From the NCBI GenBank assembly GCA_037951105.1, contig JBAMJV010009121.1:1-64000 (forward strand): 64,000 bases of DNA, in the 5' to 3' direction. This DNA comes from Echinarachnius parma. Taxonomy: Eukaryota > Echinodermata > Echinoidea > Clypeasteroida > Echinarachniidae. The number at the start of each line of letters is the position of its first letter. Positions within the stretch are counted from its first letter, which is position 1. The translations under genes and the position numbers were made by a program. The notes under the pieces are model-generated. The model saw only the letters and a list, made by a program, of their open reading frames with translations. It was not told the origin of the DNA and ran no database searches. Shown piece by piece: positions 1-64,000 of this stretch.

Positions 1-102
1 TGCATATTTATTAGTGTGTCAATTATTTGTTTTCTTTGTGAAAATATATTAAAAATTTCTGGTCGATCAAATCATAACACGCTTTCCCCGATACAGTTAA
101 TC

Positions 103-485
103 TTAAAGGGACTTAGTAACATTGTCCAAATCCTCAAAATAAAATGTTAATTCTAGAGGTCTCTCTCATACCTTGTTGTATTCGTATTAACAATAATATC
201 ATGGGACAGGTTTCGGTTTTTCCAATTTCCCTTTCGTTAAAAAGATATATACGATCAAAGTATTCAGATAAGAAAAACTCCGGTGGAGTTTTGAAAGCGT
301 GTACAAAGTGAGTGCAGTGAGTTAGTGGATATCACTTTGCATTTTCGCTCATTACTTGGCCATGCAATGTCCATTTGACCTGAAATTTTCACACAATACC
401 CTGTGGACATATGAAATAACAACAATATTGCATCAACCATTCATCACTTTTTGCACATGTCAACAAAGTTACTAGATCCCTTTAA
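103..485. mobile_element. TTAA element, family T1 (AAAGGGACTTAGTAAC ends)
   Basis: Starts TTAAAGGGACTTAGTAAC and ends GTTACTAGATCCCTTTAA, imperfect inverted termini flanked by TTAA. No coding capacity. Diverged copies occur at 22187-22514, 32809-33168, 44428-44823, 47687-48073 and 61170-61530. Confidence 0.75.
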
Positions 486-570
486 GCCCGAATTCCCTAT
501 CTAGGTATGCACCAGATTGCACAATTTCAAGTCTAAAAATGCAAAAGCTCAACCCTCCCCCCGCTCAGTC

Positions 571-600
571 ACTTGAATTGAATTGAATTGAATTGAATTT
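571..600. repeat. (TTGAA)n short tandem repeat
   Basis: About five TTGAA units. On the minus strand it may be the 3' tail of the LINE whose body lies at 1050-3780. Confidence 0.5.
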
Positions 601-1049
601 TATCAACCACTTTCATAAAAACATGCAACGCCAGTGTTTGGTTATGTTAATAACCCTGTGTCGCTAGAGCTTATAGATGCATAGCGCCACCTACGTCCTG
701 TCTACTCCTCGTTGTCGTGTTCATTGCTTCGGTCATCTTGTTCGGCTGGATTTGCCTCAAATAAATGGTTGTCTACCTAAACGAATCCCGACTAGTGTCT
801 CTTTTCTTGCGCAAATACAATATATACACAAGTACAATTTACATAAATCATTACAATAATAAGTAAGTTGGATAACAAACAAAAAAAAAAAAAAAAGAGA
901 AGAAGAAAAGAGAGAGAGAGAGAGAAGATGAGAATTATGAAGTGGAAGGATCATCAGGAAAGTTGCAGAGAACTTATGAATAGATGACCCTAGAGCATTA
1001 AAATAGAAAAAGGGTAAAAGGAAGGATAACATAAGGGAGGGCTGTTGCA

Positions 1050-3780
1050 TTTAAATTTGTTGCATTAAATACATTTTCAATTTTCTTTTAAAAGTGCTTA
1101 ATGTTGCACACTGTTTAATGTCATTGGCAAGTTTGTTCCACAATAATGGTCCTTTATATAAAAATATAGAATTTGAAAAAGATTTACGTCCATATATTAA
1201 TCGAGTGTCAGAGGCAAATCTCGTATTATATACTGATGCACATCACTATTGCACTGAAACATATCATTAAAAGTCATAGGTAATAAATTATGATAATAAG
1301 AGTACATAAACACACAAAGCTGAAATTCATGTAAAAGACAAATAGGTAAAATATTCAAAGTTAAAAACAGAGGTGAATGACTTAAGAAAGGCTTATAACA
1401 AATTATACGTACTGCTCTTTTTTGTAAGAGATAGATACGATCTAATAAATATTTATTGCATGATCCTCAAATAATGTTACAATATGATATATATGGCAAG
1501 ACCATTGTATTGTACAATAATAACAAAACAGTTTGTGCAAAGTGTCTTGAAGCTTACCCATGATTCCTATCATTTTCGAAAATTTTACGTAAAATATCAC
1601 AACCATGACTCCTCCATTTCAAATCTCTATCGATAATAACGCCTAAAAACTTTGTTGAATCAGTGTGCTGTATTTCTTTATCATCCATATATATTTTTAT
1701 TTTATCAATATTTTCTGTATTAGCATTTAAGACCATAATGCGAGTTTTCTCATAATTCAATTGTAATCTATTTGCCTTAATCCACTCACAAACCTTAACG
1801 AGTTCAATATTTAAAGTCTCCATCAAATAATCTGGATCTTTATGTTGATAAAGATAATTTGTGTCATCTGCAAACAATAAAAGTGTAATAATGGAGAAAC
1901 TAAATGCAAATCATTAATGTATATCAAAACTAAAAGGGGCCCCCAGGATTGAACCCTGTGGCACACCACAGCAGACTGGTTGCTGATTGAGTATTTAAAA
2001 TCATACACTGTAAATTGTTTCCTATCACTCAAATAACTTCGAAACAAATTAAATGTGGTGCCACGTATACCATAGTAATGAAGTTTTGCAAGTAACACAT
2101 CATGACTAATAGAGTCAAAAGCCTTTTGAAAATCTAAAAAAATGGCCAACTATAATCTCATTACTCTCCATTGCTTGTGATCCATGAACTTAAAAGTTTG
2201 AAAGGGCATGAGCAGTTAAATGTTTGGCCCTAAAACCAAATTGCTTGTTTGATAAAATATCATGTCTGTCTAAAAAAATTTAAAAGGCGAGAATAAATAC
2301 ATTTTTCACAAATTTTTAGAGAAGAATGGAAGCAAAGAAATAGGTCTATAATCTATAATTTTTAAAAAGATAATGTGTGGTCTATAATTTCCTTTACTGT
2401 TATGGTACAAAATAAGCTGTGTGGGGATAATATCGAGTCAAAAATGAAGTAAAATGAACATTTGTATTTGTAAGATTCTTATTTGCTTTACATGTAGATT
2501 GACCAATGTCTTTAAAATAATTATTAAAACCCTCTGCAATGTCTTGTGGATCAGTCAAAAGTAATCCATTGAGAGTAAATATAGAGAGGAATTACTGCAC
2601 TGTTTGCTTCTATGTAAAACATCAATAATGAAGTTTCCAAGTCTAATTTATATTTCCTTTAAAAGTATTACATTTTGACAAATAATATTGTCTTTTTGCC
2701 AGCCCGAATTTGTTTTGTATAACTATTTCTACATTTATTTATAACGTTCTTTCTTTTGAGCAGTGGATTTTAACATATTTTTTTATATAAATTATTTTTT
2801 TTTGCACACATTTTTTTCAACTTTTTTGTAAACCACGTTTGTTACGCCTTTTAATTTTGACTCTTTTGATGGGAAAAATGATCATATGCATCAGAAAAAA
2901 TCTTCATAAATTTTGAATACTTATAATTTGGATCCTCATAACAAGTATCAAGAATACAATCAAAATCAATACCTCCTAGGAAATTTGCAAAGTTAGCAAT
3001 ATTTTCATCATTAATATCATGTTTATAAATAACTGAGTCTTCCCTATGAATACCTTTATAATCAAATAACGAAAACAATATCTGTAGTTATTATGCCAGG
3101 AAGAACTCTGCAAGAACTATTGGTAAAAATGTTATCAATCAAAGTGGCTGTAGTATTTGTTATTCTGGTTGGTTTAATTATCAGTGGATAAAAAGAAAAT
3201 GAATACAAAAGTTCTAAAAATTCATTACATGAATATTGCACATCTTATTCCAACAAATCCTAATTAAAGTCGCCAAGAAAAATACACTCTTTTTTTCCTT
3301 TTGCAAACTCCTCAATATCTGTCTAAAAGTATCAATAAAAATAGCCTTAGATTGTAAAAGACTCCAATAACAATATGTTTGCCTGGGTTTCAAAATTTCA
3401 ATAAAAAGACTTTCACATTGATTATTAAAAACAGAGATATCTTTGCGTGTAATATATGTAATATTGTCCTAATTGCAAGTGAAATATCTCCACCTTTCCT
3501 GTCATTGCGAACTGTATGCTCCATATTATAACCTTCAAAACAAACATCATTTTTTAATATTTTCATCAAGCCATGTTTCAGAAAAGGGCTATTACATCCA
3601 ATGAGTGGTTTAAGGACAAGAGTAAAGTTTGTATATCATCATAGTGCTTTGGCAAGCTGCGACAATTTACATGTAAAGTAGAAAAAGCATTATTCATGGT
3701 TGAACAAAATGTTGAAAAGCTGTCAGGTGTGATACAAATGGAATCATTTCCAGCTTCTTCCTATTATGCGTCTTCTACAT
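1050..3780 (-). mobile_element. Degraded non-LTR retrotransposon (LINE copy 1), endonuclease and reverse transcriptase remnants
   Basis: Reading down the minus strand, fragments of an apurinic-type endonuclease appear near 3700-3230 (IFLGDFN-like), then a reverse transcriptase at 2149-1823 (FLDFQKAFDSISHDVLL, IYINDL) and 1877-1554 (FADDTN catalytic box, KFLGVIIDRDLKW). Frames are broken many times and no complete ORF remains. It resembles copy 2 at 4235-7010 (HKDPDYLMETLNIEL versus HRNPHILVETINIEL), so both belong to one jockey/CR1-type clade. Not functional. Confidence 0.75.
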
Positions 3781-4079
3781 CTGCATTGACACTATTTGAG
3801 TAAAACACTCATTGTAAATACCGTACTTAAAATACATGTATAACAGTTACACAAACAAAAAAAATTGAATTGAACAGAAAAAAGAAAAAAATATACAATG
3901 AGTAACCAAAAAAAATAAGACAAATTAAATGCAATAGATGCAATTTGTTCTGAGATAAAATTCAAATTTAAAGAGGATCTTAAAATGGATCTTGAAATGA
4001 AACTTGCCAGAAACAATCTCTGGGAGAATGAGTCAGTTTGTAACTTCGCTCCCTGCAATATCTCACTCTCACCTCTGGC

Positions 4080-4200
4080 TCAAAATTTGGCAACCCTGTG
4101 AGTGTTGTTAGGCATGAGGCACACAAACATTGTGAGCCCCTCTTAGGTCTTTGCCCCCCCCCCCCCCCCCAATCCAAAACTGCTTCCGGCGCGCCTTAAT
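4080..4200. repeat. Poly-C tract unit with GGCGCGCC flank
   Basis: A run of about 18 C near 4157-4174 is followed by AATCCAAAACTGC and GGCGCGCC. It is one of many long homopolymer G/C tracts in the window. Confidence 0.5.
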
Positions 4201-4234
4201 GGCCCTATATATTACTTGAAACCGGACTCGTCTA

Positions 4235-7010
4235 TAGCTATGTTCAATTTATTTCATTTCAACAAGAAGGTACATATATTACAATGAATAATTCACAACA
4301 ACATTTGTGAAGTATAAACAATAAATTATAAACATTGGCAATCAAATGTATGTTGATATAATAATTGATTAAAATATAATGAATTAAGATACTACGAAAT
4401 TTTAGATTTTTAAATAAGGTACAATTCAATTTTGACATTTAGAAATAATCATATTATAAAAGCGGAAACAGAAAGTAAACGAATGTTGCTGAATGTTTAA
4501 ATTTCAAGTGAAAATGGAGGATCCACTAAAAAGCATGGCTTGTAGAATGTGGAATCCCTCAAAAATTAATGTTTTACAAAGTAATGAAAGTATCAAATAC
4601 GGAAAAAATACGAAAAATCAAATACGGAAAATTGTGAATAATAGAAAGAAAAAACAAACACACAAACAAACAAGATAGCAAATATTATACAGTGTAGTAT
4701 TACAAAAAAAATTAATTATTACAAAACTGTTTGATAAGAATTCAAAATAGTGTTGTGCCTACGGAGACTACTGAAAGAGAACATGAATGTATGAAACAAA
4801 TAAGACGCAGTGTGGAAGCATACATGAACAAGAAGATGCTGTACAAAAGATAATGAAAATATAGAAAATATGAATGGATTGAGAAGGTATGGAATGAGAA
4901 GGTAATGACCTGCAAGACTAAAAGAAAATGTATAAAATAAAATAAAAACAAAAAATTTCATACAAATTAAGAGAATAAGAATATTATTTCATTAAAATAG
5001 CGGCGCAATTTCCAGAATAAGCAACAATAATAATAATGAAAGGTTTTTTACGATGACCCTTTTTCATTACCAAGCAATTAAGTTAACTAGTACCATAACG
5101 TTGTAATAAATATAATTTAAGTTTTCTTTTGAAAGAATTAGTGAAGGTACATTTTTCATACCTATATCAAGAGTGTTCCAAAATTTAGGACCATCATAAA
5201 TAAACGTATTCTGAGCTAATAAAGTTCTTAAAAGGGGTAAATGAAATTCATTTGACTGTCTAGTTGGGTAATTATGAACCGATTGATTTTAAAAAACATA
5301 AAATCAAAAGCTGAAGGTAATGAATTATTATCATATTTATACATAAATTGACCTAATTGGTATAAGTACAAGTCATTAATTTGTAATAATTTATTATTAA
5401 AAAATAAAGGGTCTGTATGGAGCGTGCAGTGGAATCACAAATAATACGAATAATCCTTTTTTGTAACAATAATAGCCTATCTAAAAACGATTGATGCGTG
5501 TTCCCCCAAGCAAGAAGGCCATAGTTTAAGTACGGCAATATTAAAGATGAGTATAACATAACAAAGAATTCTTGGAGACAAGTTTTAACCGTTTTATAAC
5601 TCCAATATTACGCGAAATAGTTTTACAAATGCTATCAATGTGACATTTCCATGAAAGTTTATTATCAACAATTACTCCCAAAAATTTAATAGAAGGCACA
5701 TTTTCCAATACATTATTATCAAAAACAATATTTGAGAGGCAAAGAATCTATTGATTTACTAAAAAGCATAAATTTAGTTTTCTGAAAATTTAAAGATAAT
5801 TTATTAGCTCTTATCCACTGGAAATCTTAAATAACTCAATATTAATCGTTTCTACTAGAATATGTGGATTTCTGTGAGAAAAAAATAAATTAGTGTCATC
5901 AGCAAATAGTATGAATGACAATATATCAGATGATTTACAAAAATCATTTATATAAATAATAATAAAAGTGGACCCAATAAGCTTCCTTGGGGAACGCCGC
6001 AAGTGACATAACGAAATTCGGAATTAACATCATTTAAAGAAACATACTGCTTTCTATTAGAAAGATAGCTCCGAACCACTCCAAGGCCTTCCCACGTATA
6101 CCATAATGAGAAAGTTTATAGAGTAAAATATTGTGGTTAATCGTGTCGAAGGCCTTGGAGAAGTCAAGAAAATTCCTACTGTGTGTAATGATTATCAATA
6201 AGCATGTGGCCACTTATCTACAAAAGACAATAAAGCCTGAATTGTGCTATGTTTTTCCCTGAATCCAAATTGAAAGTTAGAAAAAATATCATTATTCTTA
6301 AAAAAAGAAATAGCACGAGTATATATAATTTTTTCTAAAACTTTAGAAAGTGTGGACAACAAAGAAATTGGACGATAATTACTAACATCTAGTTTGTCTC
6401 CTTTCTTAAAGAGGGGGACGACCTTAGCAATTTTCATTATATTCGGGACTTGACCATTTAATAAAGATAAATTAAAAATATGAACGAGAGGATCAACTAT
6501 AGAAACAATAATACCTTTTATAAAAAGTTATTTACACCATCGTAGCCTGAACTTTTCTTATTATCTAAATTAGAGACTATATCCAAAATCTCATTTTTAT
6601 GAATAGGTACAAAACAATCGAATCAGGATTGGGAGTACTTAAAAAATCAACAAAATGTTTATCTGAAGCAGGAATAATTTTGAGCAAGATTTTCTCCAAT
6701 TGAAGAAAAGTATATATTAAAAATATTACTTATATTACCAGGATCATCAACAATCACATTATCCTGTCGAATTCTAGTTATATTTGATTTATTTTTATTT
6801 AAATTCATTGCTTGTTTAATAATCTTCCAAGTTTTTTGCATGTCATTTTTAGATAATTCTAATCGATTAACAAAATACCTTCTTTTTTCCAAACGTATGA
6901 GTTTAATAAGTATATTTTTATAAGAAGTATATTTTAATTTAAGTTTATCAGTACCTTTTTAGTTTATATTTATAAAACAAGTTATTTTTCTATTTATCGA
7001 ACGTAATAAA
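4235..7010 (-). mobile_element. Degraded non-LTR retrotransposon (LINE copy 2)
   Basis: Minus-strand fragments in LINE order: linker region 6892-6659, RT start 6437-6195 (VVPLFKKGDKLDVSNYRPIS, FGFREKHST), catalytic region 6002-5811 (YINDF, LFADDTNLF), and C-terminal thumb 5559-5353 (LPYLNYGLLAWGN). Stops and frameshifts separate them. The 3' end near 4235 is AT-rich with ATGAAATAAATTG. It lies directly downstream of the O-methyltransferase stop codon, so it may supply or disrupt that gene's 3'UTR. Confidence 0.78.
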
Positions 7011-7303
7011 GATTTAGAGATCCATGGGAGTCTTGGAGACGTTTTATAATTACAAGATTTATCTCTTGTTGTGGGATATCAATATCTAATTGACAATTGA
7101 AAATATTAAAAAATATATCGTAAGATGAATTTACATCATCATTATCGTACACAGCAGACCAATCAGTATTATCCAGACTAGCGCCAAAACTAGCGCTATA
7201 GGTTAACCCATTCCTACGAGAACCTGACGGGTCCTGTATTAACTCAATATGGATTGCAAATCTAAGAGGGATTAGCCCCATCATGTCGTGACAGTCAAAA
7301 GGA

Positions 7304-7357
7304 TTATTCTCCAACTCTTCGTGCAATCGTGAAGCCGTCTCTCACAGGAAGCATTAC
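7304..7357 (-). CDS. O-methyltransferase exon 7 (C-terminus and stop)
   Basis: Acceptor GTTGTTACAG precedes 7357. Eighteen codons in phase 0 read VMLPVRDGFTIARRVGE then TAA at 7306-7304. The LPVRDG block is the typical last strand of family members. A LINE begins about 300 bp further downstream, so the native 3'UTR and poly(A) site may lie just before or within it. Confidence 0.85.
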   Translation of the reverse strand, partial: VMLPVRDGFTIARRVGE

Positions 7358-7767
7358 CTGTAACAACAAAAAGAAACACACAAAATAAACACAACAATGC
7401 AACAAAATATAAGTACAATCAGGATGGTCAAATAATAGCAACAAACAATCATAACGCATTTAAGTATCTGTTACAAATAACCGGATAGAGTTGACGGACC
7501 CCTGCCGGACATTACAAGTTTTAATAGTTTTGTCTCCGTTCGTATGCGTCCTTGTCCGTTTCTTGTTCAGCGAAGGCGTTCCTCGTCAGGCGATCATCAT
7601 CATCACTATCACCATCATCATCACCATCATCATCATCATCATCATCATCATCCTCATCATCATCATCTCATCCTCATCACCATCATCATCGCCATCATCA
7701 TCACCATCATCACTATTATCATCATATCATCATCACTATTATCATCATCATCATCATCATCGTCATT

Positions 7768-7811
<44 letters not shown>

Positions 7812-10800
7812 AACAATCGTCATCATCATCATCGTCGTCATCATGATCACTATCGTCATTACCTGCTCAAGTCTCGGCTCCTCGAGTAAAAAACTGGTTG
7901 AAGGCGTGGATGCTTTCAGCGTACCCGCCGCGGAAAGACTCGGGAAAGTCCTCCATACATACCTCTCCTCTAGCTAACGTGTTATCGAGCAAGATGGTTC
8001 CCTTGGTGCGAGAATTCTCTGATCAAGTAAAATCTATAAAAAATACAAACAAACGAATAATGATGATATAAAATAAACTTAACGGGGGATTAAGTTTTCT
8101 TGTCCAATAATTATCACCTTTCCTAATTCTTAGTTCTTACATTAGAAACACGAAGAAAAGAGAGCTAGCATGAAACTAAGCAGTTAGTGGGCTTTTATGA
8201 ATATGAGCCCTATAGTGTCTTAATAGCACCCCCTTGCGTTAACGGATGGTATTTAAAAAAATGAAAACAGCGTAGTAAATTAAGATGAATTATTCTATTA
8301 TTGTTAAATCGAGCATGACAGAATGATAACCATCAGTTTTCAATGACAAAACATAAGTTTTAGTCGCTATAACATTTAGTGAAACCAAGACTGTAAATTT
8401 GTTAACGCTTGACCGGTCGAGCATTGAATATGGGAAGGATAATCATTAATAGGGCCTTGTGGCTCAATGGTTTGAGTTTCACAAAGCAATATTTTGTCAT
8501 CATGACAAATTTGTCATAATGACAGATTTTTATGGTGGCATTATATAAGGACATTTTGGCCTAAATTTGACTAAAACTTTGCCAAAGTTTAGCCAAATTC
8601 GCATAATTTGGGCAAAAGGTCACAGTAATGCCACCATAAAAATTTGTCATGATGACAAACCCTCCGGTTTAGCAAAACGGAGGTCTCGGGTTCGATTTCC
8701 GGCGAAGCCCATTTTTCTTTCCTCACTTTTAATTATTATTATATATATATTTATGGCCAGTTTCCTTCTATATACGTCTGAAGGTACTTACTGTTACATA
8801 TTCCTTGTATTCACTCTTTGCGGCGTCGATGAAAACTAAGTCGAACTGTTTTTTGTTTCTCCAAGCACTTTCATCAATTCGATGGCGTCACCTACATAGA
8901 TTAAGCGAAACATTACACAGCAAAGCAGTTATCAACTACTTATGTATCCCCCCAGTTGCGTACCTTGGTCTGACCGATTTGGGGGGGGGGGGGGGGGGAC
9001 ATCTTATATATTTCTTTGTCTTGTCAAAAATGTCCCCTTTTGTTTTCTATTGTTTTTTCTTCAAATTATTGGGGGCACGGGCCCACCCCCCGTGCCCCTC
9101 CTCTGTCGCTACTAATGTCCATTGCGTTTTACATCAAATGAGGCAGTGGCCGTTGCTATATCGGGTGATCGAGAACTGTCGTTCAACGCCCTACACATTG
9201 GGCGATCTCGGTGGTCTTGTGGTAATGACGCATGTCCAGTACACCAGGAGGTCGTGAGTTTTATTATATATTATTTTTTTCACACAGTGGCTCAAACACG
9301 CATTAAGTTTTTTTGTTATAGTCCTTAATCTAGCGTATGTCGCGAGAACAGGACAAAAATACAATAAATTATAATCAGTTGTAATACCAATTTGAACTTC
9401 GATCTTGTCTCCTTTTTTCGTCTTCGAGAGGAAATCAGGCGCGATATCAGCGATGGCGGGAAGCTTTTCCATGGTAACGAGTCGTCCGTCGCTAGGCAAC
9501 CCCTCCGCCATGTTCAGAGCAGCGAATCCCGTGAACGTGCCGATCTCCAGGACTCGTTTCGCTCCCGTCATCCTCACAAGCATCTTGAGGAAAGTTCCTA
9601 AAGAAACAAAATAATTTGAATACGTGAAAGGAATTAGTCAACGATTGACTGGCGGCAAGTCCGTATCAAAGCTAGCAGTAGAGCCACGGTAACGGGAAAT
9701 AAAAAGTTGGAATTGTTTCGTCACATATTTCCTCTTGGGTATCACTAATAATGGAAATAAGCAATGTTCTTGAAACCACTATCAACTGTTTTGACTGACT
9801 ATTGGAGGCTGCCATATTTTCCAGCGGTACCGCATGAAACGTCATCTGAGCGCGCATTAACAAAAACGGGTTAAGTAACCGCTGTTGTTGAATCGGCTGC
9901 TATGTCAGTGGAATTACTTAACCCGCTTTTATTAGTGCAAGGTCAGATGAGTTTCATATGGTACAGTTAAAAACATGGCCGCCTCCAGTGTTCAGTCAAA
10001 ACAGATACAATTGGTTAAAAGACATTGAATATTTCCGTTATTTGTGATAGCCAGGTGGAAAATATATATAATTAAAAGACTTGAAGGGACGGGAAGTTGC
10101 TTATCGTTTGAAAATGCCAGCGGTTGGCTCCCCTTTAAACATACAAACGTGTAAGGTCTTTCAGAAACCCCAGTTTAAACTCTATTACCCATTGCTTACG
10201 GGAACCTATAGACTAAGAATGGTGAAGTGTGACGTCATCAAAAACCTATTTTTAGAATTTCCAAATTTGAACTTCATTTTCCGAAAGAGCATAACAAATA
10301 ATGTCCAAATGTTGAAAATCAATCGGCTGACATTTGCCCATCCGAATGAATTTTATTTCAATAGGCGATCAGTGTTATAGTGCTTTGGTTCATAACGTTA
10401 TGAACCAAAGCAATATAACACTGATTTCTTATTGAAATAATATTCATTTGGATGGGCATGCCTCAGCCAATAACATAATTCGATTGATTTTCAACATTTG
10501 GGCATTATTTGGTATGCTTTTTCGGAAAATAAAGTACAACTTGAGAAATTCTAAAAAAAATTTGTATGATGTCACAGCTTCGGTACTCTATATTTAGCTA
10601 TAATGGTCATGTTTTAACTCTTTGGGGATTGCAAAGTCTAGTTGTGAACAGGTTAACTCGAGTGATTTAATATAATTGTAAACTAGTATACCTTGGAGAG
10701 GGTCTGATGACATTTCTATGTAGAAAATGTCTCTCCCCGTCTTCCCCTCATCGTAGAGCGCTTTATAATCCAACAGGAAGGTCTTTTGATATAAAAGCTG

Positions 10801-10888
10801 CCAAAAGTAAGGCGAAAAAGACAAGAAAAAGTTCAATGTAATTCACCAAAAAAACAACGACACCACCATCACCATCACCACCGCCAAC

Positions 10889-10920
<32 letters not shown>

Positions 10921-13900
10921 CAATAACAACCACCATCACCTGCACTATACTACACTGTTGCTCATAAAGTTTGATTTTTTTTTTTTATAGATCCAACTTC
11001 ATTCTTTTTCCTGTTTGTTGCACCTAATGAATCATTTTAGACTTAATATAATTATTATATAATGTGTCCAAACTACCAATGTACAATAAATGATTGCATA
11101 AATTTGCATTAATCAATTAAGCCCCTTGTTTTGAGCTTTGAAAGGCATGACCTTTGATGATTGGCCCCTTTCCCTCTTCAAAGCGTATGTCAAACAACTC
11201 ATAATAATATATCGAACTTATATAGCGCCTAATGCAGAACAGCCTTTAAGCGCATTATTATCCCTGGTCATTTGGTACAGTTCAGACCCGCACAATAATC
11301 TTGTACACATTCTCAACTCCCCGGGATGCATACTAGCGGCGGGCAACCCTATAGGTGCCCCAAGCTATTTTTTACCAGACCAGGGTCCCGTTGCAGAAAG
11401 AGATACAATCGATTGTAAGTTACGATTGATCGTAAGTCAGAAAATTTACGCGTTTCAACCAATCAGATTTGCGCATCTAGAACACGTGATCTGACTTACG
11501 ATTAATTGCAACTTACAATCGATTGTATCTCTTTCTGCAACGGGGCCCAGGTACCCACTTATACACCTGGGTAGAGAGCAGCAATGTGGATTAAATGCCT
11601 TGCTGAAGGACAAACGGAGTGGGCAGGGTTCGAACTCGGGGTCTCACGATCAGAAAACACGCGCTCTACCGATCTTGCCACACCACTTCCATCGTTAGGG
11701 GTCATTTCTCAGAGTTGGCTGTAAAACTTTCAACCAAAATTGGCACAGAGGCTCTCTAGGTCACACTCCGTCCAACCAAGGATAGTACCTCCTTGGTCCA
11801 ACGACATACATGTAGGCTACACACCAAACGATGCTTGTGCTCCACCAGGAAGGGGTGTCAACACGCAATGTCCACTATTTCGTTGGAACATATCAGGTTA
11901 CGGTCTGTAATATCCTCAGACGTCATCGAAAGGACGGTCAATTAAAGCCACGGGAATCTCTAGGACGTGCACGAATGACCACCAGTATAGATGATCGCAA
12001 ATGACGATCATATTATCAACAATATTACTCTTCTTAGTTGCCCAAACAAAACCAATATCAAAATAATGTTTTTGTTTGTTTTGTTATTGATCTATCACTT
12101 ACAATTTACTTTTATCTATTTGTACTCATTGTATTATAATTATTATTACCATATATATATATTGCTATAGTACTAATGTTACTATCAATATTGTAATACT
12201 TTTCTTCTTTTTTTTGTGTTTCTAGTTTTACTATTTCTCTATTTTTTTTTTTTTTTTTACCGTTACCAATTTAATTGGTTTATATCCGTTGTACATACTG
12301 TGTAAATATTGTATATAGTCATCGATATTTTGAAATTGACTGTTTCTTTTTTCTCCAATACCCATCCTTGGGTGACATGAGAAATAAATAAATTTCATTT
12401 AATTTCATTTAATTTTCATTTTCATTTCATAGAAACCGGAAATGCCAAAAAGGGGCCTTCGCCGTCTATGAAGAAGACACTATCTTAATGGGTATACGAG
12501 CCATAGCATCATTGACCGAACAGATAGAAGACAAATGGTTCGTCGATTACGTGGCGAGAAGCTCTAAGATTTATGCATTCTCAAACCGTCTTGAGGTTGT
12601 GACGGCAAAATGGTGGTATATGGCTCGTTCCCATTGTGATGACATATCACGAGTGTCCACGCGGCGATCCTCTGTACCCCTATAGTCCAGGGACGTCCGG
12701 TATATCGTGTTTGCGTGGTTTGGAGTGGACACTTGGTAGTTTGTCTTGCTTGGTGACCTCGTTAGAGCGATCTCTGCAAGGGCGTCAACAGCCTCTCAAA
12801 AGTGAGGGGGACATTGCGAGGGTGCGCGAAGCGCCCGAGCGTGGGGGGGGGGGGGGGGGGGGGAGGGGGGGGGGGTGTCCCCCTTTCACGGTATGAAGCT
12901 TTTTTCATTTTTTGGCTTGACATTGTGCGATTTGGTGCATACCAGTATGAGACAGACATTTTACATTTATGTAGTGCATTCTTATTGCCTCCACATCAAC
13001 TTTTCTTTCTACTTGCCCATTCGGGCAAGTTAAATCAATATTTGTTCAAATTTACTTGCCCAAACAGAAAATTTACTTGCCCATAAAAAGCAACGTGAAA
13101 AAAAAAAAAATATTATTTTGCTAGGTAGCTCGATCTGCTTGGCAAATTTCTCTCTTGTATTTAAATGAGATGTATACATAAGGAATTTAATTTTCTCTTG
13201 AACTTGAACAGTTGCCCGATTGGGCAATCAAACTAGACCATTTATTAAATTTGACTTGCCCAACATACATTTGACTTGCCCTGGGCAATATGGCAAGTGC
13301 TAGTGACTAAAACATGTGCACGTACATTGTGTGTTACTTGGTAACAGATTGTAAAAATTAGCAGCAGTGAGACCTGTCCTTCTGTACATGTACACATGGA
13401 AATAGATTTGTGACCATTTTGTACAAACTCATCACTAAACTCCGATGCAACCAAGGCAATCAAATCTTGCTGCCAGTTTGTTAAATTCACTCTCTTCATT
13501 CAGCAGTGATCTGCCATGCTGTACATGTACACATAGTATGTGACCATTTTGTACAAATACATCACTAAAATCCAGAGGCAACCAAGGCAATCAATTTATG
13601 CTGTCAGAATGTCAATTTTGCTATGTACGTCAGTTTGCTGCAAGCCTGCAATATCAAGCATATACACAATTATGCCAACAGTAGAATTAACTCTTTTTCC
13701 CGGTGGCTTGGAGATTTGGCCCCCAAAATGCCTCAAAAGAGCCCCCATTACATCTGAGCCATGATATAATATTTTCAGAGTTCAATGCAAACAAAATTGT
13801 AAAGTGCTATAGTTCAAAGCATGAAGTCTCAGAAGCTGCCCCAGAAAAATAAAATGTTATTGCTTTCCCTGATTACCATCATATTTCACCAGTGACGCAC

Positions 13901-16900
13901 ATCATAAGCACTTTCATGACTTTGTTTACTGTCAAATATATCTATGGTATATACCAGCAACTATAAGGATACCTGTTATAATAATGTTGATCACATAAAT
14001 ACTTTTCTCCCATTTCTAAGGAAATATAGAAACTGAATACCATTAAGATGTTCATGTTACAGTTCTTCAAAGATATAGCTTACACCCAGCTAGCCACCTG
14101 ACGTCGGGCCGATGTCGGAAGTTGGTTGCCGGATGTCGGCATATCGCCGTTGGCTCGAGGTTAAAATGTCCGCCAGCCCAACATCGTCACGACGTCATTT
14201 TTGTGATATATTGGCATAACGTCATTTTCCGACAATGGCCCAACATCATCTCATGACATGATGTTGGACCATTGTCGGAAAATGACGTTATGCCAATATA
14301 TCACAAAAATGACGTCGTGACGATGTTGGGCTGGCGGACATTTTAACCTCGAGCCAACGGCGATATGCCGACATCCGGCAACCAACTTCCGACATCGGCC
14401 CGACGTCAGGTGGCTAGCTGGGCAGTAGCCTTAGAAATATTGGCAGGATTAAAATTGCTGGTAACACTGTGACGCTTGAGAAAAAATTAAAATAAAATAA
14501 AATAAAAAGAGCATACATGTGGTTTTGAGAAACATAATGGTTTCACACAAAATCTTACATTTTATTAAATATCCTGAAAATTTGTTCCCAAACTTTGATA
14601 TTACCAGTCCATTGACTGCGTACATATTTATGTACAAATACTCTCCGTAGTGGACAGTTATAAATTTGCCCTCCAACCAAGCCAAAGTGGGCAAGTAAAA
14701 TCATGAATACTCACACTTTAATTGCCAACGTACTTCTTGATGAGATTTACACATAAGAAACAAATACCCTTTCCCCTCTTAGTTGCCCGATCGGGCAACC
14801 AAACTAGACCTTTTATGAATTGTTACTTGCCCACTATCAATTTTCACTTGCCCCGGGCAATAGGGCAAGTGTTAGTGTCAAGCATATATGAAAAAGTGGG
14901 GGGGGGGGGGGGGGGGGGGGGACATAAATAAACAACTTCCAATCTCATTCAATAATTATTTTTGTTATAATAATATAATTCATTCTTATCCAACTCGTAT
15001 TTCCGGGAATTTCCACTTGATTAATCCCAAGTTATTAATTACACATAAATCGATTAGACATCACGGCCCCGATTTATGGAATAATTTGCCGAATACAATC
15101 AAATCATGCCTGACCCTCTATTCATTTAAAGCGTCACCTTGTATCACTATACAGAGTCGTAACTCACTAAACATTGTCTCTTATATATAAATGTAAAAAT
15201 ATTTATTTTATTTTTTAGTTAAACCCCAAACTTATTATAATCGGAATTCTATTTGATTGAACTTCCACTTGCACATGCACTTGCACATGCACTTGCACTG
15301 CACCCATCTGATCAAAGTCATGCATATATATATACTACACAAAAGCATTAGTTTGTGTCGCTGATTGTCCCTATGAGGCCGCCATCGATTTCAAGCTTAC
15401 AGCTCATGATGGCGGTCCCCTGCGTTTATGTGCTTTATTTATTACTTCAAATTGATAATTATTTGTTGTACTTTTCTTTATGTATAATTATCACTTGTAA
15501 TTATATTGTTAATATTTGAAATACATTTTGTACAATTATGATTATGTATTGTTTTGAAAAAAATGCAGAAATAAAACAAACAAACAAACAAACAAATCCC
15601 CTCAAATTTCAATTATTATTATTTTCATTTTCATTTATTTATTTTTTTTTTTGGGGGGGGGGGGGGGGGGGGACATGTCCCCCCCGTCCCCCGCCTGTTG
15701 ACGCCCATGGATCTCTGATGTACAGTTTGGCGGAAAGTGTTGATTCCATAGTGTCTTCTTCATAGACGGCGAAGGCCCCTTTTTGGCATTTCCGGTTTCT
15801 ATGGAACCGGTTAAGCAATTTGCGATCATCTATCCTGGTGGTCAATCGTGGACGTTCTAGAGATTCCCGTGGCTTTAATTGACCGATGAAGTCTGAGGAT
15901 TTTACAGACCGTAACCATGCGATGTTCCAACAAAATAGTGGACATTGTTTGTTGACACCATTCCTGGTGGAGCACAAGCATCGTTTGGCTTGTAGCCAAT
16001 GCCGTTGGACGGAGTATGGCCTAGAGAGCCTCTGTGCCAATTTTGGTTGAAAGTTTTACAGCCAACTCTGAGAAATGACCCCTAACGATGATTTGGTGGA
16101 CATACGCTTTGCAGAGAGAAAGGGGCCAATCCCTTTCAAAGCTCAAAACAAAAGGCTTAATTAATTAATGCAAATTTATGCAATCATTTATTGCACATTG
16201 GTAGTTTGGACACATTATATAATCATTATATTAAGTCTAAAATGATTCATTAAAATGATTCATGATTCATCAAAAATCCATCTTTATGAGCAACAGTGTA
16301 CTTTCTACTAATATGACTAGTACTACCACTGGTGCCCGAATATAATGGATATTTGACAAACTTAGACAATACTGTTAAATTTTGATTGGTAACAACTAAG
16401 CATACCTATACTCTGAACATTTGTTTTTCTTGTAAGAGTTATTTTGCTGATTTACCTTAGCATCGTCGCTCAGCCCCGTGCTCATATCGACCGGGTAGGT
16501 ATTCAGTCCCGAAGCTAGCTCCAACGATTGTTTGATGAGCGTCGTCATGGCAACGGGAAGAGACTCTACAGATGCGGCCTGGTCCTTGAGCTGTCGCAGT
16601 AAGGCCTCCACAACCTCTAGAGCTAAAGTGGGTGATACAGGGATTTAGTAACTTTGTGAAACGTGCAAATAGTGATGAATGGTAGGCTACCCCCTCCTAA
16701 GAAATGAATAAAACACACAAATGAACTTGTTTGACAAAGTACTACAAACTTGATCGGGACATTATGCATATTAAGCCCGGCGCAGACAGAGCCGACTCGA
16801 CCCGATCCGACTGGTTTTCAGTCAGGCTAGAGTCAGTTTCGCTCAATCGGAGCCGATCCAACATGTTGAATCGGCCTCGAATGACCTCCGACTGGCACTT

Positions 16901-18618
16901 GACTGGAAAAACCGGAGTCCTGAGGCAGCACATATGCGTTAATCAGGCTGAAAACCAGTCGGATCGGGTGGAGTCGGCTCTGTCTGCGCCGGGCATTACA
17001 TTGTAGGTATACAAAAACAAAATATACAGTTATTTTGTGAAAACAATAATCTCAGAAATGGACAAGAATACGGGCATGCAACAAAAATGAACAACAAGAA
17101 TAAACAGGGCTCATGCATTTTCATAACACCGGACTAGTTTAGTTCTGTACTAAATATGTTAGATGATAGGGCTAAATCATATCCAGAAAGAGATTATTAA
17201 AACCCGGCGAAGACATTATATAGCCGACTCGACCCGATCCGACTGATTTTCAGTCAGGCTATACAGGGTGGCCCCCCAAAAATGGAACGGGGCACTTCCC
17301 GAAATATAGTAACAACATTATTATGTCCATCGGATAGGGTGTCTTTCCAATGAAAAACTATTATGTCCATCAGACAGAGCCGACTCGGCCCGATCCGAAT
17401 GATTTTCAGTCAGGCTATACAGGGTGGCCCCCCAAAAATGGAACTGGGCACTTCCCGAAATATAGTAACAACATTTTTATGTCCATCGGATAGGGTGTCT
17501 TTCCAATGAAAAATTATTATGTCCATCAGACAGAGCCGACTCTACCCGATCCGACTGATTTTCAGTCAGGCCATATACAGGGTGCCCCCCCCCCCCCCAA
17601 AAAAAAAAAAAAAAAAAAAAAAAAACGGAACGGGCCACTTCCCGAAATTTAGTAACAAAATTACAGTTACTCCAATAACAGTTATTTTGGTCGTGTAGTC
17701 TTTGTTTTAGGGCGCTCTGAGTGACACCATGTCAGGTTCCCATTTTTGTCAATTTTTACAAAGTCAGTGCCTGATCAATCGCACTTTCTGCCCGTCATAG
17801 CGTTGAACAACGAGCAACACGCGCGCTATTGTTAGTGTGCAGTCAACTGTGTGCCGAGAGAATGTGCATGGTTGTGGTGTCACTCGGAGCGCCCTAAAAC
17901 AAAAACTACACGACCAAAATTACTGTTCTTGGTATCGTTTTTCATTGGAATAGACACCCTATCCAATGGACATAATCATTGTGTTACTATATTTTGGGAA
18001 GTGCCCCGTTCCGTTTTTTGGGGGCCACCCTGTATAATATCTGGCCCGGGCGGTCAAAATCGGGCAAAATCGGAGTTCGTGAGGGAATGCACACAGAGCC
18101 GATCCAACTTAAAACCAGTCGGATCGGGTCGAGTCGGCTCTGTTTGCGCCAGGCTTTCGTTGTTTAAAAGAACTGTAATTTTGTGTTGCCTGCTCAGCCC
18201 TAGCATCGAAAAGAGAATTATAATACAACTAGGCTAGTCGGTTGTATATAAAAAAACGGGCCCGGGACAAAAAAAAAAAAAAAATAATTCCCCTCCACAG
18301 GGCATTTATTGGTATAAACAAAACAAGACTAAACATAGCATCACATTACAAGCATAAGTATCATAATAACAAAACAACAATAACAATAAATGAACCATAA
18401 ATGAACCGTCGTACAATAGCTTTGTATAAATTTAACTAATTAAACAATATCAGAAAACATACTTTTTAAGGATAACCATTTTTTATCAAAATATTCACCA
18501 TGACCTTTCAAACTAAATGTATATTTTTCATTTTTATAATATGAAATTAACGCTAATTTAAACTGAGAAAATACAGGTAATTTATTCACTAATTTATTTC
18601 GAAATATTATTTGCTTAC

Positions 18619-18672
<54 letters not shown>

Positions 18673-21505
18673 TATCGATTTTTATTGAACACATAAAATA
18701 AACAAGACTGATTATAGTCCGAGGACTAAAGTGCCTTGCTTGCAACACAAGTATATAAACATTCATTAATAAATATATTACAACACAATACAAATATTAC
18801 TTAACATCAAAATACAACAAAATAATATATAATTATAAATGCATTTGGCAAGATTAGCACTAACATATGGTAGCCTACAAATTTGATTATTATAATATAT
18901 GCATATCCTCATTTAATTTTAATTTTAATCTAACAATAATAAAGAACCAATTTACTAATTCGTCATCAACTTACTTATATTTATTACTAACTAAATATTA
19001 AATCAAACAAAGTGTAAATTAATACAGTACATGTATATCTTTCAAAATTACAATAAATTAGCAGCACAAAAGTGCGGTCAGAGCATTATTATAAAGAGAT
19101 CCAAAAAACTCACGAACAATAAACAGTTTATCGCTCTATTATTTAAACGTCTTGATCCAAACAATATATTTTCATTTGTAAATTGTATATTACATCCAGC
19201 ATTTAGGTTAATCCATATTTCTAATTTTGCCCAAATATTTTTAACAAATTGACAGTCACAAAATAAATGAGTAATTGTTTCAGTATGTGCATTACAAAAG
19301 GAACATAATTCATTTTCAACCCATATTCAATTTAAACAATATGTCGTTTGTAAACAAAATGCTATGTAATAGTGTAAATTGAAACCAACGTAAATTTACA
19401 TCCAGAGTACAATTACATACAAGACTGAACAATATTTCTGCCATATGGACTCATCAATATTGAAAAAAAAACATTTTCCATTTTTTAAAGCTTTTACACT
19501 CTTCCCTTTTTTGTTGTAATAATAAAGCATATATATGTGAGCAGCCTTTCGAAATTGACGGATAAGGGAAATTAAATATAATCTTAAAGGCTGTTCCATT
19601 ATCATACAAATGCCACAACGGTTATTAAAACCAGATTTAAAAGCTTCACAAAGCCAAAGTATTGCAAAAAATTAACTGTAATTTGGTATTTCAATTTAAA
19701 TTCATTGAGTGACAAATCATTAATACATATTATACCCTTTTCGTACCAAGACCTATAAAATACACACACGTTATTCACCTGAATATGACTATTAAACCAT
19801 AGAGGCTGACAAGATATATCGCGATAACTTTTAGACTGTAAAATACTGTAAGCCAAAAACACATTTTCCCAAAACGGGTTAGTTGCAACTATTGACATTC
19901 TTAAAAAGTGAACGTCACCAAAAGAAGAGTTCAATTGACAATTTTCAGGCATAAATGTATACATTAAAATATCAATAAAAGAATCTATATTACCAAAAAA
20001 GTATCTTCTCATGCATGATATTTTCAATGAATGAACATGTGAGTGTATATCTATCATTTTGGCTCCTCCCAAATGGTAGGGTTGTATCATTTGTTTCCTA
20101 CTTATTTTGTCAGGTTTATGATTCCAAATAAATTCAAAAAATTACTTTTGTAATATTTTCATAATTTCATCAGAGGGGTTCGGTAATGATAAAACAAAAT
20201 TAACTTTGATACTAATAACGATTTTACCACTCTTATTCTACCAAACACTGATAACGATCTTTTTAACGATAGTCATTTGAGAGTTAATATGTATAATTTG
20301 TTCATAAAAATAATGATCAACCATATCGTGCAAGTCACCCGAAAAATCGATGCCTAAATATCTTAATTTTCTTCTATACACAAAGAATCTTTCCTTTCTT
20401 TATATCTCCCTATCCATATTACTTTAGTTTTGTGCTTATTTATACTCAATCCTGATGCAGCTTCAAAAGTATTTAAAATTTATATCGTTTTCTGCAAATC
20501 ATCTTTTGTACCATCTAAAGTAATTAGAGTATCATCAGCATACTTAATTATTTTGTGCTGAACATTAGCTATTGTTATCCCATTAATTCCATCACATTTT
20601 ATTACCATTATACTTAGTATTTCTGCACATAAAAGAAAAATGTATGGAGACAGAGGGTCACCTTGACGACATCCTCTTTCTATATTAAATCTGCTTGTCA
20701 TATGACCTTTGACCAAAGCGCATGAGGAGGCATTCTCATAAAAAAGTTTAATCCATGATTTTATGGAATCACCAAAATTAAAAAAGTCCAGGGCCTGAAA
20801 TATAAAGTCGTGTGATATTGAGTCGAAAGCTCTTTCAAAATCTATTATCAACAAAAGTCCAGGAATATCATTTAAATCCGTGGATAACATCAAATCATAC
20901 AAAACACGTATTATTCCCAAATAAATCGTCCAGACATGAAACCTTTTTGACTTTCATTAATCACAAAAGGTAATATTTGTTTGATCCGGTTTGCAATACA
21001 AGATGAAGCTATTTTATATATAACATTTAATAAAGAAATAGGTCTCCAGTTTGATAACAATTTTCTATATTTATTTCCTTTTGCTATTAATGTAATCACT
21101 CCCATTGTATGCGCTTCAGTCACATTAAAATATGCATAATTCAATGATCGAAGAAATACTTTATACGGCCCCAAACAAACTCTAGAAATTCAACTGTAAA
21201 ACCATCCATTCCTGGGGATGTATTATTTTTCATATTTCTAACAATTTGAAAAACCTCGTCAATTAATAAAGGACCTTCTAAAGAATCTTTCATCTGCACA
21301 TTTAATTTCAGGATGTTTCTTGATTGAAAAAGATCCCAATCAAAGTCGGATACAGGTTTATGCTTATATAATTTAGAGTAAAAACGATGTACCTCAAATG
21401 AAACATTTGGATTTTGAATTGTCTTTATTATAATAAATAATTGTCTTTATTACCTGGTGGCTGTGTCTCCTTGTTTTCCTGGCTGTTCTTTGCATTACTA
21501 TCCAT
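7304..21505 (-). CDS. SAM-dependent O-methyltransferase gene (CCoAOMT/COMTD1-like), seven coding exons, three homopolymer frameshifts
   Basis: The product should transfer a methyl group from S-adenosylmethionine to a hydroxyl of a small, probably catechol-like substrate; no signal peptide is seen, so it is likely cytosolic. Exons are 21454-21505, 16456-16616, 10692-10797, 9388-9597, 8792-8891, 7863-8033 and 7304-7357, all joined by GT-AG introns with compatible phases. Allowing for three one-base indels the model is 855 nt, 284 aa, close to the family's usual 220-280. Visible motifs: SAM-binding motif I VLEIGTFTGF (about 122-131), post-I acidic VTMEK, metal and catalytic FIDAAK (D199, K202; the usual DADK is DAAK), second metal site LLDNT (D227, N228), and C-terminal MLPVRDGFT. 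Every intron carries repeats. The indels lie in short homopolymers (8849-8854, 8000-8002, 7888-7893), so this is either a working gene with assembly errors or a young pseudogene. The family call is firm, the substrate unknown. Confidence 0.85.
7590..7858. repeat. (CAT)n trinucleotide microsatellite
   Basis: About 270 bp of CAT/CAC/TAT triplets. It fills much of O-methyltransferase intron 6 and ends within a few bases of the exon 6 donor. Long ORFs of Ser, His or Ile runs here are artefacts. Confidence 0.95.
7863..8033 (-). CDS. O-methyltransferase exon 6, two compensating homopolymer indels
   Basis: Acceptor TTTTTTATAG precedes 8033 and donor GTAATG follows 7863. It reads ILLDQRILAP, then shifts by one at GGG (8000-8002) into GTILLDNTLARGEV and YAESIHAFNQF, then shifts back at a run of six T (plus strand A at 7888-7893) into EEPRLEQ. 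All three pieces match successive parts of the family, including the second metal site LDNT. One missing G and one extra T explain the breaks; the net length is 171 nt, in phase at both ends. Confidence 0.8.
8034..8451. other. Intron 5 sequence, nothing recognised
   Basis: AT-rich intron sequence between exon 6 and a split tRNA-like sequence. No ORF, repeat or RNA gene was recognised. Confidence 0.5.
8452..8710 (+). pseudogene. tRNA-like sequence split by a palindromic MITE
   Basis: GGGCCTTGTGGCTCAATGG (A-box-like) starts at 8452, and CTCGGGTTCGATTTCCGG (B-box-like) with GCGAAGCCC ends at 8710. The halves form a tRNA or SINE-head cloverleaf only if the central insert is removed. It could be a SINE head or a tRNA pseudogene; it cannot be a working tRNA. 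Confidence 0.55.
8492..8661. mobile_element. Palindromic MITE inside the tRNA-like sequence
   Basis: Ends TTTGTCATCATGACAAA and TTTGTCATGATGACAAA, with inner arms TTTTTATGGTGGCATTA and TAATGCCACCATAAAAA. About 170 bp, non-coding. Confidence 0.7.
8792..8891 (-). CDS. O-methyltransferase exon 5 (metal site), one-base deletion
   Basis: Acceptor CTATGTAG precedes 8891 and donor GTAAGT follows 8792. The first two bases complete a Gly codon with exon 4 and read GDAIELMKVLGETK. The frame then breaks at a run of six A (plus strand T at 8849-8854) and resumes one base off as FDLVFIDAAKSEYKEYVT. A seventh A would restore the frame and give an exon of 101 nt that fits both neighbours' phases. Confidence 0.8.
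8981..8998. repeat. G18 homopolymer
   Basis: Eighteen G in a row within O-methyltransferase intron 4, followed by a GGGCACGGGCCCACC-type G/C-rich unit. Confidence 0.9.
9200..9330 (+). mobile_element. Possible tRNA-derived SINE head, decayed
   Basis: GGCGATCTCGGTGGTCTTG resembles a tRNA A-box region, and GGAGGTCGTGAGTT a weakened B box. The rest is AT-rich tail. Weak. Confidence 0.3.
9388..9597 (-). CDS. O-methyltransferase exon 4 (SAM-binding motif I)
   Basis: Acceptor TTTGTTTCTTTAG precedes 9597; donor GTATTA follows 9388 and is weak at positions +4 to +6. 210 nt; the split glycine codon with exon 3 is restored on joining. Encodes GTFLKMLVRM, the Rossmann-fold motif VLEIGTFTGF and GRLVTMEKLP, which places the acidic ribose-contact residue after strand 2. 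No frameshift. Confidence 0.9.
9738..10052. mobile_element. Foldback MITE in intron 3
   Basis: Arms of about 140 bp: TATCACTAATAATGGAAATA at the left and TATTTCCGTTATTTGTGATA at the right, meeting at GGGTTAAGTAA and TTACTTAACCC. Arms differ at many sites, so the insertion is old. Confidence 0.75.
10207..10592. mobile_element. Foldback MITE with centre TTCATAACGTTATGAA
   Basis: 386-bp palindrome with arms of about 190 bp. Termini contain GTGACGTCATC on the left and GATGTCAC on the right beside TATAG. The element at 25092-25308 has the same style of terminus (TATAG, ACCGAAG, GTGACGTCA), so the two are probably related. Confidence 0.8.
10692..10797 (-). CDS. O-methyltransferase exon 3
   Basis: Acceptor CTTTTGGCAG precedes 10797 and donor GTATAC follows 10692; 106 nt, phase 0 in and one base over at the end. 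Encodes YKALYDEGKTGR and MSSDPLQ, the conserved region just before the SAM-binding core in this family. Confidence 0.85.
10852..10940. repeat. (CAC)n/(CAA)n trinucleotide repeat
   Basis: Runs of ACCACC and ACAACA triplets next to the Tc1-like copy A in intron 2. Confidence 0.85.
11196..11695 (-). mobile_element. tRNA-derived SINE with LINE-like 3' tail, carrying a nested MITE
   Basis: On the minus strand the head has an A box (GGCAAGATCGGTAGAGC) and B box (GAGTTCGAACCCTG), then a body. The tail has GGCGCTATATAAG followed by ATATTATTAT. That tail resembles the 3' end of the CR1-like LINE at 41845-41908 (TGCGCTATATAAG then ATTATTATT), which suggests the SINE uses that LINE's machinery. Inserted in Tc1 copy A. 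Confidence 0.8.
11384..11549. mobile_element. Palindromic MITE nested in the SINE
   Basis: Terminal arms start CCCGTTGCAGAAAGAGATAC and contain CAATCGATTGTAAGTT; the right arm is the inverted match ending CTGCAACGGGGCCC. About 165 bp, arms about 60 bp and well conserved. Confidence 0.8.
12009..12430 (+). mobile_element. 5'-truncated LINE 3' end with (ATTTC)n tail
   Basis: AT-rich 3'UTR-like sequence ending CATCCTTGGGTGACATGAG, AAATAAATAAATTTC and a pentamer-like ATTTC tail. It interrupts the transposase-like region of Tc1 copy A, and the flanking sequence resumes after a small deletion relative to copy B. Confidence 0.6.
12843..12875. repeat. G21 and G11 homopolymers
   Basis: Two G runs separated by one A, flanked by GGGCGTCAACAG-type sequence that also flanks the G run near 15653-15700. 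Confidence 0.9.
13010..13310. repeat. TTGCCC/GGGCAA dispersed repeat, copy 1
   Basis: Repeated TTACTTGCCC and GGGCAAGT motifs around the palindrome TTGCCCGATTGGGCAA. It pairs with a second copy at 14686-14882. No coding frame. Confidence 0.6.
13365..13620. repeat. Tandem duplication, about 143-bp unit
   Basis: Two units share CTGTACATGTACACAT, GTGACCATTTTGTACAAA and GCAACCAAGGCAATCAA. Confidence 0.7.
14085..14422. mobile_element. Near-perfect 338-bp palindrome
   Basis: Two arms of about 165 bp around a loop near 14250 (CTCATGAC). Reading the arms base by base shows a single mismatch (C versus T, eight bases before the loop). Ends are CCCAGCTAGCCACCTGACGTC and its complement. Non-coding foldback element; the near-identity points to a very recent insertion or arm-to-arm conversion. 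Confidence 0.9.
14686..14882. repeat. TTGCCC/GGGCAA dispersed repeat, copy 2
   Basis: Shares GTTGCCCGATCGGGCAACC, AAACTAGACC and GGGCAATAGGGCAAGTG with copy 1 at 13010-13310. Confidence 0.6.
14898..14921. repeat. G24 homopolymer
   Basis: About 24 consecutive G followed by ACATAAATAA, at the join between a dispersed repeat and a LINE 3' fragment. Confidence 0.9.
14940..15597 (+). mobile_element. LINE 3' end: RT C-terminal fragment and 3'UTR
   Basis: Codons around 14990-15150 encode a LINE C-terminus (HSYPTR, IRHHGPDLWNNLPNTIKSC), then a 3'UTR ending ATGCAGAAATAAAACAAAC with an (ACAA)n tail. The same 3'UTR occurs at 34973-35178. Confidence 0.7.
15653..15672. repeat. G20 homopolymer
   Basis: T-run followed by 20 G, then ACATGTCCCCCCC, adjoining Tc1 copy B. 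Confidence 0.9.
15700..16300 (-). mobile_element. Tc1/mariner-like remnant, copy B (transposase N-terminus)
   Basis: The minus-strand frame at 16040-15690 contains ERPRLTTRIDDRKLLNRF, which resembles the GRPR linker and second helix-turn-helix of Tc1 transposases. The terminus CTTTATGAGCAACAGTG-TA at 16283-16300 is the inverted partner of the one at 10951. The catalytic domain is absent. Lies between exons 2 and 3 of the methyltransferase gene. Confidence 0.65.
16456..16616 (-). CDS. O-methyltransferase exon 2
   Basis: Acceptor TTTAGCTCTAG precedes 16616 and donor GTAAAT follows 16456; 161 nt, starting with two bases of a split codon and ending in phase 0. It encodes the N-terminal helical segment seen in animal members of this family: ALLRQLKDQ, then TLIKQSLELASGLNTYPV. 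It ends in SDDAK. Confidence 0.8.
16775..16994. mobile_element. MITE family P, copy 1
   Basis: Inverted termini of about 47 bp: GCCCGGCGCAGACAGAGCCG and its complement CGGCTCTGTCTGCGCCGGGC. A central CGATCCAACATGTTGAATCG palindrome is present. No coding capacity. Confidence 0.85.
17201..18155. mobile_element. MITE family P, copy 2, enlarged by tandem duplication and a nested family B element
   Basis: Left end resembles copy 1 (CCCGGCGAAGAC, GCCGACTCGACCCGATCCGA) and the right end is its inverse (GTCGGCTCTGTTTGCGCC). Between them the P/B junction is repeated with spacing about 157 bp (17261, 17417, 17576). Confidence 0.75.
17574..18036. mobile_element. MITE family B, copy 1
   Basis: Inverted ends TATACAGGGTG/CCACCCTGTATA followed by GGAACGGG.CACTTCCC. 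Inner arms contain GGGCGCTCTGAGTGACAC and its inverse. Second copy at 50053-51880. Confidence 0.75.
18160..18600. other. Intron 1 sequence, A-rich, nothing recognised
   Basis: Includes an A run near 18270-18284 and AT-rich sequence. The 18440-18600 part may still be LINE 3' flank. No gene seen. Confidence 0.4.
18619..18673. repeat. (GATA)n microsatellite at a LINE 3' end
   Basis: About thirteen GATA units. On the minus strand it follows AATAAAAATCGATA, the 3' end of the Tx1-like L1. Confidence 0.95.
18674..21430 (-). mobile_element. Tx1/L1-like retrotransposon, 5'-truncated and decayed
   Basis: Minus-strand frames give a region just before the RT near 21440-21180, then NWRPISLLNVIYKI at 21174-20911. 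RT follows at 20920-20480 with DFERAFDSISHDFI, RGCRQGDPLSPYIF and the catalytic KYADD. The 20090-19602 frame is C-terminal (PYHLGGAKMIDI), and a CxxC...H...C knuckle (ELCSFCNAHTETITHLFCDC) lies near 19320-19230. RGCRQGDPLSP and the terminal cysteine motif are typical of the L1/Tx1 group. The endonuclease is missing. It lies in intron 1 of the methyltransferase gene, starting about 20 bp from the exon 1 donor. Confidence 0.8.
21454..21505 (-). CDS. O-methyltransferase exon 1 (start codon)
   Basis: ATG at 21505-21503 opens a hydrophilic 17-codon stretch (MDSNAKNSQENKETQPP), followed by one extra base and the donor GTAAT at 21453. The single leftover base joins the two-base start of exon 2 to give a Glu codon. 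It is the only upstream Met exon found with the right phase and donor. The intron begins in a duplicated 14-bp stretch (21417-21430 and 21439-21452) next to the 5' end of a Tx1 L1 fragment. This exon is less certain than the others because its sequence is not conserved. Confidence 0.6.
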
Positions 21506-22186
21506 ATGGCTTGCTTCTCTCGATCGACCAGATGAAAACAAAAATCCGATTCAGGAGCAGTTACTAGACGATGTTCAAGTTCAATACAAGTTTTCTAATA
21601 CCTCCTGGTTTAATAGAATTATAGAAAGCTATGTATGAAGTAGACAGAAATAACCAACTCTTTTATGGGGGTGTCTTTAAATTTATAAATCTGACTTTGT
21701 ATCCTATCACCCCTGATTTTTCGGTATGCATGTATGAAGCCAATGCATGGAAGTTGTTGACCTAGCTTGTAGTGAACCTATACCAAGCCCCAGTTTGAAC
21801 ATGGCAGCATGCACGACGTCATGCCATTGAAAATTCATTTTTACAGTGGTGTAGCTATACGGGGGGAGGGGGGGGGGGGGGCGTGCCCCCAATCATTTGA
21901 CAACACCGATAACAAACATTACGCGAAATCGTTTTAAAAACAAAGTAATACAGTCAAATATGCCTCCCCAATAATTCGCCTGCTCCCTAAATCAGTCAGA
22001 CCACGCTACGCCGCTGACCCCCAGATGACATGTTAGCTCTTCAGAGGCTTACATTACGGGCATGTGACGGTAGCTCATTATATTCATAGTTTGCATAAAG
22101 CTAATGTCAATGATGGATAGAGATTACATTAATCATGTCAATTGTAAGCTGTAGTAAAGTTGTAAACCTATAAGCGAATGGCAACT
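21500..22186. other. 5' flank of the O-methyltransferase gene with a G-rich repeat
   Basis: Contains the presumed 5'UTR/promoter (21506-21700) and a G-run unit at 21858-21882 (TATACGGGGGGAGG then GGGCGTGCCCCC). No other gene seen. Confidence 0.4.
21659..21671 (-). promoter_or_regulatory. possible TATA-like box of the O-methyltransferase gene
   Basis: On the minus strand CCCATAAAAGAG lies about 155 bp upstream of the ATG at 21505. Position and composition would suit a TATA box, but no transcription start is visible and the region is AT-rich, so chance is likely. Confidence 0.2.
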
Positions 22187-22514
22187 TTAAAGGGGTCTAG
22201 TAACATTGTCCAAAAGCCCAAATCTTACTTAGAACTCTAGTGATATAGAACGTTTCTGTTTACGAATTTCTTTTTCGTTAACAAGATATTTACGATTGGA
22301 GTGTTCGGATTTGTAATTATCCACTGGAAAATGTATAACTGTGCACAAAGTCAGTGTAAGGAGTTTCTCTAATCACTTGGACATATTATAATTATATCCA
22401 TTTAACGTGAGATGTTAACACATTACTCAGTGGACATATTGGGTTACAGAAATACACGATTTTAAATCCGTCATCAGTTTCTACACGTGTCAACAAAGTA
22501 ACTAGATACCTTGT
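22187..22514. mobile_element. TTAA element, family T1, diverged copy
   Basis: TTAAAGGGGTCTAGTAACAT at the left and TCAACAAAGTAACTAGATAC at the right, same layout as 103-485. Confidence 0.7.
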
Positions 22515-22629
22515 AATACATGAGCACGATACTATATGATTAAATAATTTTGGTTCACTAGTTGTACATTACTTACAATTAAATTTCTAACAAAATGGTG
22601 CAGTCTTTATTACCAAGTTCGTATTATAT

Positions 22630-22830
22630 GTTGTACGGTATTCAATTCAAATTCAAGTTCATTTCTTATCCACAACTGGAATAAAAACATATAAGTAGAA
22701 AATATACATAAACTCCCACTTCCCTGGTAAAACATTGCATAACAGCAATACAACAGGTAAGAACACATGAAATATAACAAAAGAGGTAAAATAAGAAGTA
22801 AATTCACAGTGTGGAGGGAGGAACAAAGGC
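22630..22830 (-). mobile_element. Possible LINE 3' end with (ATTCAA)-like tail
   Basis: The minus strand ends ATGAACTTGAATTTGAATTG after AT-rich sequence. Weak, based on the tail only. Confidence 0.35.
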
Positions 22831-22930
22831 CACTGACCTATTTGGAACTGACCCTGGCATTGGGTACATAGAACAAGGCATGTAATAGCCGTAATGTGTC
22901 TCGCCCACTTGCGCGCATTCATGGCAACAA

Positions 22931-23383
22931 AGTTTGGTAACAAACAGATGCAGGGTTGGAAAGTTATCAACCGTAATTAATAGACTCTTACCCCTAAACT
23001 TTCACATCTGACCTCATCTGACCTTTGACCTACTTATGTGACCTTTAACCCCAGAATATCATGGATGCCAATATAGGGCATCTATACCAATCAAGTTTGA
23101 TTACAAACAGATGCAGGGTTGGAAATTTATCAACTCTAATAGACTCTTACCCCAAAATGTTCAAATTTGACCTCATTTGACCTTTGACTTACTTATGTGA
23201 TCTTTGACCCAACGAATATCATAGAGGTTAATATAGGGCATCTACCAATCAAGTTTGGTTATAAACAGATGTAGAGTTGGAAAGTTATCAACCCTAATAG
23301 ACCTAATAGACCTAATAGACGTTTCCCTCATTCGACCTTTGACCTACTTATGTGACCTTTGACCCCCAGAATATCATGGATCA
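22931..23383. repeat. Tandem repeat, about 130-163-bp units with TGACCTTTGACC motifs
   Basis: Three units share ACAAACAGATGCAGGGTTGG, TTTGACCTCATTTGACC, TGACCTTTGACCT and CAGAATATCATGGA. The same unit resumes at 25028-25091 and 25309-25440 after two insertions. TGACCTTTGACCT is a direct repeat with one-base spacing, like a DR1 nuclear-receptor site. Confidence 0.85.
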
Positions 23384-25027
23384 CTCGAATGAGAATCTCT
23401 ACAAAATTACCGACCTGTATCACACCTTTCATATCTATTTAAGCTACTCGAACGTGTCGTGTTTTCAAGACTCTGAATACTTCCTTGAAAACAATGGGTG
23501 GAATTCACAAAGGGGTTTGTAGGAGGTTTGTACAAACCATGGTTTGACGATGGTCTACATCTATGGAATGCTGCTCCTATACAAGTAAAGTGTACATCCA
23601 CATTGCTAACAAGTAAGGAGTTTACATTCCTTCTCCATCAGTTTACAAATGGCATTCCATAGATGTAAACCATCGTCAAACCATGGTTTGTACAAACCTC
23701 CTACAAACCTCCTTTGTGAATTCCACCCACCTCTCTGACCCGCAGCAATCTGCATATCGTCCGCACCACAGTGTCGAGACTCTCCTTCTCAACATTTCTA
23801 ATTACATTTTGCATGAAATGGACAATGGTAAAATTACTGCTCTAGTAGGCTACTGCTCGATTTATCTTCAGCATTTGATACTGTAAATCATAACATCCTG
23901 CTGAATGCTCTCACATCACTTGGTATAAAGGGTCAAGCTCATAAATGGTTCCAGTCATATCTATCTGATCACCATCAAATTGATTGTATTGAAGATCATA
24001 AATCTGATTCCTCTTGTGTTACACGTGGAGTACCGCAAAGTTCTGTTGGCGGCACATACTTGGAAATCACTGTATTAAATATCATTGTTATGTAGACGAT
24101 ATTCAATTGTACATTTCCTTTGAACCAACTCAAATTGATGCTGTTAATGCAATTCAAAAGCTTGAAGCTTGTATTATTGATGTACAAAATTGGATGAGTC
24201 GACTGCATTCTTTGAAATTGAATAATGCCAAATCTGAGTTTATACTTTTCGGTTCCAAGGCACAATTACATAAGGTTAATGTAACATCAATGACGATGGG
24301 TGATACTGAAATTACATTATCTAGTTCTTGTAGAAATCTTGGAGTAATGTTCGATTCTAATATGTCAATGTCAATACAAATATCTAGTGTATACTCGACA
24401 TGTTCCTCTACAAACAAAATTGTCCATGCACTAACTTCTTCTCGCTTAGATTTTGGTAATGCCCTGGCTTATCAGTTGCCCCAGTCCCAAATCACACAAT
24501 TACACAAACTACAAAACACAGCAGCCCGCATTGTCACATTCACAAAGATATGTACTCACATTACTCCTGTACTACAGACACTCCATTGGCTACCAATTGA
24601 TCAACGCATTAAATTTAAGATTTTGCTATTAGTTTTTCACTGTATATATGGTTCCGCTCCTAGCTACAATGCTTCTTTGATAAAACAATACAAGCCTACA
24701 CGACCTCTCCGATCCTCTCAGTCTTGCTTACTTTCTATACCACCAAGCAAAAAATCATGGGGGGACAGGGCTTTATTTCGCACATGCGGGTCCTTCACTT
24801 TGGAATGAGCTCCCCCAACACATTAGAAACATTACGTCCTTAGAATCTTTTAAGATCAGTCTGAGAAATCACCTCTTCCAAGTTGCATTTCAGTAATTTC
24901 CAGTAGTTTCATTTTGTGTTTTTATCTATGTTCATGTATCAAAGTTGTTCATACTTAGGTTCACATGTTCATGTTTTGTTTGTTTTCCCTTCTCTTTGTG
25001 TGTGTAAATATGAGATTATTATCATTA
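23384..25027 (+). mobile_element. CR1/L2-like LINE fragment (RT and C-terminus), interrupted by a MITE
   Basis: Plus-strand frames give NYRPVSHLSYLFKLLERVV near 23405-23460, then after the MITE DPQQSAYRPHHSVETLL (23735-23790). A 264-codon frame at 24014-24808 then has YVDDIQLYISF (catalytic box, YADD changed to YVDD), NLGVMFDSNMS, SRLDFGNAL, and ITPVLQTLHWLPIDQRIKF. Several frameshifts remain. The 3' end is near 25027 (TTATTATCATTATA). It splits the tandem repeat at 22931-25440, so it inserted after that repeat formed. Confidence 0.85.
23497..23730. mobile_element. MITE nested in the CR1-like LINE
   Basis: Arms begin GGGTGGAATTCACAAAGG and contain GTTTGTACAAACCATGG and GACGATGG; the right arm is the inverted match ending GTGAATTCCACCC. 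Interrupts the RT frame between LLERVV and DPQQSAYRP. Confidence 0.85.
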
Positions 25028-25091
25028 TAGGGCATCTACCAATCAAGTTTGGTTACAAACAGATGCAGGGTTGGAAAGTTATCAACGCTAA

Positions 25092-25308
25092 TATAGTACC
25101 GAAGTAGTGACGTCACATGCTTTTGTTATGGCATAGTAATGGTTCTAAACAACTTGTCCTTTCATACTGGCATTTTGTAGTGGGTCGGAGCTGGACGATT
25201 GCCTTCTTAGCAACCGCTAAATCACCAATTCATTACTTGCCTGACATTGTTTAGAACCATTACCCATGGCAATGAATAGCTCTGACGTCACACTTCGATA
25301 CTCTATAG
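25092..25308. mobile_element. MITE with TATAG / GTGACGTCA termini
   Basis: Begins TATAGTACCGAAGTAGTGAC and ends GTCACACTTCGATACTCTATAG. Inner arms AATGGTTCTAAACAA and TTGTTTAGAACCATT. Inserted in the tandem repeat; related termini occur at 10207-10592. Confidence 0.75.
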
Positions 25309-25448
25309 ACTCTTACCCCAAAATGTTCACATTTGACCTCATTTGACCTTTGACCTCAGAATATCATGGAGGCCAATATAATGCATCTACCAATCAAGTT
25401 TTGTTACAAACAGATGCATGGTTGGAAAGTTAGTCCAATTTTTGTAAA

Positions 25449-26093
25449 GCCCGCGTCACAAATCAAACGGACTCCGGCCGAATTTGTAGATCGCCCGAGA
25501 GTCGCCGAATTTTAAATCCGCCAGGGAGTCGAGCGTATTTTTTGCTTGACATCTACGCTGTCACATATTGGACGGGGCTCGGGAGGCGCCCGTTGAACAT
25601 AAGTGATTATAAATCGACCGGGGCCCGTAGAAACCGCCCGACGGCATCCCGACGGCAGCCCGGCACCAGCACGGGTCGCGCTCGAAGCACGCCCGACTTT
25701 GTACAAGTCGCGCGGGATACGGGAGTAGGTCGGTCAAGTATCGCAAGGAGGCCGTGCGGCGGTCGCGCAGCTCTGTCGTGTCCGTCCGAATTTTAAAGCC
25801 TAAAATGGTCTAAAGTTTTCGGATTGTCGCCCGAATATCGACCGAATGTTTGCCGATGCCCGAGTGATCTACGGGCGACCTGTTTACGAGCTCTGCGACC
25901 TCAAAATTCGGCGATTAAAAATCGCTGATTTAGGAGCAGGTTTCGGTGCCCTGCGGACGTCGGCCGAACCCTGAAAAACCGGGCGGAGCCCGCAGTATTC
26001 GTGCGAACACCGGCCGTAGTCCTGGCGAAAATGCCCTTTTGAGCTCGCAGAGAAGTCGGGCGGGCTCCGTTTGTGATTTGTGACGGCCCCTTT
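25449..26093. mobile_element. GC-rich terminal-inverted-repeat element
   Basis: Inverted ends GCGTCACAAATCAAACGGA and CTCCGTTTGTGATTTGTGACGG. The interior is strikingly GC-rich and full of TCG/CGA, unlike the AT-rich surroundings. ORFs inside show no protein-like pattern. Similar CpG-rich style at 34321-35846. Confidence 0.7.
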
Positions 26094-26160
26094 AGGGTCA
26101 CGGACGGACGGACGCCGGACGGACGATGGACGGAGGACAGACGGACGCAATTTGGATCCC
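26094..26160. repeat. (GGAC)n-like short tandem repeat
   Basis: Degenerate GGACGGAC units directly after the GC-rich element. Confidence 0.6.
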
Positions 26161-26234
26161 TTAGTCTTCCTCCACCTACGGTGGGCTCGACAATAAAACG
26201 GTAAAAAGACATTAAATAAAAAGATAAACACGTT

Positions 26235-26236
<2 letters not shown>

Positions 26237-26292
<56 letters not shown>

Positions 26293-26308
26293 ACACACAC
26301 ACACACAC
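26237..26308. repeat. (AC)n microsatellite at the Tx1 L1 3' end
   Basis: About 70 bp of AC repeats directly touching the A-rich 3' end of the L1 at 26309. Confidence 0.95.
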
Positions 26309-26717
26309 TTTTTTTAAAATTTTTTTAAATGATTTTTTATTTCTCCAAATTATTAACATAACATTTACAATTGAATAACATTTTTGAAAATACAAGTTTA
26401 CATCTCAAGTGTACAAATCAAGTGTAATTCACAAAAATTAAACACAATGGAGATTTAACAAAAAATAAAAAGAAGTAAGACACGCTACTTCTCTCATCCC
26501 CCCTTCCCCACCCCTACACACTCACCCCCCCCCCCCCCCCCCCCCCCCACCTACCCCGGAAATCTGCTCACATCCTTAAAAAAAAAAAAATAAAATAATA
26601 ATAATAATGCTTACAAAATACATATTTAAATCAATACTTTTAAAATACTTAAAAAAAAAAATTTTTTCACAAGCTCACGGGGGAAACATCACATATGAAG
26701 AGTTCATTCTTTCAATC

Positions 26718-27575
26718 TTATTCTAATTTTACCGTTTCCCATTTTTGTAAATGTAGTCCTAATTTTCCCATTTTAATTGCTATTCCCTTTTCCTGGGCCT
26801 TATAATCCAATAACAGTTTCTGTATTTTATCAATATTAGGTAGAACACCCTCTTTTCTAAATACAAATAAAATATATTTTACCATAAAAATGATGGTATT
26901 GCAACATTTTATTCTATTTGAATTACCTGACAATCCAACAAATATATCCCGCCAATTTAAGTCCTTTATTTCATCTAACAAAAAACGTTGTATCAAAGCT
27001 TGCCATGTCAATTTTACATTTAAACAAAATAAAAATAAATGCGAATATGTTTCCCTTTCCCGTTTACAGTACGAACACAAGTTGTCTTCAACAAATCCAA
27101 ATCTAAATAAATTATCTTTAGTGTAAATTGCCCCATGGAGTAACTTAAATTGAAACTCTCTCTGTTTCCCAATTATTAATGTTATTCTTGGTCTAAAAAA
27201 ACATCCATACATTTCTTTATCTATAAAATTAAAATAATTTTGTCCATCTCTTATCTGTAAATCATATGTCTTTTGCAATTCTCTAATAAAATAATCATAT
27301 ATTTTTCTTGATGGTACATCCTTAAAACTTAATTTTTTATCCAAAAGATATAAATTAATATTATAATTTATTAAGTCTACCTCACAAAATTGTATCAAAC
27401 CTAAATCAATTTTCCAATCCCTCGGAATCGCATGATATATATCACTTATTGTAAGTAAGTTGTCACCTCTCATACCAAGGTTCAAAAAGTATGCAACGGG
27501 TTTAACATGTCCATTATCCATAACATGGTTCAACATAACAATCCCTCGTTCAAATAATTCTTTATCAAATACCAT
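26718..27575 (-). CDS. L1 ORF2 C-terminal region with zinc-knuckle-like motif
   Basis: 285 codons. FQFKLLHGAIYTKDNLFRFG is followed by CSYCKRERETYSHLFLFC, a CxxC-H-C pattern found at the C-terminus of L1/Tx1 ORF2. Separated from the thumb by a break at about 27600-27670. Confidence 0.8.
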   Translation of the reverse strand: MVFDKELFERGIVMLNHVMDNGHVKPVAYFLNLGMRGDNLLTISDIYHAIPRDWKIDLGLIQFCEVDLINYNINLYLLDKKLSFKDVPSRKIYDYFIRELQKTYDLQIRDGQNYFNFIDKEMYGCFFRPRITLIIGKQREFQFKLLHGAIYTKDNLFRFGFVEDNLCSYCKRERETYSHLFLFCLNVKLTWQALIQRFLLDEIKDLNWRDIFVGLSGNSNRIKCCNTIIFMVKYILFVFRKEGVLPNIDKIQKLLLDYKAQEKGIAIKMGKLGLHLQKWETVKLE

Positions 27576-27670
27576 CTTATTTTTTTAAATACATATATTC
27601 CTATTATTAAAAATAATTGGATTCATACAACCATTAAAATGCCTTAAATTATCAATCTCTTTCCAAGCTT

Positions 27671-28462
27671 TCAACATTTCCAAGGTGGAATCTTGAACCT
27701 AAACTTCATCTTTTGCATTTCATAATCACATAAGAAAATTAGCCTTCCTCCTACTGAACTTAAGCAATAATCAAAAAATAACTTCCATCCCAAATTTCTT
27801 TCTCCATATAATAATCGTTTAACACACATTATCCGCTGCGTTCTAACAAATATTTCAAAATTAATCATTTTTACTCCACCATAATTATAATTTTGATACA
27901 TAATTTTTCTTTTTATACGATCCTTCCCTCCCCATATAAAATCAAACGATATTTTCTCCACTTCTATATAAACCCATAGGGGAACAACAAGGAGAGATGA
28001 AACATAATTCAACTTTGTTAATGCATACGTTTTCAATAAATGTATTTTACCCATAATAGTCAAATCCCGTTGTTTCCACCAACCTAGAAGCTTTTTAATT
28101 TTACTTAATATTTCTTTGTAATTTAAATCATCTTTTAATCTAAAATCGACCGAGAAATTAACACCTAACATTTTTACTTCCTTAACAAATTGTCCAAATA
28201 AAGGCCCATCTGGTTTCCCATTTTCCTCACCCATATACATAAAATGTGTCTTTTCCTTATTAACTTTCAAACCACTTACTTTTTCAAATTCTTCAAATAT
28301 ATATTGCAACCTTCTTATGGAGTCTAAATCTTTCAAAAAAATCGTCATATCATCTGCATACAATACTTGTCTTATTTCATGCTCCCCAAAATGTATCCCT
28401 TTAATTATTTTGTTCCTCCTTACTTCATTTGCCAATAATTCTAAAAACAAATAGGGCGACAA
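27671..28462 (-). CDS. L1 ORF2 RT palm and thumb
   Basis: 263 codons starting SPYLFLELLANEV, catalytic QVLYADDMTIFL, GLKVNKEKTHFMYMG and VKMLGVNFSVDF, then LTIMGKIHLLKTYALTKL. Typical L1-group order. Confidence 0.82.
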   Translation of the reverse strand: MSPYLFLELLANEVRRNKIIKGIHFGEHEIRQVLYADDMTIFLKDLDSIRRLQYIFEEFEKVSGLKVNKEKTHFMYMGEENGKPDGPLFGQFVKEVKMLGVNFSVDFRLKDDLNYKEILSKIKKLLGWWKQRDLTIMGKIHLLKTYALTKLNYVSSLLVVPLWVYIEVEKISFDFIWGGKDRIKRKIMYQNYNYGGVKMINFEIFVRTQRIMCVKRLLYGERNLGWKLFFDYCLSSVGGRLIFLCDYEMQKMKFRFKIPPWKC

Positions 28463-28761
28463 TGGATCACCTTGTCTGACCCCCTTTCTATATCAAAATA
28501 ACCAGTGGAATAACCCCCATTCATAATACAACTACTTATATCATTATATAATATCTTCACCCAAGAACAAAACGAATCACCAAAACCAAACAATTTTAGC
28601 ACTTTCAATAAATATTGATGGGATACAGAATCAAAAGCTTTTTCGAAATCTACCGCAATCAGAAACCCCTGTCCTTGCTCTAATGAATGTATAGAATAAA
28701 ATAATATATCCTCTATTAATCGAACTGCTTCCCCAATATTTCTGTCTTTTATATATCCCAC
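28441..28761 (-). CDS. L1 ORF2 RT palm, first part
   Basis: 106 codons with FLIAVDFEKAFDSVSHQYL (first catalytic Asp region) and CIMNGGYSTGYFDIERG. The following RQGDPLSPYLF motif is reached only after a one-base shift near 28490. Confidence 0.8.
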   Translation of the reverse strand: MGYIKDRNIGEAVRLIEDILFYSIHSLEQGQGFLIAVDFEKAFDSVSHQYLLKVLKLFGFGDSFCSWVKILYNDISSCIMNGGYSTGYFDIERGSDKVIHCRPICF

Positions 28762-28780
28762 CTGATCATAATGAATTATT

Positions 28781-29800
28781 TCATTTAAAACCTTTTTTTA
28801 TCCTAGTTGCTAAAACCTTCGATAATATTTTGTAGTCTACATTTAACAGTGTAATGGGTCTATAATTTTGAATATGCTTCGCATCTTTTCCCTCTTTTTC
28901 TATCAATGTTATAGTCCCTTGTTTTTGAGATACCGTCAATTCCCCCCTTACAAATGTTTCATTCAATACTTCTACCAACAAATCCCCTAATAAGGGCCAA
29001 AATGTATCATAAAATTCCACCGTGAACCCATCATTTCCAGGGGATTTATTCCATTTCATTTCTTTCAAAACCTTAAAACACTCATCTTTCGTCATTTTAC
29101 CTTCACATAATTCTTTATTCTGTTCACTTAACTTTAAAATATCATCAAAAAATAAACCATTATTTTGACCACTATCATTCCTCAAAGAATATAATTTTTC
29201 ATAAAATGTCTTTATCTCTTTTAAAATGTCATTTTTATCCCTAGTAATTTCTCCATTTTCCTTATACATTTCTCTAATGACACTTTTCCTCTTATTTACT
29301 TTCAACAATTGTTCAAAATACTGAGTATTATTCTCCCCTTCTTCAAACCAAGCTGCTCTAGAACGAACTTTAATGCCCTGTCGAGAAAAATCATACAATT
29401 TATTCAACTTATCTTTTTTCAATTTAATACTATCAATAACATACCTAGATGCCCCGTTGACTAACTGATTTTCTAAATCCTTAATTTCAGTCTCCAACGT
29501 CTCTATTTCAAGTTTCCTTAATTTCGCCTTTTCACGTGAATATTTCATGGCGTATTCCCTCATTTTCATTTTCAAAAAATCCCAAAATACTAATTTATTC
29601 AAAATCCTAGGTCCCCATTCATTTTTCAATTCAAATATTATATCATGCATCCCCTCAACAAAATTTTTATCCATACATAAACTATTATTAAATTTCCAAT
29701 ACGATTTTCCAAAAACAAACTTATCCACTAAATGCTGAAATTGTAATTTAATGCCCGAATGATCCGGTGTTATCGATACCAAAATTTCACACTTATTCAC
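28781..29800 (-). CDS. L1 ORF2 middle region and RT start
   Basis: 339 codons: end of the endonuclease, a Lys/Glu-rich coiled-coil-like linker, then GNDGFTVEFYDTFWPLL and NYRPITLLNVDYKILSKVLA, the fingers of an L1 reverse transcriptase. Stops at a short homopolymer frame break near 28785. Confidence 0.8.
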   Translation of the reverse strand: MNKCEILVSITPDHSGIKLQFQHLVDKFVFGKSYWKFNNSLCMDKNFVEGMHDIIFELKNEWGPRILNKLVFWDFLKMKMREYAMKYSREKAKLRKLEIETLETEIKDLENQLVNGASRYVIDSIKLKKDKLNKLYDFSRQGIKVRSRAAWFEEGENNTQYFEQLLKVNKRKSVIREMYKENGEITRDKNDILKEIKTFYEKLYSLRNDSGQNNGLFFDDILKLSEQNKELCEGKMTKDECFKVLKEMKWNKSPGNDGFTVEFYDTFWPLLGDLLVEVLNETFVRGELTVSQKQGTITLIEKEGKDAKHIQNYRPITLLNVDYKILSKVLATRIKKGFK

Positions 29801-29888
29801 TAATTTTTCTAAACTACATGATATAAACCAATAATCTAAACGACTTTGGACTAAGGGCGACCTTTGTCTAAAAGTAAACTGTCTAACA

Positions 29889-30461
29889 TTAGGATTCCTT
29901 TTCTCTATTATCTTCTAAATCATATTTATTCAAAAAACTTTTTAATACCTCAATAAACCTAGATTTTAATACAATATTTGGCCCTTGATAATCCATGCCC
30001 CCTTCCATTATAGTGTTAAAATCTCCCCCTAATATTACCGAATAATCCTTATCAAAAACTTCAGATATACTTTTATCTAGCTTATTCAAAAAATCAACCT
30101 GTAATTGTACTTTATCTCTTGTAGGGAAATACACATTTCCCAACAAAAATGTAACCCCTTGTATTTCCCCTTTAAATATAATGTACCTCCCTTCTTCATC
30201 TATTACAACTGCATCCCGTTTAAAATCTAAAAGGGGCGAAAATAAAATAAGAACACCTCTACTGTGGTTTGACCCATGGCTAAAGAACATTGGCCCGCCC
30301 CATTCCTTCTTCCACTGTTCTTCTACTTCTATAGTACTATATGTTTCCTGTAAAAAAGAAATATCAGATCCTTTACATTTACACCATTCAAAAATGCGTG
30401 TTCTTTTATCCTGATTCCGTAACCCTCTTACATTTAAAGTAATCCAAGAAAAATTCACCAT
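29889..30461 (-). CDS. L1 apurinic-type endonuclease domain (ORF2 start)
   Basis: 190 codons. Asn in LNVRGLR, Glu in LQET and the Asp/Asn pair in GGDFNT match the metal-binding and catalytic residues of exonuclease-endonuclease-phosphatase enzymes. The last SDH-type motif lies past a frame break near 29890, in the next frame (ITPDHSG). The product would nick target DNA to prime reverse transcription. Confidence 0.85.
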   Translation of the reverse strand: MVNFSWITLNVRGLRNQDKRTRIFEWCKCKGSDISFLQETYSTIEVEEQWKKEWGGPMFFSHGSNHSRGVLILFSPLLDFKRDAVVIDEEGRYIIFKGEIQGVTFLLGNVYFPTRDKVQLQVDFLNKLDKSISEVFDKDYSVILGGDFNTIMEGGMDYQGPNIVLKSRFIEVLKSFLNKYDLEDNREKES

Positions 30462-30903
30462 TTTATTTTACAGGTATATAAAATCTTTATAATTACCGCG
30501 TGATCTGTATCCCCCGTGAGCATGTTTATACAAAAAAAATAACTACAACGAAACCTACATGACGTATCAAAAAACATATTGACTGTGAGCAGACCCCAAC
30601 CCGTACACGACACACACGCACCCTTCCCCACCCAACCCTGTCCACCATCGAGAACTAACATAAAAAACAAACAAAAATTAAAAATCCGGAAGTAGGCCTA
30701 CTCCGTCAAGCTCCCCCCTCACACTTCCTCATATCAAGACAATGTTCCCTCAATATTATCCTAGTATGACTCTACCTTTAAAAAAAAATAATAATTTACT
30801 CTTTGACTAATCTTTGCCTTTTTCTTTCAAATCAAGAGCTGCCTTTTAAGCCCATTACATTTCCAAAGAAAGACAAAAAAAAAAAAAACCTTACCGATGA
30901 TGT

Positions 30904-30919
30904 GCGCGCGCGCGCGCAC

Positions 30920-30951
<32 letters not shown>

Positions 30952-31022
30952 GCGCACACACACACACGCGCACACACACACACGCGCACACACACACGCG
31001 CACACACACACACGCACACACA
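30904..31022. repeat. (CA)n/(CG)n microsatellite at the Tx1 L1 5' end
   Basis: About 118 bp of CACACA with CGCG interruptions. It touches the 5' side of the L1 in the same orientation as the tract at 26237-26308. Confidence 0.95.
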
Positions 31023-31039
31023 TTATATATATATAAACT

Positions 31040-32319
31040 GAGTGTCAAATTCGAAAGAACATGAATTTTAATGACAGAATAAACTTTATTTGATTAAAAT
31101 GGGTTCAGAAATGGCTGAAATGTACATAAACATAACCATTTGTAATAATCATATCATACACTTTGATCGCTTTACGCCTCTGTTTATAGTTTTTTTTCTT
31201 CAAAATAACATTTTAAGAGTGTCTTTTGGTGAATCAAAGCAAAATACCACCTGGTTTTCATGTTTATAAGGGTGGGGAAGAAGACCACCCAGGCCTCCCC
31301 TCAGCAACACACTGTATGGAGGCAGGGTGTTCCTGATAGGACATGTATGATGAAGTTATCTTTGAAATCAGACAAAAAGATGCAACCATTCACAAAATAA
31401 GAAAACTACAAATTTGGAGACGGGGTGTTTTTGCATGACTTTAGATGATATATCATTTTTAAGGCATTTCCCCAAACTTTATCATGATACCAATATAAAC
31501 ATATATTATATTAAGAATGGTGGATTTATAAGCTATTAAAGTCCGGTTTCGTTTTTCTGACTCACACTGTATACCGTATTGGATTGAAGGCTTACAGAAC
31601 TATTCAGAAACTATTTAGAAATATACTCATTATGAATTAGGTACTATTTCTATTTATGAACATGCATTGTTTTTAATACCTTTATACCACTTATTTAGTT
31701 ATGAATTACGCACAATGATTTGATATACGTTTTTTTGTGTAGGGTAGCTTTGTTTATGTTATAGTGATATTTTTGTACTCTTCATTAATGTTTAAATTGA
31801 TTTGAATTCAAATGTAGCAATTACTATATTCTATTATTCATAATATGTAAGATTTGAATGTACACTGATCATTTCAGCACTGCTGCTGATCAGTTTGAAA
31901 CGTATACCAATACATAAATAAATAAATAAATAAGAACTGTTCAGAAATCCATATATCTTATATTACACGTGCAGAAGAACTATTCAGCAAATTAGGACAC
32001 GGAATTATTATTTATTCGGAAAAAAAAAAAATAATATGAACTATAAAATCGTACAAATATTTATGCAAATTATTAGCTATTCATAATGTTACCATTGGAT
32101 TAAATACTGGGTTGAACTTGAAGGAGAACTGTTCAACTACTTAACATATTTGATTAAATGAGCTGAAGAACTTATAAGAAAATTATTAGCATAATTAATA
32201 TTCTATATTTGTATTTAGGGTGGTCATTGTTACACAAACCATAATGCTTTCTTAACAATGAATTAAAATCACAAGAACTTGGTCAATCAAGAGACTAACC
32301 AATTTCTTCTGATTTGACA
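31040..32319. other. AT-rich repeat-derived stretch
   Basis: 31040-31130 matches part of the T2/T6 element body seen at 60395-60470 (GACAGAATAAACTTTATTTG). 31540-31935 ends ACATAAATAAATAAATAAAT and may be a LINE 3' end. The rest shows nothing recognised. Confidence 0.4.
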
Positions 32320-32699
32320 TTAAAGGTGCACAAGTGTCTAACTCCACAAACAATTATTTGAGCTTCCACATTTCCCTTCTACCGTGTTATTTGGCTTATG
32401 TTATAAGAGAATAATAAAATAGGGTTAGATTTTTGTAAATGTCACTTTAGTATGACGATATCTATCATTGATAGTCATTCAGCTCAAGAGCGTTTATAAA
32501 CGGACATAAACGTCATACAGTAACTCGTTGTAAAAGCTGGCGCAAATGTTCGTTTTTTTAACCAGGAAACAGTGTTCTTTTTCAATGAAACTTTCACACA
32601 TCATTCGGACAATGATATCTTACAATTGATTTTGGTACAGGATTGAAGTCTCAAATGTCAATTTGGGCAATAGCTGACACTTTACAGGTGCACCTTTAA
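32320..32699. mobile_element. TTAA element, family T5 (AAAGGTGCAC ends)
   Basis: Begins TTAAAGGTGCACAAGTG and ends ACAGGTGCACCTTTAA. Inverted copy at 60540-60815 shares the interior (GTTTATAAACG, ATGATTAGCAATGATA-like). Confidence 0.75.
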
Positions 32700-32808
32700 C
32701 ATTGACAATGTAAAATATTGTTCAGAAATTTAGGATATTGGTCAATCGAAAGATGTAGGGTATTATTCAGAAATGTTGCATAATTATCTTGATAATATGT
32801 TTTCATAT

Positions 32809-33168
32809 GATTTAGTAACTTTGCTGACATGTGCAAACAACTAGGAAATGGTTGATAAAATGTGTATTTCTATCATTTTATATATCCACTGGGCATGCTG
32901 GGTGATTGTAAAAATTCCACGGTATATGAGGTTCATATGACCGAGTAATGGGCGAAAATGCAAAGTGATATTCGCTAACTCATTGCACTGATTTTGCACA
33001 CATTAATTATCAATTAGATAATTATTAATCTGAACATTTCAATTAAACATATCTTCATAGCGAAAAAAAATTTGGAAAAACCGAAAGCCAATAATGAGGT
33101 AGGCCTATGTGAGAACCGCTATAGAGTTCGAAATAAATTTTGAGAATTTTGACAATGTTAAAGGTGAA
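32809..33168. mobile_element. TTAA element, family T1, old inverted copy
   Basis: Begins TTAGTAACTTTGCTGACATG and ends GACAATGTTAAAGG. Interior matches 103-485 inverted (AATGGGCGAAAATGCAAAG). Confidence 0.65.
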
Positions 33169-33939
33169 TGACAGTAGTGGGAAACGCCCCACCCCCCAAA
33201 AATGACAGAAATGCTCTTATTACCAACCATGTGAAAGAATATAATTTTACTAATATGGGATTATATACATTTGGCCAGGAAACCGCTTACTAATTGATAT
33301 ATTTGCAAAATTATAAAACTGTTTTACTGTAAATCGTACCGCCAACGTGGAATCACGCATACCGTACGTGCAAATGACCTCGTGCTCTAACCGTGGTCTT
33401 CGCTATACGGGCTTGTCCCCAGCTTGTCGATATCTCCAGCCCAGCGCTAGCGACGGACAGGTGCGAACGAGCAGTGGATTTATCAATTTCACGAGCGGCC
33501 ATTGGATTTCTTCCGATATTTCTGTATTTAATGATGCTTAGGTTCGGATCTTACCACGCAAGCCCTTTTTAAATAATTATTCAACAATATTGGTCAATAT
33601 AGATGTTTTCGGCTACTTTCCAAAAACTGGTATTGGGCTTTAATGATTACTTTAATCGAGAGATGTAAAAGAATATAATTCAAAATTCACTCACATTCGG
33701 TCATAAGATGAATGATACTACTCAGAAATCTTTCGCACATTGGGTCTATCGAGAGGTATACGATATAGTCTTTAAGAATCTAGCACATTTGATCAATCGA
33801 GAAAATAATAATACTTACTGTTCAGAAATCTAGCTTATTGAATAAATCGAAGGTTGGTGGATTTATAGCATAATTATTTAGGTAAATTTTGATTATTAGA
33901 TTGATCTATGATGTGCTAATCAAATATCGATCGAACATT
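33169..33939. other. 3' flank of the lectin exon, nothing recognised
   Basis: AT-rich with no convincing gene. A 64-codon plus-strand ORF at 33347-33541 has no family resemblance I can see. No clear AATAAA for the lectin gene was found. Confidence 0.4.
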
Positions 33940-34173
33940 CTATTCTGAGCAACCCTGGCATATCGTGCTCATCTTGCAGACGTAGGCACCTTGGAGCAAG
34001 CAGCTTCTTTCGTTCCATGCGATGGGGTTGTGAGGGGAATAGGCATGCACGCAGTTCTCAGCAGCACCACCGTCGGGTTTGCCAGGGGACCATCTAGTGA
34101 AGTCGGAATTGGAACCATCAGTGTAGACGAAGGTCCCTTCATTTTCGATGTCATTCAGACCGAACCAGAATCC
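33940..34173 (-). CDS. C-type-lectin-like domain, terminal exon (partial gene)
   Basis: Acceptor TTTCATACTGACGTCACAG precedes 34173; 77 codons in phase 0 then a stop at 33942-33940. It encodes the second half of a C-type lectin fold: FWFGLND (core strand), WSPGKPDGG (the position of the EPN/QPD sugar-binding loop, here KPD), ENCVHA, AWNE at the place of the WND calcium motif, CLLQGAYVCKM with the conserved last cysteines, and a short CQGCSE tail. Such domains bind carbohydrate or other ligands in secreted or membrane immune proteins. KPD and WNE depart from the canonical residues, so calcium-dependent sugar binding is uncertain. The first half and any signal peptide must be in upstream exons (higher coordinates); none was recognised before the window becomes repeats. 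Confidence 0.8.
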   Translation of the reverse strand, partial: GFWFGLNDIENEGTFVYTDGSNSDFTRWSPGKPDGGAAENCVHAYSPHNPIAWNERSCLLQGAYVCKMSTICQGCSE

Positions 34174-34470
34174 CTGTGACGTCAGTATGAAAATAGATAT
34201 TCGATACATTAGCTAATGTTCTTGAGAAAGGCAATTCATAATTTGTCTTTAAAATGTATCAATATATTTTCATGTCAGTGTAAACGTGATTCAAATATTC
34301 ATTCAATCATTCAATAATGCCTAGATCACAAATGCACCGGGTGACGCACGATTTTGTTTACCTACGGCGGATTTTCTACGATTTCGGGGAGTTGGGATAT
34401 CGTACGATATCTGCGGTATCTTTGTGTAGCGGTCACATATTCGCCGGGGCACGTACAATGACTTTGGAAG

Positions 34471-34959
34471 TTAAAGGGGTAGTACAGTTTTGGTAAGGCT
34501 GAACTTTAGTACCCCAAACCGGGACAGTAACATTATAAACTAATAGTTATTACTCCACCATGCTCGAAAGGTATACAAAATTACAAACGACTATGTAAAA
34601 CGCCCGTTATCATTAAAAAAGAGCCATTAAAACACGAGAGGGTGCTCTCTAAAAAGGCATTGGTTTCAACCATTTTTCATACAAAATTATGCATGTGATG
34701 TTTTATTGAAATAATGATTAGGTAATGATCGTCCGGGATTCTATTGTCTCCAAACGTACGCGTGAATAGCATTGACGCATTCGCAAATGTTTGGCCCGTA
34801 TGGAACCAGGAAATAATAGTGGTTCCGTATGGTGGTAATTAATTGCTTTGTTTATGAATTACACAACCCTTTGCGAAATGTTGGGTATCTATTTGATATC
34901 ACAAAACGGTACCAAATCATATAATTATATGTTGTTATTTGCCTGGTGGTCCCCTTTAA
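34471..34959. mobile_element. TTAA element, family T2
   Basis: Begins TTAAAGGGGTAGTACAG and ends GCCTGGTGGTCCCCTTTAA. Inverted copy at 50298-50717 (TTAAAGGGGGCCACCAGGC). Nested in the CpG-rich composite. Confidence 0.8.
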
Positions 34960-34972
34960 GCAAAAGTAATCC

Positions 34973-35178
34973 TCATTAGGCTGCTTCGATCTCAAGCTAA
35001 CAGCTCATGATGGTGGTCTCCTCTATGTGCTTTATCTATTACTTCAAATTGATTTTTTGTTGTACTATTCTTTATGTATACTTATTACTTGTAATTCTAC
35101 TGTAAATACTTTAAAAAGTTATGTACAATTATGATTATGTATTGTTTTGAAAAAATGCAGAAATAATACAAACAAACA
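34973..35178 (+). mobile_element. LINE 3'UTR fragment
   Basis: Same 3'UTR as 15380-15597 (CAGCTCATGATGG, TTATGTATTGTTTTGAAAAA) with an ACAAACAAA tail. Confidence 0.7.
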
Positions 35179-35276
35179 AAGCTCCCGTACTTACAATCTG
35201 AGCGCTCATACAGACGCCTTACGGGACTCGTATACATCGCAAGATACTCTTTCTTATATACGATATATTTGACATC

Positions 35277-35463
35277 TTAAAGGGATAGTTGAGTTTGGTA
35301 AAGAGAGTACAGTTTTGGTCAAACTGAATTTTAGCAACCAAAACCTGCACCTTTACATTATAAACTAATACAAAATTACAAACGACTAAGTACAAAGCCT
35401 GTTATCATTCAAAAAGGGCCGCTAAAACTCAAGAGGGCGCTTTATAAAAACTCATTGGTGTGA
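35277..35463. mobile_element. TTAA element, family T6, partial
   Basis: Begins TTAAAGGGATAGTTGAGT. Body ACAAACGACTAAGTA and GAGGGCGCTTTATAAA is shared with copies near 37300, 60085 and 61862. Confidence 0.65.
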
Positions 35464-35864
35464 TGAGCGCTCATACGGGCGCCTTATGGGACTCGTACGG
35501 ACATCGCAAGATACTTTTACGATATCTTTGACATTTTACGACTATCATACGATTTGAGTGGCCCAAAATTCAGTCGCCAAATCGTACGATATTTGGAAAA
35601 ATGCTACGCCCGTGCAGTGCTCTTGCGGTGCCGGTGCGATGCTCAATCTCGACAGCGAGTCTGCGGGCATATACGGCAAGTAATGACGGCAAGTATGACG
35701 TCGTACAGCGAGGAAAAATGCAACGGCGACCGCAGGATAGTCACGGCATCCTTGCGGCCGCCTCAAGATTCCAGCATGATTTCTCCTAAAAGTGGCATCG
35801 TATACGGGCGCCTTATCCTGAATCGGAGCATTATTTTGTGACCTAGACATAACTCTGCGTCATA

Positions 35865-35995
35865 ACCTCCCACGACATCGTACGGCGAGGAAAAATGCAA
35901 AGGCGACCCCAGGATAGCCACGGCACCCGTGCGGCCGTCTTAAGATTCCCGCAAGATTTCCCCTAAAAGTGGCATCGTACGGGCGCCTTATTAGT
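35865..35995. repeat. Duplicate of the composite's right part
   Basis: ATCGTACGGCGAGGAAAAATG and AAAAGTGGCATCGTACGGGC repeat the sequence at 35695-35820. Confidence 0.7.
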
Positions 35996-36264
35996 TAGGC
36001 AGCTAAGGGCCTGAAATCATAACAATTGTGCACAAAATGAAAAAAGCATGAAATTGTCACAGTAAATTCTTATCATCATAACGTTTAATTTTTCTCGTGG
36101 AAGTTTCTTAATTATGACCTTGACGGGCGGGAGAGGGTCTTGAAAAAAAGGGGGTTCAAAATGAATTTTTACATCATTTCATTGGTATACATATCATGAC
36201 TTAGCGCTTTTATTGACATGATTATGGGATAAAAGTGACCCGATAGAATCATAATGTCCACCAT

Positions 36265-36960
36265 TATAATAATATATGTTTATTTTAGGGGGGTAAATGG
36301 GAGGGGGTAGGGTGGGACCCCCTCCTCACCTTTTTTCATCTGTCGAAAGTTTCACTTGCGTTTCTGTTTGCATATATTAACATAAAAGTATAATATGATG
36401 TTGAACATTTCATTGCAGGGGTTGGGTAATTGGAGGGGGGAAGTGGGTGTAATGGAGAAAAGGGGGAACTCCCCCCTCCCCCCCCCCCCCCCCCCTTTCG
36501 CCATAAATGTTCTCTCTTTTTGTTATAAGTGCACTCATTTTTTTTGTATAGATTAGCGTATGATGACTGTACATGTCATGGCAGGGTTGGGTAAAATAGG
36601 GGGGGGGGGGTAGGGGGGTGGAGAATAGGGGGAATACTAACCCTCCCCCCTCAGATGTTCCTCTTTAGTTTAAAGTTGTGCTCATGTTTGTGTGTGTTTG
36701 ACTATGATGTGATTTTGTAAATCTGTTGGCTTTGATTCTGTATCGGGGGAGGAGGGGGGGGGGGGGGGGGGGAGGGTGGGAGGGAATCTACCTCCCCCAT
36801 ACTTTTCTCCATTCGCCAAAAGTTGACTTGAATATTTGTAATTTTTTCTTGTTTTGTTTACCTTGCAGGAGCGGGGGAAAAAGGGTATATACTGCCCATA
36901 CTTTGCTCCAGGTAGGCCTTGGTAGTTCCAAAATTTTTCAACATATTGTAATTTTAGAAC
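36265..36960. repeat. G-rich minisatellite, about 160-180-bp units
   Basis: Four degenerate units alternate GGGGGTAGGG-like G tracts, C tracts and AT-rich spacers with TATGATG. They include a 19-base G run at 36754-36772. Confidence 0.7.
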
Positions 36961-37289
36961 AATAATGGGTGGACAATTTGGGGGCTGGAGTAGTGAAATG
37001 GTGAGGTGTTTTTTGCGTAAGTATTACCTGTATATACCTGCATATTCATACTCAGCAGTTAACATGCTTTTACTAAGTTTACTTTATAGGCGCGTACCTA
37101 TAATGTTTTACATAACTTATTTCTAACAATTTAAGATTATTTTAAAAAGGCTAGAACACTGCAGAACCTTGAACAACATCTGCAAAGTCATGTGAAACAA
37201 TAGGTACGCCAAGTAAACTTGCACATAATATAGCCCGGCAAGATGGGGATCGAGGGGTGATGACTAGGGTGGACCTTATTTACAGAAGC

Positions 37290-37560
37290 TTCAGAAAATG
37301 TTGATCAATGAACTATGATTAAGTAAAAAGCAGTTATCATTCAAAAAGAGCCATTAAAACACAAAAGGGCGCTCTCTAGACAATGATTAGTTTCAACCAT
37401 TACAAATAAAATGTTGTGCATGTGATGTTTTGTTGAAATAGTGATTAGATAGAGAGATATTCAACAACTATTTAAAAACCTTTTTGTACATTTTTGAGAT
37501 TGTAATGTTATAGTGCAGGTTTTTGTAACTAAAAGTCAGTTTTGGATATGAACTAAGATC
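37290..37560. mobile_element. T6/T2-type element body, no clear ends
   Basis: AAAGAGCCATTAAAACAC, AGGGCGCTCTCTA and TGTTTTGTTGAAATAGTGA match the bodies at 34560-34720 and 60120-60240. Confidence 0.6.
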
Positions 37561-38058
37561 GAGTAGTATATCATCACAATTTGAACTTTTTATCATCATC
37601 TGAACAATTCCCGCCAACTGTTTGACGTATTGATAAGGTGTCTATCCATCCAAAACATTATGGGGGTATTACTGGTGTTGACTTTCTATACACAAATGAA
37701 GCGATTGTCAAAAGAGCATTATACGATAGGCGCCAGTATGGCGAATGAAGCCGTACTATAAGTGTGCGCACCTAAGCAGGTTGCCCCTCGCCAGCTCTCT
37801 GTAGTTATTTTGTTATTTTGTCAGTTTCATTTGATCTTTTGCTATCAAATGTGTAGTATCATTTCTGTTAGCAATTCAGGATACTACTGGACAAGTTTGA
37901 TCATATTTTGTGTTGAATATTATGAGAACTGTTGCATGTAACTTTCTGATTTTTTGAATCTGCATGCTATATATTATACAGCCATATTACAACCATTTTC
38001 TCACTGTACCAAGTGACTGCATGAGGATTAAGTATGTGAATAGAACTTCTCCATTCAT

Positions 38059-39666
38059 TTGCTGTTCACGGTGACCGGGTCACTGTACTACACAATGGAC
38101 AGTAAGCAGAGAACATGTTTTGTGCTACTAATCCTCCTTTTATATACACTGGGCTGTGAATGGAACCAGATCACTTGCACTGAGCCTGTATGCACTTGCA
38201 CTGATCTTGTGTGCAAAGTCATTATCAAATGGCCAAAACAAACAAGCAAGTTTTCAGGGACTCGAATATCCTACTATGGCAACACAACTGCTACTTTTCA
38301 GCCATCTCTTGTCGCTTGTGGAGACATCAGTCCGAATCCAGGACCATATCTTCCTACAGATGAAAATTATGACCATCCACATATCTGTCGATATGATGGA
38401 GTCTCGACGCAAGCAGATGCTCGTGGGAGGATATCCGGCATCAGCAGAACACATGAATGGGGACTGCATCGCACCATCTGGCAAATAATTCATGACCTGG
38501 GCATCGCACGAAAGAGAAAAACTCATCGTGGGACCAAGGGACATGGAAGACGTTTACCTATGCCCGTACTTCAAACTCCTACATCTTCGCATTGCATTGA
38601 AGTGAGAACTTCATGTCGCCTGCCACCAAGACACACGTATAAGCCTTTACCACAACACCATGTTCAGCCTATCTCGAGAGCTCCATCCAGTCCCCGGGAT
38701 CAGACAGTGAAGTCCCGATCTCTGGAAAGACATAACCTAATCTGCATCCCTACGGTCAAAACCAGTAACTCCGGTGGAAACCGTACATTGTTTGCATTGT
38801 GGAACGCACGCTCGTTAAAAGCTCGTGGCAAATCCACTGCACTATGTGACTTCGTTGTTTCTGAAAAGGTAGATCTATTGGCAGTAACCGAGACGTGGCT
38901 TACAAATTCAGATAAAGATGATCATACCATTGCAACCATCCGTACTACTTTACCACACTTTGACTTCTATCATGTCCCACGGTTATCAACAACTGGAGGA
39001 GGCGTTGGCATCCTGTTCCACAAGGGATTTCGAGTTACTCAGAATGACACTTGCAAGTACGATTCGTTCGAGCATATTGATGTGACACTTGTATCTCCGC
39101 ATGGATGCAGTGTTAGACTCGTCGTTGTCTATAGACCTCCACCAAGTAGGAAGCGGAAGCAACCTCTCACTGCCTTCCTATCCGACCTGTCTTCCCTACT
39201 TGAACAATTGCTATCTTCCAGTCAACGACTGCTCATCACAGGGGATTTTAACCTTCATGTCGATGACAAAGACAATACCTCTGCATCAGCGTTTCTTGAA
39301 GCGATAGATGCCCTTACTCTGACAAATCATGTATGGGTACCAACTCATAGAAACAAGCACACATTGGACCTGCTGATTGGAAGGTCTGATGATGGATTCC
39401 TGTCGGAGGTATCAACGATCGACTCTCTCCCATCCGACCATTCTGCGGTGACCTGTTTCCTGAAGCTTGATCGCCCACAGACGGTCAGGAAGTCAGTTAA
39501 GTCTCGAAATATTCGAGCGGTATCTATTCCAGACTTACACCAAGATATTTCGACATCAAATGTAGTGACCGATCCCCTGACGATGTTGAAAGGTTGTTTT
39601 TGCTCCTCCAAGATGAACTTAAAACTGTCCTGGACAAGCATGCACCAGAAAAGGAAAAGGAAATAA
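38059..39666 (+). CDS. LINE ORF: signal-like N-terminus, 2A-like motif and endonuclease
   Basis: 535 codons. A second Met at residue 13 (38095) may be the real start; it is followed by a hydrophobic stretch FVLLILLLYTLGC (20-33). Residues 88-96 read GDISPNPGP, a variant of the 2A ribosome-skipping motif D(V/I)ExNPGP with Ser-Pro for Glu-x; skipping would separate G95 from P96. Residues about 235-475 are an apurinic-type endonuclease: LWNARSLKARGK, AVTETWLT, VGILFHKGF, VVYRPPP, ITGDFNLH, SDHSAV, with the expected catalytic residues. A 2A-like motif ahead of the endonuclease is known from several animal LINEs, including sea urchin ones. The frame leaves the RT frame near 39580. Confidence 0.88.
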   Translation: MLFTVTGSLYYTMDSKQRTCFVLLILLLYTLGCEWNQITCTEPVCTCTDLVCKVIIKWPKQTSKFSGTRISYYGNTTATFQPSLVACGDISPNPGPYLPTDENYDHPHICRYDGVSTQADARGRISGISRTHEWGLHRTIWQIIHDLGIARKRKTHRGTKGHGRRLPMPVLQTPTSSHCIEVRTSCRLPPRHTYKPLPQHHVQPISRAPSSPRDQTVKSRSLERHNLICIPTVKTSNSGGNRTLFALWNARSLKARGKSTALCDFVVSEKVDLLAVTETWLTNSDKDDHTIATIRTTLPHFDFYHVPRLSTTGGGVGILFHKGFRVTQNDTCKYDSFEHIDVTLVSPHGCSVRLVVVYRPPPSRKRKQPLTAFLSDLSSLLEQLLSSSQRLLITGDFNLHVDDKDNTSASAFLEAIDALTLTNHVWVPTHRNKHTLDLLIGRSDDGFLSEVSTIDSLPSDHSAVTCFLKLDRPQTVRKSVKSRNIRAVSIPDLHQDISTSNVVTDPLTMLKGCFCSSKMNLKLSWTSMHQKRKRK

Positions 39667-41645
39667 TACTGAGACCACATGCCCCGTGGTATTCTCAGGC
39701 TTTACGTCGCTCAAAACAAGAACGTCGTCGATGTGAAAGACGCAAGATAAAGTCAGGTCTCCATGTTGATGAAGACTTATATCAAAGACAATGTGAGAGA
39801 TATTACGACGAGGTAAACGCGGCAAAAGCATCTTACTACAAAGACAAGATCGCAGACGCCGACGTAAGGAATCTGTATCAAACAGTTAAACAACTGACAT
39901 GCCCTGCAAGAAAAACCACTCTACCGGACTACTCATGTCCAACGGACTTAGCGAACAGGTTCAGCAAGTTCTTTGATGACAAAATCAAGGCTCTAAAAGA
40001 ACGCTTGAAACGGATGCCGTACGAAGACCTATCTCTTCCAATCAAGGAATCCGGTCACTCGTCTTCTTTCTGCAGGTTTGATGATGTTCCTGAGGAAGAC
40101 ATTACAAAAATCATCAGATCTTTATCCGGTGCAACATGCTCGTTGGACCCGCTTCCGACGACACTTCTCAAGAAATGTGAAACGGTGTTGCTCCCAGTCA
40201 TCACCAAACTAGTGAACCAGAGTCTGCAGACTGGTGTCTTCCCGTCTGCATGCAAACATTCATTAATGACGCCAAAACTGAAAAATGGTAATCTTTCAAA
40301 GCAAGAGCTGTCAAGTTACCGTCCTGTGTCAAACCTAAATTACCTGAGTAAGATAATCGAGAAGGCAGCAGTAAGGCAAATTCAGGACTATGTCAGTGCT
40401 CACGATTTGCAACCCCGAACACAGTCTGCATACAGGCGTTTTCATAGCGTGGAGACGGCGCTAATTCGAGTCGAAAATGATATCCTGTCAGCCCTAGACA
40501 AGCACAAAGACGCTATTCTTGTATTATTAGATTTCTCAGCTGCCTTCGACACGATATGCCATACGATCCTCCTTCAACGACTGCAAACGAGATTCGGCAT
40601 AACCGGCACTGTGCTCGAATGGTTCAGGTCGTATTTCAACCAACGTACTCACACTGTTCAGATCGAAGGCTGCGTTTCGGACTCGGTGACAGATACATGT
40701 GGTGTGCCACAGGGCTCGGTCCTAGGCCCTGTTGCTTTTACTCTCTACACTGCGCCAGTTCAGGACATCATTGATTCTCACCAGATGAACGGCATGTTGT
40801 ATGCGGATGACACGCAGCTGTACGCCGTTTTCGACAGAAATGAACGATCGAGCCAAACTAATGCAGTAGAAAAGCTCAACAACTGCATTAAAGACATCAG
40901 AATTTGGGCCAACAAAAATCATCTGATTTTGAATGAAAATAAGACTGAAATCATTCACTTCTCTTCGAAATTTGTGCCGAAACCTACATTCAACCTTGAC
41001 GTGAGAGTTGGTAATGCCATCATTGAACCAGCTGACGAGGCAAGGAACTTGGGAGTTATCATGGATAAACACCTAACATTGAAATCCCATGTCAAAAAAG
41101 TTTGTTCGTCTGCTATGGCAGCTGTCCGCCAAATTGGGAAGATTCGCAATTATTTAGATAAACACACAACCCAAACTCTTGTACATTCCCTTGTAACATC
41201 TCGCCTGGACTCGTGTAACTCCCTTCTTAAAGAACTACCTGCATCTGAAATACAGAAAGTCCAAAGAGTTCAAAATACTGCGGCAAGGATGGTGGAAGGA
41301 TCTTCATACAAATTACACATTACTCCCATTTTGCAAACTCTACACTGGTTACCGATCGAAAAACGTATTTTATATAAGATTTTGATTCTCACCTTTAAGA
41401 TTATAATTGGACAGTCCCCTTCCTATTTAAATGAACTTATACAACGCTACACTCCATCTCGCACTTTGCGCTCTCAAGACCAACTGCTCCTTAAAATCCC
41501 ACGATACAAAACAAATTACTATGGGAAAAGATCCTTCTCCGTCCTTGCCCCAACTCTTTGGAATAACCTTCCTTTTGAACTTCGCTCTCTAACCTCTGTA
41601 ACTTTGTTCGCTTCTAGACTAAAAACACACCTCTTCACTCATTAA
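39594..41645 (+). CDS. LINE reverse transcriptase ORF
   Basis: 683 codons from the first Met. Order: linker with KEKEIILRPHAPWYS, RT motifs YRPVSNLNYLSKIIEKAA, TQSAYRRFHSVETAL, LVLLDFSAAFDTICH (first Asp), TCGVPQGSVLGPVAFTLY, MLYADDTQLYAVF (catalytic YADD), NLGVIMDKHL, then a C-terminus with LVTSRLDSCNSLL, ITPILQTLHWLPIEKRILYK and APTLWNNLPFELR. It makes cDNA from nicked target DNA. The real start probably lies upstream, joined to the endonuclease frame; the overlap of 73 nt is in a different frame. No internal stops. Confidence 0.9.
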   Translation: MFLLLQDELKTVLDKHAPEKEKEIILRPHAPWYSQALRRSKQERRRCERRKIKSGLHVDEDLYQRQCERYYDEVNAAKASYYKDKIADADVRNLYQTVKQLTCPARKTTLPDYSCPTDLANRFSKFFDDKIKALKERLKRMPYEDLSLPIKESGHSSSFCRFDDVPEEDITKIIRSLSGATCSLDPLPTTLLKKCETVLLPVITKLVNQSLQTGVFPSACKHSLMTPKLKNGNLSKQELSSYRPVSNLNYLSKIIEKAAVRQIQDYVSAHDLQPRTQSAYRRFHSVETALIRVENDILSALDKHKDAILVLLDFSAAFDTICHTILLQRLQTRFGITGTVLEWFRSYFNQRTHTVQIEGCVSDSVTDTCGVPQGSVLGPVAFTLYTAPVQDIIDSHQMNGMLYADDTQLYAVFDRNERSSQTNAVEKLNNCIKDIRIWANKNHLILNENKTEIIHFSSKFVPKPTFNLDVRVGNAIIEPADEARNLGVIMDKHLTLKSHVKKVCSSAMAAVRQIGKIRNYLDKHTTQTLVHSLVTSRLDSCNSLLKELPASEIQKVQRVQNTAARMVEGSSYKLHITPILQTLHWLPIEKRILYKILILTFKIIIGQSPSYLNELIQRYTPSRTLRSQDQLLLKIPRYKTNYYGKRSFSVLAPTLWNNLPFELRSLTSVTLFASRLKTHLFTH

Positions 41646-41908
41646 GTCAATGTAATTTTCTGGTAACTTGTAATAAACTAATTCCCAGTATATGCAATGT
41701 GTAATTATTAATTATATATTTTCTTTATGTTCTGTTAGATTTATGCTATATAATTATTGTCATGAATTAAGTTGAAGTTTCATATTTTGTATAGCCTGAT
41801 ATAATGCTAGTTTTATAGTGTATATTATTATCATTGAATTGTAAAGCGCATTGAGACCATGTATAATGCGCTATATAAGCACCATTATTATTTATTATTA
41901 TTATTAAC

Positions 41909-42808
41909 ATCCTTGAAATGTGTGCAATCCTTTTCATTAATTTCTTTAGTTGTATTGTTTTCCTATAAAGCTACTCGCTCGTTTCGTACAAATGAGAGTG
42001 TAGCTTTATAGGAATAGACCTATACAATTCCATTTCACTTTATTAGCAGTGTGTATCTCAAAAAGAAAGATTAAGATAACTCTTTAAAAAACAGAATAAG
42101 ACAAATATAGATAAAGAAATGACCCAATCACTGTGTGAAAAATGGAAATGAAATGAAAACATGAAACAAGTGTATGACTTAACATAACATTACAATTACC
42201 AGTTAAATGTGAACATGTGAACATTAATTAGCAGTGTGTATCGGAAAATAAAGATTAAAATAAGTCTTAAAAAAAATAATAAAGAAAATAAATTATGACC
42301 TAAAAAAATACCTGCCTTGGATGGGGTTGGTGGTTGGGGAGTGATGGAATAATGGGAAATAGGGAAGTAAATTGCCACCCGCCCCCCACCCCCCCCCCCC
42401 CCCCTCCGCCTTCATAATGCGTCGTACTGTATGATTGTTCTGATCGTTCTTATTTGAATGCTAGATGTGCAAAGAAGCACGCCTGAAAACGAAATAGAAA
42501 ACCCAAATCGGTCCGAAATCTAAGGTCAAGCAAACTGGCACGAATTTGAATGACGGATGTGTATTGCCAAATTGTTTGGCATTCTGACCAATTTGAATAC
42601 GTTACCGTTGTACACTGAATGCAATTTGACGAACATGAATGTTCTGGAGTTTAAAATTGAACAGTGTAAACAGCAGGTTTAAAAAAATCACGCGAACTTG
42701 AATGACATATAATGAATATGCCTGCTATTTTGACAAATTTGGCCGGGAAAACCTATAGTTACCGGTAGTCTTTGTCTTTTTAGTTCGGGCTCAAATTGAG
42801 CTGCCCTC
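41909..42808. other. Repeats and unassigned DNA after the LINE
   Basis: 41963-42014 is a small hairpin (CTATAAAGCTACTC and GTAGCTTTATAG). 42043-42290 is a two-unit tandem repeat sharing TTAGCAGTGTGTATC. A C run of about 16 sits at 42388-42403. Nothing gene-like. Confidence 0.5.
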
Positions 42809-43177
42809 TTAAAGGACAACGAAACACATGCACAGGAGGTAGTTTGTGGATTACTCCTCATATGTTTTTAACTTGTCTATTCCCCAAACTCATGATTTGC
42901 TATGAATACATATATTTTACAAAACATAATTATGTTGAACTCGATGGATAAATAGATTTGTTATGATGAAAAATTAAACAAATGGAAATTATGTGTACAA
43001 AACGGATGGGGAGTAGTCCACAAATTTGGCAGAGGGCGTTGCCAATTTGAGTCACTCGTAGAAATAAATAGTTTTCTTAGTTAATGGCCGATTGTATCAA
43101 ATTTTTAGATAATATCCATCATTATTTAGTCTCTTATACTGTATAGAAGGATTTGTCTGGATTGCATTGTCCTTTAA
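42809..43177. mobile_element. TTAA element, family T4 (AAAGGACAACG ends)
   Basis: Begins TTAAAGGACAACGAAAC and ends GCATTGTCCTTTAA. A related copy at about 56165-56551 shares GTACAAAACGGATGGGGAG-like and GCGTTGCCAATTTGAGT sequence. Confidence 0.75.
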
Positions 43178-43227
43178 GTAAAATTGTGTTGCCTTATCTG
43201 GAAGTTCACACATATTTCCCCTCTTCT

Positions 43228-43868
43228 TTAAAGGGAGAGATCCACTTTTGCAAGCCAAAATTCAAAAGTTGCGAGGTTATTGTTTTATATGAAAGGAAAT
43301 GTCATTTAATAGCATGCCTGAAAAAATTAGGGCTTGAAATCTCTTTTTCGTGGAGTTATAGACCTACAACTGAATAAACTGAGGGACGTCGGTTAATTAG
43401 GTACATACGTATTTTCGGCCGGTAAGTAAGTTTGTACATAAATTTCACGGAGTGCCAGATCGGTATGCATGACCCCTACGTGACCCGCGCTAGTTACGTG
43501 ACTCGCGCATAAGTACTAATGTGTGAGCGTTTACCAAGCAAAATACCCAAACATCGCTTAAACTGACTACATGTAATTATATATTCTTTCTTTTTGAGAT
43601 CTTTTTCCGTGACATACGTTAACAAATGTCGGCTTCACAATACCTTTACGAGAATTAGTACTATATTGTTGTAATATTATGCTAAATCAGTTGAACTCCT
43701 TTATTGACCGATATATAGTTTAAATGGAGGGACGCATTCGTTTTTCATTCGTAGAATCCAATTTAGAGGGCTGTTCGCTCTGATTCATTTTTTTGCGTGT
43801 TACATTGATCCCCATCCGTCAACGGAAAGCTGTTCAGATGTTTTGTAAAAGTGGACCTGTCCCTTTAA
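43228..43868. mobile_element. TTAA element, family T3
   Basis: Begins TTAAAGGGAGAGATCCAC and ends GTGGACCTGTCCCTTTAA. The interior matches 52471-53038 inverted (GAAATCTCTTTTTCGTGGAG, GTGACCCGCGCTAG). Confidence 0.85.
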
Positions 43869-44427
43869 TGAGTTTTAAAAAAGAAGCTAGACATCCAGCC
43901 ACCTATATTCAAACTTATATGGCTAATTGAAAAAAACAATTCAGAATCCCTTTACATGTACTAAGAACTTATAAGCAAAACTTAGATCGCATCAATAGTT
44001 AGAATTTCCAGTTTGTATTAAGATCTTGTATGCTGTCATTTCAGGTGACTCTCTGCTAATAATAAGATACAGTATGAGATGTCACAAAAGAACTATTATA
44101 TCTAGCTCTAAACATCAATATATTTCCACAAAAAGATATTTAAATTCTTAATCTACTCAGACTAGATCTTATTATGGCATTAATTGTCTTTCCTGTATAA
44201 GGCAATGATCTCGCAACTTTTGAATATTGGCCTGCATAAGTTGCAAAAGGGAGAATCCACCATTTATAAATCATCTGAACATTCTCAAGTAGCGGAAAAA
44301 TATAACACGGACAATTTCTTTTTAAATCAATTAACGCTGTAAATTGGTTTCTACAATCCCATTTTCCTTGCTCTTTTTCATTTATAATACAACAAAAGAC
44401 ATTTGAACAAATGGAATAAATCATCTC
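43869..44427. other. AT-rich spacer, nothing recognised
   Basis: A minus-strand 94-codon ORF at 44424-44140 shows no family pattern and no splice context. Left unassigned. Confidence 0.4.
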
Positions 44428-44823
44428 TTAAAGGGATCTAGTAACTTTGTTGAGATGTGCAAAAACTGATGAATGGTTGATGCAATGTATACTGTTGTTA
44501 TCTCATATGTCCTCAGGGTATTGTGTGAAAATTTCAGGTCAAATGGACAATGTATGGCCAAGTAATGAGCGAAAATGCAAAGTGATATTGGGTGATATTC
44601 ACCAACTCACTGCATTCACTTTGTACAGGGATGAAAATCTCGCCCGGAGATTTTCTTATCTAAATACTTCAATCATACATATCTTTGTAATGAAAGGGAA
44701 ATTTGAAAAACCGAAAGCTGTCCCATGATTTTATTGTTAATACGAATACAACAAGGTATAAAGGAACCGCTAGAATTACAATTTTATTTTGAGGATTTGG
44801 ACAATGTTACTAAGTCCCTTTAA
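44428..44823. mobile_element. TTAA element, family T1, well-preserved inverted copy
   Basis: Begins TTAAAGGGATCTAGTAAC and ends GTTACTAAGTCCCTTTAA. Close to 103-485 inverted and to 47687-48073. Confidence 0.85.
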
Positions 44824-44982
44824 GCGATTTACATTTCGCTTTCACAATGATTAAACCGCAACTTGCTGCACCGCGCTGATAGCTAACATGAGCGAAACCT
44901 TACATGAGCGAAGACTCGTTAACCAAAATAAAAGGACGGTCCAACCATCTATTATTTTGACGTCTTACAATCAATACAACCG

Positions 44983-45260
44983 AACATGGTGGCTTTGCGG
45001 TTAGAGTGTCCGCCTCATGCACGGGAGGTCCTGGGTTCGAACCCGGACCGGGTCATACCAAGGACTTTAAAAATGATACCTTCTGCCTTCTAGCCAGGAG
45101 CTCGGAATGTACAGAATGGATAAGGGGAAACTAATTACACGAGTTACCAGAGGACTGGCCCCCTTCTGTAGCTTTTGAAACATTTAGTAGACGTGTCGTC
45201 TAGGGCTAATGAATTGGAGATATGCGCCAGAATTGGCACGGGAAGGACTTTAACTAACTG
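44983..45260 (+). mobile_element. tRNA-derived SINE
   Basis: A box TGGCTTTGCGGTTAGAGTG and B box GGTTCGAACCC about 30 bp apart, then body CATACCAAGGACTTTAAAAA and a diverged tail. Lies just downstream of the DD-TM-DD gene's poly(A) signal. Confidence 0.75.
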
Positions 45261-45334
45261 ACATAACATCAATAGAACTTCGCGAAAAGGAGGTTAAAAG
45301 CCATAATTGTTGTAACCAATCTCTTAAATTATAT

Positions 45335-45340
45335 TTTATT
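45335..45340 (-). terminator. poly(A) signal AATAAA of the DD-TM-DD gene
   Basis: AATAAA on the minus strand about 68 nt after the stop codon, a normal position for a short 3'UTR. Confidence 0.55.
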
Positions 45341-45407
45341 TCATATATGAGACAACAATCTCGCAACTCTTTAAAATTCGGATTGCTAATATATTGGACA
45401 ATAATCT

Positions 45408-45876
45408 TTAAGCAGGAAAGTACTTGTCAGAAAGTGCCGCAAGTTCCGCTTTTACAAGAGCATCGCGCAACATGGCGCTTCTTGGGACCTTCCCCTGGTC
45501 GTGTTTTTTCATCCACCAATCGCTCAGCATGTCGAATGTTCCCTGAGATGTTGTTCTTGTTCCCTGTACGTTTGTTTCTTGGTAACGAGTGATTTGCGCA
45601 GGGGCAAATTCAAGGCTCAGGCCTAGTTTGTAAACGTGAGAATTCGGGATCTCTTCAGCGAGTAGCCATAATTGTGTCTCTCCTGTCGGGTTTGGTGTCA
45701 TTACCCGACTTGAATTTTCAGAGGGCGGTTTTGCATACATTACCGCTAATCCTATAATACAAATTGCGACGCTCACGAATACAACTACACGTGTATTGAG
45801 TAAATGTTTCCCTTGACCAAGTCCGTTAGGCACCATTTTCTCTGTCTTGTAGTTTGTGCCATCGTGTACGTCAGAC
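45408..45876 (-). CDS. DD-TM-DD gene exon 4 (helix and second death domain)
   Basis: Acceptor AATTTCCAAACAG precedes 45876. The exon opens SDVHDGTNYKTEK, then the membrane helix, a short polar linker and the second death-like domain, ending DKYFPA and a stop at 45410-45408. Confidence 0.88.
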
Positions 45877-48800
45877 CTGTTTGGAAATTAAAAGGAAACC
45901 CACATTACATTTTACGTTCTGGATACAGAATCGTTCAAAATCGTTGGATCGACCGCATAAATTATTGAATTGATTAACCAAAATGATCCTGGTATCTCGT
46001 CACAGGTGCAAGGTCCCCCCACTTTATATTGGCCGTGTGTACGTTGCTTGATCGTTCACAATGTTTAAGCCTAATTGAGGCAAAAACATTAAGGGATTTT
46101 TCTTCATAACAGTTAATCTAAAGTGAAAATAACAAGTTTACCCAGATTTGAATGCCGCTCGAATCATATTTAGCATAATCATGATACAGTATATTTTCCT
46201 CAAACTCACAAATTCCACAAATTAAGAAAAGTTCGGAGGGTGTAGATAGGAAAAATGGGGAGGAAGGAAAATGTGATGATTATGTCAAAGGAAGAATATA
46301 ACATGGAAATACGAGTAGGGAAGAAAGAGATAAAGACAATAATGAATGGGAGAAATAAATCATAACGGCTCATGTAGAGCGCTGTTTTCATTTGAATAGC
46401 ACCCGTTTAAACAAGAGGGCGCTATTAACAAATACCTGGAAGAGTACAATTTATTCATCAAAATTGTAAAATGGTTTATTGATTCATTGGTTTATTTGAT
46501 TTTCATTTGAACGATTTAATTTGTTGGAAAAGGGGGGTTTGTTTGAAGAAAAAAAAAAATATTATTTGTATCATGAATTCTTTTATGAAGTAATATGAAC
46601 CGTTGATGATTTAAGATTTGGTGGTATAATACAGAGACAACTTTTAAGTAATAATACACAGTACTTTGCTTATAATGACATCAAGGAAAATACATTTTCA
46701 CTGTGGAGTTAATTTTTAGATTGTACTGCACGGACTGATTGTAATTTATGTTTTGTAGATCACAGACCAAAGTCACCGAATCTGAGAATGCGACCATAAC
46801 TATGATTGTTCTTGTTCTCTTTTCGATCGACACACAGTGACTATTTTGGCTGGTAAATATATAATTATGAAATCTTAAACTAATTTGGTATTAGCCTACC
46901 TGTTTGCTTGATACTGGTGAGTTGAATCTGAAAAAAATATCGATGATAATATTATGTTATACGTTGAATAATTACCGTGCCATAGGAACATAGATAATAC
47001 ACACTAAGAAATATATCACCCTATAGCTGCTACAATAGCAGTACCATACCGTAGAACACCATCGTCAAGCACCCCCAAGCACCAATATGCATCTTGCTTT
47101 TAAAGAGCGCCCGCTCCAAACGGGAAACTTTAATCAAGAATGCAAATAATGGTGAGGAATATTCATGAGGATAATTATGGAGGTGAATCTCATGGAAACG
47201 TCTTTAAAAGCAAGATGCGTATAGGTGCTTGGTGGGTGCTTGACGATGGTGTTCTACGGTATGTGGTGTAGACTGGCACATTAAGGGTGCATCTGCAAAC
47301 CCAATAAGGTGCAAACCCTATTTTTGGGTGCAGAATTGCACCATTAATGGTGTACATTTGAACCTTTATTTTCTAGTTTGTACAATTAATATAATTGTTA
47401 ATAATAGTCACTATAATACAAAGAAATAAGCAAGTTAACAACAATTGTTATTTCCAGTAATTGTTTGCTTCCGGCCCCTTAATAAAGTGAGTTATACAAA
47501 CTATGCACGAATGTGACCAGTGAGATCACCAGATGGTTAGAGCTTTGACATGAGGTTCATTAGTAATATCCACATTCTCTGCTTTATGATTATATATACT
47601 AGTAACTGTGCATTCTAGATGTAAGATTTTATAAATATGTTCCAAAGCTATAAGGTCGATGTAATAACGTTACAATGTTTGCATGATTAAAGGGATCTGG
47701 TAACTTTTTTGACATGTGCAAAAAGTGATGAATGGTTGATGCAATGTATATTGTTGCTATCTCATATGTCCACAGGGTATTGTGTGAACATTTCAAGTCA
47801 AATGGACATTGCATGGCCAAGTAATGAGCGGAAATGCAAAGTGATAGTCACTAACTCACTGCACTCACTTTGTACACGGTAAGAAAAACTCCACCAGAGT
47901 TTTTCTTATCTGAATACTTCAATCGTACATATCTTTGTAACGAAAGGGAAATTTGAAAAACCGTAACCTGTCCCATGATTTTATTGGTAATACGAATACA
48001 ATAAGGTATGAGGGAACCGCTAGAATAAAAATGTTATTTTGAGGATTTGGACAATGTTACTAAGTCCCTTTAACGTCTTCGATCGCCGCCAATGGAAAAT
48101 GAATGATTGAAATAGAGATATGAATTCTCACGATAAACTCTTCTCTCCCTATACAGTATATCTTTGTCTGCTATTGCTGTGAATCACTTATTACACATTT
48201 TCGTAATATAATTAACACTGGTTATGAAGGAACAGTTCTTATAAATGGTTCGCTAGCTATACAATACATCGTCGAACCAACATGGATACAATTTTAAACT
48301 TACCTTCGAATTCTATTATCCCCCCCTTTTGTCCAAGTACAGTAGTAAGTGATGTCAGCCCACATGACTCGAAACTCTCCCGAAGCATTTCTTTATGCGA
48401 GGGTCCACATCCGTTCGCAGTCTTCCACGCCATGAGAACTTCCGTCGCCGCCTTAGTGTTGTCATAAGAACACCTTTGCCGAATATTATCAATCTCGTTC
48501 CATGAATACCCGAGTTTGTTGCCAAGTTCGTCTAGCTTACCATGTGGGACTTGTTTCGCTAATTTAAGGATGATGTCATCGGTCAGATTTCTTGGCGTCC
48601 TAAAAAGAATATACAACGCACTTAAGTGTCGCCAGCTGTTTAACCGATACTACACCTACGATATAATATGAATGATGAATGATGCGCTACCAATGATAGA
48701 GAAACAAAATGGTGATCTCGATATTGTACAATATATAATTATTTCTAACGCGTCGGATATAATATTTCGGTCCAATGTTTTGTAAAGCTTAATTTCGAGT

Positions 48801-49166
48801 GTTTCTTTGGCAGACATGTATTCTTAAATTGTGTAACAAAAAAGACAGTTTGGAAAAGTGTGATATTGAATGTTAATTATACAACTGGGAAATATCTAAC
48901 AAACATGTAATCTTCTCAACTACATTCTGCCTAAACATTAATTATACCTATGTAAACCTTTTCAATTATTTAACATTAGGAGTGACAGCAGTTTGAAAAC
49001 CTAGTATTTATCTTTACGAAATACGTTAACTTCATGAACACCTTGTTAATTAATACAATATATCACAATAAACCCAATGAATCTTACCTAGCAGAAGTTG
49101 ATGTTGCCATGCTGTAGTTAATCTCACGTTTCTTACTCCTGTTATTCCCTTAGTCAATTTTACTTT
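45408..49166 (-). CDS. Death-domain / transmembrane / death-domain protein, complete four-exon gene
   Basis: Exons 49088-49166 (ATG at 49110), 48304-48599, 46900-46927 and 45408-45876 join with GT-AG introns to 816 nt, exactly 271 codons plus stop, with no frameshift. Residues about 14-97 form a death domain (LAKQVPHGKLDELGNKLGY, WNEI, AATEVLMAWK). Residues 146-164 are one strongly hydrophobic helix (VVVFVSVAICIIGLAVMYA) bounded by R145 and K165. Residues about 185-269 are a second death-like domain (LWLLAEEIPNSHVYKLGLSL, FDMLSDWW, MLRDALVKAELAAL). There is no N-terminal signal peptide. Death domains normally make cytosolic contacts in apoptosis and innate immune signalling, so two of them either side of a single helix is odd. 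Death-domain genes are known to be numerous in sea urchins. Two TTAA/MITE insertions sit in intron 2. The gene model is strong; the role is inferred only from the domains. Confidence 0.85.
45877..46899. other. Intron 3 of the DD-TM-DD gene
   Basis: AT-rich sequence with no recognised element; flanked by a GTAGGC donor and AAACAG acceptor on the minus strand. Confidence 0.5.
46900..46927 (-). CDS. DD-TM-DD gene exon 3 (28-nt microexon)
   Basis: A 28-nt exon between TTTTTTTCAG and GTAGGC. Joined to exons 2 and 4 it keeps the frame and encodes the polar linker DSTHQYQANR. Skipping it would shift the frame before the membrane helix, so it could act as a switch for loss of the helix and second domain. 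Confidence 0.75.
47046..47262. mobile_element. MITE in intron 2 of the DD-TM-DD gene
   Basis: Inverted ends of about 60 bp: ATACCGTAGAACACCATCG and CGATGGTGTTCTACGGTAT. Inner ATGCATCTTGCTTTTAAAG and its inverse. Arms nearly identical, so recent. Confidence 0.88.
47687..48073. mobile_element. TTAA element, family T1, in intron 2 of the DD-TM-DD gene
   Basis: Begins TTAAAGGGATCTGGTAAC and ends GTTACTAAGTCCCTTTAA; very close to the copy at 44428-44823. Confidence 0.85.
48304..48599 (-). CDS. DD-TM-DD gene exon 2 (first death domain)
   Basis: Acceptor ATTCTTTTTAG precedes 48599 and the consensus donor GTAAGT follows 48304. 296 nt encode the whole first death domain, then GGIIEFE. The split Arg codon with exon 1 and split Asp codon with exon 3 both resolve. 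Confidence 0.88.
49088..49166 (-). CDS. DD-TM-DD gene exon 1 (5'UTR and start)
   Basis: ATG at 49110-49108 gives MATSTSA plus two bases of an Arg codon, then donor GTAAGA after 49088. The exon is preceded at 49167 by TTTTCACAG, a good acceptor, so an upstream non-coding exon is likely; its location was not found. Confidence 0.75.
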
Positions 49167-49217
49167 CTGTGAAAAGATTGATATAAATGTTTGTTAATAA
49201 GCTATATGCCCTGCTAA

Positions 49218-49500
49218 ATGACACATAATCCCCCGAATAAACAAAACATTCAGGATATCCGTCCTAAAGACTCATTCACATCGCCAAACAAACCGAAACC
49301 ATACAGACACCAGACCGACACTAAACCGAACAGATACCGACGTCAAACTGTGCTCAGGCCGACCCGAAAACGAACCCACACCGACGCCAAACAAAACCCA
49401 GACCAATGCCGAACAGAACCCAGACCAACTGTTACACCAAACCTATAATCGCCCGACAACACCCAGACGAAATACCGACTGAATTCGACAGCAAATTGAA
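49218..49500. repeat. Degenerate CCGAC/CAAAC short tandem repeat
   Basis: Repeated CCGACGCCAAAC and AACCCAGACCAA units; a weaker stretch resumes at 49690-49800. The Pro/Thr/Arg-rich ORF across it is an artefact. Confidence 0.6.
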
Positions 49501-50297
49501 ACTATTTCGATCTGGCCCCATTTTACACAATGTATTACATTTGTGTTAATGTAAACTAGAATGTCAACAGCCATCATCATGGAGCATTGCAGCTGTTGCC
49601 ATAATAGTAAAAATAATTGGACACCTACAATACTCATAACAATTGCTAAATGTATCTGCTGTGGGGCCAAGGTTTCGGTTTTGACTCAGTATGATTGCGT
49701 GTGCCGAACGTACGCTGAAATCGGGTGCGGAATGCAAGACTCAAGACCGAACATAAATTCCGACACCAAATTGACATCACCCCAAAACAACCCTGAATAC
49801 GTTGGTCTGTGTCAGTCTTGCCAGTGTGACCAGGGTATTATAGAACTGAGCCCATACAACAGGGCCCATATAAATTCATCAAACCCCGATAGCTTAGTTT
49901 CATACTAAATCTATTTCAGATCATGCAGTTTAGCCACACACGATTCTTAGCTTCCAATTATGATTAGCTGGGTTTTATAGCCCTAGGTACCAACTAAGTT
50001 AACCCTAGTTAGTAACTACAGAATCATGTGTTAAATACTTAGCCACGTCATCCTATACAGGATGGCCCACACAAAACGGAACGAGGCACTTCCCAAAATA
50101 AAGTAACACAATTAACATGTCCATCGGATAGGGAGTTACGATGCCAAAAATATTCATGTTGGTCGTGTAGTTTTTGTTTTAGGGCGCTCTGAGTGACACG
50201 ATGTCAGGTTCCCATTTTTGTCAATTTTTACCAAGTCATTGCCCGATAATTCGCACTTACTGCCCGTTATAGCATCGGACAACTGCCCATTCTTTCG

Positions 50298-50717
50298 TTA
50301 AAGGGGGCCACCAGGCAAAGAACAACACATAGTTAAATGTTTTGGTACCGCTTTGTGATATCAAATAGATACCCAACATTTTGAAAAGGGTTGTGTAAAT
50401 CAATAAACAAAGCAATACATTACCACCACTTACGGAACCACTATTATTTCCTGGTTCCATACAGGCCAAACATTTGCGAGTGCGCCAATGCTATTCACGC
50501 GTACGTTTGGAGACAATATATTCCCGGACGATTATGTGGATAAAGTATTCTCGTACATACAGACCCATGAACGCAAGCTTTAGAATGGTGATGCGTTTTC
50601 CAATTATATATTTTTTGTTCTGGAAACATATTTTTGTGAACTTTTTTTTGTTGTGACTACTAAAGATGTAACCTTTTATTTATAAGAATATAATTTTTGG
50701 GTAGTGGTACCCTTTAA
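50298..50717. mobile_element. TTAA element, family T2, inverted copy nested in B
   Basis: Begins TTAAAGGGGGCCACCAGGC and ends GGTAGTGGTACCCTTTAA; shares the interior of 34471-34959. Confidence 0.8.
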
Positions 50718-50918
50718 CCAGCTGAATGCACTCTAACAAAGGCGCGCGTACTGCTCCTTTATAATGGGCCGTAAGTGCAAATTATCGGGCACTGACTTGG
50801 TAAAAATTGACAAAAATGGAAACCTGACATGGTGTCACTCACAGCGCCCTAAAACATTAAATACTCATCCAAAATGACTGTTCTTGGTATCGTTTTTCAT
50901 TGGACATAATAATGTTGT

Positions 50919-51829
50919 TACAGTCAAACCTGTCTATAGCGGCCACTCTAGGGACCGACGAAAAGCGGTCGCTATAGACAGTTGGTCGCATTAGACAGGA
51001 TGGCGGCCATTTTGAATGTATGGTCGCATATCGTGACTATATGCACATGTGTAATTAATTGACATATGTACACGCACGTTTCGATAGTTAGTTACACTTA
51101 GTATTTGTTGCATGAATAACCACAATAAAACTGAAATTATATATCAATGGCGTTATATTTAATATGATATTAAATGTGTGTATTATCTTTCACGTGAAAT
51201 AGAAAATACAAAATGTGTCAATGTGCCATTTATGATGTTTTTCATCCTGACAGAATCAGCTACGGGTATGCACAGTATAGGTTTCTATAGAATTCTGAAG
51301 TAAAAAAATGCAAAATGCAAAATGCAAACTTTTCGCAATAAGCGCAAGGATTATCATTGAAAAGATTGAGAAAAACTCCGCCTCGGCGATTGAAATTTGT
51401 TAGTGATGTTGTGATGTTAAGTACTGTGCCTTTGTTCAACGCATTTCTGTATCAGCACCGTGTACTGAAGAGCTTGAATATTCTTTGTTTATGAGTTGAA
51501 TGACTTTTGTTGGTATTTTAGCGTCTGTCTGAAGTTCATTGCCATTTTAAAAGCTTGTTTTTTGCGTTGACATGCTCAGAATTGGAGCCTTGAGCGACCA
51601 GAGGCAACAGATTTGATGCCTTGGTCGCTCAATCGCTAATTTTGTGGTCGCTATACACAGATTTATATGTGTGTCGGGACCAAAAAAGGGTGGTCGCTGG
51701 TCGCGTTAGGCAGGTGGTCGCATTACGCAGGTCGCTTAACACATCATTTTTCACGGGGGGACCAGAGAGCGGTCGTTATGAGCAGGTGGTCGCTATAGAC
51801 AGGTGGTCGCATTGGCAGGTATGACTGTA
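50919..51829. mobile_element. Pogo-like TIR element with TA target duplication, nested in B
   Basis: TA-CAGTCAAACCTGTCTATAG at the left and GGTATGACTG-TA at the right. Subterminal GGTCGCTATAGACAG motifs repeat at both ends. The flanking B sequence is restored if one TA is removed. No transposase; looks like a non-autonomous Tc1/mariner-pogo relative. Confidence 0.78.
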
Positions 51830-52189
51830 CTTTATTTTGGGAAGTGCCCCGTTTCGTTTTTTGGGGGCCACCCTGTATAGACTGAGCATGGAAATATAAA
51901 GCTAGCTGGGTTTTACAATTAGTTTTATCAACTAAGCTAGAAGGGTTTTTATATATATGGTCCCTAACCCTATAGTTGGCATATCAAAGGCCGAGTCTGA
52001 TGCGTGTTAGTGTAAGTTTGTATGATTTCATAAAATGTTGCTATGCTAAACTCTTCATAGTTAGTTAATGTTGATCCAGCCTCGCAACCCACCTGCCCAA
52101 ATTCCACAACATTGTTTGTAACAAATGTAAGCATTTACAACTGTAATGTGCATTTAATTATATTCATGCCCTACCTTATATACTCTCTT

Positions 52190-52470
52190 AATGTATTGGA
52201 GTGGAAATACACTCTTAGTGACCACTTCGTTTAGAGTGGAATCCACTCCTAACCTTAAATGGACCCACTCCAATTCTGGAGTGGAAGTTTTCACTCTTTT
52301 CAGGGGTGGATTTCCACTCCCCGTTACACTCCTTAATGAATAATTTTACTGACCACTTCGTTTAGAGTGGATTCCACTCTTAACCTAGAGTTGATCTTTT
52401 TTAAACTCCAATTCTGGAGTGGATATTTTCACTCTTTTCAGGGGGTGGATTCCACTCCCCCTTCCACTCC
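52190..52470. repeat. Tandem repeat with GGAGTGGA/TCCACTCC palindromes
   Basis: Two units of about 130 bp share TGACCACTTCGTTTAGAGTGG and TTTTCACTCTTTTCAGGGG. A third, partial unit is displaced to 53039-53105 by a TTAA insertion. Confidence 0.8.
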
Positions 52471-53038
52471 TTAAAGGGATAGTTCCTCTTCTAAAAAACA
52501 TCCAAACAGTTTCCAGTTGACGGGTGGGGATGACTGTAACACACACACAAAAAATCAGATCGAACAGCCCTATTATTTGGATTCTACGAATGAAAAACCA
52601 ATGCGTCCCTCCATCAAACTATACATCGGCCAGTAAAGGAGTTTAACTGATTTAGCATAATATTACAACAATATTGTACTTATTCTGGTATGAGATTGTG
52701 AAGCCGACATTTGTAAATGTATGTCACGGAAAAAAAGATTTAAAAAATGAAGAATATGTGATTACATGTAGTCAGTTTAAGCGAGGTTTGGTTATTTTGT
52801 TTAGTATCCGCTTATGCCGTTGTTATTTATGCGCGGGTCACGTAGCTAGCGCGGGTCACGTTAGGGTCACGCATAACGACGTAGTACTCCGTGGAATCCG
52901 TGTGCGAACCTTCTCACCGGGTGAATACACGTATAATGCACAATTAAATGTTGGACGACGGTTTATTAGTTGTAGGTCTATAACTCCACGAAAAAGAGAT
53001 TTCTAGCCCTAATTTCATAAAAGACAATGACCCTTTAA
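52471..53038. mobile_element. TTAA element, family T3, inverted copy in the tandem repeat
   Basis: Begins TTAAAGGGATAGTTCCTC and ends AATGACCCTTTAA. The uninterrupted repeat unit has one TTAA at the same place, so insertion duplicated TTAA. Confidence 0.85.
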
Positions 53039-53105
53039 GGAGTCTTATTAGTGACCACTTGATTTAGAGTGGAATCCACCTTTAATCTAGAGTCAATCTA
53101 TCTAG

Positions 53106-54130
53106 AGAGGCAATATTCATCCACGCGCACATGAAAACAGGCAAACACGCACTCATACACACATACCTGCACTATACATAATTCAAATCTATACATTGCA
53201 CAGATTCTAAAAATGCATTTTGTAATAAGTAATGGAAATAAATTATTGTGTCCCCCAGAACGATGTTTAGTGAACACATGATATATGCAAGTTCACATTT
53301 CACTACAAATGAGCCCACAAACTTCTTATAATTTAAAGAAAATAACAATTATTTGCACAAACATTTTAGTACAAGGAAAAGGTAAGTAATTTTCTTGCAC
53401 AACGTTGTATCTTGATAACATGCCAAAGAACATAATGGGTAAACAGCTGTCCACTTGGCTCACATCGTTCTGCCGGTTACACAAAAACATTATGATACAG
53501 TGGAACCTCACTATGTTACATGAAAGTAAAATAAACAAAATAATGTAGAAGGGCTGGGATTAGCTAAATGGCCTCGATGAAAGAGGGTATAATTATATCA
53601 TTCAGAGGTCTCATAAAGAGTTTCCAGTATAATCACATTTCAATTTGAATTGTACATACATTTTCACTGACATTGGATATTTTAATTACATAATTTCCAA
53701 GACATGTTGGCTCTTCCTCGTTCAATTGTTTTTATTTATTTTAACAGAAATTAAATCTATTTTTAAATAATTACGGAACTATTTTTTACAGTGCACTGCA
53801 TTACAAACACACACACATTAAAGGAATCATTTTCAATTACACAATAGTCAAAACTCTTAGATGTCTGAAGGGTGCCCTCTGTTGTTAACTTAATAACTGC
53901 CTTTTGAAAGAAAACAGCCCTGTATCCCAGCAGTGTTTATGGTTGTTTTGTTTTACAGTTCAAGCATTATTTAATTATACAGCCGCTTTGAGAGAGTGGC
54001 ATATACTTATATATGTTAGTGTTGTATTATGAACAAACTACGTGGAATACTCAAGATCACAATACATTTAAAAGAATAATTCAGTTTTAGTTTAGAGGGC
54101 CCTTTGATCAATAGGTGAGATAATGACCCT
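53106..54130. other. Spacer, nothing recognised
   Basis: AT-rich. A short CAGTGGAACCTCACTATGTTAC at 53507-53528 resembles one terminus of a mariner/pogo element but no partner end is seen. Confidence 0.4.
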
Positions 54131-54139
54131 GATAGCAGA

Positions 54140-56165
54140 CTGACGTCTTTATGACGTCTTAATTTGGTCGTAAACTGGTAAACACGTCAGAATACGATCA
54201 GAATACGACGTCATTATGACGTATTTTAAAGACCATTTTTGACATGATGACTTGTGTCGTATAAAAGACGTAATAATGACGTCATTATAACATCTTTAAA
54301 TGACCATTTTTCCACTATTTATTTTTGTCGTATGAAAGACGTAAAAACGATGTCAGTATAACGTCGTTCAAAGACCATTTTTTAGAATGTATTCTTGTCG
54401 TATAGAAGACATGATAACGACGTCTTTATGATGTCGTTTAAAGACCATTGTTGCCATTAAGGTTTGTGTCGTACGGACAACGTTTTTAATACGTCATGTT
54501 TACGTCTTATTAATACTATTTTTTGCCATCATTTTTTGTCGTATGGACGCCCTTTTTACGACGTTATTGTGACGTCTTTCAAAAAAACATTTTCCAACTG
54601 TTTTTTGTCCGATGGAAGGACGTAAAAATCACGTGAATATTACGTCATTAAAGATCATTTTTTCAGTATTTATTTTTGTCGTATAGAAGACGTAATAACG
54701 ACGTCTTTCGGATGTCTTTGAAAGACCATTGGTTTTTTGCCATCATTTTTTGTCGTATGGAGGACCTTTTTACTACGTCATTTTGACGTCTTTCAAAGAC
54801 CAGTTTTCCAATTATTTTGTATCGTATGAAAGACGTTATAACGACGTCTTTATTACGTCTTTCAAAGACCATTTTTGCAACTATTTATTTTGTCATAAAA
54901 GCGTTTTAAAATTGACGTTTTTATGATGTCTTTTAAAGGCTATTTTTGCCATTAAGGTTTATGTCGTACGAACGACAGTATTAAGACGTCATTATGACGT
55001 CTTTACAAGACTAGTTTTTGCCATCATTTTTTATCGTTTGATCGACCTAATTACGAAGTCATTGTGACGTCTTTTAAAAAACATTGTTTCCAATTATTTT
55101 TTTTGGCGTATAGACGACGTTATTACAACGTGATTATGACGTCTTTCAAAGACATTAACAAAAATGTATTTGGCGTATGGACGACCTTTTTACGGCGTCA
55201 TTATGACGTCTTTCAAAGACAAGTTTTCACATGCTTTGTTTGTTGCATAGGTGCATGATTACGACGTTATTATTACGTCTTTCAAATATCATTTTCACAA
55301 TTTATTTTTGTCATAAGGACGTCATTATGACGTCTTTACAAGACTAGTTTTGCCATCATTTTTATGTCGTATGAACGACATCATTACGACATCATTTTTA
55401 CGTCCTTTAAAGACCAGTTATTTGCAATTATTTTTGTCGTATGGGTAACATGATTACGACGTTATTATTACGTATTTCAAAGACCATTTTTGTCACGACT
55501 CATTTTTGTCATAATGACGTCGTTATTGTGGACGACGTTATTACGTGATTATGACGACATTCAAAGACTAGCTTTCACTTGCTCTGTTTGTCGTATGGGT
55601 AATATGATTACGACGTCATTATTACGTCTTTCAAAGACCTTTTTTTTCACTACTCAATTTTGTCATAAGGACGTCGTAAAAATTACGTCTTTTAAAGACC
55701 AATTTTGCCATTAAAGTTTATGTCGTAAGGACGACGTTATTACGGAACTATGACGTCTTTCAAAGACTATTTTTTGTAATTATTGTTGGCGTATAGACGA
55801 CCTTTTTACGATGTCATTATGACATCTTTCAAAGACTAGTTTTTACTAGCTTTGTTTGTCGTACGGAAAACAATATTATGACGTCATTAAGACATTTTCA
55901 AAAGACTTACTTTTTGGTGCTTCGCTTTTCATTTGTGTCATATGGACGACCTTATTACGACGTCATCATGACGTCATCCAAAGACTAGTTTGTCCAATTA
56001 GTTTTTGTCCTATGGATGACGTTATTACAACATCACTATGATGTCTTTCAAATACTTATTTTCACCATCTTTTTTGTCGTATGGATGACATGATTACGAC
56101 GTCTTTATGACATCTGAAAAAGACCATTTTTGGACGACAATATTATGACGTCATTGAGAATTCCA
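54140..56165. repeat. Tandem array 1 of GACGTC-palindrome units
   Basis: About 2 kb of diverged units, spacing about 70-110 bp. Each has TTACGACGTCATTATGACGTC, then CTTTCAAAGACCATTTTT, then TTGTCGTATG. Units vary in length and sequence, so the array is old. ORFs across it are artefacts of the repeat. Confidence 0.9.
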
Positions 56166-56551
56166 GACAAAGTGTTATATGCACTATAAGACACTAAATA
56201 TAATGAATAGTCTCTGACAACTCCCCATACATTTTGTACACAAAATTTCAGTTTTGTTCAAAGTTATGCTTTTATATATAACATATCATGAGTTGGGGGA
56301 ATGGAAAAATGTGACTGTAAGGAAAACTGTAATAATGGGAAAATTTGTGTACAAAACATTGGGAGTTGTCCACACACTTATCAGAGTGCGTTGCCAATTT
56401 GAGTTTCCCATATAGGACAAATTTGACATTTTCAAAGAACCGTAGTTTTCTTGTTTCTTACCCGATTATGCTCTAACTTTCAGAGATTATTCTTCTTAAT
56501 CTCTTCACGACTATGAAAACAACATTTTGCTTGGGTTTCATTGCCCTTTAA
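56165..56551. mobile_element. TTAA element, family T4, second copy
   Basis: Ends GTTTCATTGCCCTTTAA; interior GTGTACAAAACATTGGGAG and GCGTTGCCAATTTGAGT match 42809-43177. The left end abuts array 1 and lacks a clear TTAA. Confidence 0.65.
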
Positions 56552-57185
56552 AAGACAAGTTATTCGCTATCATTTCTGTTGTATGGATTACATTATATCT
56601 GGTTTTCTTCACATATGCAGGAGTGTTGTGTTTTGTTATGGATGTTGTCTCTTTTGCATTTTCCTTCCTTTTCTTTACAGTTAGGCGTTATACAGTATAT
56701 TGTCTATTTTAGTATCTTTATTTACTATTATATACACTGGATATTTGTTTTAATTGTTTTTGTTTGTTTTTGTAGTATGTTCATTTATTGTAAAATTATA
56801 ATTGTATTGTAAAATCAGAAATGAAACAAACCATATAACCAGAAGAATGAACACATATTTTCTAGAATGGGTTCTCTGGAGATCGAGCGGCCATCTTTGA
56901 TCTGAGAAGGTTGCCATGGTGATATATAAAGTAAAGTACATGTATCAGAAATTCATTTGTTGCCCCCAAAACCTAGGAAAAATAGTATGCTACCCATTAT
57001 TTGAACGTACTGGGTTCACAATAATATAATATTTATGGAATATGCAAATAATTAGTCTAAATTACCTTATTATAATATATGTATGTTCATTATACATGCA
57101 TTGTCCAATATTGCAATGGTGGCAACCAAGCTTAAATATATCTAATACATACATTTATTTAGATCATGACTTTATTTATTCAATA
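56552..57185. other. AT-rich spacer, nothing recognised
   Basis: No gene, RNA or clear element seen. Overlapping ORFs at 56527-56812 are Phe/Tyr-rich and look like chance. Confidence 0.4.
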
Positions 57186-57505
57186 ATAAAAAGATAAAAA
57201 CAATCTTGGTGGGTATGGTCCCTAAGTGAAGCAGCCGCTTCTAAATAAACACATACAAAATAAAATACAACTAGTAAACAAAACAAAACAAAAATGGAGT
57301 AGTGGTTAAATTGGAGAGAACTGAGATTATACATGTATAAAGGGTGTCTTTGTATAATAATGTTTACATGTAACGATGAAGCGCTCTGTAAATGGGGTAG
57401 GAGGGAATTCCAAAGTTTTGGACCTGCAAAAGAGACTGCTCTTTGTGAGACTACTGTTATTGAAAATATATATGATAATCATTACTACTACGCAATAACT
57501 GGCAG
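57186..57505 (-). mobile_element. LINE C-terminal remnant
   Basis: The minus strand reads VVSQRAVSFAGPKLWNSL near 57470-57400, the GPKLWNSLP block common at LINE C-termini, then decays. Confidence 0.5.
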
Positions 57506-57689
57506 TCATCTTTGATTTCAGGGTTTTAACATGTGCAAATGAGTACCAAGAATGAATTCCCCACGCAAAGATTCCCTAACATAATTTATTTCATCAAAGA
57601 TTTGTACTAGGTAAAAACTTACCTCTGACCTAGTATAACAAATATACAATTTAGCTGATTATCTGTATAATGCTAATACAACAAATTTT

Positions 57690-58165
57690 CAATGTTGCAA
57701 TGGTAGTAACATTGCGGAATTATCTAAAGAAACCTTTTAGCACATGAGAAAAAACAAACAAATATTGGACTGTCTATAACATATTATCGCCTACATGATT
57801 ATAAACGATAGTATCACATTGGAAATAACCCAATGATGCCAGGGTGGTAATATTGCTAGATGTCCTAAAGAATCCATTTAGAACATGAGTAAAAAGAAAC
57901 AAACAAATATTGGAATTATGAACGTCTACAACATATAGGATCGCCTACAGGAATAATTCATGATCGATTATAAACGATCGTATCAAATTAGTGGAAATAA
58001 CCCAATGATCCCAAGGTGGTAATATTGCTAAATGTTCTTTAGAAACCTTTTAGAACATGAATAACAAAAGAAAATAGGACTTATTATTATTAACGTCTTC
58101 AGGTCTAATGGATACAGGATTCATTCATGATCGATTATAAACAATCGCATTAGAGTGCAAAGTAA
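57690..58165. repeat. Tandem repeat, about 150-bp units, three copies
   Basis: Units share AACCCAATGAT, GGTGGTAATATTGCTA, CCTTTTAGAACATGA and GATTATAAACGAT. Confidence 0.75.
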
Positions 58166-58559
58166 AATTCCAAATTTTATAACTATTTACATTGAAAACA
58201 ATTTTATTATGATCTCGTTTTTGCAGATATTAAAACTACTATAAATACCAACCTGTTTTTAATATTTTCAACATGGTTTGCAAGGTAATTATTTAGGCAT
58301 TAACTCTTTGAAATACTATCCATTCAATACTAACCATTTAAATCTCACATACTAAGAAGCGGGATATATATACGGAACCTATACCATAACTGATCTGTAT
58401 GGTGATAGACGTAGGTTTATAGGATAGGTTTAGGATTTAGGAGTAGGATAGGATTAGGTGTTATGTAGGAGATGTTAGATAAGTATTGAATTGGTAGCAG
58501 TCTGTGGAACACACTTCCAGACTTAGCCTGTCTCATTTTTTTAACTATACACATCGCTT

Positions 58560-59304
58560 CAAAATATGACGTCAATATGACGTCAATACGACGTCTTAAA
58601 GACGTCTTTTTATGACGAAAATACGTCGTTATCACGTCAAAATATGACGTCTATAATGTCGTGAAACGCGGGTACAAAATCTTCACTTTTTGACGTGAAT
58701 TTACGACGTCTTTTAGACGACGTACACGACGTGAAAATCACGTCAAATCCAGACGTAAAAATCACGTCTTATATTGACCAATAAGACGTCTTTATGACGT
58801 CTAAATTACGTAATTTATCGTACATATAAACGTCTTAAAGACGTCTTAAAGACGCCTTTTCGGAAAAAAGACGTCATTATCACGTCAAAATATGACGTTT
58901 TATATTGACCAAAAAGACGTCTTTATGACGTCTAAATAACGTAATTTATAGTACAAATTGACGAAAGACGTCTTAAAGATGTCTTTTCATGACGAAAAGA
59001 CGTCGTTATCACGTCAAAATATAACGTCTATATGTCGTGAAACGCGGATGCAAAATCTTCACTTTTTGACGTGAATTTACGACGTCTTTAAGACAATGTA
59101 CACGACGTGAAATTCATGTCAAATCGAGACGTAAAAATCACGTCTTATATTGACCAATAAGACGTCTTTATGACGTCTAAATTACGTAATTTATGGTACA
59201 TATAAACGTCTTAAAGACGTCTTAAAGACGCCTTTTCGGAAAAAAGACGTCATTATCACGTCAAAATATGACGTCTATATGTCGTGAAACGCGGGTGCAA
59301 AATA
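58560..59304. repeat. Tandem array 2 of GACGTC-palindrome units
   Basis: Higher-order units marked by GTCGTGAAACGCGG at about 58658, 59032 and 59281. They contain TCTTTATGACGTCTAAATTA, CTTAAAGACGTCTTAAAGAC and ATTATCACGTCAAAATATG. Copies here are more alike than in array 1. Confidence 0.9.
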
Positions 59305-60085
59305 AGTGTAACATGTGAAAGAGCACATAATGTTAGAGACAGAACTGACTTTGTTTCATAATAATCTGTTCAGAAACAGGTTTAAAATTCATAAATACAT
59401 CCAATAGGAATACATGTTGAGAACCATCCTTTAGGCAATAATCTAAAAGGATAGTATACAGTTTGGGACAAGCAAAACGTTAGTAACTAAAAATTGTAAG
59501 TTACCATTAAAACAATTACAATAATAATTCAATACAACAAAATATACATACAGCCTTTCATAAAACAGTTGGCCCAAATCCTAAACATCACGTTTTAGCC
59601 TAGGCAATGTTCATCCCACTCTTAAGAATTAGAGCCATTCATTTTTCTTCACACTGGAAGTTATTTGATAAAAAGAAAAAAGAAAATGTTCTTCATGCAT
59701 AATACCTAACAAATTATCACACCACCTTGCAAAGTTACAACAAGGTAAGGAACAGTGGGTAGATAATTGATCTATATTCAGGACATTTTAATATCGTAAT
59801 TAGTAAGCCTTCAAATAGGAACATTTTCATGTTTACTGGATTTAATCTGGCCCCTCATATAGGCAGATCTGTATCGAAATTGGATTGATTCTGGCTTCGG
59901 GGGCAGCAATGTCCAGAGCTAGTACACTTAAATTTTATATACAAAAATTAAATCATGGTTCACCGTTCACATTCCATAGCACAATCGCGTATCTTCCGTA
60001 GTCTGTGTCGCCATGATCGTTGGGTTAGCGACACGGTCAGCTCTGCACGGAGTCTGATAGCTGTTTTTTGTTCACTAAATTTGAA
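59305..60085. other. Spacer with a 70-bp segment duplicated at 62889
   Basis: 60013-60080 (ATGATCGTTGGGTTAGCGAC, GTCAGCTCTGCACGGAGTCTG) recurs at 62889-62958. The rest shows nothing recognised. Confidence 0.5.
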
Positions 60086-60540
60086 AGGAACACAACATTA
60101 CAAATGACTAAGTAAAGATCATGTTATCATTAAAAAAAGAGCCGTTAAAACGTTAGAGGGCGCTCTCTAAACAGTCATCGGTTTCAACCATTTTGAATAA
60201 AAATTTGTCAATTTGATGTTTTGTTGAAATAGTGATTAGATAAAGAAATAACCAACAACTATTTGAATACCTATTTTGTAACTCTTTTAAAAGAGGAAGC
60301 ATTTTTTTGAAATTTTAACGGCTGGTTCAAAATTATCGAATAAGTGTGGGGCCCCACATTTATTATAAATTGCTATGTTTATGGATATTTAAGCTGTTTC
60401 TGAACTGAATTTTATCAAATAAAGTTTATTCTGTCATTAAAATATTGTGCTCTTTCAAATTTTACACTCAGTTTTCCATTATCTCACAACAAATAAATGT
60501 ATGTAGCGCCCTCTCTACCAAAACTCAATTGATGTGTTAA
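60086..60540. mobile_element. T6/T2-type element body
   Basis: Shares TTACAAATGACTAAGTA, AGAGCCGTTAAAACG, AGAGGGCGCTCTCTAA and AATAAAGTTTATTCTGTC with 34471-34959 and 61862-62300. Ends are eroded. Confidence 0.6.
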
Positions 60541-60815
60541 AGTTTCTTTGAAAAAACACTACTTTTCTGGTTAAAAAACGACAATGTGCATCAGCTCTTA
60601 TGACGAATTACTGTATGGCGTTTATGAGGTTTATAAACGTTTAAGCCTGCCCTTGTGCTGAATGATTAGCAATGATAAATCTTGTCATACTAAAGGAACA
60701 TTTGAATAAAATCTAACCTTATTACAATCTTCTCTTACCATAATAAGACCAGAATAGAACGGTGGAAGCTCAAATTAATTTGTGTGGAGTTGTACACTTT
60801 ACAGGTGCACCTTAA
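60540..60815. mobile_element. TTAA element, family T5, inverted copy
   Basis: Ends ACAGGTGCACCTTAA. Interior matches 32320-32699 inverted. The left end is not clear. Confidence 0.65.
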
Positions 60816-61169
60816 AGGACTACATGTATTTTGCTGCTGGGTTAGACACTTCATGAAAAAAAAAAAAAAAAACACAAACAAACTAACAAACAAAACATAC
60901 AGTATGGCGAGAAGAAATCAACAATATGGTTACACCATGGAATGGTGGGGTTATCGCGTTGAGTCACGTCATAATCATCTAAATGTAATAACAAATGCAA
61001 TTCCTCAAATATGCAGGAACAAGAGACATAAATCTACAACATGAAGCTTGGCTGTGATGAAAAAACAATGCAGGCATTCTGTGGGCAGTGCTGGGGGGTC
61101 TGGGTGATAAAAAAATGTTTGCTCAAAATTATGTGTGGTAGGTGAAAGGGAAAATAGCTCTACTGGGAA
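60816..61169. other. Spacer, nothing recognised
   Basis: Contains an A run near 60859-60872. An 86-codon ORF here shows no family pattern. Confidence 0.35.
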
Positions 61170-61530
61170 TTAAAGGGAAAGTAACATTTTAAAAATACAA
61201 AATTCGTACGTAATGTTTCTCTGTCATGGCTCGACTTTTATCTTGTTTTTTTCTTTTCCTCCATATTTCCCTTTTATCAAAATAATAATCAATTTGTTCA
61301 GTTCATATTTGGAAATGTATACTGCAAAGCAATCACTGAGTATCATGCGAATATCAGTTTGCGACATTTTCGTTCAATACTGGGCCATCCATTTTGGTGA
61401 AGCATCCATTTCGAATGAACACTTTTTACACATTTCTAAGTGGACATGTCACAACGCTAAAATTCACACGCTATTAACAGTATCCATCACTAGAATGTGC
61501 CCTAGTCAGCTACTACTAGATTCCCTTTAA
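61170..61530. mobile_element. TTAA element, T1-related, strongly diverged
   Basis: Begins TTAAAGGGAAAGTAACATT and ends CTAGATTCCCTTTAA. Interior order (CATTTTCGTTCAATACTGGG, AAGTGGACATGTCACAA) parallels T1. Confidence 0.65.
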
Positions 61531-61728
61531 TACAATACATGCAAGTGAGCTCCAGTGAGCATACAGAATGTATCAGAGTGTTAATTGTTTTTTACAGGGA
61601 AAGAGAGGACCCTACATATTATTGTGGACCTATGCTTAGGGTTATACATATGTCAGAATATGTCCAGGTGGGTGGGTGCAGCAAGAGTTCGCCCAGGTTG
61701 TTTGATGGTATTTAAGGGTGAATTCTCC

Positions 61729-61742
61729 CCCCCCCCCCCCCC
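61729..61742. repeat. Poly-C run
   Basis: A run of C interrupting otherwise mixed sequence, one of the many G/C homopolymers. Confidence 0.8.
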
Positions 61743-61861
61743 AGCACGCACTACAAACATGTATTACACATCATGAATGCAGAGAGGTGGGACCTCTCTG
61801 TATGAATGCATGTTCACCTTTTCATGCAGAGAAAAAACACACTTATTACCCCCCTTTCTCT

Positions 61862-62350
61862 TGAAGGGATAGTTGAGTATTTGTCATAACTTCACCATGC
61901 TCGAACTCGAAGCATATACAGTTACAAACAGCTCGGTAAAAACCCTGTTATCATTCAAAAAGAGCTGTTACAATTCACGAGGGCGCACTCCAAATCCCAA
62001 TTAATTAAATTTTCATACAAAATTGTGCATGTTTTTTAAAATAATTATTCAATAGAGATATCATAAACAACGTTGAAAATAACCTATTCAGATTTTTTTC
62101 AAAGTAGACTTCATGATTTGTATAACTTTTCTTAAAAAGTAAAAAAAGTGAAGCAAATTTAGAATAAAAATATATTTTTATTGATATTTCAGCCATTTCG
62201 GAACCGATTTTTTTTAAATAAAATAGTTTCTGTCATTAAAATTGTATGTTCTTACAAATGTGAGAGTGAGTTTTTCGTTATCTCACAAACAATATTTTGT
62301 AAAGTGCCCCCTATACTCAACTATATCAAAATACTAACTGTACATGGTGA
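61862..62350. mobile_element. TTAA element, family T6
   Basis: Begins GAAGGGATAGTTGAGTATTT. Body TGCTCGAACTCGAAGCATA, AGAGCTGTTACAATTCA and TTCTGTCATTAAAATTG match T2/T6 relatives. Right end unclear. Confidence 0.6.
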
Positions 62351-62384
62351 ACAACATTTCATACACAGCGTGGGCGTTGTTGTA

Positions 62385-62880
62385 GACTTATTGCTAGTAG
62401 ACCAAAATGTATGTAGACGTATTGGGTAGTAGCCTAAATGACTAGTAGACCAAGAGCATCGTAGACCACATGGATGGTAGACGAAATAACTTGTAGACGA
62501 AATGGATTGTAGACTAAATGATTTGGAGACGAAATTGTTAGTAGACTAAATAGAGTGTAGACCAAATACATAGTAGACCAAATAACTAGTAGACTAAATG
62601 TATTGTCGACCAAGTATATTGTAGACCAATTGCATGATGGACTAAATGATGTTAGACCAACATACTAGTAGAACAAATGGGGTGTAGACCAATTGGAGTG
62701 TGGACCAAATTAAATGTAGACTAAATGACTAGTAGACCAAATGGGTAGTAGACGTATAGGGTGTGGACCAAATTACAGTAGACCAACTGGATAGTGGACC
62801 AAATTGGTGTGGACCAAATAGCAGTAGACCAACTGGCTAGTGGACCAAATGGTAGTAGACCAAATGGTCATAAACCGTCG
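62385..62880. repeat. Minisatellite, about 19-bp unit AGTAGACCAAATG
   Basis: More than twenty diverged units of the form AGTAGACCAAATGnnTnGT. No coding pattern. Confidence 0.85.
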
Positions 62881-62959
62881 CGAAGGCCATGATCGTTGGG
62901 TTAGCGACACGGTCAGCTCTGCACGGAGTCTGAGAGCTGTTTTTTGTTCACAAAATTTG

Positions 62960-63400
62960 GCTTTGTCGAAGCTGCATTCACGGTTGCTTTGCAGGTCTTC
63001 GAGTCACTCGTCATGGTTGTCCTGCTTTTCTTTGGGGTCGTCTTGGTCGTCTTCGCGGTTGTCTCGCTTGTATTTGCGATTGTCCCGCTCATATTTGCGG
63101 CTGCTTCGTGGTCGTCTGGCTCGTCTTGCTGGTCCAGTTTTGGCGGCTGCTTCGCTCGTCTGCATGGTCGTCTCGCTCGTCTTGATGATCGTCTCTGTCG
63201 TATTTGCACTTGTATTGCTTTCTTTGCGGCTGCTTCGCTCGTCTTCGTGGTCGTTTCACTCGTCTTGATGGTCGTCTCTGTCGTCTTCGCACTTGTCCCG
63301 CTTGTCTTTGCGACTGCAGCTTCGCTCGTCTTCGTGGTCGTCTCTGTCGTATTCGCACTTGTATCGCTCGTCTTCGTGCATGTCTTGTTTATCTGCGCAG
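62960..63400. repeat. Minisatellite of TCGTCTTCGTGGTCGTCTC units
   Basis: Unit about 20-33 bp, mixing TCGTCTTCG, GGTTGTCTCGC and GTATTTGCG. It begins right after the 70-bp segment shared with 60013-60080. All six frames stay open for long stretches, so ORFs here are repeat artefacts. Confidence 0.8.
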
Positions 63401-63419
63401 TTGCCTTTCTTCATTCTGC

Positions 63420-64000
63420 TTACGTTCATGGGGCAGGTTGGTGTGTCATCGGGTATCGCCTTGATCCCAACTGTTGTTCGCCTGGGATACGGTATATGTC
63501 GGTGGGTGATATTTCAACAATCAAATCTGCAATCAAATGAAAATATAAGAAAAACAAATACAACTAACTAATCATGTGTACAATCTTTAAAAAATGTATG
63601 GTAAATGTCAGATCAACACTTCAAAGATTCTAGAAAAACAAATGCAGACCTCCAAAAGTTACAGTTTACCTAAACATACTATCCTGAAAAAACATTCCTG
63701 AATTTACATTCTGTAAATTAGATCAAAGTCGGTCTCGGTCCCGTTCTTGTAAATTACAGCCCCCGCCCCCCCCCCCCCCCCCCCCCTCCCCCAAACACAA
63801 ACAAAACCCCTGGAAAATCCTGGGTACAGGCCTCATTCCTCATTATTAGGGTAGACTTGTAAAAATAAATTAATTGCATTCCTTGGCCTCCAGAATATAC
63901 TCTAAATGTATATAGACTTGCCTAATGAATTAGTTTGATTATAAACACACACATCTCAATAAGAATAAATGAAATTTACACGGCCCTGGAAAATCCTTGG
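63420..64000. other. Right edge of the window, nothing recognised
   Basis: AT-rich, with a C-run of about 20 at 63766-63786. No exon was supported. Confidence 0.4.

Follow-up and report, generated by a model that had tools for sequence, protein, structure and literature searches.

Death domains are best known as adaptors in cytosolic signalling, and bringing them together is the step that starts death-receptor signalling. In the death receptors Fas, TNFR1 and p75NTR, an N-terminal cysteine-rich ectodomain inserted N-out precedes a single helix and a C-terminal death domain, and NRADD is a short relative of these receptors of the TNFR superfamily. FADD, ankyrin, RIPK1 and PIDD/RAIDD are cytosolic proteins and, to our knowledge, none of them has a transmembrane helix placed between two death domains (here DD-TM-DD). 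Osteoprotegerin (TNFRSF11B), as described in PMC9076607, is secreted and combines a signal peptide and four cysteine-rich domains with two death domain homologous regions, but has no transmembrane region, so that members of this fold family also occur extracellularly. Soluble Fas is described as arising by skipping of exon 6 (PMC4924680).

Here we describe a gene of Echinarachnius parma within a window of 64,000 nucleotides, the whole stretch of DNA that was analysed (contig JBAMJV010009121.1, positions 1 to 64,000), whose predicted product places a hydrophobic helix between two death domains, DD1 and DD2. It parallels osteoprotegerin in the two death domain homologous regions of the latter, which act outside the cytosol according to PMC9076607. 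It differs from osteoprotegerin in having a helix between the domains and in showing no TNFR cysteine-rich repeat in Pfam, which returned PF00531 only for the full protein. With the death receptors it shares a single helix that precedes a C-terminal death domain, and the death domains of Fas and TNFR1 turned up in both the sequence and the fold comparisons; unlike these receptors, it bears a death domain at its N-terminus and its flanking charges favour an N-in orientation. Among the literature matches listed, no protein was described with the DD-TM-DD layout, which is weak evidence of novelty. A protein collection of uncertain animal content gave no match at E up to 10 for the full protein (521 candidates), the exon carrying the helix and DD2 (26) or residues 8-106 (2).

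Results

Gene model and splice sites

Four coding pieces on the minus strand, with GT...AG borders at all three introns, join in phase into 816 nt, corresponding to 271 codons and a TAA stop, exactly as the original prediction had claimed. The first coding piece (49088..49110, 23 nt) runs from the ATG to its donor and supplies codons 1-7 plus two bases, while exon 2 (48304..48599, 296 nt) carries DD1. A microexon of 28 nt (46900..46927) contributes residues 107-115 of the linker together with parts of two further codons, and exon 4 (45408..45876, 469 nt), which is open and in phase with the microexon, encodes the remaining linker, the helix, DD2 and the stop codon. A motif scan located an AATAAA polyadenylation-type signal on the same strand (45335..45340), starting at 45340, 68 nt beyond the stop codon.

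The ATG at 49110 is the likely start, because an in-frame TAA lies 14 codons upstream in the same stretch. Two acceptors occur upstream of this ATG, at 49166 (score 6.4) and 49210 (score 8.2), and since the latter is the stronger, the 5' edge of the exon holding the first coding piece is uncertain, with its coding part unaffected. The gene span had been proposed as 45408..49166; coding sequence does reach 45408, whereas 49166 marks an acceptor that precedes the start codon.

Splice sites were scored with generic animal matrices. Among the minus-strand sites between 45.0 and 49.6 kb, the donors of the gene model ranked 1, 2 and 4 of 286, the best being that of exon 2 and the fourth that of the first coding piece, and the four acceptors, 49166 included, ranked 2, 4, 7 and 13 of 220, with exon 4 second and exon 2 fourth. 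When the interval was widened to 44-52 kb on the same strand, the donors kept ranks 1, 2 and 4 out of 488 and the three coding acceptors ranked 5, 7 and 13 of 382, while 49166 was not among the best 20.

As the best sites leave exons 2 and 4 out of phase with each other, a piece with a length of 1 modulo 3 must intervene. The microexon reached a score of 17.6 against 9.0 for the next cassette, from a total of 69 in-phase open cassettes between the exons, the microexon counted. A first-order Markov chain was used to resample the interval, allowing one cassette exon, and a score of 17.6 was reached in 5 of 300 resamplings.

The two death domains

DD1, taken as residues 9-98, belongs to the Pfam Death family (PF00531), with 31.6 bits in the full protein versus a cutoff of 22.6. 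DD2 (residues 176-271, 45411..45698, minus strand) matched no Pfam family at E up to 10 in any of five forms, namely the full protein, the exon with helix and DD2, and three trimmed versions. Along the length of DD2, 19 of 91 residues are identical to DD1 in the alignment of the two domains, whose score was equalled by 10 of 5000 shuffles. A tblastn comparison of the window with the whole protein and with its separate segments recovered the gene's own exons and a weak cross-match between DD1 and DD2; all further matches had E values of 0.19 or above and were attributed to chance.

An AF2 model of DD2, calculated with DD1 as the sole alignment partner, had six helices, a pLDDT of 84.5 and a pTM of 0.78. 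A model of helix plus DD2 computed without an alignment reached a pLDDT of 40.4 and was discarded. The DD2 model was compared with known structures by Foldseek, where the top 26 of the 50 matches listed were death domains (best E 0.079), and by VIA, where the same was true of the top 21 of the 50 rows listed. Its nearest folds included the death domains of FADD, ankyrin, RIPK1 and the PIDD/RAIDD complex, with VIA Z values of 11.0-11.8 and 13-17% identity over the aligned part. DD2 is thus predicted to adopt a death fold of six helices, a prediction that the alignment with DD1 also supports.

Sequence searches of the PDB with either half alone returned no death domain: the DD1 half retrieved one lactate dehydrogenase (E 0.85) and the half with helix and DD2 retrieved 8 unrelated sequences (E 0.13 and higher). 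A profile built from DD1 and DD2 matched nine PDB sequences, six of them Fas and TNFR1 death domains (E 0.17-0.49), the two best of the nine not being death domains. As regards the two death domains originally proposed, the first is recovered by Pfam, whereas the second escapes Pfam and is supported as a death fold by its predicted structure. The claimed order of death domain, 28-nt microexon linker, hydrophobic helix and second death-like domain is accordingly upheld, with DD2 as a predicted death fold, and the gene model itself is confirmed by exon phases, splice sites, the family match of DD1 and the predicted fold of DD2.

Hydrophobic helix and membrane orientation

Hydropathy scans identified residues 146-164 (45732..45788, minus strand) as the sole strongly hydrophobic stretch of the protein, with a mean Kyte-Doolittle hydropathy of 2.77. 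This segment was compared with 744 other open stretches of 42 codons in the window, minus-strand ones overlapping 45400-45890 being omitted; 14 of them equalled it on both hydropathy and insertion energy, and 17 and 19 did so on single scales. The same scans showed no hydrophobic start of the kind expected for a signal peptide, and 145 residues precede the helix. Net charges on its N and C sides were +2 and +1 within 15 residues, +3 and 0 within 20, and +2 and -2 within 30. The part C-terminal to the helix contains no cysteine. The protein has one sequon, N170, located 6 residues past the helix, a distance too short for the glycosylation enzyme, so that glycosylation is uninformative on orientation.

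The human census by Wu and Hegde (PMC13220792) gives, for the 15 residues flanking the helix of single-pass proteins, mean charges of +2.21 on the cytosolic and -0.26 on the opposite side. According to this census, Oxa1-type insertases are used by flanks shorter than about 50 residues, and single-pass signal anchors comprise 477 type II and 304 type III proteins. On the basis of the missing signal peptide, the charge bias and the length of the N-terminal tail, the protein is likely a type II single-pass protein, with DD1 in the cytosol and DD2 luminal or extracellular. The original prediction had objected that one death domain would then stand on the wrong side of the membrane. One domain would indeed face a non-cytosolic compartment if the helix spans, but such a location is not without precedent, given osteoprotegerin as described in PMC9076607. 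Three ways out had been offered, namely that the helix does not span, that one domain has a luminal role, or that DD2 has diverged; the sequence points to DD1 as the inner and DD2 as the outer domain, and the possible splicing out of the helix had been overlooked.

Repeats and other features of the window

A dispersed direct repeat occurs at 44428-44823 and 47687-48073 and consists of a block of 160 nt (93% identity) and another of 196 nt (90%), one copy lying in the second intron of the DD-TM-DD gene and the other downstream of the gene. At 47045-47263, also in the second intron, nested inverted repeats of 30 nt (100% complementarity) and 35 nt (91%) resemble a small palindromic transposable element; inverted repeats of at least 40 nt were absent from 44300-49600.

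Elsewhere in the window, an open frame on the minus strand (9191-9637) contains an O-methyltransferase domain (PF01596, 75.8 bits versus a cutoff of 22) and probably represents a host-gene exon. On the plus strand, a non-LTR retroelement at 38044-41645 has two long frames that overlap, the first with an endonuclease domain (PF03372, 63.9 bits) and the second resembling a reverse transcriptase by eye only. Long frames on the minus strand at 26718-30467 resemble, by eye, a LINE-type endonuclease and reverse transcriptase, and ACGTC-rich tandem arrays with periods of 11 to 212 nt occupy 54205-55907 and 58563-59234.

Discussion

Exon phases, the family match of DD1, the predicted fold of DD2 and the hydrophobic segment together support the DD-TM-DD reading of this locus. 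In the explanation that we favour, and to which we give an even chance of being correct, the locus is an animal gene of four exons whose product is a type II protein of 271 residues, with DD1 in the cytosol, the helix as a signal anchor, and DD2 on the exoplasmic side, where it most likely serves to cluster the DD1 domains.

The most serious rival is predicted from a second acceptor inside the helix codons (45751..45752, minus strand, first exon base 45751). Joined directly to the exon 2 donor at 48304, it would give a soluble, cytosolic adaptor of 220 residues with two death domains in tandem, either as the main product, so that the helix would be absent, or as a genuine second isoform. The join is in frame, its summed site score of 17.8 is the best of 18 in-frame direct joins, and it deletes most of the helix so that no hydrophobic segment is left (the best 19-residue mean hydropathy is 0.84); both death domains would then lie in the cytosol. 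The acceptor is, however, weaker than the one at 45876 (5.7 versus 8.1), 0.15 in-frame acceptors of its quality are expected by chance in that stretch, and a soluble main product would account neither for the strong microexon, whose score 5 of 300 resamplings reach, nor for the rare helix, equalled by 14 of 744 stretches; we regard it as unlikely. Skipping of the microexon alone would instead yield a predicted 136-residue form, consisting of DD1 and a 30-residue tail, whose stop falls 89 nt into the last exon and which is thus not an obvious target of decay. Just as unlikely as the soluble main product, in our estimate, is a gene that uses the 28-nt frame-shifting microexon and the internal acceptor to make three proteins, a membrane DD-TM-DD form of 271 residues, a soluble DD-DD form of 220 and a DD1-only form of 136, with the death-domain ectodomain of the membrane form assembling outside and clustering the inner one. 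A similar arrangement is found in soluble Fas, where splicing also sets whether a death-domain protein retains its membrane helix; according to PMC4924680, the exon encoding the helix is skipped in Fas, whereas here the predicted means are a frame-shifting microexon before the helix or an internal acceptor.

Two other readings change the gene or the topology. The model might fuse on paper two neighbouring genes, one for a DD1 protein that would stop within intron 2, after 121 codons if unspliced, and one for a protein of helix and DD2 starting at Met 130. Read-through into intron 2 does meet a stop at 48259 with an AATAAA further on at 47985, and residue 130 is an in-frame methionine shortly N-terminal to the helix, but no donor among the 286 on the stretch scores higher than that of exon 2, and both microexon and exon 4 fit exon 2 in phase, which makes the fusion less likely again. 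Least likely of the readings that we ranked is a reversed span with the N-terminus outside, in which DD2 would signal in the cytosol, the protein resembling a death receptor whose ectodomain is very small, and DD1 would be external. The succession of helix and C-terminal death domain is that of the death receptors, and the Fas and TNFR1 death domains among the profile matches agree with it; against it stand the lack of a signal peptide, the long folded N-terminal part, the more positive N side, the passing of Pfam by DD1 and not DD2, and the two best profile matches, which are not death domains. A re-entrant helix with both domains cytosolic, mitochondrial insertion and a decayed gene copy were also considered and left unranked; as for decay, no stop or frame break was seen.

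We infer for the type II DD-TM-DD protein that it is expressed, spans the membrane in this orientation, clusters and signals downstream. The cytosolic DD1 would bind other death-domain proteins, being the part likeliest to meet their ordinary cytosolic representatives, and the helix at 146-164 would act as a signal anchor bringing DD2, a diverged death domain, either into the lumen of the ER or onto the cell surface. DD2 may have diverged because it was separated from cytosolic partners. Since a DD2 located outside reaches exoplasmic molecules only, the simplest mechanism is that DD2 self-assembles or binds a partner and thereby gathers the cytosolic DD1 domains.

A single-pass protein carrying death domains on both faces of the membrane would directly test the fold as an ectodomain, beyond the case of secreted osteoprotegerin. 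If the proposed topology is correct, it would represent a new way of coupling assembly outside to signalling inside and, if the microexon is regulated, the gene would provide a compact means of switching between death-domain proteins bound to the membrane and soluble ones.
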